Origin: a virus | Virus record (IMG/VR): IMGVR_UViG_3300030233_000283 | Span: 1 to 44,496 of that record | Length of the DNA: 44,496 bases | Reading direction: 5' to 3' (one strand) | Shown: positions 1 to 44,496 of the stretch, in pieces | Numbering within the stretch: the first letter of the stretch is position 1 | How the letters are laid out: each line of letters starts with the position of its first letter | Notes under the pieces: generated by a model | The model's input: the letters and a program-made list of their open reading frames with translations, nothing else | Databases searched by the model: none | Told to the model about the DNA's origin: nothing | Program-made: the position numbers and the translations under genes

Positions 1-3000
1 GGTTACTTCGCGGTTGACCACTTCGGCATTGTGGAACAGCCAGCTGATTTTCTTCATCACTTCGTGGCGCAGAGGAATGTACTCCACACCGCTGTCGCCG
101 ATGCCGGCAATCTCCATGGCCATGGTTCGATCGATCGCACCGGAGGCATACATTTCCTTCAGGGCTCTTTTCTCGTCAGCCGTGAGATTGCCGCGGCTGA
201 TGTCACCCTTGCCGCGCAGAATGTCGCCAGAAGCCTTCAGCAGCGCGGCGGAAGCCTTGGTCACGCCGCCGAGCCTTGCGCCGAGCACCGGGATACCGAA
301 CAGGATCGGTTGTGTCATGTTGATGATCGCCGCCGCAGGAGTTGCCGCCAGATACCAGACAAAGGCCGCGCTGTTGATCTTCTGGGCCAGCTTGCTTCCC
401 TTGGGGTTCATCACCCAGTCGTGACGCTTGGTCAGCTCGTTGACCAGCTGCCCAGCGCGCGTCGGGTCATCTGTCTGGCGCGCTTGATCACGAGCCTCAC
501 CGACCGCTTCCTGCAGGTCGATCCCGTATTTCAGTTTGCCCATCTGGTGACCGGCATGGAACATGTGGCTTGCAAATGAGCGAAGCGCGTCCTGATGGAA
601 GCCGGATGTTCCCTTGCGGTGGATGTAGCGTTTGCGCACAGACAGGTCCGGCATGGACTGGAGCCATTTCTGATAGATCGCGTCCATGACTTCCTGGTCG
701 ACATTTGCGTCTTTCAGGATGCCGTCGATTTCGGCGACCATGCGTGGGTCCATCGCCTGACGCACATCCCCGGATTCGCCAAGAACACCCTGTTCGAAGA
801 CGACGCCCGGGTATTCCTGCTCGATCTTCCGTTTGTTCTCGCGCATCCAGCGCCTGCGGTCCGCATCACGCTCAAACCGCGTGAACGAAATGACATCCCC
901 GGCCATGTCCCGAACAGTGACGAAATACTCGCCAAAACGGGCCAGCGGGAAATAGGGGGCGGGCACCCGGTTCTTCTCAAAGGTCTGTCGCAAACGGGAC
1001 ATGCGTGCCTTGGCGGCGAAGCGGGAGCGGGTCAGGTCCGCCTTGTGTCTGGCAGCAAGGTCTTCCAGTTTTTCGCGCCGCTCCGGTTCAGACAGTTTCG
1101 GATCGCGGTCAACCTTGGCCTTTGAAGCCTCGTAACGCTTCTTGGCCTCCTTCTCGTTGATCTCCTGGGCCTTCTGCACGTTGTCCAGGATCAGCTTGTC
1201 CATTTCGGCCTGGATCTTCACATAGGCATTGCGCACCTGCTTGTAGAGCGCTCGTGCCGCAGGTGGCAGGGCGTCGAAGCGGGCCTTCAGGCTGTCGTAG
1301 CCCTTGGGCGTTTGCAGGTCCCCATAATTCACGGCCGGATCGATGGAGGCGAGCGTTGCATCGTGCATCAGTTCTGCCAGTGCGCTCGCCGCTTTCCGGT
1401 TCCGGCTGGAGAACTTGCGCCAGGTCTGCGCAATGGCGTCCATGGTCTCGTGCTTCTCGCCCCGATAGGTATCCATGAGGCGCTTGACCTTAAGGTACCG
1501 GTCTATGGCGCCCATGCCCGGGCGTTTCATTTCCTGAAAGTAGTTGAGCGGCACCAGCGACAGCAGCGAAGGAGAAAGATCCGTCCAGCGTCCACTGATC
1601 TGCTCACGCACAGTGTTCGGTTCGAACCGACGCGACAGACGCGCCTTGCCTTGCCGCCCAGCGCTCGCCGTGCCGGTGCCGGTCTTGTCTTTCAGGGCAG
1701 CCACCGCCAGGGCCCGGAGCTGTGCAGGGGTCACGGTGCCGATCTGCCGACCAAAGCGCGTCAGCATCCAGGCCTTGACCGCGCCGATGACATTCTGCGC
1801 CCAGCGCTGCACGGTGCGAGGGGCGGCCTCGTAGGCTTCGATGGCGTAGGCGCCGAACTCTTCAACTGCAAGTTCCCCTGCAGCCCCAGTCCTCTCCACG
1901 CTCAGTCTCGCCGCGTCGAAGAATTTACGCGCTGCGCCGCCGGAGGTCTTGTATTGGAGGTAGAGGTTGCCAAGCCGCTTCTCCAGCTTGTCCCACACCT
2001 TGCGCCGGAAGAGCGCGGTCTGGCCTGCGTGAAAGGCTTCATGCAACAGAACGGCAGTTGCCTTGCCTTCCGGAATGGCGCCGTCGATCAGGGTGATTGT
2101 GCCGGCATCATCGGTGAAGGCCTGCGTATCGCTCGGCAAATCGGCCGGCACGCTGGTTGCAATGCGCAGATGACTCTTCTCAATGAGTTTGTTGGTTAGG
2201 TCTGCGAGCGGGCCGACTGCGAGTTCTGTGCGCAGGTCCGCTGATTTCTTGCCCTTTGGTCGCCATTCGATTAGATTGAAACTTCCGAGGGCGCCTTCCA
2301 ATGCCGACAGCCTCGACAGCTTTGCTGCAGGACCGTCAGGGCCTTGAACCCCTGAGCCCTCGGCCTCTCTATCTATGTGAAGGTCATAGTGCCAGTTGCC
2401 ATCATCCGACTTGTGGATGGTTACTGCGAGATGGCGGATTGTGCCTTCCAGTTCTACCGGAGCTGCGATCACCTGCCGCTCTATGACGCCTTGGCGGTTT
2501 CCGGCTTCGCTCAGGACCACATCGCCGTGTTCCAGAATGGCCTTGATCGACGGAACGCTGCGCAAAAGAACGTCACCCTTGCGGCCATAGGTCGATTTTT
2601 TGAGGCCCCGGGCCTTGAACCGGATATCGAGCCCGTCCTTGGTAGTGACAGTTCGCCCGATCAAGTTCTCCCGGTACCAGTCGACTGCGGCCTGCCGCAG
2701 TGCTGGCATATCTTCCGGCCCGTTGAACTCCAGGAGTTCGGTGCCGGAGAGACGGGTAACAGGTTCCTGGCGCCGCGACAGCTTCATATCTGTGGTTGAC
2801 GGCTTGGCGGCCTCCTCCTCGACTAGATCCTTCGCGCTGCCTGCCTTGTCCGCTTCGCTCTGTCCGGCTTCGCCCTTCTCGTTCTGAAGCTCCAGCTCCA
2901 GTTCCGACAATTCGCCCTGCTTCTCCAGATAAAGCGCTTCCTCGGGGAAGGGGGCGCCGATCTGCGCCTTCACCTGCTTAAGCCGCCGCTCGGCCTGCTC

Positions 3001-6000
3001 GATCTTGAAACCGAGTTCTCCAGGCTTGTCGAAGATCGAATTGACCTGGTTGACCGCCCTCTGGCCGATCCCACCAACCGTCACTTCCTCGGCGCTCGGG
3101 TGTTCTGCCAGATCTGCCATACCGCCGGGCAGGTCGATGGCAAGGGCGGCCTTGTGGGACCCATCTTCGAAAAGCTTGCCGTAGTAGTTGACGTCATGAC
3201 CGCCGAGTGTGCCCAGGGTTACGGTGCTTTCCTTCTGCGAGACGGCTTCGCCGCTGAACTTCTGGAACAGGGCCTTGGCCCATTCGTCGCGCTTGTCGAA
3301 AGTCTTCTTGCCCAGGGCCGCCGAGAAAGCACCCGCCTTGATCGGCTGGCCGCGTTCCGCCGCCGCCTCGAAATCGGCTTTCTCCTTGACCAGTCGGCCG
3401 ATTAGACCCTCTTCGGAGTGTTCCTCGCGCTTGTATCGGTTCTGCTCGTCAAAATGCGCTTTGCGCAGTCGTCCCAGCCGGTCCACTTCCTGACGCAGGC
3501 CAGCCAGTTGCAGATAGCGTGGATCGCCGGAGGAAAGCGCGGCAGCCATTTCGAAGGCGGACGCCTCGGAAACGTCTTCCATCTTGCGCACGCTGTCGTC
3601 ACCGTTCAGCGCCTGCTCGATGAAGCGGGCCTTTCGGGCATTCATCGACCACATGGTGCTGTCGTAGCTGCCCTTGGTCGCATAGGCGCGGATGGTGATG
3701 TCAGCGTTCTGGTTGCCCTGTCGGTCGGCGCGGCCTTCGCGTTGTTCAACCGATGCCGGGAACCACGGCGCGTCCAGATGATAGAGATGGGTCAGGCGCT
3801 TCTGCACGTTGACGCCGGTCTCCATGTCCTTGCCGCCGATCAGGATGCGCTTGCGACCTTCACGCAGATCCGCGAACAGCCGCTCTTTCTTTGCGTGCGC
3901 CTTGTGGTCCCGAATGAAGGCAAAGTGGTCCTTTGGAATCCCGGCGTCTAACAGGCGCTGCTCGATCCAGCCCTTCATGTCGAAACCGCGGGATTTCACC
4001 ACCGCATCGCCAAGACCGATATCGGAGAAGATCACCAGCGTTGACCCCTTGAGCGGGTCTTTCCCGCCGGTCAGCCCCACATACTCGTTGTCAGCCGTGG
4101 CGCGATAGTCGGCGATGACATCGTCCAGCAGCTGGTTCAGCTTCGAATTCGGATCTGAATCCTGCGTGGGATGCACAAAGCGCATGTCGATTGCCGAGAA
4201 CCGGCCATCGGCGATCACCTTCAGGATGATGTCTTCACCCTTTTTCGGCGGCCCCTTCCGGTCGCGGATTGCGTTCATCCGGCGGTTCAGCTGATCCTGA
4301 TAGGCCTTGTAGCCGTCAGGGGTCGGTGTGGTCTTGATTTCCCGGGGCGGATTGAGCCGGGTCGGCCGCTGCACCAAGGCCCCTAGCGAGGAAGACGTCA
4401 GGATGTCCATGAACGAGCGCACGCGGCGCATCAGCTCCGGAACGTTCTGGAAACGGGCGAACCGGCTGACGGTTTCGAATTTCCCGGCCGCGTTCTGCTC
4501 AAGCCCTTCGACAATGTCGCCGAACTGCGCTGCCCAGGCGTCGAAATTATGGGCTCCGATGTCCTCCAGCACATCCGGCTGGAACAGGCGCTGCACCGTG
4601 AACAGCTCACCCATCGTGTTGGTGACAGGGGTGCCGGACGCCCCGACAAGAACCCGCTTGGGGTCCTTGTTGGCTTCGCGCAGATAGGTGACCTTCGAAT
4701 GGAGGTCCATGGCCCGCTGCGAGCCTTGTGGATCAATCCCCTTGACCGCACCCTGGTTGGTGACGAAGTCGAGCTTACGGAACTCGTGAAGCTCATCGAT
4801 CAGAAGCCGGTCGACGCCAAGCTCCTCGAACGTCATCACCGCGTCTTTGGCTTCGCGCTTCTGCTTGCCCTGCAGGCGCTTTTCCAGCCGCTCGATCTGG
4901 CTCTGCGTCCGCTTGAACGACAGGCCCTTGCCCTCTACGGCTTCTATTTCGTCCTGAAGCTCCTTCCACTCGTCAATCAGATCCTGGATCTGCTTGTCGT
5001 TGGTCTCGTCGGACAGGCCGATCCGGCCAAAGGCCGAGTGGGTGATGATGATCGCGTCCGGATCGTTCAGCGCCGCCTGGGCGATGAACTTGCGCCGATT
5101 GGACGTGTGGAAGTTCTTTTCATCCGCCACCATGATGTTGGCGGCCGGATAGAGTTCCAGGAACTCACGCTGGAACTGGCCGAGCATGTGATTGGGAACG
5201 ACGAACAGCGGCTTCTTCGACAGCCCGAGACGGCGTTCCTCCATGCCGATGGCGATCATTTCGAAGGTCTTGCCCGCGCCCACTGCATGGGCCAGATAGG
5301 TGTCGCCGGTCTGGATCGCCCGCCAGATCGTACGTTTCTGGTGCGGATAGAGGTTGAACCGCAGCGAAGTGCCCGGAAGAGTCAGGTGCGACCCGTCAAA
5401 CTGGCGCGGTGCGATGTTGTTGTAGTTGTCGTTGTAGAAGTTCACCAGCCGCTTGGCCCGGTCGGCATCCTTCCAGATCCAGGACCGGAACCGATCCTTG
5501 ATCTTGCGAGCGATATCGTTGAGCTTCTCGGTCGCTTCCGGATCAGTCTCGGTGGACTTCTTGCCGTCCGCAGTCAGCGTCGGGCGCGTGATCCGCAGCT
5601 GGGAGTTGTTCAGGATCTTGTTGAGGATGTCGGCTGTCGAATGGTTGTCCATGGCGAACTCGCCGATGGTTGAGCCGTTTCCACTGACCTGCCAGGTGCC
5701 CACCTTCAGATTGTGGTTCACGGTGATGGTCTGACCGAGAACCTCCTCGCCAAAGGCTTCGATGTCGCTTGCCGGCAGCCAGGGCACGCCCAGCTTGACA
5801 TCGATTTCCGTGGTGCCGAGTGGGCGGGGCTGGACGGTCAGCAGCGCATCCACGTTGCGCGTGTATTTCGGATCCAGTTCCGCGGCCGCTCGCGCTTCGG
5901 CCAGCTTCTGCACAACGTTGCCGGACAGGTATTCGTCGGCCAGCTGCCAGCCGTCACCCGGGTCCTCGTAGATCGAGGTGCCGAGATCGGCAACCGTGTC

Positions 6001-9000
6001 TTCTTCGCTGCGCCCAGCGCGCTCGGCGATATCGGCAAGGTCGAAGCGGCCGAGCTTGTCCAGGGACACGAACAGCGCGTCCTGCGTCGTGACGATTTCC
6101 GGTTCGCTCGGATTGTTGAGAACACGGCCCTTGAACAGCGCGCCTTCAACGATGTCGCCGCTCTCGGTGATCTTCTCCAGCGTGAAGGCCAGGGGGCCGT
6201 CCGGATCGATCATGAAAAGCGGTTCATTCTTGAAACGTTTGTAGGACTGGGTGTTGCCGTCCTGGTCGGTGCGTTCGATGGTCGAATAGGCGAGAATGTG
6301 CCCGTTGCGCTCCACCATGCCGCGATAGGTTTCGCGGGCAACTTTCAGGGAGGCTTCCCAGTCGCCGTCCGTCAGCTGGTCATATTGGGTCTGCTTGACC
6401 GCATCCCGAAGCGCAACGAAGTCCTTCAGGAACTGCGCCTCGCGCTTGGAGAGCGGTTTCAGCTTGCCGGTCGTGGTCTGACGCTCGGTGAAGGCTTGGC
6501 CAACACCGTCCTGGCGGATCATCAGATCGCCGTTGTCAGACAGGTAGAGACCGCCTTCCTTCTTGGCCTTCGGATCGAAGTCCTTTTCGATCACCTTGGC
6601 CTGTTCCGCCTTGGAACCGCGCTCAGGTTTGTAGACGGCTTCCGGCAGGTTCTTGACCGCATCGGCGAAGGCGGCCTCGATGTCCTTGCCTTTGTCGGGG
6701 GTCACCGTGTAGTCGTTCTTCCGGTACATCGAGCCGGTCGCTGCATGAGCGCCCAGCACCATTTCCGGGTGATCGGCGATATATTCGTTCACCGTGAAGG
6801 TGTCTTCGCCGACCTTGATTTCCTTCGTGCCGGTCCAGTCGATCCCGTTCTCTTCAATGCCGGGTCCACGCTTTTGCAGGAACAGGACATCGGTCACCAC
6901 TTCCGTGCCGGCGTTCGCCTGGAAAGCAGTCTGCGGCAGGCGGATCGCACCGAGCAGGTTGGCGCGCTCGGCCAGATAACGACGTCCCGCGTCCCGCACC
7001 TTGTCCAGGGTGTATCGGGACGTGACAAACACCATGACACCGCCCGGTTTCACCCGGTCGATAGTCTTGGCAAAGAAATAGTCGTGCAGCGAGAACCCGT
7101 ATTTGCGGTATTCCGGATCATTGGTGATCTTGGTCTGCGCGAAAGGCGGGTTGCCGATGGCAAGGTCGAAATAGCTCTTCGGCAATTTCGTCTTGGTGTA
7201 GTCGCCGTGCGTGATCCGGCTGTCCGGATAAAGATGCTTGGCAATCGCTGTGGTGACGCCGTCGAATTCGATGCCGGTATACTGGCTGGCGCCCGCCATC
7301 GTGGACGGCATCACGCCCAGGAAGTGGCCGATGCCCATGCCCGGTTCCAGCACACGGCCGCCCGCAATGCCGATCCGCTTCAATCCGTCATAGATGGACC
7401 GGATAACCGCTTCCGACGTGTAGTGCGCATACTGGGTGGAGCGGGCGGCAGTCTTGTAGTCGTCTTCAGAAAGCGCGGCCTTCAGCCGCTCGCCCAGCGC
7501 CTTCCACTTGTCGTCCTTGTACTGGCCGTATCGGTTCGGGAAGACGCCATTGGCAATTTCGGAAGCGCCCCAACCGGTGAACTGCACCATGAGCGCGCGT
7601 TCGTCTGTCGTGGCCTCGCGGCCTTCGCTTTCCAGCTGCTTGACCAGCTCGACAATCTGGACGTTGCGTTCCGCTGTTTCCCGCCAGGAGCCCTTGCGGG
7701 TCAGCTCCCCGTCTTTTACCCGGTAGTCGCGGCTTGGCTTTCGCTCAAGGCGTCGATCTGCTCGATCACCTGCGCCATCGCGATTTCCTCGGCGCCCTGA
7801 AACCGGCTGTTCAGATCCTGCTGGGCTCTGAGCGGGTTTTCCTGAAACATCGGGCTCGCTTCGCTGCGCACTGCCTCGATTGCCTGGCTGCGCGCCGCGC
7901 TTACGCTCTCGCTCCACTGGCTGGTCAGGCTGTCCAAATAGGTCGGGAGTGTTCCCGCCGTCTTCATTTCCGCGAACGCCGTCGGCGCTCTTTGCAGAAG
8001 GGCTTCCTGGATCGCTTCTCTTGCCTGAAACGGTGTCGTCATTTTGGGTCTCCGCTGCCGGTGTGAAAGCAACACTGTCCAGACCGGCGCCTTTCCTTAA
8101 GATCGTGGCCAGTTCCGTTGCCGTCAAGGTTGTCTTGGCCCAGTTGTTCCCGCCTCTGGTGCCGTACTTGTTGTTCGGGGCGTTGATGCGCCACATGATG
8201 GCGACACCCTGTTTCGTGTGCGGCGTGAAACCGCCGCGCAGGGCCGTCTCGCCAATGGTGACATAGACACCTGGGGCGCCGTCCGGCCCACTCAGGACAA
8301 GGCTGACATCGCCTGAGACGGCAGGGCCAGCCGGATTGACCGAAACGCTGCGTTTGTCGGCGTTGCCCTTGTGATCCACGAATTTGGTAAAGCCGGACTT
8401 CGCCAGTTCCTTTTCGACCGCCTTAAGATAGGACTGGGCTTCCTTCAGGAACGCATCTTTGACGCCTCCCTTCACGCCGAAGTCAGTATCCGTTCCGAAG
8501 TGCTCAAGGCTCTGAGACCAGCCGTCGATATGCTCGACGCCCCAATCCTGGGTGAGCGTCTTGTCACCAGCACTCTTGCCCCGTTTCTTCGCGGGTTTGG
8601 GCGATTCCGAGACTGTGCCGACAACCTTTTCCATCGCCTTGGTGACGGCGGCCGGTTTCGCCATCATCGTATCGAAGGCGGCCTTGGCATCGGCAACGCT
8701 GTCCATGCCGTCGGTTTCGAGCCCGGGATAGTTGCGAGCGCCCTCATAGAACGACAGCAGGTAGGGCCGGACATTCGGGCCCAGATCCTGCACCATGGCC
8801 TTGGCATAGTCGGAGAACTTGCGCACACCGGCTTCGATATAGGCACCGGCAATCGTCATGCCGTCCACCAGCACTTCCGGATCGATGCCGGAATTGACCT
8901 GGTTGAGCTTGGCTCGCAACCGTTTGCGGGCAGCGGTCACCTTGTCTTCGGTGAAGAGCTTGTTGCCGGAGAACTGTGATTTGGCCGCGACAGGCTTCTT

Positions 9001-12000
9001 GCCGTCGGTTTTTCGAGGCGCTGTCTTTTTGGTATCAGACGCGAAAACGGCCTTCAGGACGCCTATGAGTTCCTTTTCGGAGATTTCAGTTTCTGCTGGC
9101 GGCCGCTGTGTGTAGTCATGGTGAATGGCGCGGCCACCGGAAAAGCCAACAGATTTTCCTGAATTGGCCGGAATGCCAGTCATATTTCTGGCGAAGTCCC
9201 TCCGGAACGCAGATAGCAAGGCAGCGTCATCTCCCTTTTCAATGGCTTTGACCATCCTGCGGCGTTGGTTCTCGTCCAGCACAGATGCGCCATGTTTGAA
9301 AACGGCCACCAGATTGTTGCCGTCGGGCAGTCCCGGGACATCCTTAAATTCAGGAACGTCCAGCTTCTTTGGGCTGCTTTCGTTGCGCGACGGCTTCGTG
9401 CGTGCTCTGATTTCCTTCAGAAGTGCCGACCGGGCCGCCTCGGCGTCGTCATACTCATACGTCTGCTGCATGAGGTCGTTGACGCTCTTCGGGTCCATAC
9501 CGGCCTTCAGCGCGGCCTTGATCGCGCCGGAAGCATCAGGATAGCGGCGCGGCAGCATATAGGCCGGGTCCGCGTCCGCGTAATTGTTGCCCATGAAGAA
9601 CGAATAGGCGAACCCCTCAGGCGTTCCCGACCGGGAGTTCTTCGTCTTTAGGGACTTGCCGCCATACTTCTGGTGCATCTTGGATCCGGCGGTCGGCTCG
9701 GCATTGGCGACCGGCATCGACGCGGCGTTGAAGTCGCCCCAGATCAGCGTCTTCTTGGTGTAGTCCTCGCCGAAATGGTTCGGATCGAAGCCCAGTCGCC
9801 AGGGCGGCAGACCGGTCAGCCTGCCGATCCGGCCCACAGGGTTTTCCAGCGCCCAGAAGCCCCACGGCCGGAAATACTCGATGGTGCGCATGGTCTGGAA
9901 GACCAGTTCCTTGGACGCCTCGGTGCGCCCGTCCGCATCCTTCGCGGCAAAATGACGGGCACCGCTGACGGCGAAATCCGTGCAGGGGCAGGCGGCGAGG
10001 ATGCCGTAGACGTCGCTGAAATCCCAGTTCTCGTTGAAATACCCAACACTGAAATCCATGATGTCTTGGCCGTTCTGAAGATCGAACCGGATCACGTTGT
10101 AACCAGCGTCTTCCCACGGCTGAGACCACTGGCCGGTGTAGTCGAACAGGCTCAGGATGGTCTTGTTGAAATTCTCCGCGCGATGGGTTTCCTGCTGCTG
10201 AAGCGCGTGCTCCTTCCACACCTCTACGAGGGCCTTCGCCTGCGCGGGTTTCAGGTAGGGGGCGCCTTTCAGCTCCTTGGTAAGGGAACGCTGTTTCTCC
10301 GGCCCCTTGAAGAGGGACGCCCAATGGTCGGTGACTTCCCGGAACTGGGCAAGCGTCAACTCGGGCAACAGGGCCGCCTCGGCGGCCACCTTCTCATCGA
10401 GCGAGGCGTCCTCGCGTGTCACCGGCTGGTCGTCGGCCGTGAACGGATAGGTGCGGTCCGGATCGAGCGGCTTGCCCTTGTTGTGGATGTGCTCCGGCGC
10501 GGTGCGCTTCGGTTCCTGACCCTCGGAAGGTCCGGACCTTTCGCCTGAAACCTCCGGACCTTTCGCTTTCGCGAACGGTTTCGCCGTATTGCCCTCTTCG
10601 AACCATGCCTTCAGGTCGCCAACCGTGGTTTCGGTTATCTCGCCGATCCCCTTCCAGCCCTTGGTGTAATTGGCGTTGTAGGCACGGGTGGCCTGGGCCT
10701 TGTTCTTGAACCCCAGCATCACCTTGTGTTCGTCAAAGGATCGCGTACCCGGATTGATCTGGTCGATGACGAACACCGGATCGCTGTCACCCAGCTGCTC
10801 GGTCCCGGGCCGCAGGAACAGGTCGATGTGATCCTTGTCGCGGCCAACGGTGCCTTTGAAGTAGCCGTAATGGCTTTTCATGGTGATCGACCATCGCTTG
10901 CCGCTCGGATCGACACCCTTGCGTTCTGAGCCCTTTGGGTTCTCGATGGCTATGTCGAAGCCGCCCAGCGCCACATGGCCTTTCCTGTAGTTTCCGGCTT
11001 CCTTCTGGGCCTGCGTCGGTTCCGGCAGATCGTTCTGCGGTGAGGTGGCCGCTTCCTGTGCGGCCTCTTCCACTGAGACCGCAGCCGGTGCAACGCCGCT
11101 TGCGCCTTGGGCAAGTGCGATGGCCCTGGCGCGCGCATCGTCGTCCAGGTCGCCCCAGTTTGACCCGGCGCCGCCGATAGATTCGATGAAACCCTTGCCG
11201 GTTCCGGAGATATCCGGAAGTCCGTCCTTGTCCTTTGGCAGGGCGGCCTTGAAGGCGTCGAAAGTTGGCGGCGTTGCTGGTGCCGCCGGGACAGCGGGGG
11301 CCGGTACCGCGTTGTCCTCGGTGCTGACCTGCTGGGTGGCGGCCAGCTTCTTCTGGATGTTTGCAGGGAAGTCTGCCCAGCGCGTCGAAGGCGCTCGTTT
11401 GACCCTTGCCGCGGTCAAGATGGCCTTGCGCGCCTCGGTTGGCAGTGCGTCCCAGTCAATGGGAACCGGCGCTGCGTCGGTTACCGCCGGTTCAGGCCCT
11501 TCAAACGGGAGGTCGGCAGCGCCGTCGCGCCGATCCTCATCCTTCATCCGATTGAGAAGCGCATTGTTGACGCTATTGACATGGATGGGCGTGCGGGTCG
11601 TGGCCTTATTCGCAGCTGCTTCCACCCGGAACCGATAATCATCTGCGATCTGTCCCAGGCGCTGGGGTGACAAGCCGAACTCATCCGCAAGCCGGGACTG
11701 CTCGCCCGGGCTGACCTGGTCCATGTCCAGTGTGCTCCGGCCGAGCGTCTTCTTGGAGTCCCGACGCAGCTTGCCAAGGTCGAACAGCCGTGCGTGGCGC
11801 TCGTCCGGCAGTACCACCTGCGCACCGCGCACCTCGCGGGCCTTGGGGTCGCTGTTCGTGATCGTCTCCCGCTCGACAGGCGGGTTTTCCTTCAGGTCGA
11901 GTTCCTCGGTCTGGGCATCGGTCAGCCTGGAAACACGCAAGGCCTCACGCGGCACCTGCAACTCCCTGCCGTCATCCGCCTTGACCAGCACCTCGTCGCC

Positions 12001-15000
12001 GTCTTCCTCAAAGGTCTGGACCGTCGCCGGAAAGCGGTCGAGCCCTTCGGCGGCCACGATCACCCTTTGCCCGGGCTTCGGTGTCTTGAAGGGAACGGCG
12101 CCAAGGTCACCGGTCTCGGCTTCTGGCGGAAGTGGGCTGGTCGTGGTTTCTGCCGGGATCGGCTCGCTGCCCGGCAGATCGTCGGGCAGATCCTCCTGCA
12201 CCGGAGCGCCATTCGGAGCGCTGATCGGGACGTCGACAGCTGGTGCGGCTTCGACCGCATCGAGTGGCACCTGCAACAGTTCACCCGTGCCGACATCCAT
12301 GACAACGGCCTCGCCGTCCTCATAGCCTTCCACCCGGCCCATGACAGGCTCGGCGCCCTCGATCACGACATGCACGTCGCTGCCCACGGCAGGCGCACCG
12401 TCCGGCACGGCACCGGCCGGAACAGGGGCGGCGTCTGTGTCTGTTGGCGCGCTCAGCTGCTTGGGAACCAGAAGGCGTTCGCCAAGCACATGGGTCTGAC
12501 CGTCCGGCAACACCACGCGGCGCATGTTGTCCGGCACGCCGTCCTGATCCGGAGTTATCTGCACCTCGACACCGTTCAGCTCTCCGGCGGGCATGCCGGC
12601 AATGGCCGGGTCATGAATGAAAAACCCGTTCCCGGAGGTTTCCGCCACTCGGCGCTCGGCATAATCGACCGATTCCGCCAGCGCGCCGCGACGCGGTGTC
12701 CGGTCGGGCGTGATCGGTTCCCCGGCAGGTTCTGCCGGTGCTGCGCTGTCGTTTGCGGGACTCAATGCGCCACCCGCACCGCCCATACCGGCACCCATGG
12801 CACCGCCAACGGCCACGCCTCCGGCGGCGGCATTGGCAACGCCCTCGGTCAGGTCGCGGTGGGGATCGACCGTGTTCTTCAGCGCAATATTTTCGGCAAC
12901 CTGCGCTCCGGCTTCCTGCGGGGCCTCTTCCAGGATGCCCTCCGCCACCGCATCGCGGGTCGCGCCCTTGACGATCCTCTGCGCCAGCGTGCCGCCGACA
13001 CCGTCGGCCAGGATCTTTGCAAGAACATGGTCTCCGAACCCGCCAAATGCGCCCGTGGCAGCACCTGCGATCACGAACGCTTGCGTCGATGCATCGCTCT
13101 TAACCGCCTCTACAGCATCTTCAAATGAGAGGCCTTCCTTCATCAGCTGCTGAACGGCCTGGCTTTCCTCCAGCGCCTGTCGCGGCATCTGATCAATTTG
13201 CTCGCGCACGGAAACGGCAGCCTGACCGCCGCCGACGATGCCCTCAGTGATGGCCCCCGCCACAAGTGCCGTTCGCGCCGCCGCAGCCGCTGCGGTTTTC
13301 TGCGTGGCGCCGGAGGCGATAGCCGTCACATAGGCACCACGGGCAAGGCCAAGGCTCGGACCCATCGTGACAACGGTGCCGGGAATGGATTCCACGATGC
13401 CGGCGTAATAGCTGCGTGGATCTGCCCAGGCCGCACCCGGTCGGCCTTTTTCGCTGTCCCACCAGTGTTTCTCGCGGGCGTTGCGGGTAGCCGGTGTCAG
13501 GGTGGCGACGGCCTTGTCGATTTGACCGCCCAGCAAAGCCTCGCTCTTCTGGCCGTGCATCCACTCGTCAACGCTGTCCAGGGTCTCGACAATGCCCTCA
13601 CCGACGCCGGGGATCGCCCGTACCGCTTCCCTGACGCCAAGGCCGAGACCCGACCAACCGGCTTTCAGAAGGCGAGTGGTGTCACCGGCAAGCCCGCTGG
13701 ACTGGTTCTGCGCGTCCCAGTCCGCCTTCCAGGCCTCATACTGGTCTTCTGGAATAATCCGGTAGCGGCCCGGTGCTTCCGCGTCCAGTTTGCCGAAACG
13801 GGTCATCAGCTCTTCGTCTTCGGGCGTCTCGGACCCCGGCTGCAGATGCGCCCGAGCATTCGATTGCGGGCGCGACAACGATCCATCCGCCTGCACGACG
13901 GGAACGCCGCCCCACTCGGCCGATGTCAGCTGAACTGGCGCATCGCCGGATGCAGCGCCTTCGCCGCCAAAATAGGCCTGTGCCCGGGCAAGCCTGCTGT
14001 CGAGGTTCGGCTTACCCGGCCGCAGATAGGAATCGGAGAGCACACGGGTCGCATCATCGACTGTGTCAGTCGCCAGGAACTTGGCGAACTGTTTGGCTTC
14101 GTAAGGGTCGTTTGTGATTTCGTGCTTCAGGAACCCGTAGTTGGCCTCGTAGCTCGCCGGGTCCAGGTTGTTTTCCTTCACATACTGCTCGAAAGCCTTG
14201 CGGCGCGGACCCGTCCACATGCCGTATCCAGCGCCTCCTCTGGAGCCAGGAACCGTGGGGTCCAGTTCCTGGAGCATCTTGAACCCGCCGCTCTCGTGAT
14301 CGAGGTTGCCGACAAGCGCAGAGGCGTGCATGCGAGACAGGCCAAAGTCTGACATCAGGTCGCCCATGAGCCGCTGACCGATTGAGGCCCCGCCCGCAGC
14401 CCTCGCAGTCTGGGGAGCCGAATGGTCGTGACCGTCATAAGGGGAATGAAACGCGTTGCGCAGCCAATCGGGCGCATTGGCACCTTTGCCGCCAGCCCCC
14501 CAGACCGCTTCCTTGCCAAAGCCGATATGCATGGAGCCGGGTTGCATGTAGCCGTCGCCCGCACCGATGCCGGTCACTCCACGGCTGCGAGCCTTGCGCA
14601 CGATTTCCTGAAAGATCGGCCGGTCGGCCTCGTTGGCCCAATCGAGCTTTCTGCCGTCCTTGTAGAAAAACGCATCGGCCGCGCCGCCGTGATCATGACG
14701 CACCGAGCCGGTGCGCGGTCCACCGCTTCCCTTTGCGGCCTGACCGCCGGAGAAGACTTCCATGGTGATGCCCATCTCGGGCAGGAACGACATCGCATTT
14801 GCCAGATCGTCATTGATCGGCTGGCTGCGAATAGCACCCTGGTTGGCATAGCGAAGCCACTCTTGGGAGTTTTCCCGCCTGTTCGATGGCTTGAGCCGTT
14901 CACCCGGTGTCTGATGCTGCTGGGCAGTTGCCGGTTTGGTGAGGCTGTCCGTGGAAAGGACTTGAACCTTGGTCCAATCGATAGGCGATTTGCCGTTTGC

Positions 15001-15003
15001 CAT
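1..15003 (-). CDS. Giant multidomain polyvalent virion protein (partial, C-terminus off the left edge)
   Basis: One frame is open from ATG 15003 to position 1 (5001 codons); I read it in triplets without a stop through 15003-7740 and in most of the rest. Domains in order: M15-like peptidoglycan peptidase (about residues 45-190, RHDHGGAADA near 102, GSMHIGFG near 156); phage tail lysozyme-like (205-350, DHESGG); Gly/Ala-rich hydrophobic stretches (530-740); inorganic pyrophosphatase-like (1320-1460, HYGYFKGTVGRDKDHIDLF); C5-cytosine methylase-like (1615-1805, PCTDFA, ENPVGR); linker (2320-2430); N6-adenine methylase (2430-2700, NPPF near 2615); SNF2-type helicase (3215-3780, Walker A GAGKT near 3245, DELH near 3400); zincin peptidase HEAFH (near 4320); PLxRFG motif PLARFGEYF (near 4685). 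The build fits phage polyvalent proteins injected with DNA to breach the wall and protect or process the genome. SD GGAG precedes ATG 15003. Domain calls are by eye. Confidence 0.9.
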   Translation of the reverse strand, partial: MANGKSPIDWTKVQVLSTDSLTKPATAQQHQTPGERLKPSNRRENSQEWLRYANQGAIRSQPINDDLANAMSFLPEMGITMEVFSGGQAAKGSGGPRTGSVRHDHGGAADAFFYKDGRKLDWANEADRPIFQEIVRKARSRGVTGIGAGDGYMQPGSMHIGFGKEAVWGAGGKGANAPDWLRNAFHSPYDGHDHSAPQTARAAGGASIGQRLMGDLMSDFGLSRMHASALVGNLDHESGGFKMLQELDPTVPGSRGGAGYGMWTGPRRKAFEQYVKENNLDPASYEANYGFLKHEITNDPYEAKQFAKFLATDTVDDATRVLSDSYLRPGKPNLDSRLARAQAYFGGEGAASGDAPVQLTSAEWGGVPVVQADGSLSRPQSNARAHLQPGSETPEDEELMTRFGKLDAEAPGRYRIIPEDQYEAWKADWDAQNQSSGLAGDTTRLLKAGWSGLGLGVREAVRAIPGVGEGIVETLDSVDEWMHGQKSEALLGGQIDKAVATLTPATRNAREKHWWDSEKGRPGAAWADPRSYYAGIVESIPGTVVTMGPSLGLARGAYVTAIASGATQKTAAAAAARTALVAGAITEGIVGGGQAAVSVREQIDQMPRQALEESQAVQQLMKEGLSFEDAVEAVKSDASTQAFVIAGAATGAFGGFGDHVLAKILADGVGGTLAQRIVKGATRDAVAEGILEEAPQEAGAQVAENIALKNTVDPHRDLTEGVANAAAGGVAVGGAMGAGMGGAGGALSPANDSAAPAEPAGEPITPDRTPRRGALAESVDYAERRVAETSGNGFFIHDPAIAGMPAGELNGVEVQITPDQDGVPDNMRRVVLPDGQTHVLGERLLVPKQLSAPTDTDAAPVPAGAVPDGAPAVGSDVHVVIEGAEPVMGRVEGYEDGEAVVMDVGTGELLQVPLDAVEAAPAVDVPISAPNGAPVQEDLPDDLPGSEPIPAETTTSPLPPEAETGDLGAVPFKTPKPGQRVIVAAEGLDRFPATVQTFEEDGDEVLVKADDGRELQVPREALRVSRLTDAQTEELDLKENPPVERETITNSDPKAREVRGAQVVLPDERHARLFDLGKLRRDSKKTLGRSTLDMDQVSPGEQSRLADEFGLSPQRLGQIADDYRFRVEAAANKATTRTPIHVNSVNNALLNRMKDEDRRDGAADLPFEGPEPAVTDAAPVPIDWDALPTEARKAILTAARVKRAPSTRWADFPANIQKKLAATQQVSTEDNAVPAPAVPAAPATPPTFDAFKAALPKDKDGLPDISGTGKGFIESIGGAGSNWGDLDDDARARAIALAQGASGVAPAAVSVEEAAQEAATSPQNDLPEPTQAQKEAGNYRKGHVALGGFDIAIENPKGSERKGVDPSGKRWSITMKSHYGYFKGTVGRDKDHIDLFLRPGTEQLGDSDPVFVIDQINPGTRSFDEHKVMLGFKNKAQATRAYNANYTKGWKGIGEITETTVGDLKAWFEEGNTAKPFAKAKGPEVSGERSGPSEGQEPKRTAPEHIHNKGKPLDPDRTYPFTADDQPVTREDASLDEKVAAEAALLPELTLAQFREVTDHWASLFKGPEKQRSLTKELKGAPYLKPAQAKALVEVWKEHALQQQETHRAENFNKTILSLFDYTGQWSQPWEDAGYNVIRFDLQNGQDIMDFSVGYFNENWDFSDVYGILAACPCTDFAVSGARHFAAKDADGRTEASKELVFQTMRTIEYFRPWGFWALENPVGRIGRLTGLPPWRLGFDPNHFGEDYTKKTLIWGDFNAASMPVANAEPTAGSKMHQKYGGKSLKTKNSRSGTPEGFAYSFFMGNNYADADPAYMLPRRYPDASGAIKAALKAGMDPKSVNDLMQQTYEYDDAEAARSALLKEIRARTKPSRNESSPKKLDVPEFKDVPGLPDGNNLVAVFKHGASVLDENQRRRMVKAIEKGDDAALLSAFRRDFARNMTGIPANSGKSVGFSGGRAIHHDYTQRPPAETEISEKELIGVLKAVFASDTKKTAPRKTDGKKPVAAKSQFSGNKLFTEDKVTAARKRLRAKLNQVNSGIDPEVLVDGMTIAGAYIEAGVRKFSDYAKAMVQDLGPNVRPYLLSFYEGARNYPGLETDGMDSVADAKAAFDTMMAKPAAVTKAMEKVVGTVSESPKPAKKRGKSAGDKTLTQDWGVEHIDGWSQSLEHFGTDTDFGVKGGVKDAFLKEAQSYLKAVEKELAKSGFTKFVDHKGNADKRSVSVNPAGPAVSGDVSLVLSGPDGAPGVYVTIGETALRGGFTPHTKQGVAIMWRINAPNNKYGTRGGNNWAKTTLTATELATILRKGAGLDSVAFTPAAETQNDDTVSGKRSDPGSPSAKSADGVRGNEDGGNTPDLFGQPDQPVERERKRGAQPGNRGSAQRSEPDVSGKPAQSPAGSEQPVSGRRGNRDGAGDRADRRLERKPSRDYRVKDGELTRKGSWRETAERNVQIVELVKQLESEGREATTDERALMVQFTGWGASEIANGVFPNRYGQYKDDKWKALGERLKAALSEDDYKTAARSTQYAHYTSEAVIRSIYDGLKRIGIAGGRVLEPGMGIGHFLGVMPSTMAGASQYTGIEFDGVTTAIAKHLYPDSRITHGDYTKTKLPKSYFDLAIGNPPFAQTKITNDPEYRKYGFSLHDYFFAKTIDRVKPGGVMVFVTSRYTLDKVRDAGRRYLAERANLLGAIRLPQTAFQANAGTEVVTDVLFLQKRGPGIEENGIDWTGTKEIKVGEDTFTVNEYIADHPEMVLGAHAATGSMYRKNDYTVTPDKGKDIEAAFADAVKNLPEAVYKPERGSKAEQAKVIEKDFDPKAKKEGGLYLSDNGDLMIRQDGVGQAFTERQTTTGKLKPLSKREAQFLKDFVALRDAVKQTQYDQLTDGDWEASLKVARETYRGMVERNGHILAYSTIERTDQDGNTQSYKRFKNEPLFMIDPDGPLAFTLEKITESGDIVEGALFKGRVLNNPSEPEIVTTQDALFVSLDKLGRFDLADIAERAGRSEEDTVADLGTSIYEDPGDGWQLADEYLSGNVVQKLAEARAAAELDPKYTRNVDALLTVQPRPLGTTEIDVKLGVPWLPASDIEAFGEEVLGQTITVNHNLKVGTWQVSGNGSTIGEFAMDNHSTADILNKILNNSQLRITRPTLTADGKKSTETDPEATEKLNDIARKIKDRFRSWIWKDADRAKRLVNFYNDNYNNIAPRQFDGSHLTLPGTSLRFNLYPHQKRTIWRAIQTGDTYLAHAVGAGKTFEMIAIGMEERRLGLSKKPLFVVPNHMLGQFQREFLELYPAANIMVADEKNFHTSNRRKFIAQAALNDPDAIIITHSAFGRIGLSDETNDKQIQDLIDEWKELQDEIEAVEGKGLSFKRTQSQIERLEKRLQGKQKREAKDAVMTFEELGVDRLLIDELHEFRKLDFVTNQGAVKGIDPQGSQRAMDLHSKVTYLREANKDPKRVLVGASGTPVTNTMGELFTVQRLFQPDVLEDIGAHNFDAWAAQFGDIVEGLEQNAAGKFETVSRFARFQNVPELMRRVRSFMDILTSSSLGALVQRPTRLNPPREIKTTPTPDGYKAYQDQLNRRMNAIRDRKGPPKKGEDIILKVIADGRFSAIDMRFVHPTQDSDPNSKLNQLLDDVIADYRATADNEYVGLTGGKDPLKGSTLVIFSDIGLGDAVVKSRGFDMKGWIEQRLLDAGIPKDHFAFIRDHKAHAKKERLFADLREGRKRILIGGKDMETGVNVQKRLTHLYHLDAPWFPASVEQREGRADRQGNQNADITIRAYATKGSYDSTMWSMNARKARFIEQALNGDDSVRKMEDVSEASAFEMAAALSSGDPRYLQLAGLRQEVDRLGRLRKAHFDEQNRYKREEHSEEGLIGRLVKEKADFEAAAERGQPIKAGAFSAALGKKTFDKRDEWAKALFQKFSGEAVSQKESTVTLGTLGGHDVNYYGKLFEDGSHKAALAIDLPGGMADLAEHPSAEEVTVGGIGQRAVNQVNSIFDKPGELGFKIEQAERRLKQVKAQIGAPFPEEALYLEKQGELSELELELQNEKGEAGQSEADKAGSAKDLVEEEAAKPSTTDMKLSRRQEPVTRLSGTELLEFNGPEDMPALRQAAVDWYRENLIGRTVTTKDGLDIRFKARGLKKSTYGRKGDVLLRSVPSIKAILEHGDVVLSEAGNRQGVIERQVIAAPVELEGTIRHLAVTIHKSDDGNWHYDLHIDREAEGSGVQGPDGPAAKLSRLSALEGALGSFNLIEWRPKGKKSADLRTELAVGPLADLTNKLIEKSHLRIATSVPADLPSDTQAFTDDAGTITLIDGAIPEGKATAVLLHEAFHAGQTALFRRKVWDKLEKRLGNLYLQYKTSGGAARKFFDAARLSVERTGAAGELAVEEFGAYAIEAYEAAPRTVQRWAQNVIGAVKAWMLTRFGRQIGTVTPAQLRALAVAALKDKTGTGTASAGRQGKARLSRRFEPNTVREQISGRWTDLSPSLLSLVPLNYFQEMKRPGMGAIDRYLKVKRLMDTYRGEKHETMDAIAQTWRKFSSRNRKAASALAELMHDATLASIDPAVNYGDLQTPKGYDSLKARFDALPPAARALYKQVRNAYVKIQAEMDKLILDNVQKAQEINEKEAKKRYEASKAKVDRDPKLSEPERREKLEDLAARHKADLTRSRFAAKARMSRLRQTFEKNRVPAPYFPLARFGEYFVTVRDMAGDVISFTRFERDADRRRWMRENKRKIEQEYPGVVFEQGVLGESGDVRQAMDPRMVAEIDGILKDANVDQEVMDAIYQKWLQSMPDLSVRKRYIHRKGTSGFHQDALRSFASHMFHAGHQMGKLKYGIDLQEAVGEARDQARQTDDPTRAGQLVNELTKRHDWVMNPKGSKLAQKINSAAFVWYLAATPAAAIINMTQPILFGIPVLGARLGGVTKASAALLKASGDILRGKGDISRGNLTADEKRALKEMYASGAIDRTMAMEIAGIGDSGVEYIPLRHEVMKKISWLFHNAEVVNREVT
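7716..8042 (-). CDS. Small alpha-helical protein encoded out of frame inside the giant gene
   Basis: A 108-residue frame (MTTPFQARE... to ...ESQAATTG) starts at ATG 8042, preceded by GGAG with 7 nt spacing. It lies wholly inside the giant gene in another frame. Over 7741-7920 its third codon positions are about 80-90 percent G/C, while the giant frame shows only about 30-60 percent, so this frame carries the usual coding signal here. The giant frame reads as a Pro/Gly/Arg-rich linker at this point. The protein is helical, acidic to neutral, without signal peptide or membrane segment. It resembles small conserved proteins found between helicase/methylase genes of mobile elements, but I cannot name a family. 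Either it is a true overlapping gene, or three ancestral genes became joined in one frame by loss of stops. Confidence 0.65.
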   Translation of the reverse strand: MTTPFQAREAIQEALLQRAPTAFAEMKTAGTLPTYLDSLTSQWSESVSAARSQAIEAVRSEASPMFQENPLRAQQDLNSRFQGAEEIAMAQVIEQIDALSESQAATTG

Positions 15004-15041
15004 GACGCGCGTTCTCCGTGAGGGGAAGGCACGTCCTGCGC
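15004..15041 (-). promoter_or_regulatory. Conserved late-gene leader, copy 1 (giant gene)
   Basis: The minus strand carries GCGCAGGACGTGC (15029-15041), then a C/T-rich spacer, then the SD GGAG and ATG 15003. The two GGA triplets start 19 nt apart, and GACGTGC can pair imperfectly with GCGCGTC just before the ATG. The 13-mer is identical in five leaders of this window. A weak -10 (GATAGT) lies at 15061-15066. Confidence 0.6.
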
Positions 15042-15043
15042 CG

Positions 15044-15093
15044 TAAACTCTTTAGGGGACACTATCGGATTGAAACGTCTTCTAAAAGAGTTA
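15044..15093. promoter_or_regulatory. Two degenerate repressor-operator-like sites in a divergent promoter region
   Basis: TAAACTCTTTAGGGGACA (15044-15061) and CGTCTTCTAAAAGAGTTA (15076-15093) each match the immunity operator (TATCCTCTAAAGAAGATA or its complement) at about 12-13 of 18 positions. They start 32 bp apart, the same spacing as the pair at 22798/22830. They separate the leftward giant gene from the rightward moron cassette. The arms AACTCTTT and AAAGAGTT also form a long inverted repeat, so the site could instead bind the adjacent ribbon-helix-helix protein. Confidence 0.4.
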
Positions 15094-15130
15094 GTTTTGG
15101 TGCGTTGATGCAAAACAGCGGGAAATCACC

Positions 15131-15334
15131 ATGTCAGAGCAATTAAAGAGTGCAACCACAGTCCGGATTGATAAGGATTGTGGCGAGGCCCTGGAGCAAT
15201 TCAGGCGCGAACAGACGGCCATTCCGTCGAAGTCCGCCGCCATAGAAACGATCCTGCGGCTGTGGCTGACTGAGAACGGGTATTTGGTAACGGCGAATGA
15301 GGACAGCGAAACTTTGGATAGCAGCGGCGCTTAG
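15131..15334 (+). CDS. Small ribbon-helix-helix-like protein, first gene of the moron cassette
   Basis: A 67-residue protein. The segment TTVRIDKDCGEALEQFRRE followed by KSAAIETILRLWLTENG fits a beta strand and two helices of the Arc/MetJ (CopG) fold, so it probably binds DNA as a dimer and may control its own divergent promoter. GGGAAAT precedes the ATG. Its last 38 nt overlap the start of the ClpP-like gene in another frame, which implies translational coupling. It could also be an antitoxin, but no toxin is recognisable next to it. The cassette runs against the surrounding late genes. Confidence 0.6.
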   Translation: MSEQLKSATTVRIDKDCGEALEQFRREQTAIPSKSAAIETILRLWLTENGYLVTANEDSETLDSSGA

Positions 15335-16043
15335 CCTTGTCGGGAGCGGTGCCCTGGCTGCGGAAGGCTTGAGCGTCACCAGCAGCGATTGGATCAACGG
15401 CAAGACCGCCCTTTTCCTGAGCGGTGATATCGAGCACGGAGACGCCGCGTTGATGCGCAAGGCGCTGCGCCAGAGTGAAGGCCGGCCGATTATCGCAGTG
15501 CTTGACTCCAGGGGCGGTAATCTTTCGGAAGCGCTCAAGATCGGCCGCATGCTGACCGATGCTGGTGCTACAACCTTCGTTCCGTCCTGGGGCACCTGCG
15601 CGTCGGCCTGTTTCTACACCTATGCCGGCGGCAAGACCCGCTTTGTCGGCGAGGGTGCCCAGATCGGCGTTCACCAGTTTTCCTACGCCGATACGGTGAT
15701 TGAGAACGCCAATGTCACGGCAGGCGATGCGCAGAGCCTCTATTCAGAAATCAATCTCTACCTGCTGTCCTCCGGGGTCAGCCCCGTGGTCGGCACGCTC
15801 GCGGGCACCGTGCCGCCGGATGACATGCTGTTCTTCGACTATCCGGATCTGAAGATGCTCGGCATCGTCACCTACTATTCGAATGACGGCGGCGCATGGG
15901 CGAGCGGCAAGGCCGCCGAGCTCTCGAAAGCGGAACCGGTCAGCCGCTATACGAAGGACCCGGGCGAGATTGACTGGTGTGGCGTCCCGGTCTTTGCGGC
16001 CGACGGAACCTTCAAGCGCGCAGAGGCAGCCTGCGAAAAGTAG
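15297..16043 (+). CDS. Secreted ClpP/crotonase-fold protease-like protein (COG3904 type)
   Basis: A 248-residue protein with a clear signal peptide (residues 1-22, LWIAAALSLVGSGALAA). The mature part has ClpP-like landmarks: a substrate-strand segment AVLDSRGGNLSEALKIGRML (67-86), a Ser in TCASACF (Ser103, candidate nucleophile), and a His in IGVHQFS (His126). The third catalytic residue is not certain. This matches the predicted periplasmic ClpP-related proteins common in Alphaproteobacteria, expected to act in the periplasm without an ATPase. The start overlaps the upstream gene by 38 nt. In a prophage it would be a moron expressed from the lysogen, perhaps processing an envelope protein or receptor. 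Substrate unknown. Confidence 0.7.
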   Translation: MRTAKLWIAAALSLVGSGALAAEGLSVTSSDWINGKTALFLSGDIEHGDAALMRKALRQSEGRPIIAVLDSRGGNLSEALKIGRMLTDAGATTFVPSWGTCASACFYTYAGGKTRFVGEGAQIGVHQFSYADTVIENANVTAGDAQSLYSEINLYLLSSGVSPVVGTLAGTVPPDDMLFFDYPDLKMLGIVTYYSNDGGAWASGKAAELSKAEPVSRYTKDPGEIDWCGVPVFAADGTFKRAEAACEK

Positions 16044-16100
16044 GTTAGCTTGGGCTCGCTTTGAATGCCTAAACTGTAACACTTATTGAGGGTGCTACTG

Positions 16101-16586
16101 ATGACAGATTCTCAAACTGCGCCGCCGCAGACGGAAGCGGGGCAACCACACCCAGACGTAAATCCATCCGGAGGTGGACAAACTGGCGCCCCGAGTTCTC
16201 GCTCTTCGTCAGGCGATAGTCGAAAAAGCTTCCTAAAGCATCTGACTGAAATTAAAGAGCTAATATTAATTATCGTCTTTTTTATAGGTGGGGTCTCTTG
16301 GATTTACAGTGCTTTCGCGACTAAGCAGCATGTAGAAAGCGTGAGGTGCTTGTTGGAAGCGACAATTCAAAGAATCGATCACGAAAGTAAAGGTCGTGTT
16401 TGGCGCGAAGAATTAATCAGCAAAGGCGTTGAAATAAGGCTGCTTGAGGAACGGGATCCACGAGATATAGTCAGGATTGAGACGCTCAAGGCTGATGTCA
16501 AGGATCTTGAGCGTGAAAAGAAAGCAGCGGCGGAAAGGGCTTCTGAGGCCGCGCGGCGCCTCGTTCAAGGGGGATGTTTCCTATGA
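16101..16586 (+). CDS. Membrane-anchored coiled-coil protein of the moron cassette
   Basis: A 161-residue protein: a disordered Pro/Ser/Gly-rich N-terminus (1-45), one strong membrane helix (about 53-72, ELILIIVFFIGGVSWIYSAF), then a charged helical region (100-155) likely to form a coiled coil, ending in a Cys-containing tail. GAGGG lies 9 nt before ATG 16101; an in-frame TTG at 16086 is less likely. The gene is clearly more AT-rich than the late genes around it, which suggests separate acquisition. The downstream gene starts within its stop codon (ATGA), so the two are translationally coupled and probably work together. No family recognised. Confidence 0.6.
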   Translation: MTDSQTAPPQTEAGQPHPDVNPSGGGQTGAPSSRSSSGDSRKSFLKHLTEIKELILIIVFFIGGVSWIYSAFATKQHVESVRCLLEATIQRIDHESKGRVWREELISKGVEIRLLEERDPRDIVRIETLKADVKDLEREKKAAAERASEAARRLVQGGCFL

Positions 16587-17389
16587 CCCGTTTCATCGTA
16601 GTTTTCTGTCTATCTGTCGCGATGGGCGCGCAACTTTCTCACGCTCAAATGATCGATGAGAACTGCAACATTCTGGAACACTCTTGTGAACCCACCGAGG
16701 ATTGCAATTTTTCCCTTGAACCTGTGGATTTGAATTGCGGACTTTATAACGAATCTCCCGAGCCGCGCAGGGTCGATCCAAACAGAACCAAAACGCTGAG
16801 AACGGACGAATCTGCTTGTGAAATAGATAAACTTGTCCAGCAAATTGAAGGGGAAATCACAGCAATAAGTCAACAGCTTGAGTGCAAGCGAAAACAAGAA
16901 CAGGAGCGCGTCGTGTGTCTATCGAAAGCACAACAGGCGTCGCTGATCTGCAAGACCAAAGCTTCCGCATTGAAAGCAAGCGTGAGTAAACTATCAAAGC
17001 TCGAGAACCTAGTTCTGGATGCAGAAAAGGGGCCTGTGAAAAGCGTGCCACAGGAAGTTATACGAAAGCTTGCTGACAAAGATTTGCATTTCACGGCCTT
17101 TGCATTGACCAATTTGACCCTTGCTCCGTACCCAGACGAAGCACAATTGCCACCATTTGCAAAAGACAAAGATCATGGGTTTACAGTAGGCCGCGTAACG
17201 TTCTTGAAAGATTTTGAAGATCCAAATAAATTGCCTATAAGGTTCTGGCTAGAGCAAAATCAAGTTGCCAGTATGTTTTCTATTTACGGAATAGACGAAC
17301 TCGCCGTTGTGATGGATGCTGATCGTAAACGTTTCTCAGAACTAATCGAACGAAACGTTTCTGACGATTGCATGCTCTTGGGTTGTTGA
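16583..17389 (+). CDS. Secreted cysteine-rich protein of the moron cassette
   Basis: A 268-residue protein with a signal peptide (1-21, FIVVFCLSVAMGAQLSHA) and many Cys in the mature N-terminal half (ENCNILEHSCEP, EDCNF, LNCG, ACEIDK, LECK, VVCL, LICK), consistent with periplasmic disulfides, plus a helical middle and two C-terminal Cys (DDCMLLGC). The ATG overlaps the previous stop (ATGA), with AGGGGGA upstream. Base composition is AT-rich like its partner. No family recognised. It ends 43 nt before the convergent virion gene, with only a weak hairpin (CACC/GGTG near 17403-17421) between them. Position with a ClpP-like and a membrane protein suggests an envelope function. Confidence 0.6.
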   Translation: MTRFIVVFCLSVAMGAQLSHAQMIDENCNILEHSCEPTEDCNFSLEPVDLNCGLYNESPEPRRVDPNRTKTLRTDESACEIDKLVQQIEGEITAISQQLECKRKQEQERVVCLSKAQQASLICKTKASALKASVSKLSKLENLVLDAEKGPVKSVPQEVIRKLADKDLHFTAFALTNLTLAPYPDEAQLPPFAKDKDHGFTVGRVTFLKDFEDPNKLPIRFWLEQNQVASMFSIYGIDELAVVMDADRKRFSELIERNVSDDCMLLGC

Positions 17390-17432
17390 ACTCTTGGTTT
17401 GGCACCCCGAAGGGAACGGTGTTCAAATGACC

Positions 17433-18662
17433 TCACGCTTGGGGCGGCGCGTCCTCTTCCTCGTGTGCCCGATTCACTGGAGCGGACGGAGCACGCGGTG
17501 ATGGCGTCGGTGCCGTGCTCAGACCGGTCGGCTGCCGGGATTTGGCTGCCTTGCGCAGTGATCGAGGCCAGCCCCGTTCCGGCACCTTTGCGTCTCTCAG
17601 CGTTTTCATCGCCAGCGATGTATCGCCGCTGTCCCGCATGATTGTTTCTGCCCTGCGCACAGCATCCATAACAACCTGGTTCTGGCTGAGAAGGTTGGTC
17701 GTGCTGCCGGGACCTTCGGTCGGCCCCGAAACGCCAGTGACGTTGGTTTCAAGCGGCGGAAGATCGTTCTTCACAATAGATCCATCCGCTCCTGGCTTGG
17801 GCGCCTCGTCCTGCGTGGCCTGCGGTGCGCCGACTTTCTGGCCGGTGTTTTGATCCACGATCAGCCCCGGCGCAGATTTGCCCTTGCGGTTGCCTTGCGC
17901 ATCCGCGTCTCCCCCGAAATAGGCCTGGAACTTGCTGCGGCGCCCCGGTGCGATCCGCTGCAGGGCGTATTCGTTGATGAGGCGTTCCCGCTCTTCGACA
18001 GGCATGTCCTTGAATTTCGGTTCGTCGCCACTGAGGCCGCCGTCATACTGCTTCTCCAGAGACTTGATGGTCTCCGAGCGCAGGTCTTGGGCTTCCTTCT
18101 CCAGATCCTTCTTGGACTTCGATTGCTCGGAATGCCACGCCGCCGCGGCTTCCGGGTTGAAGTGCCGGGTGAAGAACGGCAGTGCATTGTCCTGCGGCAC
18201 AAAAGCTTCGCCGCTTTCCGACTTCACATAAAAGCCCGGGCCCTCGGTCGGATGCTCGGTGTACTCGAAACTGTAATCACCATTCGGTCCATATCCGTCC
18301 AGATCGGAGAGGTCGTTGGCAAGGCGCGCCGCCGCCTCATGGTCCCCTGCATTCAGCGCGGCGCCAATCGAACCGAACAGCTTCGTCCCCTTCCTGGAGG
18401 ACGCTTTCTGCGACCAGTCCCGGATCTGGTTGGCCTTCTCCACGTTGCCGTTCTGCATGTGGAGCGCATACTGGCGTTTCATCATGTAGTCGTAGGCTTC
18501 GTCCGACATGACGTTGTCAAACTTCTTGGAGGCGTCTTCCGCGACCTGGCGCATCTGGTTGCGGGTCTGACGCTTCTGGTTTGCGTCCTTGATGCCAAGG
18601 CCAAGGCGCACACCTGCGTCCATGCCCGACACAAAGCCGCCAAGTCCAGTACCGAAAGTCAT
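17433..18662 (-). CDS. Putative internal virion/ejection protein
   Basis: A 409-residue protein with GGAGAG before its ATG, 15 nt after the upstream virion gene. It begins with a Gly-rich segment (FGTGLGGFVSGMDAGVRLGLGIKDANQKR), followed by long charged helices and a Pro/Thr/Ala-rich disordered tail. This composition and its place between a virion protein and the giant hydrolase-bearing protein fit podovirus proteins ejected with DNA. No enzyme motif is visible. It is the last gene of the operon that starts at leader copy 2 and is convergent with the moron cassette. Confidence 0.6.
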   Translation of the reverse strand: MTFGTGLGGFVSGMDAGVRLGLGIKDANQKRQTRNQMRQVAEDASKKFDNVMSDEAYDYMMKRQYALHMQNGNVEKANQIRDWSQKASSRKGTKLFGSIGAALNAGDHEAAARLANDLSDLDGYGPNGDYSFEYTEHPTEGPGFYVKSESGEAFVPQDNALPFFTRHFNPEAAAAWHSEQSKSKKDLEKEAQDLRSETIKSLEKQYDGGLSGDEPKFKDMPVEERERLINEYALQRIAPGRRSKFQAYFGGDADAQGNRKGKSAPGLIVDQNTGQKVGAPQATQDEAPKPGADGSIVKNDLPPLETNVTGVSGPTEGPGSTTNLLSQNQVVMDAVRRAETIMRDSGDTSLAMKTLRDAKVPERGWPRSLRKAAKSRQPTGLSTAPTPSPRAPSAPVNRAHEEEDAPPQA

Positions 18663-18677
18663 GGCTCTCTCCGAGCG

Positions 18678-19969
18678 TTACGCGGCAAGCCCGGTCGGGC
18701 CGCGCATGGATTTGCGTTTCTGGTTGGTGTTCGCGGCCGGTTTGGACGGCTTGCCCGTCACCCCGACGGCCTCCGCGATCTTGTCGACCTTCCGATCAAG
18801 CTCGCCAATGGCTGCATGATGAAGTCCCAGCATGTCCTGGACTTCGATGGTGCTGCCGGTGCCGAGTCCGGTGGCGGCCTTCATGTCCTGCGCCATCGGC
18901 CCGACATGCCGTTTCTCGCCGCCGTCGCCCGCGCCGTCCTTGTATTCCCAGGTGCTGGCCGGAGCATCCTAACCGCATCGAGCGCCGCGCCCTCCGGAAT
19001 GTCCTTCTTGTCTTCCTTGGCATCCTCGTCGGAAAGGAACGCCACACCGAGACCGGCAAGGCCGCCCAGCGCCTGACCGAACCCGGCCGCGTTCTGTGCG
19101 GACATCTGTTGCTGCGTCCGCCAGATATCGATCTGGCTGTCGTGCTGGCGCTGCAGCGTATTGCCCATGCCCGCATAACCCTGCATCGCGCCGGAGAAGC
19201 CTGCGTTCATGATGCCGGAAGCCGAATTGGAAAGGCTCTGATTGTTCTGGGCGGCGGCGATGCCGGAACCGTAGGCATTGATGCCAAGGCCGGTGGCGTT
19301 GCCGGACGTTGTGGCGCTGGCATTGCCGGCATTCAGCCCCAGCGCGGTTGCCTGGGACGATTGCGCCGGCAGGCCGCGTCCCAGATTGGCAACGTCGGCC
19401 TTGAGAGCGAGACCGGTGGCCTCGACCTGCTTGCGGGCATTGTTCTGCGCGCCAGCGGAGCCCAGCGCCGTCCCGAGGTCGGAAGCGCGGTTGAGACCCT
19501 GGAACCGGCCGGATTTCGGATTGATGCCCATGGACGCGGCTTCGCGCTGCGAGGCTTCCCGCTGCTGCGCGGCCGCCGACTGCACATCCGCCTTCGCTTC
19601 GGCAGCTTCGGCGGCGCGGCGCTCTTCCGTGTCGTAGGTGCTGGCCTGTTCGACAAACTCGTCTTCGACCGGCTGAAAGACGTCCTTGTAGCGCTGCCGG
19701 TCTTCGCGGGCGTAACCGGCCTGCTCCTGGGCAAGCTCACGCTGCTCGTTGGCAATGTCCGTGGACAGCGCGTGCTGTTCCTCGGCCATGGTCAGCTGTC
19801 GCTCGGTATAGTCCTGGGTCAGCGCATCAAGTTCGGCCTGGCGTTCGGTGGAAACGTCAAACGCCTCGCGGGTGAACTCCAGCCAGTCTTCGCCGGTCTC
19901 GGCCTGCTTCAGCGCGGCCTTGCCGATATTGGGATCTGGTGCAGGGGCGGAAGGTGCTGATTTGCCCAT
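18678..19969 (-). CDS. Virion protein with C-terminal S74-like chaperone domain, interrupted by a -1 frameshift
   Basis: The frame from ATG 19969 encodes a helical, Ala/Gln/Glu-rich protein (about 330 residues), then a Gly/Asn/Ala-rich part, then SDEDAKEDKKDIPEGAALDAVR, the usual start of an S74-type intramolecular chaperone domain. At 18968-18970 the frame breaks. The -1 frame continues with DAPASTWEYKDGAG, HVGPMAQDMKAATGLG and AAIGELDRKV, the expected rest of that domain, to the stop at 18678. The break sits at AGGATG, where AGGGATG would restore Arg-Asp. It is therefore probably a 1-nt loss in a G run, from mutation or sequencing. Without it the protein ends in an unrelated tail at 18881. 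First gene behind leader copy 2. Confidence 0.7.
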
Positions 19970-20004
19970 GTCGTGCTCCTTGAAAAGGAGAGCACGTCCT
20001 GCGC
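19970..20004 (-). promoter_or_regulatory. Conserved late-gene leader, copy 2 (virion operon)
   Basis: The minus strand reads GCGCAGGACGTGC (19992-20004), then a hairpin with arms CGTGCTC and GAGCACG, then ATG 19969. The SD AAGGAG lies at the loop and 3' arm, so folding would hide it. The two GGA triplets start 20 nt apart. Confidence 0.65.
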
Positions 20005-20013
20005 TCAGCTATG

Positions 20014-20041
20014 ACGATAGGATTACCAGAGATTGAAGCAA
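20014..20041 (-). promoter_or_regulatory. Possible sigma70-type promoter of the virion operon
   Basis: On the minus strand TTGCTT (20036-20041) and TATCGT (20014-20019) are separated by 16 bp, just upstream of leader copy 2. The -35 is moderate and the -10 matches four of six consensus bases. Confidence 0.4.
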
Positions 20042-20051
20042 AACGGAAGGG

Positions 20052-20513
20052 TCAGCGGTCCAGCCGGTCGGGGTCTTCGATCCATCGGCATTCCTCGCGC
20101 AACATGCCGAACAGGAACATGTGCTCCCCGCGTGGCCCTGCGTGTCTCATCATTCCTTCCAGCTTCCAGCCGAAATTGTTGCAGAAGCGGATGCTGTCAT
20201 CGTTGAGCACCGAGACAAGGCTGGTGATGCGCCGGAAGCCGAGCTGCCCGAACGGGAAGAGCAGCGTTCGCAGGATGAATTGCCGGGTCAGCCAACGGCG
20301 GGTGCCATCGGAAACCACATGCAAGAGGCAGTCGGTGTCGGAGAACGTGTCGAACACGGCAACGCCCACGATTTCGCCGTCTCGGCGGTGTCCGATCGCT
20401 CGCGCATCGGAGCGAAACTCGAAGCCATTCGGCGTCAGATAGCTGTTGCCCATCTTGCGGGCGGCCCAATCAATGAGGGCGTCCTGATCGTCATAGAGAT
20501 AGTCGGAAGGCAT
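20052..20513 (-). CDS. GNAT-family acetyltransferase-like protein
   Basis: A 153-residue protein with a GNAT-like pattern: the beta-strand segment EIVGVAVFDTFSDTDCLLHVVSDG, then LTRQFILRTLLFPFGQLGFRRITSLVSVLNDDSIRFCNNFGWKLEGMMRH. The Asn-x-x-Ser-x-x-Phe-x-x-x-x-Gly-Trp-x-x-Glu-Gly pattern near residues 104-122 is typical of the acetyl-CoA fold C-terminal half. Phages often carry such a gene among accessory genes; the acceptor is unknown. It is the last gene of the leftward accessory operon, 6 nt after the previous gene, and precedes the virion promoter. Confidence 0.7.
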   Translation of the reverse strand: MPSDYLYDDQDALIDWAARKMGNSYLTPNGFEFRSDARAIGHRRDGEIVGVAVFDTFSDTDCLLHVVSDGTRRWLTRQFILRTLLFPFGQLGFRRITSLVSVLNDDSIRFCNNFGWKLEGMMRHAGPRGEHMFLFGMLREECRWIEDPDRLDR

Positions 20514-20519
20514 GTCGTG

Positions 20520-20918
20520 TCAAAATCTCGTATGCTGCAATTGCGGAACGCGGGCTCGTTGTGATTTTAAGTCACGTGACGGGACTGCCTGACCGAGGTT
20601 CAATGGCGGGATGCGCATGCAGACATTTGTGATCATGCCAGCGGTCGTGGGCCGTTCGTCCAGTTCAATCTCTAAACTCGACATGACCTCCACCACGATG
20701 CGAGCCACATCCTTCGTCATTTGTTGATCCAGATCTTCCAGGATCTTTTTCATGAGCGGCGCATTCACCGTCGAAATCGCGCGTCGTATCTCGTCTTCTG
20801 CCCTTTCTCTTTCCATTCGCAATTCCCGCCGATGACGGGCTTCTTCAGCCAGTCTTTTCCGGCGTTTAACGCGCATCTTCGCCATTTCGATCTGCGCAAA
20901 GGTGTGCTTCCTACGCAT
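20520..20918 (-). CDS. Basic coiled-coil protein, hypothetical
   Basis: A 132-residue protein starting at ATG 20918 (MRRKHTFAQIEMAKMRVKRRK), with AAGGAG six nt upstream; the longer in-frame reading to 21068 has no such signal and poor composition. The N-terminal half is very rich in Arg, Lys and Glu and should be one long helix; the C-terminal half is mixed helix (APLMKKILEDLDQQMTKDVARIVVEVMSSLEIEL). No known family. The basic helix could bind nucleic acid. Confidence 0.5.
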   Translation of the reverse strand: MRRKHTFAQIEMAKMRVKRRKRLAEEARHRRELRMERERAEDEIRRAISTVNAPLMKKILEDLDQQMTKDVARIVVEVMSSLEIELDERPTTAGMITNVCMRIPPLNLGQAVPSRDLKSQRARVPQLQHTRF

Positions 20919-20971
20919 TAACGGCTCCTTATGAGTCACTAACAAATTTCGGCTTTTTCCAGTAACCACTA

Positions 20972-21001
20972 CTCGGCAGGGGAATGCTGCCCCGAGTTTT
21001 T
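20972..21001 (+). terminator. Rho-independent terminator reading rightward
   Basis: CTCGGCAG and CTGCCCCGAG pair with a 2-nt bulge (20972-20996), followed by TTTTT (20997-21001) on the plus strand. On the minus strand no T-run follows. It lies in a 209-bp gap (20919-21127) between two leftward genes; no rightward gene ends before it, so it probably blocks antisense transcription. Confidence 0.55.
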
Positions 21002-21127
21002 CGGACCTGAATTTCCGCCAACCTGGCGAGCTGCACGCGCCGAAACTCGTGGCGCAACTTGCGCCCATACGACTTCAGACGGCACAACCGAAACTCAATT
21101 CTCGCCATCGCTTCGGCTCCATCCTCT

Positions 21128-21328
21128 TCATAGATTCCTGTACCCGGAAAAGCTGCATTCCTGGCATTTGACGCTCACTTGCGGCGGGTCGGAGGTAAAA
21201 ACCGCATCTGGATTGTCATCGACCAGTTCCGCGCCGCAGTCCGGACAGGCGATACCGTTCTTGCGCGGGCCCGGTTCGGCGCGTTTGGCTCTTTCCCAGT
21301 TCCAGCGGTCGAGTGATTTCAGCGTCAT
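21128..21328 (-). CDS. Small zinc-ribbon protein
   Basis: A 66-residue protein with two CxxC pairs, CPDC (28-31) and CQEC (55-58), separated by a short beta-rich loop, the layout of a zinc ribbon. The N-terminus is basic (WNWERAKRAEPGPRKNG). The ATG overlaps the stop of the upstream gene by four nt, so the two small metal-binding proteins are co-translated. Such proteins occur in early and accessory phage operons and may bind DNA or partner proteins; the role is unknown. Confidence 0.65.
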   Translation of the reverse strand: MTLKSLDRWNWERAKRAEPGPRKNGIACPDCGAELVDDNPDAVFTSDPPQVSVKCQECSFSGYRNL

Positions 21329-21564
21329 TGGGTCAGTTCCTTGATGGCTTGAGCCAGCTTTTCAGCCGGTTTGGTTTTTGCTTCGATACAATGCTGGCAA
21401 GGATTAATCTGGATCGGTGTGACATACCGGACCTTTGCGCCGGTCGGATCGCCGAGGCGCCCCGAGTCCTGCGTGTTGTCAACCTCTTGCTCCTCATCGG
21501 TTCGGAGGGTCAGCCCCCGGCCACAGGCGGAACAGGCAAACGACATGATCAATTGTTCACGCAT
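21325..21564 (-). CDS. Small protein with two Cys pairs, probable zinc binder
   Basis: A 79-residue protein (MREQLIMSFACSACG) with CSAC (11-14) and CQHC (56-59). I chose ATG 21564 because GAAGGG lies 6 nt upstream; an in-frame ATG five codons earlier lacks a good signal. It overlaps the end of the Gp37/Gp68-like gene by 8 nt and the next zinc-ribbon gene by 4 nt. The long stretch between Cys pairs has no clear motif. Function unknown. Confidence 0.6.
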   Translation of the reverse strand: MREQLIMSFACSACGRGLTLRTDEEQEVDNTQDSGRLGDPTGAKVRYVTPIQINPCQHCIEAKTKPAEKLAQAIKELTQ

Positions 21565-22342
21565 GGGCGGGCCCTTCATTGTGTTGTGCGGTCACTGGGA
21601 TGGCATTGTGCAAGACGCCATCCAACAGACGGCCCTTGGCCTTGATGTCACGCTGCGAGCGGCCCGGATACTGCTTGAAAAAGAACGGCACATTGGCCGC
21701 TGCGCACTGATCGCGGACAGAGCGAAACCAGTCTGTTTTGGTAGGACGGAAAAGCACACCGCTCTCACCGCCGACAATCACCCAGGACGGCATGATGTCG
21801 GCAGGGATAGGGCCAAGGTCACCCAACAGCGGTTCCGCGCTCCAGAAGGTGATGGGCGCGGGCAGCTTGGCGAGCGCCTTGCCCCTGCGCAGCATTTCTT
21901 CCCGGTTCTCGGTCGATGCGCCTACCCACGCATTGGTCGGCCAGTCCTCGATCAGATCGGGGTAGAGCGAGGCGACCTTCTGCGGGCGCTTGGTCAACAG
22001 CAGGAAGTCGAGGTTCTGACAGGCGCGAATATCTTCCACCAGATCACGGCGCCATTGTGGGGCGACTGACCAGTGGTTGTCGCAGATATCGGCAAGGCTC
22101 GCCGTGAAAACGCGCTGGCGAATGCCAAGTTCACCGGCTTGCCGGTTCCAACGCTTGAGATTGCCACGGGTCTTGGTCCGGGTTCTGCGCGCCTTCGGCC
22201 CCCAGCGGCTGGTCTTTTGTTGCAGGTGGCGATTGTCCCAGTCTTCGGCGTAACAATTGTCACAAGCCGGAGACACCTTGGTACACCCGATCCACGGGTT
22301 ATAGGTGTGGTCCGTCCACCCGATATTGCTGTTTTCGGCCAT
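21557..22342 (-). CDS. Phage Gp37/Gp68-family protein (DUF5131)
   Basis: A 261-residue protein starting at ATG 22342 (MAENSNIGWTDHTYNPW) after AGGAAAG. Family landmarks are clear: IGWTDHTYNPWIGCTKVSPACDNCYA with Cys spaced CX7CX2C, VFTASLADICDN, FLLLTKRP, WVGASTENR, ITFWSAEPLLGDLG, SWVIVGGESG and FFFKQYPG. The Cys cluster and barrel-like strand order suggest a radical-SAM-like fold. It is widespread in phages and mobile elements; no reaction is established to my knowledge. Second gene of the accessory operon, 8 nt after the upstream gene. Confidence 0.9.
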   Translation of the reverse strand: MAENSNIGWTDHTYNPWIGCTKVSPACDNCYAEDWDNRHLQQKTSRWGPKARRTRTKTRGNLKRWNRQAGELGIRQRVFTASLADICDNHWSVAPQWRRDLVEDIRACQNLDFLLLTKRPQKVASLYPDLIEDWPTNAWVGASTENREEMLRRGKALAKLPAPITFWSAEPLLGDLGPIPADIMPSWVIVGGESGVLFRPTKTDWFRSVRDQCAAANVPFFFKQYPGRSQRDIKAKGRLLDGVLHNAIPVTAQHNEGPAHA

Positions 22343-22350
22343 GGTCTTTC

Positions 22351-22773
22351 CTAAAACGCAAGACGCACTGAAGCGCCCCGGCAAAAATCGATGAAGGCCA
22401 GATCCGGCAAGACATCAGATAGACACAACCACTTCAGATATTTCGCGCTGCTGCGCGTTGTGGCGATAATCCTGTCGGAATAGGTGTCCGAACCGATCCG
22501 GTAGCGCACTTCGAACGACCGGTGCGGGTCGCCGATCAGTTTCAGATGGGCTTCAAGTGCCAACCGGCCGATGCCGCTCACATGAAACCAGGTTATGCCG
22601 TCCAGGGTGTGCCCTTCGATCCAGAAGGCGGACGCCCTGAAATACGCCTTGTCCTTTTCCGAAGAGACGGCGAAGTGGTCGCGGTAGGTCTCCCCGGTCG
22701 GATCGAGGGGACGGCCAAGCGCATGGTCGATCCGGTCCATATCCTTGTCTTTCAGATACCTGTTCACCTGCAT
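22351..22773 (-). CDS. Hypothetical protein, first gene of the operator-controlled accessory operon
   Basis: A 140-residue protein starting at ATG 22773 (MQVNRYLKDKDMDRIDHALG) with AGGAGGCG upstream; the longer reading to 23037 crosses the operator region and the divergent gene, so I reject it. The N-terminal part (RIDHALGRPLDPTGETYRDHFAVS) has a form frequent in phage hypotheticals; the rest is mixed alpha/beta with one Trp-rich segment. No known function. Its promoter region carries two repressor-like operators, so it is probably silent in the lysogen. Confidence 0.6.
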   Translation of the reverse strand: MQVNRYLKDKDMDRIDHALGRPLDPTGETYRDHFAVSSEKDKAYFRASAFWIEGHTLDGITWFHVSGIGRLALEAHLKLIGDPHRSFEVRYRIGSDTYSDRIIATTRSSAKYLKWLCLSDVLPDLAFIDFCRGASVRLAF

Positions 22774-22797
22774 GGTCTTCGCCTCCTGCGTCGCGCA

Positions 22798-22847
22798 TGT
22801 CCTCGAAAGGGGATGGATGCGGAGCGTAATATCTCCTATAGAGGATA
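22798..22847. promoter_or_regulatory. Pair of repressor operators in a divergent promoter region
   Basis: TGTCCTCGAAAGGGGATG (22798-22815) and TATCTCCTATAGAGGATA (22830-22847) are 18-bp near-palindromes of the same type as the immunity operators. The second has half-sites TATCTCCT and TATCCTCT around a 2-bp centre. They start 32 bp apart and lie between the leftward operon (start 22773) and the rightward gene at 22873. Confidence 0.6.
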
Positions 22848-22872
22848 TCAAGGCAGATTTCAGGAGACCGAA

Positions 22873-23148
22873 ATGGGCAAAGCTGCACCAACACCGCCAT
22901 ATCCCGATCCGTTCTTCGACCGGCACACCATGGACGCCGAACGCCCGCAGCGGCGCCCTTCTGCGCGGCAAAGGCCACGGGCAGAAACCGCCGCCGACCA
23001 GTACCTGAAACAGCGCGAACGGCGCCTCTGGTGGCAACTTTTGTGGATTGTAATGTCGATCCTGACCGCTGGCCTTGGGGCAATGCTCTATCTGCGGCTG
23101 AGTGTGCTTGCGGCGGGACTGGGGTTCACGACCGGTTCGGGCTTCTGA
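22873..23148 (+). CDS. Small single-span membrane protein
   Basis: A 91-residue protein starting at ATG 22873, with CAGGAG six nt upstream. The first 50 residues are Pro/Arg-rich and hydrophilic. One long hydrophobic segment (about 53-84, LWWQLLWIVMSILTAGLGAMLYLRLSVLAAGLG) forms one, possibly two, membrane helices. It is one of the few rightward genes, placed behind the operator pair at 22798-22847. Its last 23 nt overlap the end of the convergent VRR-NUC gene. It might be a holin-like or exclusion protein, but neither is supported by a motif. Confidence 0.6.
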   Translation: MGKAAPTPPYPDPFFDRHTMDAERPQRRPSARQRPRAETAADQYLKQRERRLWWQLLWIVMSILTAGLGAMLYLRLSVLAAGLGFTTGSGF

Positions 23149-23452
23149 AGATTTGCCACTGGCTCAACATGCCAAGTGCTTCTTCCAAGCCGTATGCGAC
23201 GGCGTTCAGAACACCCCATTGCGTGCAGGTTTCACCGAAGGTCTTCTGATAAGCTGACAGCTTACCCTTTTCGGTCTTCAGCTCCAGGAACCCTGCACCA
23301 AGCGGGCCGATCACGACAAGATCATAGAGCCCGGGTGTCAGTCCGGCTTGACCGAATGCCTTCTGGTTCGGGATCGCCGCGACCAACGTGCCCGGTCGGC
23401 CTCGAACGCGCCAATGCTCGATCACCGCGGACTGGATCTGCGCTTCTCTCAA
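23126..23452 (-). CDS. VRR-NUC domain nuclease
   Basis: A 108-residue stand-alone VRR-NUC domain. It begins MREAQIQSAVIEHWR (Glu3 and Gln5 typical), then AIPNQKAFGQAGLTPGLYDLVVIGPLGAGFLELKTEKGKLSAYQ, with the catalytic Asp in YDLVV and the E-L-K motif of the PD-(D/E)xK-like core, and ends in a helix with WGVLNAVAYGLEEAL. Phage members may act as Holliday-junction or flap nucleases. It starts in a four-nt overlap with the upstream gene and is the last gene of the tail operon. Confidence 0.8.
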   Translation of the reverse strand: MREAQIQSAVIEHWRVRGRPGTLVAAIPNQKAFGQAGLTPGLYDLVVIGPLGAGFLELKTEKGKLSAYQKTFGETCTQWGVLNAVAYGLEEALGMLSQWQIFRSPNRS

Positions 23453-23706
23453 AGTTGCCTCTTCTGAAGCGATTGCATCATCGCGACCAGTCTTCGATGG
23501 AGCATGTGGACGTCATCTACCAGCGCATCAAACTCGGCCTTGGTCGGCGCAGCGCCGGCAGCATGTTGAGACTGCAACCGGGTGCTAAGGCTCATCAGTC
23601 CGGATAGATCCTCAAGGCGCACCGCTGCACGCTGCATTGCTCCGGGACGCTCCCCGGCCAGGGTTTCAAGCGTTTCAAGGTCGCGTCGGCTCGCCCTTTG
23701 GTCCAT
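23449..23706 (-). CDS. Small helical hypothetical protein
   Basis: An 85-residue protein, nearly all helix and rich in Arg, Leu and Ala (RASRRDLETLETLAGERPGAMQRAAVRLEDL), ending in a second helix (FDALVDDVHMLHRRLVAMMQSLQKRQL). No signal peptide or membrane segment. It starts 4 nt after the tail protein and shares a four-nt overlap with the VRR-NUC gene. Position and size would fit a small structural adaptor or chaperone. No family recognised. Confidence 0.5.
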   Translation of the reverse strand: MDQRASRRDLETLETLAGERPGAMQRAAVRLEDLSGLMSLSTRLQSQHAAGAAPTKAEFDALVDDVHMLHRRLVAMMQSLQKRQL

Positions 23707-23710
23707 CGGA

Positions 23711-25456
23711 TCAAACCACCTGTTTCAGATCGGAAATTGTGTGACCCAACAGGATCTGGCTGATTGACGTCCGCCCCTTGGCAGCGACTTCCCAGGACCG
23801 CGCAAGGAACCCGCTCGGCAGACGTACCGGGCGATTGATGGTGTTCACCGAGGCGACCGGCGTTCCGTCCGCAAAGATCGTGACTTCCGGCGTGACCGCC
23901 GCATCCGGCAGTGGGGCCAGCATGTCCCCGCCGACCGTATAGGCGTTCAGAACGTGGCTGTTCAGCTCGCCGTTGATCGGGCCTGCGGCTATCAAGTCGG
24001 CATTGGCCTGCGCAGTTGCCGCGATATCCGCGTCGATCCGCTCAACCTCTTCCTCACTCAGCTTGCTTTCCGCATCCACCTGGATCAAACCGAAGTTGGT
24101 CGGTGCGGTCAGCCGGAACTCCTTGGATCGCCATGAATAGATCGCGGCCGACCCGATGGTCGGGTCAAACTCGCAGATATCGTCGCTGCCCAGCTTCAGG
24201 AAATAGAGTTTGCTTTCCGTCAGATCGTACCAGACCGCCGAGGCCTTGGCGCTGGATCGCAGCAGGTAAGGCGTGCCGCCGACATCGATGAACAGCGCCC
24301 CCGCGACCACATTGGCCTTCGAATCCTGCGTGTTGTAGAACAACACGTAACGCCCGCTGATCTGCGAGGCGACTGCCGTTTCCGGCGAAAGGGCTAGCCA
24401 CTTGTCCCGGTTGAACAGGTTCGCGGTCACGATGCGCGGATTGACATCGCCGCCGATCACCACCAGACCGTCACGCGACGGATATGCAATGGCATAACCA
24501 AGATCCACTACAGCCCGCGAATTGATGCATGGCAGGTTCTTCTCGATCTTGTCCATGCGCATGACGGAGGGATGCGAGCCGGTAATGTAATAGGGCTGGC
24601 CTTCGGTCATCACGATCAAGACGCTGCCCACGGCGCCGAGCGCAACGATAGGGTAGTCCGTGGTCTGAACGTACTTTTCGGGCCAGGCATGCGGGCGCCA
24701 TGGCTCGCTGAAGTAAAGATCCTTGCCTGAGAAGGCCGCCATCATGCCGTTGGGCAGACTGATGATGCCCGAGAGCCCGTCCGGCGGCGCATTCCAGTCG
24801 GCAGACGGCAATGGTTCGTTGAAGGCATCGACAGGCACATTGTCTGCAAAATCGCCGTTTGAGACATCGCGTTCGGCGATGAAGTAGAGGTAGGTACCGA
24901 CTTCGCCTGTCTGGGACCGGTAGATCCGCTGTTTGGTGATGTTGCGTCCTGTCGGCGCATCCTCGAACCCGGAAAGCGTCACGGTCTGACCGGCTTGCCA
25001 GTCGGTATCCGCGCTCGGCGGGGATGGCTCGGACTCTTCCCCGAACGCGGTCACAAACGTATAGACATAGAGCCGGGTGGCAACGTTGCCCGTCCCCGCA
25101 CCGGACACGGCGGTGCCGAGCGCGGTGGTCGGGGCAGGCACGGCTAGGTCATAGGTTTCTCCGGCAACGCGCATTTTTGGAACGCCGTCCCCGGTGAAAT
25201 AGAGCCGGTCGTCGGCCACAGGCCCCGGGACTGCGTGAACCTCATTCGCAAAGGACAGCCATTCGCCACCGAATTTGATGATCGTCTTGTCTGTGGCAGA
25301 ACCGGCAGTGTCGACCTGGACGGGCTGCCGGATCGGCGTCAGTCCACCGTCGTCCAACCGCAGGTCAAACGCATCCTGCGCCGCCGTGTCCGGCAACAGG
25401 TGCGGCTTGATCAACGGTTGCTCACCGATGAACCCGGTCAGTTTGATGGCGGCCAT
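23711..25456 (-). CDS. Tail/DNA-stabilisation protein, beta-rich
   Basis: A 581-residue protein starting at ATG 25456 (MAAIKLTGFIGEQPLIKPHLLPDTAAQDAFDLRLDDGGLTPIRQP), 20 nt after the upstream stop. This opening is typical of phage tail proteins found with P22-like portals, comparable in role to P22 gp10. The body is rich in repeated beta segments (TRLYVYTFVTAFGEESEPSPPS, DLYFSEPWRPHAWP, YAIAYPSRDGLVVIGG) as in a beta-propeller, with a helical insertion (SKLSEEEVERIDADIAATAQANADLI) and a C-terminal strand domain. It probably forms part of the tail hub that closes the portal after packaging. Confidence 0.7.
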   Translation of the reverse strand: MAAIKLTGFIGEQPLIKPHLLPDTAAQDAFDLRLDDGGLTPIRQPVQVDTAGSATDKTIIKFGGEWLSFANEVHAVPGPVADDRLYFTGDGVPKMRVAGETYDLAVPAPTTALGTAVSGAGTGNVATRLYVYTFVTAFGEESEPSPPSADTDWQAGQTVTLSGFEDAPTGRNITKQRIYRSQTGEVGTYLYFIAERDVSNGDFADNVPVDAFNEPLPSADWNAPPDGLSGIISLPNGMMAAFSGKDLYFSEPWRPHAWPEKYVQTTDYPIVALGAVGSVLIVMTEGQPYYITGSHPSVMRMDKIEKNLPCINSRAVVDLGYAIAYPSRDGLVVIGGDVNPRIVTANLFNRDKWLALSPETAVASQISGRYVLFYNTQDSKANVVAGALFIDVGGTPYLLRSSAKASAVWYDLTESKLYFLKLGSDDICEFDPTIGSAAIYSWRSKEFRLTAPTNFGLIQVDAESKLSEEEVERIDADIAATAQANADLIAAGPINGELNSHVLNAYTVGGDMLAPLPDAAVTPEVTIFADGTPVASVNTINRPVRLPSGFLARSWEVAAKGRTSISQILLGHTISDLKQVV

Positions 25457-25476
25457 GTTGGTTTTGGGTCCTTTGC

Positions 25477-26040
25477 TCAGGCGGACGCGGCGAGCGCCAT
25501 TGCCAGGATCAGCGCCCACCAGAGAGCGCCGACCAGCATTTCAGAGAGGGTGTTGCCCCAGCTCGTCCGAAAGCGGAGTTCGTAAGCGCCAACACCGAGA
25601 AGCCCGAAAGGGATGGCAGCCGTTAGGAGCCAATAGGACGCTGCCGTGGCGTAGGTCCATCCCATCAGCATCGGCAGCAGAAACACGCTCAACCTGAGAA
25701 ACAGGGCGACATGATCGGAACCGAAGCTGACCGCGTCCATGATCCTCACAAAAAGATCGTTCCGCCTTGGGTCGTTGACCTTGTCATGGTCATGTCGGTG
25801 AAGATCGAACCAGAGCCCCCAACCTGGAGCACCCCAGATCAGGAACCCGAGAGTTACGAAGGCACCCAGAAGTGGATGAAGGAGTGCAGCGGTCAGGCCG
25901 CCGACGATAGCCCCGACATAATAAAGCGCCCGTCCCGGTAACCGGTCGGTCAGACTGGACATGCCGCCGCCGCGAATGCGGTTAAACACCATGAGTATGG
26001 GAAGGGCCGGTAGCCAAAACAGAAGTATGCTGAACATCAC
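25477..26040 (-). CDS. Polytopic membrane protein of the tail operon
   Basis: A 187-residue protein with about five hydrophobic segments: MMFSILLFWLPALPILMVF, ALYYVGAIVGGLTAALL, LLGAFVTLGFLIWGAPGW, the pair around VALFLRLSVFLLPMLMGW and YWLLTAAIPFGLLGVGAY, and a C-terminal LVGALWWALILAMALAA. A loop has LWFDLHRHDHDKVNDPRR. The pattern NRIRGGGM...LPGR...W..P.WG.W recurs in phage membrane proteins of Alphaproteobacteria that I cannot name. Since no separate holin or endolysin is recognised in the window, a lysis role is possible, but that is only inference from position. Confidence 0.6.
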   Translation of the reverse strand: MMFSILLFWLPALPILMVFNRIRGGGMSSLTDRLPGRALYYVGAIVGGLTAALLHPLLGAFVTLGFLIWGAPGWGLWFDLHRHDHDKVNDPRRNDLFVRIMDAVSFGSDHVALFLRLSVFLLPMLMGWTYATAASYWLLTAAIPFGLLGVGAYELRFRTSWGNTLSEMLVGALWWALILAMALAASA

Positions 26041-26046
26041 TGGTCC

Positions 26047-26562
26047 TCAAATTGTCAGGTAATATTCCCAGAGGCTGTCAATCGTCTCTGGGGTGTAACC
26101 AAGGGATGCGCCCAGGGTGACAACGAGCGGATGGAGCCGGTCGAAGCCAAGCGCAGTGCGCCATTCGATATCCGCAATCGCTCGCTCGGTCGGGTCTTCA
26201 ATACCCGCAATGGCCGCTTCGACTTCGGCCTCAGTGGTGCCGCTATGCAAGAGACCTAAGCGAAATTGCCGAGCGGTCAGATGCTCCATTTCAGAGCGAA
26301 TTTCGTCGATGGGTGGCGGCACATACGGCGTGATCGTGCCGCCTGCCTGAAGCCATGCCTCGGCAGCGTCAGCAACAGTCTTGAAGTTGCCTGTCATTTC
26401 ATCGCGTTTCAGCATTGAAGGTCTGGACAGGCCGAACGGAAACTCTTCGATGTCTTCTTCCGGCGAATTCCGGCCATATAGCCAGACATCCCCGGAGAAC
26501 GACGCCATGTCGGTTCCACCCTCAACATCCGCGACCATACTGATAACATTGATGATTTCCAT
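26047..26562 (-). CDS. Tail-fibre-associated hypothetical (assembly chaperone-like)
   Basis: A 171-residue protein starting at ATG 26562, which overlaps the fibre gene stop by one base (TGATG). The N-terminal half includes a short beta domain with GDVWLYGRNSPEEDIEEFPFGLSRP. The C-terminal half (DEIRSEMEHLTARQFRLGLLHSGTTEAEVEAAIAGI...ERAIADIEWRTALGFDRLHPLV) is the helical module often seen in phage proteins that follow fibre genes. It therefore probably assists fibre assembly or tail attachment. The coupling with the fibre gene supports this. Confidence 0.6.
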   Translation of the reverse strand: MEIINVISMVADVEGGTDMASFSGDVWLYGRNSPEEDIEEFPFGLSRPSMLKRDEMTGNFKTVADAAEAWLQAGGTITPYVPPPIDEIRSEMEHLTARQFRLGLLHSGTTEAEVEAAIAGIEDPTERAIADIEWRTALGFDRLHPLVVTLGASLGYTPETIDSLWEYYLTI

Positions 26563-27827
26563 CACGCGACCCTTCTAAAGATCTGGTATTTGGCGTCAGA
26601 GTAGTTGGTGGTTTGCCCGCACACGCGCCAAGTTCCGTCGAGTGTGGAGCCGCTGCTGAGGTGGAAGCACGCGGCGCCAGACCTGCACCGAAGGGTCCTG
26701 GAGGAGTTTACAGCGTACAGAGACGTGCCCGTTCGAGCCGTGCCAATAGAGCCGATAGGGTAGTCTCTGTAAGTGCTGCTAGAGCCGTCGTAGACGCCGG
26801 CAACCTTATGAAAGACGCCATCATTGTATTCGAGGCAGAACGCATTCCGACTGTCGTCCCAGCCCAGAGATCGCCAAGTGTTGGAGTTGTCGTCGTAATA
26901 GTAGCCCCAGCTATCGCCGCCGCCGTTTTTGCCGATATAGATATTGTTGTCGGCGTGCAGGCGGCCGTAAACGAGAACCCCTGAGCCGTCGGTGCGCAGC
27001 TTCGCGGAACTCTGGTAGTAAAGCTGCGCATAAAGGCCATCGATCAGCGCCAGTAGATTGCGGTTTGTGCCGCCGCTGTCCTCGCCCTGGAAATAGACAT
27101 CACCGGCATGAACCCTTTGCTTGAAATAAAGGGTCCCCGTGTAGTTATCGAAATAGGTATGGGAGCCGTTGTGATACATCCGCATGTCGGCAGAGTTGCC
27201 GAGGCGCACTTCCTTCGAGTCTTGCCACTCTGTGTGCCCGCTAACTGTATCATCCGCATCAGAACGGACGAACGAACTCGCATGCAGGTTGTCGACCTTG
27301 TCGGCATTCGTTGCACTCACGGCATTGGCATTTGCGTCGAGTTTGTCGTCAACTGTCGCCGCAAGGGCAGCACCTTGCGCGACCGAGAAATACCGTGGGT
27401 CCAGAGCGGCGAGGATATTCGCCCAGGTCAGCTTCTTCATAATGAAGTTGACGGCACTGTCGAGGAGACCAACCACATCGTTGTCTTCTGGTTCCGTCTT
27501 CTCGTCGGCCGCCGCGATCTGAGCCTGTGGGGCACCCAGGATCGCAACCGCGGTCACGCGCAGGTCTACACGGGAACCGGCCGGAAACGCCTTCGCGGTC
27601 GTACCTTCTTGGGCCCGAACCACGGTGATGACCGCCCCTGCCCGGGCGGTCGCCAGCATGATTTCCATGTTGCCGTTCCCATCGACCAGCGTCAGCGGAA
27701 ACCAGTCTCCGGCCGCAAGGCTCGGAAAGAGACCCGCATCGCCGCTTTGGACAGTCAGCGATGTGGCCGCGTTCGTGATGCCGGCGGCCAGAGTGCTGGT
27801 TGCGTTGTTGCTCAACTTGAGACCCAT
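26562..27827 (-). CDS. Tail fibre protein
   Basis: A 421-residue protein starting at ATG 27827 (MGLKLSNNATSTLAAGITNAATSLTVQSGDAGLFPSL), with GAGGAATT upstream; the ATG overlaps the adaptor gene stop by one base. The N-terminal domain (LSNNATSTLAAGI...AVITVVRAQEGTTAKAFPAGSRV) is the usual virion-attachment part of such fibres. The middle is a shaft with DNANAVSATNADKVDNLHASSFVRSDADDT and many Tyr/Asn/Gly beta repeats. The C-terminal Tyr/Ser/Gly-rich part (SSTLDGTWRVCGQTTNYSDAKYQIFRRV) is probably the receptor-binding tip. Confidence 0.85.
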   Translation of the reverse strand: MGLKLSNNATSTLAAGITNAATSLTVQSGDAGLFPSLAAGDWFPLTLVDGNGNMEIMLATARAGAVITVVRAQEGTTAKAFPAGSRVDLRVTAVAILGAPQAQIAAADEKTEPEDNDVVGLLDSAVNFIMKKLTWANILAALDPRYFSVAQGAALAATVDDKLDANANAVSATNADKVDNLHASSFVRSDADDTVSGHTEWQDSKEVRLGNSADMRMYHNGSHTYFDNYTGTLYFKQRVHAGDVYFQGEDSGGTNRNLLALIDGLYAQLYYQSSAKLRTDGSGVLVYGRLHADNNIYIGKNGGGDSWGYYYDDNSNTWRSLGWDDSRNAFCLEYNDGVFHKVAGVYDGSSSTYRDYPIGSIGTARTGTSLYAVNSSRTLRCRSGAACFHLSSGSTLDGTWRVCGQTTNYSDAKYQIFRRVA

Positions 27828-28105
27828 CAGCAATTCCTCACTTTCAGCCGCGCGCAAACTTCCTTGATGCGACCTTGAACCGTGGTCGCACGCACCGTGA
27901 TTGTTCCGTTGTCCTGATGCGTGCCACCCGACACCCACACCTTGATCGCTGTGCTGGACGTGTCGATCTGGTCGATGACAGCTGTGGTGCCCGCGATTTC
28001 GGCCACTGCACTGTCAACGCTGTCGCCATCGGGTAGCCAACGCTCGAAATCGAAGTCGTAATCAAGACGCTCGTCCGGATCTTTTTCGAAGGATTGCTGG
28101 CTCAT
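27827..28105 (-). CDS. Fibre-tail adaptor-like protein
   Basis: A 92-residue protein with the pattern KDPDERLDYDFDFERWLPDGDSVDSAVAEIAG, then ISTAIKVWVSGGTHQDNGTITVRATT-like strands, as in phage fibre-tail adaptor proteins (linker between fibre and tail tube). It directly precedes the fibre gene and overlaps it by one base. It shares a four-nt ATGA overlap with the preceding gene. The small beta-sandwich shape and position agree with the adaptor call. Confidence 0.65.
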   Translation of the reverse strand: MSQQSFEKDPDERLDYDFDFERWLPDGDSVDSAVAEIAGTTAVIDQIDTSSTAIKVWVSGGTHQDNGTITVRATTVQGRIKEVCARLKVRNC

Positions 28106-28674
28106 TTGGCCCTCCCGCGATCCGGTTCAGCGGTTGCTTTGCGTGTCGGTGACGCAACATGGGCTGCGTCTTTCTGCTGGCTGACGAGGGCAGCGCCGGG
28201 ACTTGCGGGAACGGTCAGAGACCGCGCTTCTTGCGGCAGAACCACTCGATTTGTCGTCTCCGGAGCCCGGGCGATGCGCTTCACGGGCGCGGGCATCCGG
28301 TATTTCCAGAAAAGCGAAGCCGCCCCGTCGAAGGACACAAGACAAGAACCGGACGCAGTCAGGCGCGCATTCGCCTTGGCATAGCAAACCACGGAAACGG
28401 CAAGCGTTCCCTGCCCATTGGCACGGCGGCGAAACTGCGCTGCAAAGGAAGTGCTTACTTGTGCGGTGCCGCCGTACAGTCGTCTCCGGACTGCCTTGCA
28501 CTGAGCAGCCGAAGCGGCAACGGGAGCGGTACCGATCAGCCGCGCCCGTCGGATCGCCTGGACAGAAGCGGGCACGGGGATGTTTGCCGTTGCGCTTGCA
28601 CGCAAGGTGAACCGCCCTTCATTGAGCGGCAGCGAGTTGAACGGGGAGCCGTTGAGAGCGCCTGTCGAATCCAT
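28102..28674 (-). CDS. Virion-associated hypothetical of the tail operon
   Basis: A 190-residue protein, very rich in Ala, Arg, Ser and Val, with a start (MDSTGALNGSPFNSLPLNEGRFTLRA) of the form Leu-Asn-x-x-x-Phe-Asn-x-x-x-Leu-Asn seen in phage tail proteins. The rest looks like irregular short beta strands repeating about every 30 residues (ARASATANIPVP, ARLIGTAPVAASA, GTAQVSTSFAAQF, GTLAVSVVCYAKA). It overlaps both neighbours by 1-4 nt. Probably a minor structural protein; no family named. Confidence 0.55.
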   Translation of the reverse strand: MDSTGALNGSPFNSLPLNEGRFTLRASATANIPVPASVQAIRRARLIGTAPVAASAAQCKAVRRRLYGGTAQVSTSFAAQFRRRANGQGTLAVSVVCYAKANARLTASGSCLVSFDGAASLFWKYRMPAPVKRIARAPETTNRVVLPQEARSLTVPASPGAALVSQQKDAAHVASPTRKATAEPDRGRAK

Positions 28675-29090
28675 CAGGTCACCTGCACATCCAGCTCTGT
28701 GCCCTTCACCACGATTTCATCCGTGGGGAAAAGCTGACGCGGAGCGTTGAGGGGGCCGTAGAAGAGTAGGTTGCCAGCCGTTTCGTCATCCCAGAGACCA
28801 AAGTGAGTCACGGTGATATCGGCGGCGCCGTCCTGTCCCGGAAACAGGATTTCGTTCAGGTTTTCCGAATGCTTGTTAACAGCGACGGAAAAGCCCGTTG
28901 CAACCGCACCGCCTTGGGACGGCTCCTGCCGTGCATAGGCGGGCCAGGAAGCTGTGTCGACTTCATTGTCACCCTCGTTGCCCGGGTCATCGGTGTGCAG
29001 AGACAGCCAAACGGCCGCCGGAGCGACGGCAGCTTGGCCACGCAGCAGCAGATCAAGGATCAGATTTCCGGAGTAGGTGCTCACGGGCAT
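28674..29090 (-). CDS. Tail protein, first gene of the tail operon
   Basis: A 138-residue protein. The segment VWLSLHTDDPGNEGDNEVDTASWPAYARQ is a recognisable phage tail/baseplate-associated motif, followed by strands with ITVTHFGLWDDETAGNLLFYGPL. It is the first gene behind leader copy 3 and a good promoter (29148-29176), opening a tightly packed run of genes down to 23126 with overlapping starts and stops. It probably lies near the fibre attachment site in the virion. Confidence 0.7.
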   Translation of the reverse strand: MPVSTYSGNLILDLLLRGQAAVAPAAVWLSLHTDDPGNEGDNEVDTASWPAYARQEPSQGGAVATGFSVAVNKHSENLNEILFPGQDGAADITVTHFGLWDDETAGNLLFYGPLNAPRQLFPTDEIVVKGTELDVQVT

Positions 29091-29129
29091 CGGACGGCGT
29101 TCCCTTGTGGGGCAAGCACGTCCTGCGCT
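29091..29129 (-). promoter_or_regulatory. Conserved late-gene leader, copy 3 (tail operon)
   Basis: The minus strand carries GCGCAGGACGTGC (29117-29129), then arms GGACGTGC and GCCGTCC that pair with one bulge, then ATG 29090. AGGGA sits in the loop region and may be the SD. The two GGA triplets start 20 nt apart. Confidence 0.65.
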
Positions 29130-29147
29130 TCGTGAAAACTGGGGCGA

Positions 29148-29176
29148 CTATAGCCTCATTGACGTCAAACGGCAAC
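29148..29176 (-). promoter_or_regulatory. Sigma70-type promoter of the tail operon
   Basis: On the minus strand TTGCCG (29171-29176) and TATAGT (29148-29153) are 17 bp apart. The predicted start lies about 10 nt before leader copy 3, so the leader would be at the 5' end of the transcript. Confidence 0.6.
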
Positions 29177-29215
29177 GGGGCCTTGCGCATCGCATTTCTA
29201 CAATCCATGCAATGT

Positions 29216-29265
29216 ACTTTTAATATTAAAACGGATATAAAAGAATCACTTTTCACATTAAAACG
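29216..29265. repeat. par operator/centromere repeats upstream of parA
   Basis: ACTTTTAATATTAAAACG (29216-29233) and ACTTTTCACATTAAAACG (29248-29265) agree at 16 of 18 positions and start 32 bp apart. The first contains the perfect palindrome TTTTAATATTAAAA. A third partial copy (TTTTAATATGAAA, 29915-29927) overlaps the parA stop, just before the ribbon-helix-helix gene. This is the layout of operator/centromere sites bound by ParG-like proteins. Confidence 0.6.
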
Positions 29266-29278
29266 ATGGGGAAATAAT

Positions 29279-29920
29279 ATGATTCTGACAGTAGGGAATA
29301 CCAAGGGCGGTGTAGGCAAGACCACGCTGGCTGTGAACATCGCCGCCGCGCGCGCACTCGAAGGCCGCAAGGTCTGGCTTGTCGATGGTGATCGCCAGGG
29401 CACAGCGCAGACCGCGATCAGCATTCGCCATGAACAGGGCATCGAACCGGGCATTGCCTGCGCCACCTATCCCGATGGCCCCACATTGCGCACCCAGGTC
29501 AAACAGCAGAAGGACCACTTTGACGATGTCATCATCGATGTCGGGGGCAGGGACAGCACGTCCTTGCGGGCTGCGCTCGTGCTGACTGACGTGCTCCTTG
29601 TGCCGTTCCAGCCGCAAAGCTTCGATGTCTGGGCTCTGGAAGACATTGCCGAACTGATAAACGAGGCCCGCAGCATCCGCGACGACCTGCGCGCCTATGT
29701 GATGCTCAACTGCGCCTTTGCCGGTTATCAGCCTGCCGACAACAACGCCGCCGAGAACGCGGCGGCCGATCTGCCGCAATTCGAAGTCCTGAAATCGCAG
29801 ATCAAGCGGCGAAAGGCTTTCTCCAATGCGGCCGGGGCCGGTCAGTGCGTTCTCGAAACCAAGCCGCAGGATCGCAAGGCACAACGGGAGTTGAAGGCGT
29901 TGCTTTCCATATTGTTTTAA
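29279..29920 (+). CDS. parA: ParA-type partition ATPase
   Basis: A 213-residue protein with the deviant Walker A motif KGGVGKTT (9-16), switch I around VWLVDGDRQGTAQ (32-44), Walker B in DDVIIDVGGRD (near 82-92), and the ParA pattern VLLVPFQPQSFDVWALEDI. Length fits the small ParA class (type Ib) that pairs with an RHH centromere-binding protein. It positions the prophage-plasmid at cell division. The start follows AT-rich operator repeats and a purine-rich GGGGAAA; the partner gene begins 38 nt downstream. It is transcribed against the neighbouring late genes, as expected for a lysogenic function. Confidence 0.93.
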   Translation: MILTVGNTKGGVGKTTLAVNIAAARALEGRKVWLVDGDRQGTAQTAISIRHEQGIEPGIACATYPDGPTLRTQVKQQKDHFDDVIIDVGGRDSTSLRAALVLTDVLLVPFQPQSFDVWALEDIAELINEARSIRDDLRAYVMLNCAFAGYQPADNNAAENAAADLPQFEVLKSQIKRRKAFSNAAGAGQCVLETKPQDRKAQRELKALLSILF

Positions 29921-29958
29921 TATGAAATTACACTTGGAAAGCGATTAGGAACGATTCG

Positions 29959-30240
29959 ATGGCAATCACCCGTAAACCCGACAAGAAACCGTCAAACGCC
30001 GATGAGTTCATTTCCGGCGCCCCGGATGCCGGCAGCACGCCAGCGGCCGCCAAAGGCCCCGGGGTGGAGAAAGGCAACAAGGTCCAGATCACTGTGACCT
30101 TTCCCCCGGATCTGATTGCAGAGATAGATGCACTGAAGGCCCGCACGGGCCTCTCCCGGGCTGCTATAATCAACATAGGAGCCCGACATGTCGTCAGGAA
30201 TGGCATCACCCTGGATGCCCTTTCCGGCGAGACGGATTGA
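29959..30240 (+). CDS. ParG-like ribbon-helix-helix centromere-binding protein
   Basis: A 93-residue protein: a disordered, charged N-terminal tail (1-40), then a ribbon-helix-helix fold (about 41-80, KVQITVTFPPDLIAEIDALKARTGLSRAAIINIGARHVV). Small RHH proteins with a flexible tail, encoded just after parA, are the partition adaptors and repressors of type Ib par loci; the tail usually stimulates the ATPase. Predicted targets are the repeats at 29216-29265 and 29915. The stop abuts the stop of the convergent head gene without a gap. Confidence 0.75.
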   Translation: MAITRKPDKKPSNADEFISGAPDAGSTPAAAKGPGVEKGNKVQITVTFPPDLIAEIDALKARTGLSRAAIINIGARHVVRNGITLDALSGETD

Positions 30241-30882
30241 TCAGAAGAAGCTGGACCGGACCCGCTGCTTGGCCTTCAGCTGCGTCTTTGCAGCCTTGCT
30301 CTTCATGCGGCCGGTCTCAGAGGCATATTCCGCACGAAGGTCCCCGCCGCGTGCCGGATTGGCAAACTCAGCGTCTGGCAAAAGCAGGATATTGGCCGCA
30401 GCCCCTTTCGCGATCAGGGCTGCGTGGTCCTCGATCAAGAAATCAGGCAGCGTCAAGGCCTTGCGGGATGGGGCAAGCACAAGGCGCGCCTTCAAGATCC
30501 CTGAAGCCTTCGGCACGACAATGACCTGGTTCGGCTGGATCTGGGTGACATAACAGGCTGGACCGCCCATGGTGTCATAGTCGACATTCCACCGCGGCAT
30601 ATTGCGGTCGAGCTGAAGGGGCGTGACCGGGTCAAGGTCTATCTCGCCGTCGTCAGTTACCAGCCAGGCCTCTTCTACCTCCAGAATTTTGGAATCCTGT
30701 ATCGCAGAAATGCCATCACCTTCCTTGTCTCCGGTGATGTCAAACTCTTCCCATTCCCGCCAGAGCCTGGTCTCAGCGCAGAAGTGTTGCGCCGCTTCCC
30801 GGATGTACCGAATGGCAAGCGGTTCCGGCACGTGTGGCGCATAGGTCATGACCTCCGGAAGGGCTTCATCGATATCGATCAC
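30241..30882 (-). CDS. Head-tail adaptor/tail-tube-like protein
   Basis: A 213-residue protein beginning MIDIDEALPEVMTYAPHVPEPLAIRYIREAAQHFCAETRLWREWEEFDI, a form seen in podovirus connector proteins that follow the adaptor gene, with a beta-rich middle and a helical C-terminus containing a positively charged tail (KSKAAKTQLKAKQRVRSSFF). The ATG overlaps the adaptor gene by four nt. Last gene of the head module, ending right against the par locus. It is probably part of the connector or tail tube below the portal. Confidence 0.65.
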   Translation of the reverse strand: MIDIDEALPEVMTYAPHVPEPLAIRYIREAAQHFCAETRLWREWEEFDITGDKEGDGISAIQDSKILEVEEAWLVTDDGEIDLDPVTPLQLDRNMPRWNVDYDTMGGPACYVTQIQPNQVIVVPKASGILKARLVLAPSRKALTLPDFLIEDHAALIAKGAAANILLLPDAEFANPARGGDLRAEYASETGRMKSKAAKTQLKAKQRVRSSFF

Positions 30883-31580
30883 TGGGCGCGCTCCCTGTTC
30901 GGCGATGTGGCGCGCTCAACCTGGATCTTCAGGCCGATGGCCGTGGCAAAGCTTTGATAGTGGATGGCTGAGCGCCCGGTATTGGCGGCCACATCATCCT
31001 TGATCTGTGCCCGGTAGCAGACATAGTCGGTGAGGGGCGCCTGATAGATCGCCTGAACGCCAACGGGCACATCGTAGGAACCGATCAGGCTGTCATCGCC
31101 CGTTGCGGCGACCGGTGCCGGCAGAACCGAAACAACCGCTTCAACAACGCCAGAGCCGTCATTGCCGGGATAGGTGTAAAATTCGAGCGGATTTTCCTCA
31201 TCGAACGTGTACTGGCGCACGTCCTTGCGGAATTTCACATACTTGCTCTGGTGCCAGTTCGGCTCCTGGGCATCCAGGAGGCTGCGTTTCGTCGCCCGGA
31301 TCGCCCGCCCGCCAATGCGTGGGTCGCCAGCGCTGGCAAGGTTGCGGGTAATGGAGAGGATGCGCAGTGGAGACGGCGTGCCTGTCTGGGGCACGTACTG
31401 CAGCGTGCCTTCCACCAGCGGAACGGCGATGCTCCGGGTGGAAGCAGACGGCTTTGCCAGGACGAGCGCCTTGATGCCCTCATTGAGGTAGCCGGTCAGC
31501 TCGGGCAGCGACCAGCGCACGTTCTGCTCGTCCAATAGGAGGCCGCTGGCGGCCTCCAGTATGACACGGGCTGAGAGCAT
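30879..31580 (-). CDS. Phage adaptor protein (DUF6682-like)
   Basis: A 233-residue protein with the family pattern: an N-terminal helix pair (SARVILEAASGLLLDEQNVRWSLPELTGYLNEGIKALVLAKPSA), then LVEGTLQYVP, RILSITRNL, GRAIRATKRSLLDAQEPNWHQSKYV, VRQYTFDEENPLEFYTYPGNDGSGVVEAVVS. This order is known in adaptor proteins that dock below the portal of podoviruses. It overlaps the next gene by four nt and abuts the preceding gene. Confidence 0.75.
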   Translation of the reverse strand: MLSARVILEAASGLLLDEQNVRWSLPELTGYLNEGIKALVLAKPSASTRSIAVPLVEGTLQYVPQTGTPSPLRILSITRNLASAGDPRIGGRAIRATKRSLLDAQEPNWHQSKYVKFRKDVRQYTFDEENPLEFYTYPGNDGSGVVEAVVSVLPAPVAATGDDSLIGSYDVPVGVQAIYQAPLTDYVCYRAQIKDDVAANTGRSAIHYQSFATAIGLKIQVERATSPNRERAQ

Positions 31581-32123
31581 TTAGCTCGCAGCCGGCGCGG
31601 GAGTGGAAGGGCTTTTCTCAGTCGCAGCCTTGCTGGTCGTGGTCTTGCCGCCGCTCGCCTTTGCGCCTGCGGCCTTGGCCGGCGTCTTACCACCCGTGTT
31701 GCGCGGTTTGGCCGTTGCCTTTTTCTCGGTAGCCGGTTTCTGGGCGGCGGTTTCCGTCTTTTTCGGAGCTGAGTTGGACGGCTTGGCAGGCGTGGTTGCC
31801 GGCGTGGGCACAGAGGAAGGGGCAGGGGCAGTAGTCGATGCCGCGTCCTGGCCACCAAGGCCGGTCGGTTCCGAGGAGGTTTCGTTCTGGGACCTGTCTG
31901 CCGCCGGATCTTCGCCCTTTTCGTCCTTCTCCGGAGCGCTCTTCGCCGCCTCAACGTCGGGCGCGATGCGATAGTGCTCCACGGACACAAGGCATTTCAC
32001 ATGGTTCTGTTCGTGAACCTCGGCGACGAAGCGACTGTGTTTGTCGCGTTCGAAACAATAGGTCTCGCCGCCGACGCTGGTCTCGACCCTGCCTCTGATG
32101 CATTCCACGAGCGTGCTCATCAT
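31581..32123 (-). CDS. Head accessory protein with long Ala/Pro/Lys tail
   Basis: A 180-residue protein with a short folded N-terminus (about 1-50, LVECIRGRVETSVGGETYCFERDKHSRFVAEVHEQNHVKCLVSVEHYR), a common small domain next to phage capsid genes, and a 125-residue low-complexity tail of Ala, Pro, Thr, Lys and Gly. The start has two successive ATG codons (32123, 32120) after AGGAGA. The basic tail could contact packaged DNA or the inside of the capsid. Function not established. Confidence 0.6.
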   Translation of the reverse strand: MMSTLVECIRGRVETSVGGETYCFERDKHSRFVAEVHEQNHVKCLVSVEHYRIAPDVEAAKSAPEKDEKGEDPAADRSQNETSSEPTGLGGQDAASTTAPAPSSVPTPATTPAKPSNSAPKKTETAAQKPATEKKATAKPRNTGGKTPAKAAGAKASGGKTTTSKAATEKSPSTPAPAAS

Positions 32124-32211
32124 TGCTCTCCTGTGTTCCTGTGTAGATACGGAGACGCCCGCGCCGGGAAACAGGGCGCGGGCGTTACGTCACGGGGCGC
32201 CACCCCACAGG

Positions 32212-32673
32212 CTAGGTCGCGGCCACCGTGAGCGTGAGGCCGATGGAACCTGCCTGACCGGTAGCCGGAGCAGTGGTGAACATGACACCGATGGATCGGG
32301 CCTTGTTGCTCTTGTTGAGACGGAACGCTGCCGTCTTGCTGGCGCGTTCAACACCACCGGTCTGGCCGATAGTTGTGCCGGCAAAAAAGGTGTTGCTGCA
32401 AAACCGGTTGGATTCACCGTCGCCGAACTCACCGTTCATGATGCCGACGTTAAAGACGACTGCCGGGGCGCCATCGGTATCGATTTGGTCGCAATCCAGG
32501 ATGATGTCCATCACTTCCGCATCCTGCGGGATGACGGCGAGTTCAAGGATGTCGTCCTGGGCGATGTTGGCCGGGATCTCCATGGAAAAGCGGTGCGTGA
32601 TAGCGCAACCGGCGATCTGGGGGTAGGGCGCCACTCGATTGCCCTTGGCGTATGCGCTCTGGAGGATGCTCAT
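32212..32673 (-). CDS. Capsid-associated protein (decoration-like)
   Basis: A 153-residue beta-rich protein (MSILQSAYAKGNRVAPYPQIAGCAITHRFSMEIPANIAQDDILELAVIPQDAEVMDIILDCDQID) directly after the capsid gene. Proteins of this size, place and strand-rich make-up commonly decorate or stabilise N4 gp56-type capsids. The C-terminal half has short strands (ARSIGVMFTTAPATGQAGSIGLTLTVA). The gap of 69 nt to the capsid gene is larger than usual here, but I see no clear signal in it. Confidence 0.65.
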   Translation of the reverse strand: MSILQSAYAKGNRVAPYPQIAGCAITHRFSMEIPANIAQDDILELAVIPQDAEVMDIILDCDQIDTDGAPAVVFNVGIMNGEFGDGESNRFCSNTFFAGTTIGQTGGVERASKTAAFRLNKSNKARSIGVMFTTAPATGQAGSIGLTLTVAAT

Positions 32674-32742
32674 GTGTCTGCTCCGGAAGTGATGACAGTT
32701 GGAAAAGAAGGGCCCGCCAGTGGCGAGCCCTGAGAGCGGCCC

Positions 32743-33846
32743 TTACGGGTTCGGGTCGGCGGCGGCGGTATCGACCGCAAGGACACCAAAGTCCTTGTTG
32801 TTGAACCGAGTCTTCTTGCTGCCGATGATGAAACCGGCACAGATTTCCATGTTGTTGCCGTGGTCGGTCTTTTCCTCGCTCCAGGAGGCGCGGGTCTTGC
32901 CGCTGGACCCGTAGGCGACAACACCGGCCTGGCGGCCGAGGAAGAGGGCGCGGGCTGCTTCCACGTCACCACCGGCACCATAGTCGTCAAACCGGATCAC
33001 CGATTCATGACTGTGGAGCACGGCATTGTTGATCATGCCGAGACCGCCCTTGAAGATCCGGTTCTTGGAACCTTCGGCGGTGGCTGCGGCCTTCTGGACT
33101 TCCATCCAGCCTGCCGTGCCGGTGTCGTTGCGCAGGTCATGTTCCTGGAACGGCGACATCAGCATCACATAGTGAAGCTCGCCGTCGATGTTGATCGGCA
33201 TCATGTTCGCGGTCTTGGGATCTTTCGCCCGCATCATGCGCGCCTTCACCGTTGCCCGTTCGATCAGGCCACGGGTCATCTTGTCGGTGGCATCCAGATC
33301 GGCCTTGCCGGTGGCATCGCCGCCAAAGATGATGTGGCCGCTATCCGGAGACTGGATCGGGTTCTCCGCATGACCGGCCCAGGTCACTTCCTCGAAATAG
33401 TCCTCGTTCATGCCACGGGAACCGGAGAGGTAGATGAACTGGAACTGATCCAGATACTGCGCCCAGTAGTCGGACAGGCGGTCCTTGCCGACGTTCCGCA
33501 GATTGTGCAGCGTGCGCTTGCGGCTCATCTTGCCGCCGGTCGAGACCGTCTTGCGCATCTGGTCGATCTTCACTTCATCGGTGAAGAAGCGCAGGTTTTC
33601 CGCCTTGCCCTGGGTGGGCTCATCGCCCTTGGTCGGCGTGCCGCGCAGCTGGACGGAAACGTCATAGCTGATCGTGTCGCCTGCGGCCTGTTCAAGGTCG
33701 GTCAGACGCTGCACAACGGAGTTTTCGGAAGTACCGGTGAACTTCTTGTCCCAGTAGGCCTTCCGCAGAATGTCGAGAAAGAGTGCGCCGGACCAGCGCT
33801 TGACGGCTTTCGGATCGCCAACAGGAATATTGGTCTGCCCTGACAT
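32743..33846 (-). CDS. Major capsid protein, N4 gp56 family
   Basis: A 367-residue protein with the N4 gp56 family layout: an N-terminal arm (AVKRWSGALFLDILRKAYWDKKFTGTSENSVVQRLTDLEQAAGDTISYDVSVQLRG), an E-loop part (RFFTDEVKIDQMRKTVSTGGKMSRKRTLHNLRNVGKDRLSDYWAQYLDQFQFIYLSG), and a C-terminal region with the helix pair and VAYGSSGKTRASWSEEKTDHGNN. It forms the icosahedral shell (HK97-like fold by family knowledge). It sits behind leader copy 4 with its own promoter, downstream of portal, scaffold and the CsrA-like gene. Confidence 0.9.
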   Translation of the reverse strand: MSGQTNIPVGDPKAVKRWSGALFLDILRKAYWDKKFTGTSENSVVQRLTDLEQAAGDTISYDVSVQLRGTPTKGDEPTQGKAENLRFFTDEVKIDQMRKTVSTGGKMSRKRTLHNLRNVGKDRLSDYWAQYLDQFQFIYLSGSRGMNEDYFEEVTWAGHAENPIQSPDSGHIIFGGDATGKADLDATDKMTRGLIERATVKARMMRAKDPKTANMMPINIDGELHYVMLMSPFQEHDLRNDTGTAGWMEVQKAAATAEGSKNRIFKGGLGMINNAVLHSHESVIRFDDYGAGGDVEAARALFLGRQAGVVAYGSSGKTRASWSEEKTDHGNNMEICAGFIIGSKKTRFNNKDFGVLAVDTAAADPNP

Positions 33847-33881
33847 GGACGTGCTCCTTGGTAGGAGAGCACGTCCTGCGC
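33847..33881 (-). promoter_or_regulatory. Conserved late-gene leader, copy 4 (capsid), perfect hairpin
   Basis: The minus strand carries GCGCAGGACGTGC (33869-33881). GGACGTGCTC pairs perfectly with GAGCACGTCC right before ATG 33846 (10-bp stem, 10-nt loop). The SD AAGGAG lies at the loop and 3' arm. The two GGA triplets start 19 nt apart. This is the best-formed of the five leaders. Confidence 0.75.
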
Positions 33882-33900
33882 TCGGTTAACGAGTAAACGA

Positions 33901-33929
33901 TCTTTACTAGAATCCGCGCTTTATTGCAA
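33901..33929 (-). promoter_or_regulatory. Sigma70-type promoter of the capsid gene
   Basis: On the minus strand TTGCAA (33924-33929) and TAAAGA (33901-33906) are 17 bp apart. The -10 lies 19 nt upstream of leader copy 4, nearly the same gap as for the tail operon. Confidence 0.5.
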
Positions 33930-33939
33930 GTCCCGGTGG

Positions 33940-34158
33940 TTAACCGGTGGCTGCAAGGATGCGCACCTCACGGCCCGTAACACCGGTCGTGAACTGCGCG
34001 GGGCGAATGCCCGGGGCCAGCCGCTTCACGGTAAGGTCCGTCGCAATCGCCAGCTTCACCCGTCGACCGCTCTTGTCCGCGATGCGGATAAAGGCGCCCG
34101 CATCGGGACCGTCCCCGATCTGCAGGCCATCGCCGGTATTCAAAGTCATGCTCAGCAT
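33940..34158 (-). CDS. CsrA-like small RNA-binding protein
   Basis: A 72-residue protein (MLSMTLNTGDGLQIGDGPDAGAFIRIADKSGRRVKLAIATDLTVKRLAPGI...). The order L-x-x-T, G-x-x-L-x-IGD, beta strand, V-K-L-x-I, V-x-R follows CsrA (LTRRVGETLMIGD, QVRIGV, VHREEI), with one inserted loop and a C-terminal extension. The equivalent of CsrA Arg6 is missing (Asn/Leu there); the Arg matching Arg44 is present (VKRL). CsrA dimers bind GGA motifs near start codons. SD AGAGGGG precedes ATG 34158. The gene lies between scaffold and capsid, directly before a leader with two GGA motifs. It could also be an unrelated small beta-barrel head protein. Confidence 0.5.
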   Translation of the reverse strand: MLSMTLNTGDGLQIGDGPDAGAFIRIADKSGRRVKLAIATDLTVKRLAPGIRPAQFTTGVTGREVRILAATG

Positions 34159-34170
34159 TGATGCCCCTCT

Positions 34171-35121
34171 CTACGACTGCATGTAGCGTTCGCGGTCTGC
34201 TGGCGACAATTTCGCCAGGGCGCGCTCGTGTGCTTCACCGTCAAGCCGGTCGATATGGGCAAACTCGCTGCCATCATCCTCGACGGGATCGGAAGCCGGC
34301 ACATCGGCAAGCGTTGGGGGAATGTCAGCCAAGCCTTTCTTGCCTCTTTTGCCCTTGCCGCCATCCTTCTTCTCGTCCTTCGGGTCGGTCTTCGGGACTG
34401 CACTTTCGAACCCAAGCTCTTTCTCGATGCTGGCCGCCGCCTTGGCGATAATGCCTGGATCGTACATGTTGCCCGGATCGGCTTCCTGCATGTCCCGGAC
34501 TTCCTGGTCCAGCATCTTGTAGAGCCGAGTGCCCGGTTTGAAACGCTCGCTTTTGTTGACGAAATTGGTCGCCGCACCGACGAATTGCTGCCGCAGAATA
34601 TCGTCGGAAACTTCGGCCCGGACCTTTTGAGACCGCAGAGCCCATTCCTCGTCATCGAGCTTCTTCAGCTGCTCACGATGTTCCTGGGCGGTAATCTCGC
34701 CATCGTCAAACTTTTCGGCAATGGCATCCTTTTCCTTGCCGATATCAGTCAGACGTTTCTCCAGATCGTCGGGAGCGACGAAAGTCGGCTTGGGGGCGTT
34801 GCCCGAAGCCTCTTCCGGCTCCTTGTCCGCCTCGTCGTCACCGTCCTTGTTTGCCGCGTCAGCAGCATCAGGAGCTTCATCCGTCGAGGCTTCGACCTCT
34901 TCTTCTGCGCCATCGTCCTGGTTCTCAGTGTCGACGTCCTCGCCCTCGTCGGCATCGGCGTCGGCGTCGGCGTCGGCGTCCGGTTCCGCACCAGCGTCGA
35001 GGTCGTCGTCGTCCTCGTCACCGTTTTCGGCGGCTTCTGCGGCTTCGAGTTCTTTCAGACCTTCCAGTTCCTCTTCGCTGAGTTCTGCAAGCTCTTCTTG
35101 GCTATAGCCCATGGTTCCCAT
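34171..35121 (-). CDS. Scaffolding protein
   Basis: A 316-residue acidic protein. It starts with Glu-rich helices (YSQEELAELSEEELEGLKELEAAEAAENGDEDDDDLDAGAEP), has an Asp-Ala repeat and a disordered Glu/Asp/Ala region to about 110, then long helices (DDLEKRLTDIGKEKDAIAEKFDDGEITAQEHREQLKKLDDEEWALRSQKVRAEVSDDILRQQFV) and a basic C-terminal segment (KDEKKDGGKGKRGKKG) before a terminal helix. This acidic helical form between portal and capsid genes is that of tailed-phage scaffolds, which bind the coat through a basic C-terminal region. The start follows GAGGG; a second ATG lies three codons on. Gaps to both neighbours are 12 nt. Confidence 0.8.
   Translation of the reverse strand: MGTMGYSQEELAELSEEELEGLKELEAAEAAENGDEDDDDLDAGAEPDADADADADADEGEDVDTENQDDGAEEEVEASTDEAPDAADAANKDGDDEADKEPEEASGNAPKPTFVAPDDLEKRLTDIGKEKDAIAEKFDDGEITAQEHREQLKKLDDEEWALRSQKVRAEVSDDILRQQFVGAATNFVNKSERFKPGTRLYKMLDQEVRDMQEADPGNMYDPGIIAKAAASIEKELGFESAVPKTDPKDEKKDGGKGKRGKKGLADIPPTLADVPASDPVEDDGSEFAHIDRLDGEAHERALAKLSPADRERYMQS
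34948..34980 (+). repeat. Short tandem repeat (GTCGGC unit) in the scaffold gene
   Basis: About five and a half copies of the 6-mer, one with a substitution (GCATCG), encode an Asp-Ala run in the scaffold. Such a tract can change length by slippage in 6-nt steps without breaking the frame. Confidence 0.8.
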
Positions 35122-35133
35122 AGTTTCCCTCGT

Positions 35134-37371
35134 CTACTGCTGTTGGGGCTGTGGTAGCCCGAGGAGCGGCTGGCCGCCCGGTTGAGATTGCGGCATCGGC
35201 GGCTGCGCCTTGGCCGCTTCCACAATCGCGGCGGCTTCCTCGGCCTGCTTGTCGCTGGTCGACCGGAAGCCGGATTCGTGAAGAATGTGGTCGGCGGCAT
35301 GCGCCGCGTCCGGCGCCGTCATCGCAGCGATGGCGGCATCGAGTGCCTTCAGCTGTGCCGAGACGTTGCTTTCGACGGTCTGCCCCTGGATCTTTGCCGC
35401 TTCGGCTTCGGCCTTGATCGCGTCGGCCAGTTTCTTGCGGACTTCTGCGATCAGGCCCTGCTTGTTGATTTGAGCCATGGCGGCCTGCTCGGTGTCCCGT
35501 GCAATCTCTTCCTCTGTCGGCTCTTCTGCGTCGGGGTCCCTTTGGCCGGTCACCGCCCGGATGCGGTTCACCAGTTCTTCTTGGTTCGGCAGGTCCATGC
35601 TTTCGATGATGAGATCCAGCATCACCATCACCACTTGCGGCGCGACGGGGGCCAGCTTGCCGACCACGTCCAGAAGTTCCGCCGCCTGCGCCTGCCGCAC
35701 GCTCGCCCGCCAATCGGCTTCCGAAATCACGTAATCGGCCTTGTGCCGCACGATATCGTTTTCCGGCAGGTCGTCGTTGACATCGACATACTCCGGTTTG
35801 CCGCGCATGTTGGTGATACGGAACTGCTTCTTCTCGGTCATGAACTGTTCGATCAGACTGACCTGTTTTTCGCCGCTTTTCTGTTTCGCGTAGCGCAGGT
35901 TGTCGAACAGCTTCGCCGTTGCCAGCGAGCCCTGGTCCTGACGGCGTGTGATCGCGATGCCGCTGGTGGCGTTCGTTGTCCGGCCCATCAGCTCGTCTGT
36001 GACGCCGGACGCCGACTGGATCATGTTGATCGACCGGCTCATCAGCTCCAGGTGCCATTGCGGCAAATCCCGGTCGGCGTTCAGATCGAACCGCTTGCCT
36101 TTCTTCACTTCGATGATGGCATCGGGGCGAGATACCTCGTCTGCCAGTTCGTCAACATCGTCAACAGCGCCTTCTTCCATGACGACCTTGTTGGTCGACA
36201 GGATGTGCAAGGCCTTGGACGCCCGCTTATTGACATCTTCCTGGATGCCACGTAGCCGGCGGATCATGCCGTAAGGCAGATTGTCCCGGTCGCGCCGATA
36301 GGCCCAGATCGGAGTGAACGGGAAGCGGTTATGCCGATAGGGCGACTCCCCGTGGTAGAGCAACCCGGCATGGGTCATGATCGCCACGAACATCCGCATC
36401 GAAACCTTCTCGATAACTTCCGCTTCGCCGCTTTCAATCTCGGACTGATGGCCCGGGGAAGAGGGGTCATACAATTCACCGGAGAACTGCCCGCCGCTGA
36501 TCTTCTGGGTTTTCACCGGAACGCGGAACCACGCCTCGATAAGGCGAACCCGCTGCCGGGCTGTTCCTGTCATTTCTTCGGATCTACGCCCGCCGGTTCC
36601 CTGTTCCAGCGAGCTTTCCTGCGCGTCCATGGCGTCATCACCAAAAAGGTCCAGCACCGAAAAATCGTCGGCATGTTGTACCGACCGCTCAAGAAGTCGC
36701 TTGCGCTTCGGGAACCTCGCCTGGGCTATGTCCAGGTCCACCCACTTGGTGCGAAATTCGTAACGTCCATCGGAAAGGTCCATTTCCGTTGCGGAGGAAT
36801 CGTGAAGGATGCAGCGCCAGCTTTCATACCGGCAGTAGATCTGCTCCTTGTCCGGATCTTCGGCATAGCCGTCTTCGATCCATCCCAGTCCGGCCTTGGC
36901 CGTGTCTTCAAAGGCCCGCGACCAATGGAACGGTGTGCCGTTCACGTCGGAGAGATACTTCAAAAGCTGGCCCTTGCGCTCGGCCGGTTTCGAGCCTTCC
37001 TTGTGACGGGGCAGAACCTTGTAGTCCGTGCGGTTCCGCTTCTCCGAGCCGGTCACCCAATCGACCGTGCCGGACACCACGTTGTAGACCAGCGGCATCT
37101 GGCCGCGCTCTTCAAGCTGGGCCTTGTCTTCCTCGCGCCACTGCTCGTTGTCATAGAAGTCCGCGTCGATGGCCATTTCAACGCGGTTGGCGAATTGCCT
37201 GTCCAGCTCGTGGCTGTAATAGCCCATCAGCTGTCCGTGCAGGGCCATAAGCGAGGAGCTGTCCAGCTTGTTGCCCGTAGTGGGGCGTGACCTCTTTGCG
37301 CGGTCTGCCGGGATGGGAGACTTGAACTCCTTTTTGCGAACACTGCCGTCTGTGGCGTTCAAGTCAAACAT
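35134..37371 (-). CDS. Portal protein, P22-like
   Basis: A 745-residue protein with features of the P22 portal family: SSLMALHGQLMGYYSHELDRQFANRVEMAIDADFYDNEQW, then LVYNVVSGTVDWVTGSEKRNRTDYKVLPR, FHWSRAFEDTAKAGLGWIEDGYAEDPDKEQIYCRYESWRCILHDSSATEMDLSDGRYEFRTKWVDLDIAQARFP, FPFTPIWAYRRDRDNLPYGMIRRLRGIQEDVNKRASKALHILSTN, and a long helical C-terminal barrel with Gln/Pro tail. It forms the dodecameric portal at the packaging vertex. It begins 3 nt after the upstream gene. Confidence 0.9.
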   Translation of the reverse strand: MFDLNATDGSVRKKEFKSPIPADRAKRSRPTTGNKLDSSSLMALHGQLMGYYSHELDRQFANRVEMAIDADFYDNEQWREEDKAQLEERGQMPLVYNVVSGTVDWVTGSEKRNRTDYKVLPRHKEGSKPAERKGQLLKYLSDVNGTPFHWSRAFEDTAKAGLGWIEDGYAEDPDKEQIYCRYESWRCILHDSSATEMDLSDGRYEFRTKWVDLDIAQARFPKRKRLLERSVQHADDFSVLDLFGDDAMDAQESSLEQGTGGRRSEEMTGTARQRVRLIEAWFRVPVKTQKISGGQFSGELYDPSSPGHQSEIESGEAEVIEKVSMRMFVAIMTHAGLLYHGESPYRHNRFPFTPIWAYRRDRDNLPYGMIRRLRGIQEDVNKRASKALHILSTNKVVMEEGAVDDVDELADEVSRPDAIIEVKKGKRFDLNADRDLPQWHLELMSRSINMIQSASGVTDELMGRTTNATSGIAITRRQDQGSLATAKLFDNLRYAKQKSGEKQVSLIEQFMTEKKQFRITNMRGKPEYVDVNDDLPENDIVRHKADYVISEADWRASVRQAQAAELLDVVGKLAPVAPQVVMVMLDLIIESMDLPNQEELVNRIRAVTGQRDPDAEEPTEEEIARDTEQAAMAQINKQGLIAEVRKKLADAIKAEAEAAKIQGQTVESNVSAQLKALDAAIAAMTAPDAAHAADHILHESGFRSTSDKQAEEAAAIVEAAKAQPPMPQSQPGGQPLLGLPQPQQQ

Positions 37372-37374
37372 CGA

Positions 37375-37824
37375 TCAGGCCTCCCGCATCACGACAGCTT
37401 CGTGCCGTTGTCCGGTCAGAGCGTTGTTGATGACGATTTCAGCAGCCTCGACCTGCTCCAGTTTCGGGCGCGGGGGCATCAGAGTGAGTTCGTCCAGGTG
37501 ATCGTTGATCAGGCTGATTACCAGATGCTGGTTGGTGAGACTGTCGGTCAGGCCCATCCGTTCAAGGGCAGCCCGTGCCTGCTCATAGGCGAAATGCTGG
37601 CGTCCGATATCCTTGCCGGCATCCAGCGCGATTTCATGAGTGTGGAAGGTCTCGACCAGCCAGTAGACGCGGTCCATGCCCTCGCCGTAATAGCCTGTGG
37701 GCATCAGGTAGAGCGTGCGCTTCCAGCTCCGGTCGTCAACGTCCCGGGCCCAGCCGGTAAGGAGGGTGATGCCGTGCAGGTCGCGCTTGCGATGATAGAC
37801 GGCCAAGTCGTGATAAAGGCGCAA
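37375..37824 (-). CDS. Hypothetical protein ahead of the portal gene
   Basis: A 149-residue protein read from TTG 37824, with GAGGA 7 nt upstream. It has WKRTLYLMPTGYYGEGMDRVYWLVETFHTHEIALDAGKDIGRQHFAYEQARAALERMGL, then a helical Leu-rich end. No family recognised. A perfect copy of the repressor operator (37830-37847) overlaps the SD, so expression of this gene and perhaps of the portal module should be blocked in the lysogen. No ATG start is present in the 5' part. Confidence 0.6.
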   Translation of the reverse strand: MRLYHDLAVYHRKRDLHGITLLTGWARDVDDRSWKRTLYLMPTGYYGEGMDRVYWLVETFHTHEIALDAGKDIGRQHFAYEQARAALERMGLTDSLTNQHLVISLINDHLDELTLMPPRPKLEQVEAAEIVINNALTGQRHEAVVMREA

Positions 37825-37829
37825 TATTG

Positions 37830-37847
37830 TATCCTCTAAAGAAGATA
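37830..37847. promoter_or_regulatory. Repressor operator upstream of the portal module
   Basis: TATCCTCTAAAGAAGATA is identical over all 18 bp to the immunity operator at 44104-44121. It overlaps the SD of the gene starting at 37824. Confidence 0.65.
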
Positions 37848-37926
37848 TTCAGGACTTAGCCACTACCATGAAAGCGCAGACAATCAAAGATTGTGCGTTC
37901 TTCAGCTCTGTCGGGCTGTGAATAAA

Positions 37927-37944
37927 CATCCTCGAAAGAGGACG
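37927..37944. promoter_or_regulatory. Operator-like palindrome after the large terminase gene
   Basis: CATCCTCGAAAGAGGACG shares TCCTCGAAAGRGGA with the site at 22798. It lies between the terminase stop and the portal module. It could also act as a weak hairpin terminator for the leftward terminase gene, but no T-run follows. Confidence 0.45.
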
Positions 37945-37945
37945 G

Positions 37946-39502
37946 TCAGGCGGCCATACCGCTCTTGTTGCGGCGTCCTTTGCGCTTCCGCTTCCCGGCG
38001 AGGGCGGTCATCATGCCCGCCTGTTCCGCCTGGGACTTCTGCCGCAACGCATCCGCACAATGATCGTGCCCGTTCTTGGCAATGCCGCCGGTCCATGTGC
38101 CCATGGAGTTGTTGTAGACCTTCGAGAAACCGTCCAGGTGCTTGATCCCCTCGGCACACTGCTTTTCATCAAATTTGTAGCGGTTGAACTCTTCCCGCAT
38201 GCCGTCGATGGCCCGGTTCTTGTCGTCCGTCCGCGGCACGATTTCGATATTGACGAGGCCGAGCTCGCCGAGCATGTCCTCGTAGGTCTTCAGCGCCTCG
38301 GCCTGGATGTTCCGTTTGGCACCATCATGGGGCAGGAAGTGCTTGCCCCAGACAAACTTCCGCTCTTCACGTGCTTCCTGCAGCTGGCGCACATAGTAGG
38401 AGGGCGGCTCGCCGGACCCTTCGATGAAGCCGATGAAGTGGTCCCAGAGCCCGATCCGCTGGTGTAGCCAGATCGAGGTGCTGTCATCGGTGCCAATATC
38501 CCAGAAGGAGTTGACCGGTTCGCCCTGCACCAAGGGCAGGTCGCAGATGCGCCCTTCCTTGCGCACCAGCGCCATCTGATCCGCCAGCCACAGGCCGTCC
38601 TTGGCGACGGTGAACGCCTCTTCCAGAGTGGACGGGTATTGCCGCCACATGCGTTCGTTGCTGCCGCCAAAGTCCCCGTCCCGGATCTTCACGTACCAGG
38701 CCCGCTTGCGATCGCTGAGCGGACGGCCGATCTGCGCTTCGATCCGGTTGAAGTAGGCGTGATCTTTCGGCGATATGATCACGCCGTCAGGGTCGAGTTC
38801 GTATTCCTTGCTGTCCCACCACGATGCGAAATGCAGCCGGTAGTCGAGTTTGGTCAGCTTGCCGCCCTGCTGCTCGCGCTGCTGAGCGTTGCGCACCATG
38901 TCCGAGAAGGTGCCATAGGGGCTTTCCACGGTGCTTTCGATGACTGCAATGCCGGTCTGCGGCACGGCCGGCAGCGAGCCTTCCTGGATTTCCTTCGCCT
39001 TCTCCGGCTGCTTCAGGCAAACGATGCCGTATTCGGAAATGTGCAGGAAGTTGATCGTGCCGCCACGAACCGATGTCGACACGCTCATGACCGACTGGTT
39101 CGCCCATTTCAGTTCCGTCACGTTGTCGGTGACCAGCGGCACCATCCGCTGGACAATGTTTGGCAGTTTGTCCCAGGCGAACTTGATCTTGTTGGTGCGG
39201 ATCTTCTTGGCCGTGTCTTCGTCCTGCGCGATCACTGCGGCGTCCGTGTTCGGCACGAACAGGCAGGTGTCGAGCATCATCAGCTGGACAAGCGTGGAGA
39301 AGCCGCGCTGGCGGGCTTTCGGCACGATGTTCCGGAACCAGAGGTTCTTGAGGAAGTTCTCCTGCACCTCGTTCGGAGCGAAGAGGACGGTCTTCCCGTC
39401 CTTGTCCTTGATGTAATAGAGGTTCCGCAAGCGCCACTCGGGCACTTTCAGGGCTTCTTTAAGCTCCTGCTCGTTCCGGATTTGGCCAATAGGCGGAAAC
39501 AA
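37946..39502 (-). CDS. Terminase large subunit
   Basis: About 518 residues from TTG 39502, or 529 from the GTG at 39535, which lies inside the conserved leader; I prefer TTG because GGGAG lies 9 nt before it, matching the other four leaders. Landmarks: APNEVQENFLKNLWFRNIVPKARQRGFSTLVQ (Walker A region, deviant), SVRGGTINFLHISEYG (Walker B region), AVIESTVESPYG (coupling), and nuclease-domain segments SFWDIGTDDSTSIWLHQ and AIDGMREEFNRYKFDEKQC. It cuts and pumps DNA into the prohead through the portal. The C-terminus is basic (KRKRKGRRNKSG). Confidence 0.88.
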   Translation of the reverse strand: MFPPIGQIRNEQELKEALKVPEWRLRNLYYIKDKDGKTVLFAPNEVQENFLKNLWFRNIVPKARQRGFSTLVQLMMLDTCLFVPNTDAAVIAQDEDTAKKIRTNKIKFAWDKLPNIVQRMVPLVTDNVTELKWANQSVMSVSTSVRGGTINFLHISEYGIVCLKQPEKAKEIQEGSLPAVPQTGIAVIESTVESPYGTFSDMVRNAQQREQQGGKLTKLDYRLHFASWWDSKEYELDPDGVIISPKDHAYFNRIEAQIGRPLSDRKRAWYVKIRDGDFGGSNERMWRQYPSTLEEAFTVAKDGLWLADQMALVRKEGRICDLPLVQGEPVNSFWDIGTDDSTSIWLHQRIGLWDHFIGFIEGSGEPPSYYVRQLQEAREERKFVWGKHFLPHDGAKRNIQAEALKTYEDMLGELGLVNIEIVPRTDDKNRAIDGMREEFNRYKFDEKQCAEGIKHLDGFSKVYNNSMGTWTGGIAKNGHDHCADALRQKSQAEQAGMMTALAGKRKRKGRRNKSGMAA

Positions 39503-39544
39503 GGCGGACGTCTCCCGGCGATGCCGTTGGAGCACGTCCTGCGC
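39503..39544 (-). promoter_or_regulatory. Conserved late-gene leader, copy 5 (large terminase)
   Basis: The minus strand carries GCGCAGGACGTGC (39532-39544). GGACGTGCTC pairs with GAGACGTCC with one bulge; GGGAG forms the SD before TTG 39502. The two GGA triplets start 24 nt apart, the longest of the five. Confidence 0.6.
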
Positions 39545-39557
39545 TCATATGGTGTAA

Positions 39558-40178
39558 TCAGTCTTCTACGGGGCGGAAGGCGGCGGGGGCGTCATCTGGG
39601 GCAAGGCCCGTTGCCCCGGTGCCTAAGCCCGGTGCGGCCTCGGGGGCGAGCCCACGGCCCATCAGTTCCCTGTAAAGTTCCATTAGCGGGTCATCGACTT
39701 CAAGCTTTTTCGTTTCGCGCCAAGCGTTGACCGCGATGTGCTTGCCGATCAGTTCCAGCACCTTGGTTTTGTTTTCCCACTTCACTTCCCTGACGTAGCC
39801 GATCAGCACCCGCTTCTTGCCGATCTTCTCGAATAGCTCCTGGGACTTCACAGACACGACACCGAGCCGACTGAAGAACTCCGGCCATTCGTGGATCGGC
39901 TTCAGCGCGCCCAGGTCGTCGTAGAGTTCGCGCAGATCGGCCTGCCGGTATTCCATCAGGTCCTGAAGCACCACGTCGGCATCCACCTGGGTCCGGTCAA
40001 CCCGCTTGGTTTGCAGCGTGGCGATTAGGTCGGCCACTTCCGGCTTGTTCAAAAGATCATGCGCGGTCTGCTTGGCGCGGCTTTCCGCATAGCCTGCCCT
40101 GACAGCGGCCTGCGCGCCGTTGAGGTCGATCATGTACTCGTGTGCAAACAGACGCTGCTTGACCGTCAGACCTGCCAT
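39558..40178 (-). CDS. Terminase small subunit
   Basis: A 206-residue protein with the terminase_2 pattern: LTVKQRLFAHEYMIDLNGAQAAVRAGYAESRAKQTAHDLLNKPEVADLIATLQTKR (helix-turn-helix and oligomerisation start), VDADVVLQDLMEYRQADLRELYDDLGALKPIHEWP, then VREVKWENKTKVLELIGKHIAVNAW. It recognises the packaging site and feeds DNA to the large subunit. It overlaps the upstream gene by 13 nt. The C-terminal 40 residues are Pro/Ala/Gly-rich and disordered. Confidence 0.88.
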   Translation of the reverse strand: MAGLTVKQRLFAHEYMIDLNGAQAAVRAGYAESRAKQTAHDLLNKPEVADLIATLQTKRVDRTQVDADVVLQDLMEYRQADLRELYDDLGALKPIHEWPEFFSRLGVVSVKSQELFEKIGKKRVLIGYVREVKWENKTKVLELIGKHIAVNAWRETKKLEVDDPLMELYRELMGRGLAPEAAPGLGTGATGLAPDDAPAAFRPVED

Positions 40179-40447
40179 TCACCCAACATCCTTTCAGCGA
40201 TGAGAGTGGAATGGCCGGTACATCTGGGCTTGTAAACCGTTACAAGACGGTCGGTCGCGCAACACATGTCGATCAGCTCAACCTGATAACGATGCAGCCG
40301 GAAGGTGGCGACGGCGGTCATATCTCTGCCTTTGGCAAGATCCAGCCCGACGAAAGCTGGGGTACGACACATTGGGAGCGCTGCTCCGATGGCACAGGCC
40401 GCCGTCCCACTCAAAAACCGGCGCCGGGTCAGATTGGTTTCACCCAT
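40166..40447 (-). CDS. Small protein with a twin-arginine-like N-terminus
   Basis: A 93-residue protein starting MGETNLTRRRFLSGTAACAIGAALPM, close to a Tat signal (S/T-R-R-x-F-L followed by a hydrophobic stretch). The rest (FVGLDLAKGRDMTAVATFRLHRYQVELIDM...KPRCTGHSTLIAERML) is a short mixed domain. Similar Tat-like phage proteins with a GxDLA segment occur before terminase genes in alphaproteobacterial phages, without known function. It overlaps both neighbours (8 and 13 nt). Export is not certain. Confidence 0.55.
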   Translation of the reverse strand: MGETNLTRRRFLSGTAACAIGAALPMCRTPAFVGLDLAKGRDMTAVATFRLHRYQVELIDMCCATDRLVTVYKPRCTGHSTLIAERMLGEWQV

Positions 40448-41108
40448 TCGGATCCTCCGGCAGCCGTGTCTTCAGGCCGACTTCCTCGCTCGTTGCATTG
40501 AACTTCCGGGACGTGGCAACGCCCAGGTTGATCCCCAGCGTTCCCGCCAACAGATCGAGCGACACAAGCGTGTCCCCCATTTCGTCGGCGACGTCGGCGA
40601 GCGTCATGGTCTTGCCGGCAATGCCGCGTTCGGCCCGCAGGTATTTCTTGATCGCCCCGGCGACTTCCCCGGCTTCTTCGGCAAACTCCAGCGCGCGAAA
40701 CGCGACGTCGCATTGTTCGTTCCCGGGCCATTCTAGCTGCCGCGCCCTGTTGGCATCGCGCAGGGTTTCCAGGCTGAGCGAGGGCGGGGGCGCCGCCGCG
40801 CTCATCTGGTTGGTCTCCAGCGCATGCGCAACTGCCTCCGCATGTGTGTCCTCGCCGTGTGGCCAGGGCAGGGGATAGGCGAAACACAGCACATCGTCGG
40901 GAGCGTTCACGTTGCTCCAGATGAACCGGTTCATGGAGTTTGCCAGCGCGACGGCCTCCATGTGGCTGCGCACCGGCAGAACGTCGTCTGAGCCCAGCAC
41001 ATGCACGCACCATTTGACCCTGTCCGCGTTGATTTCGACGCGCTCATAGACCGGTTTGGACATCGGTGAGGAAGTTTCGCAAAAATTTTTCAGGTCACGT
41101 TTGGTCAC
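40440..41108 (-). CDS. Protein with C-terminal MazG-like NTP pyrophosphohydrolase domain
   Basis: A 222-residue protein read from GTG 41108 (GTGA overlap with the upstream stop); ATG 41063 is an alternative but has no clear SD. The N-terminal 110 residues (VKWCVHVLGSDDVLPVRSHMEAVALANSMNRFIWSN) form an unnamed domain. The C-terminal part has EFAEEAGEVAGAIKKYLR and LADVADEMGDTLVSLDLLAGTLG, with the EExxE and DExxD metal ligands of MazG. It may hydrolyse (d)NTPs or alarmones during infection. Confidence 0.75.
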   Translation of the reverse strand: MTKRDLKNFCETSSPMSKPVYERVEINADRVKWCVHVLGSDDVLPVRSHMEAVALANSMNRFIWSNVNAPDDVLCFAYPLPWPHGEDTHAEAVAHALETNQMSAAAPPPSLSLETLRDANRARQLEWPGNEQCDVAFRALEFAEEAGEVAGAIKKYLRAERGIAGKTMTLADVADEMGDTLVSLDLLAGTLGINLGVATSRKFNATSEEVGLKTRLPEDPNG

Positions 41109-41626
41109 GGTGTCGCAATTCCCGTATTGGACTTTGAGAGCTGCCTGGACAGCCAGCGAATGCGCTCTTTTGCTGCGGTTTGCATGGCAATATTGCCGGG
41201 TGATGGGGCAAGAAACAGCTCGTTTGCCAGCTCGTCGTCGGTCAGATCGCCAAAGGGCAAATCGCTTCGTGCGCAGTCATACCTGTTGCCGTGTGGATCG
41301 GCTTTTCCCTGTTTCCGCCATTCGGCTGCAGGCGTGTCTTCAAACGCCGGACGGAGCGGATTGAGAGCACCCATCAGGATGCTCTCGTAATGTTCCTTGC
41401 ACGCCAATTGCGCGGCGTATGGCCCTGCATAGCAGCGCGGGTTCAGGTCAGGTTCCCATTCCCAGGAGACGGGACCGTCCTCAAGACAGGCATACCAGCC
41501 GTCTTCATGCGCCACGCTATAGGTGCCGATCACCGTGCGCGCCACCCAGCAACGGTTGTTGCTGCGGCAGGGGTCTTCCCAGTCGAGCGGAGCAATCACG
41601 TAACCCTCTCTGGTGCTCTCGCTCAT
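41105..41626 (-). CDS. Hypothetical protein of the early operon
   Basis: A 173-residue protein. The N-terminal half ([54 protein letters not shown]) is rich in Trp and Cys; the C-terminal part ([37 protein letters not shown]) is a pattern shared by many phage early proteins. Coupled to both neighbours through four-nt overlaps. No biochemical role known. Confidence 0.6.
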
Positions 41627-41892
41627 GACCCCTCCGGCGCCGCCGGACCCGCCATGCCAAGCGCGTGCAGGTAGAGGTCCAACACGGCCTCTTCCTCGTC
41701 CCGCTCATGGGGCTGTTTTTTGCGCAACGCGACGACCTTGCGCAGGATCTTCACGTCGTAACCGTTGCCCTTCGCCTCGGCATAGACATCCTTGATGTCA
41801 TCGCCGATGACCTTTTTCTCCTCCTCCAAACGCTCGATGCGCTCGACAAAGGCTTTGAGTTGATCGGCTGCAACGCCGCCTGGATCGCTCAT
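41623..41892 (-). CDS. GapR-family (DUF2312) DNA-binding protein
   Basis: An 89-residue protein with nearly the full family pattern: [75 protein letters not shown]. Host GapR binds overtwisted DNA ahead of replication forks in Alphaproteobacteria. A phage copy in the replication operon probably aids or diverts this during phage DNA synthesis. Coiled-coil N-terminal helix and basic second helix are intact. It overlaps both neighbours by four nt. Confidence 0.9.
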
Positions 41893-42209
41893 GGATTTCT
41901 CTCCTGTGTGTCCGTGAGGTTTTTCTTGGAAAGGGTGCTTCGGCCTGCAGGCGGCTCCCCCGGTACCTGCGGACGGCGATCCGCCGCAAGACTGGCTACG
42001 AGGCTCGGCGGTATCCGCCGCCGCCTCAGAAATGCAGGCGAACCTTTCGGCTCAGCCATGTCGGTCTCGTCCAGCACCTTGACCGTTTCGATGACCGTGT
42101 TCACGTCGGTGACGTTGCGCCCGAGAAACGCGGCAATATCCGCCGGCTTCTCGCCGAGTGCGCGATAGCCAATCGCCATCGCCAACTCGTGATAGGTCCA
42201 GTCAGTCAT
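41889..42209 (-). CDS. Small helix-turn-helix protein of the replication operon
   Basis: A 106-residue protein. The first 50 residues ([47 protein letters not shown]) look like a HTH domain with [18 protein letters not shown] as the recognition part. The C-terminal half is basic and Pro-rich ([30 protein letters not shown]). It starts within the last 8 nt of the replication gene. Possibly a loader or regulator partnering the replication protein; not established. Confidence 0.6.
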
Positions 42210-43116
42210 GGCGTTCTGCCTCTTCGGGTTTGGGATCGGTCGGCCAGCGGCGCTTGCAGAGCAAGATGCCCTTCGCGCGGTTCTTCTTCGCTTCAGCCTC
42301 GCCCTTGGTTTCGGTGATGTGCGACAGCCACGCGTCCCATTCGGGGCGATACCATTCGATGACGAAATACCCGTCCGCGTCCTTGCGTGGCGATGCAGCG
42401 AGGGAGAGCCAGCCCTGGGTCTTCAGGTAGGTGAACAGCTGCGGTGGCCGCTTGCCCCAAAGGGCCTCTTTGAGGAAGTGCGGGAAAAACTGATGCGCAA
42501 GCCTCTGGTCGGCATCGTCCAGGCCAAGGAACAGCTTCAGAGCCTCGGCCTGTTTCTTCGGGCGTTGCTCCGTCTTGAGCTGACCCCAGATTTCCGCAAA
42601 CAGCTGTTCGCCAACTGTCAGCGGCTCGTCTTGGGGGTAGGGGGATTTAGTTTTTTTAATCCCATTCTTCTTATTAATGCTTCCGGATTTTCCGGATGCG
42701 GGATTTTCAGGAAGCGGCTCACCCGTTTCCGGATTTTCAGGAAATGGACCGGTTTCCGCCGTTTCTTCAAATGCGCCCAGACCCGTTTCCGGATTTTCAG
42801 GAAACGGTAATTTGGCGGGAACTGCGCAGTCGTAAACGGTGTAGGAATAGCCCAGGATTTTGTTGGTGCCGCGTTCGCGTTCTTCGTTCAAAACGACATA
42901 CCCGGCATCCTTCAACTCATTCAGCAGCCGATAGGCTTTGTCGCGGCCGATGCCGCCAGCCTTCTGAATGTTGGTCACCTGGACCTTCCAGTTGTGCGGC
43001 TTGGCGAGAAGGTAGCAGAGCAGCCCTCGTGCCTCGTAGGTGAGGCTGTTGTCATCAGCGACAGCGTTCGGAATGATCGCGAAGTCACCAGAGCGTTTGC
43101 GTGTGACGACAGGCAT
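42202..43116 (-). CDS. Phage replication initiator (lambda O-like, winged helix)
   Basis: A 304-residue protein with an N-terminal winged-helix domain (FAIIPNAVADDNSLTYEARGLLCYLLAKPHNWKVQVTNIQKAGGIGRDKAYRLLNELKDAGYVVLNEER), a Pro/Glu-rich central linker with repeats FPENPETG encoded by iterons, and a C-terminal helical domain (LFAEIWGQLKTEQRPKKQAEALKLFLGLDDADQRLAHQFFPHFLKEALWGKRPPQLFTYLKTQGW) resembling helicase-loading parts of phage replication proteins. The layout matches lambda O, whose gene contains the origin. It overlaps its upstream neighbour by one base. Confidence 0.8.
   Translation of the reverse strand: MPVVTRKRSGDFAIIPNAVADDNSLTYEARGLLCYLLAKPHNWKVQVTNIQKAGGIGRDKAYRLLNELKDAGYVVLNEERERGTNKILGYSYTVYDCAVPAKLPFPENPETGLGAFEETAETGPFPENPETGEPLPENPASGKSGSINKKNGIKKTKSPYPQDEPLTVGEQLFAEIWGQLKTEQRPKKQAEALKLFLGLDDADQRLAHQFFPHFLKEALWGKRPPQLFTYLKTQGWLSLAASPRKDADGYFVIEWYRPEWDAWLSHITETKGEAEAKKNRAKGILLCKRRWPTDPKPEEAERHD
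42679..42804. repeat. Iterons, likely replication origin inside the replication gene
   Basis: A 24-bp unit containing CCGTTTCCGGATTTTCAGGA is perfect at 42721-42744 and 42781-42804, exactly 60 bp apart. Degenerate copies lie at 42697-42717 and 42679-42696. Each copy is a near-palindrome. An AT-rich tract (about 42650-42678, with TTTTTTTAAT and TTATTAATG) adjoins the array and could melt first. This parallels ori-lambda. Confidence 0.75.
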
Positions 43117-43814
43117 CAGGCGCTCCTTTTCCGCTGGCAGTGTTTTTGGCTCTTGGTTCGTTTGCGGCTATGCGCGTGGCTATTGCGCTTGTGCTCACGT
43201 TTGGTGAGGATTTTGATCCTCTGCCGCTTGGGCTTGTTCCCAGGTGGGGCGATGGTCACCAGCACTCCGGTGTTGCTGAACCGGGCAGTGAAAAATGGAG
43301 TATGGGCAAAGGGAACGCCGATGCTCATCGCGCCGCGCACCTGCGGTGTCAGGATGAGACTGCGGACGTCATGCATGGACATGCCGGCAGCCTGCGCATG
43401 CAGGACTGCATCCACGGGCGGAATACCGGTTTCGCTCACCTCCACCCCCAGCATGAGCCGGACAAAGCGCGTGATCGCGTTGTAGCTGACCTTCGGCAGT
43501 AATTTGTCTTCGTGCTTGGTCACCACGACGGTGACAACGACGTTTTCGGGGCCTAACCGTGCAGTGAAGTCCCCGGTGACAACTTCCGTTTCCCCGGCTT
43601 GCATGGCGTCGTGTACTTCCGGTGTCAGGATGAGTTTCCGGATGACAGGAATGGAAAGCTGGACCGCCTGCGCATGAAGGCCTGCATCCTTGAGGGCGTC
43701 ACCGGTATTCGGCACATGGGTTTCAAGAACGCGCTGCACATACCGAACGACCGCGTGATAGGTGATGCGTGTCAACGGGTCCGGTGAGGCAGCGCTATCG
43801 CTGACTATCGACAT
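43116..43814 (-). CDS. Early protein with an internal tandem domain duplication
   Basis: A 232-residue protein starting at ATG 43814 (MSIVSDSAASPDPLTR) behind a strong GGGGAGG; the longer reading to 44048 runs antisense-like through the Cro gene and is rejected. Two halves align: TYHAVVRYVQRVLE...LHAQAVQLSIPVIRKLILTPEVHDAMQAGETEVVTGDFTARL and SYNAITRFVRLMLG...LHAQAAGMSMHDVRSLILTPQVRGAMSIGVPFAHTPFFTARF. A very basic His/Arg/Lys tail follows (KRQRIKILTKREHKRNSHAHSRKRTKSQKHCQRKRSA), likely for nucleic acid binding. I know no family with this repeat. Confidence 0.7.
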   Translation of the reverse strand: MSIVSDSAASPDPLTRITYHAVVRYVQRVLETHVPNTGDALKDAGLHAQAVQLSIPVIRKLILTPEVHDAMQAGETEVVTGDFTARLGPENVVVTVVVTKHEDKLLPKVSYNAITRFVRLMLGVEVSETGIPPVDAVLHAQAAGMSMHDVRSLILTPQVRGAMSIGVPFAHTPFFTARFSNTGVLVTIAPPGNKPKRQRIKILTKREHKRNSHAHSRKRTKSQKHCQRKRSA

Positions 43815-44091
43815 GGCGCGCCTCCCCAACGGGTTTGCGGCCACGGCGCTGTTTTTGTTGGGCGCGGCGAATGCGGTCGCGGTTCCGCTCGGGGGTGCGA
43901 CCGAAGATTCGGAAGTAGCGCATGAACACGCGCAACTTCCACATGGTGTTTGTGTGGACTTCTCCGCCTCTGCGAAGGCGGTTGACCAGCTCGGACTGAC
44001 CGACAGCGACCTTCCCGAAATAGGAAGGGCCCATACCGGTGGCCTCAAGGAAGTCCTCGATCTCCTGGAGAAGGTGGTGGCGCGTTTTCAT
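43795..44091 (-). CDS. Cro-like HTH regulator, first early gene
   Basis: A 98-residue protein with a compact helix-turn-helix (LLQEIEDFLEATGMGPSYFGKVAVGQSELVNRLRRGGEVHTNTMWKLRVFMRYF), a pattern of small XRE-like proteins in Alphaproteobacteria, followed by a basic tail. It is transcribed divergently from the repressor across the three operators and overlaps the next gene by 20 nt. By position it is the Cro counterpart. A promoter with TTGACG and TAGACT 16 bp apart lies upstream, with the operator at 44104-44121 in its spacer. Confidence 0.75.
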   Translation of the reverse strand: MKTRHHLLQEIEDFLEATGMGPSYFGKVAVGQSELVNRLRRGGEVHTNTMWKLRVFMRYFRIFGRTPERNRDRIRRAQQKQRRGRKPVGEARHVDSQR

Positions 44092-44097
44092 GACGCC

Positions 44098-44191
44098 GCA
44101 GTCTATCCTCTAAAGAAGATACGTCAACTATCCTCTAAGAAGGACATGACAAATTTATTTTTTATTCCTATCTTATCCTCCATGGAGAACG
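44098..44191. promoter_or_regulatory. Immunity control region: three operators and divergent promoters
   Basis: Operators: TATCCTCTAAAGAAGATA (44104-44121), TATCCTCTAAGAAGGACA (44129-44146) and TATCCTCCATGGAGAACG (44174-44191). The leftward promoter has TTGACG/TAGACT around the first operator. A rightward promoter has ATGACA (44146-44151) and TATCTT (44169-44174) 17 bp apart, which would start RNA at about 44181-44182. The third operator covers the repressor ATG. Confidence 0.65.
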
Positions 44192-44496
44192 ACGATTGGA
44201 GAGCTCGCCTGCAAGAGGCGATTGACCAGGACCCGCGCAGCGCACGGGAAATCTCCCTGTCCATGGGCAGGGGGCCTGGCTATCTTCATGGCTTGTTGAA
44301 AAACGACAAGGAACCGACGCTGCCCAATGTGGTTGCGATCTGCAAGGAGCTGAAAATCTCTGTGCAGTGGTTCCTCTTTGGCATCGAAATGGATGCCAAT
44401 ACGGAAGAATTATTGAAAATCTACAGCGGGCTGCCGGAAGAAGAGCGGCAAAAATTCATGGGCATGGCGCAGCTGCTGTCCCCGAAGGGCAGTTGA
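44182..44496 (+). CDS. CI-like phage repressor (short form)
   Basis: A 104-residue protein from ATG 44182 (MENDDWRARLQEAIDQDPRSAREISLSMGRGPGYLHGLLKNDKEPTLPNVVAICKELKISVQWFLFG), an HTH_3 domain at about residues 13-65 with a short helical C-terminus (TEELLKIYSGLPEEERQKFMGMAQLL) probably for dimerisation. It has no S24 autoprotease domain, so induction is unlikely to follow RecA-driven cleavage. An in-frame ATG at 44146 would add 12 residues; I prefer 44182 because the predicted rightward promoter would make a leaderless message beginning there. The stop is the last triplet of the window. Confidence 0.8.
   Translation: MENDDWRARLQEAIDQDPRSAREISLSMGRGPGYLHGLLKNDKEPTLPNVVAICKELKISVQWFLFGIEMDANTEELLKIYSGLPEEERQKFMGMAQLLSPKGS

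Follow-up and report, generated by a model that had tools for sequence, protein, structure and literature searches.

Positions 7716 to 8042 on the minus strand of the virus record IMGVR_UViG_3300030233_000283 very probably constitute a true same-strand overlapping gene that is internally initiated within a giant DarB-like gene, such that two proteins would be made from one stretch of DNA. This high confidence, which derives from sequence comparisons, covers the nested-gene reading and excludes function. The small open reading frame (ORF) is conserved at the same place and in the same frame in relatives, its start codon is conserved together with a ribosome binding site, and the pattern of substitutions indicates selection on the second frame.

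A small open reading frame nested in a giant polyvalent gene

The stretch analyzed here (the window) is a virus record of 44,496 bases that encodes portal, major head, internal virion and tail-fibre proteins on the minus strand. The largest ORF (15003..1, minus strand) runs off the record at base 1 and encodes at least 5001 amino acids of a DarB-like polyvalent protein, each half of which matches phrog_10089 (DarB-like) with E=0. On the same strand, this ORF encompasses a phage tail lysozyme domain (PF18013; 13969..14358), an InPase domain (PF18823; 10600..11013), a first DNA methyltransferase-like domain (phrog_757; 9580..10191), an N6-adenine methylase segment (PF07669, Eco57I; 6955..7182), a SNF2-related helicase segment (PF00176, slightly below the cut-off; 4753..5298), Helicase_C (PF00271; 3715..3924) and the polyvalent-associated domains LPD3 (PF18798; 2386..2715) and LPD39 (PF18858; 1108..1611). 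The presence of the methylase-superfamily 2 helicase dyad, LPD domains and virion-type domains in one polypeptide identifies the giant gene product as a DarB-like polyvalent protein. DarB-like proteins are virion proteins, and the DarB protein of phage P1 is known for its antirestriction activity and packaging into the capsid. The giant protein has the lysozyme, InPase, methylase-helicase dyad and LPD domains in common with the polyvalent proteins, P1 DarB among them, surveyed by Iyer et al. 2017 (PMC5512222). The P1 darB gene differs from the giant gene in the window in being free-standing, with no match to the small family described below.

The small ORF is located between the N-terminal half of the giant protein (lysozyme, InPase and first methylase-like domain) and the half that consists of the DarB-like N6-methylase and SNF2 helicase, in the +1 frame relative to the giant gene. 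Translation and sequence inspection confirm, and put figures to, the features that a preliminary description had read from the letters of the window: a 108-residue ORF (stop codon included in the coordinates 7716..8042) outside the giant frame, with an ATG (8042-8040) that follows a GGAG Shine-Dalgarno (SD) sequence (8050..8053) after a 7-base spacer; a giant frame with zero stops across this ORF; a third-position G/C signal over 7741-7920 that belongs to the small frame (0.83 vs 0.43 in the giant frame, which is at 0.74 upstream and 0.80 downstream); a giant-frame reading of the overlap (7719..8043) that is a hydrophilic, low-complexity linker with 8% VILMFWYC; and the lack of a good start for a separate downstream gene near 7740, the giant frame offering only GTG 7917 and ATG 7590/GTG 7587 there, none with a good SD sequence.

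The length of the small ORF is compatible with a chance ORF in a GC-rich gene, the giant protein alone being real: in the window alone and with the giant amino acids fixed, the probability that the small frame is open is 0.33 under codon shuffling and 0.64 under the codon usage of the gene. The length by itself is thus no better than chance, and relatives were needed to decide.

Conservation of the nested frame in relatives

A tblastn search with the small protein detected homologues with 39-42% identity in the Burkholderia phages DC1, CSP3, JC1, BcepMigl and BcepIL02 (Lessievirus), each inside the annotated giant gene, in the +1 frame, with an ATG after GGAG or AGGAGG, and itself unannotated. 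A single-sequence search of viral contigs with the window protein and searches of plasmids with the small protein returned no match, so that an alignment and the methylase neighbor were needed to find homologues. Two sets of loci were assembled: the first, with the methylase segment after the overlap as the query, consists of 44 IMG/VR loci as well as named phages and plasmids, and the second, from an independent search with Erwinia/Klebsiella-type small proteins only, consists of 67 loci. A few phages belong to both sets, and certain records differ hardly at all from one another, so that there are fewer independent lineages than loci. The homologues span Lessievirus, Erwinia, Klebsiella, Pseudomonas, Vibrio, Agrobacterium, Microcystis and many uncultured phages. 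The closest relative of the window that we found is IMGVR_UViG_2889157821_000002 (L015), with a methylase segment that is 86% identical.

All small-gene HMM matches in the methylase-collected set are on the plus strand, in frame +1, within the inter-domain linker and over an open giant frame. The small-protein profile matches every phage-type fused giant gene except for three (L054, L070 and L072), and each of these has a +1 ORF nested at that position, with a family resemblance discernible by eye. Two truncated or gut contigs (L056 and L058) are also unmatched, and gut contig L057 carries a TnpV-type ORF in place of the profile match. The small gene is absent from the free-standing methylase-helicases of pAt-type plasmids. 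Among the loci found with the small protein, the giant frame (-1 relative to the small gene) contains no stops in 67 of 67, and the other frame contains 2-9.

In comparing related phages for the same overlap, we found neither of the two patterns that the preliminary description had named as contrary to its reading, namely a giant frame interrupted by a stop here or a small frame broken in close relatives: all informative relatives, including the 67 loci found with the Erwinia/Klebsiella-type small proteins, retain an unbroken small frame. Two loci depart from the common arrangement. At L083, the open part of the giant frame extends just a short way around the small gene. In Sinorhizobium phage PBC5 (L073/L074, locus 5100-6970), the giant gene is split into an upstream ORF that continues in frame into the small domain and a helicase half in another frame; this is either a real variant or a sequencing error in an old record. 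A separate annotation problem was noticed in Pseudomonas phage Itty13, where the genes annotated across the giant region run on the strand opposite to the DarB-like frame, probably a wrong-strand annotation.

Start signals and the probable route of translation

Matches to the SD sequence that are 4 bases long or longer precede 31 of 33 representative starts compared to 21% of background positions, an enrichment that is somewhat inflated in that the SD sequence was partly used in choosing the starts. A programmed frameshift from the giant frame into the small frame, yielding a giant protein that is cut short and ends in the small-protein sequence, could account for the fusion of the small domain to the upstream protein in PBC5 and for its C-terminal position in phrog_938. 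However, nearly all relatives have a conserved ATG or GTG with an SD sequence where the homologous N-terminus begins, and in many of these, the small frame is closed by a stop 2-5 codons upstream of the ATG, which leaves almost no window for a shift. Frameshifting is accordingly distinctly improbable, and internal initiation, the simple route given these upstream stops, is the probable mode of synthesis of the small protein.

Codon-position variation and selection in the two frames

Differences between eight pairs of relatives were counted by giant codon position (1/2/3). The pooled counts are 161/98/569 downstream of the overlap and 156/92/85 within it; for the window and its relative L015, the counts are 22/13/146 downstream and switch to 43/24/24 within the overlap (p=3e-17). 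Because giant position 1 is the third position of the small gene, it is the small frame that is conserved. Substitutions that are silent in the small frame and change the giant protein are in excess (146 observed vs 84 expected), and those that change the small protein and are silent in the giant frame are depleted (70 observed vs 91 expected). When the giant gene was scanned blind over 4,360 aligned codons, the overlap alone was flagged, along with one gapped window that runs into the overlap edge. The measurement of synonymous variation in both frames that the preliminary description had called for thus singles out the small frame, and this sequence evidence shows purifying selection on it in the overlap. 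The codon-position variation refutes a chance origin of the ORF, and the switch between codon positions, the conservation of the SD sequence and the 20-40% identity of the small-frame products among relatives, with the same frame in more than 100 loci, leave that reading a negligible probability.

The giant-frame amino acids in the overlap show no constraint beyond composition. This is what would be expected if the small gene alone were real and the giant gene were two genes, with the open linker frame between them accidental. Nevertheless, essentially every relative keeps the giant frame open, with a chance probability of such openness of 0-0.03 in many lineages (a low joint probability), and a downstream gene of its own would lack a good start. 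Furthermore, gp69 of phage JC1, the homologue of the giant protein whose gene contains the homologous linker, was detected in virions with 51 unique peptides (PMC9144972), at a coverage of 15.6% that leaves the intactness of the linker unproven. Two separate genes are therefore an improbable arrangement. As judged from its persistence without stops where chance would often close it, the giant frame is also maintained, free in its amino acids yet kept open. The open giant frame, the intact small frame and the codon-position variation together lend strong support to the earlier suggestion that the region may make two proteins.

The small protein is a probable distant relative of TnpV

The AlphaFold2 model of the small protein consists of four helices (pLDDT 88). 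Searches of PDB and BFVD with this model gave no significant match, and PHROGs contains no family for the small protein of the window. The best Pfam match for 33 of 41 members of one small-gene subfamily (best E-value 2.9e-7), and for 9 of 27 members of the window's own subfamily (best 3.8e-4), is TnpV (PF14198), a small protein of Firmicutes transposons and integrative and conjugative elements (ICEs). Profile-profile comparison of the small family with TnpV (hhalign) gives a probability of 30% (E 5.5e-4, 80 columns). The hhalign probability for the A3-A4 subfamilies is 93%. The last HMM iteration contained the gut locus L053, and the weak family links were re-tested using alignments without it. 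The small protein of the window itself scores 14.3 bits against TnpV, below the Pfam gathering score of 27 bits, and for this reason, we classify it as a probable distant relative of TnpV only.

The same nesting geometry is found in gut Firmicutes. In eight of eight records from the human gut (L147-L154), genuine TnpV genes are accompanied by a stop-free -1 frame, the other frame containing 10-16 stops; in seven of the eight, it is the giant frame, methylase-SNF2 or N-terminal polyvalent, that is stop-free, and L149 is ambiguous because the methylase frame begins later. For a Monoglobus record in which the giant frame is unbroken, the NCBI annotation shows TnpV and, with its start further along, a shorter SNF2 protein. 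L053 was considered as a free-standing TnpV and rejected as such: the giant frame is open through TnpV, with a third-position GC of 0.39 vs 0.80 for TnpV, as in L147-L152. Unlike the gene in the window, TnpV is also encoded as a free-standing gene (L143-L145) or beside an SNF2 gene, as in Streptococcus phage phi-SsuZKB4_rum (L067, 8118-8496), where TnpV is directly downstream of the SNF2 gene and is broken into two ORFs. In many Firmicutes conjugative elements, nesting may be the general rule for tnpV, with annotation either dropping TnpV or calling it at the expense of the giant gene.

Proposed origin and possible role of the nested gene

The distances between small proteins and between the adjacent methylases are strongly correlated (Mantel r=0.90, 0/2000 permutations). 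Among the published cases that we found, the ShiLan-type HNH insertions (PMC11855218) come closest to this geometry: a phage methylase gene carries an out-of-frame gene within a segment free of stops, and by this likeness the small gene could be a selfish inserted element. The small gene differs in that the predicted four-helix protein is not an endonuclease and has no HNH match, the gene has its own SD sequence and ATG, and it is very widespread: almost all fused giant genes carry it, always at one fixed site, and its presence is neither sporadic nor independent of the host gene. Given this near-universal presence and the co-inheritance with the flanking methylase, we reject a homing element, and an insertion of this type carries only a very slight probability.

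Under the nested-gene explanation, ribosomes would start within the giant messenger at 8042 and produce the 108-residue four-helix protein, and ribosomes in the giant frame would read the same bases as a flexible linker, so that each giant transcript would yield the small protein too. The overlap most likely originated through the fusion of two genes via a pre-existing TnpV-like gene: a free-standing gene of this kind between the two would have been read through in its -1 frame, and the overprinted novelty would then be the linker rather than the small protein. The earlier suggestion of a fusion of three ancestral genes fits such an origin, given the relationship of the small gene to free-standing TnpV and the free-standing helicase/methylase part in P1 and pAt plasmids, and it is retained as a proposed history.

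We tentatively propose that the small protein could act in the producing cell as a partner dedicated to the giant protein, for instance as a chaperone or helper in assembly or packaging, or as a restrainer of the methylase-helicase activity. This proposal is based on the linkage and co-inheritance of the two genes, the operon-like TnpV-SNF2 case and the analogy with the Dar accessory proteins of P1 (Ulx, Hdf, DdrA and DdrB), some of which, Ulx included, aid the packaging of DarB into the capsid (PMC9024508). The analogy is one of role: Ulx is encoded by a free-standing gene downstream of darB and has no match to the small-gene HMMs, and we rejected Ulx, or another ORF near darB, as a homologue of the small gene. 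According to the authors of the JC1 study (PMC9144972), homologues of the P1 helper proteins are missing in JC1-type phages.

The nested gene goes unmentioned in the searched passages of the polyvalent-protein survey (PMC5512222) and in the phage papers within our search, which extended to few subscription papers and did not include the original description of Bcep22/BcepIL02. Long, fully nested and deeply conserved same-strand genes are rare and hard to prove; the gene described here can be tested by comparison alone and recurs in more than 100 mobile-element sequences. It also exposes a blind spot of gene callers, which call TnpV and shorten the methylase in Monoglobus and do the reverse elsewhere. 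We further suggest, with equal reserve, that a gene of the TnpV superfamily may already have occupied the +1 frame of methylase-helicase polyvalent genes before the split between the lineages of proteobacterial phages and Firmicutes conjugative elements. If so, it would be among the oldest and most widespread overlaps in prokaryotic mobile elements and would encode an obligate partner of an antirestriction protein delivered by virions or conjugation, almost always suppressed by annotation pipelines. The small protein is a candidate to fill the helper role for DarB-like proteins that is vacant in phages without the known helpers of P1, and the nesting links the TnpV family, to which no function is assigned, to antirestriction polyvalent proteins.
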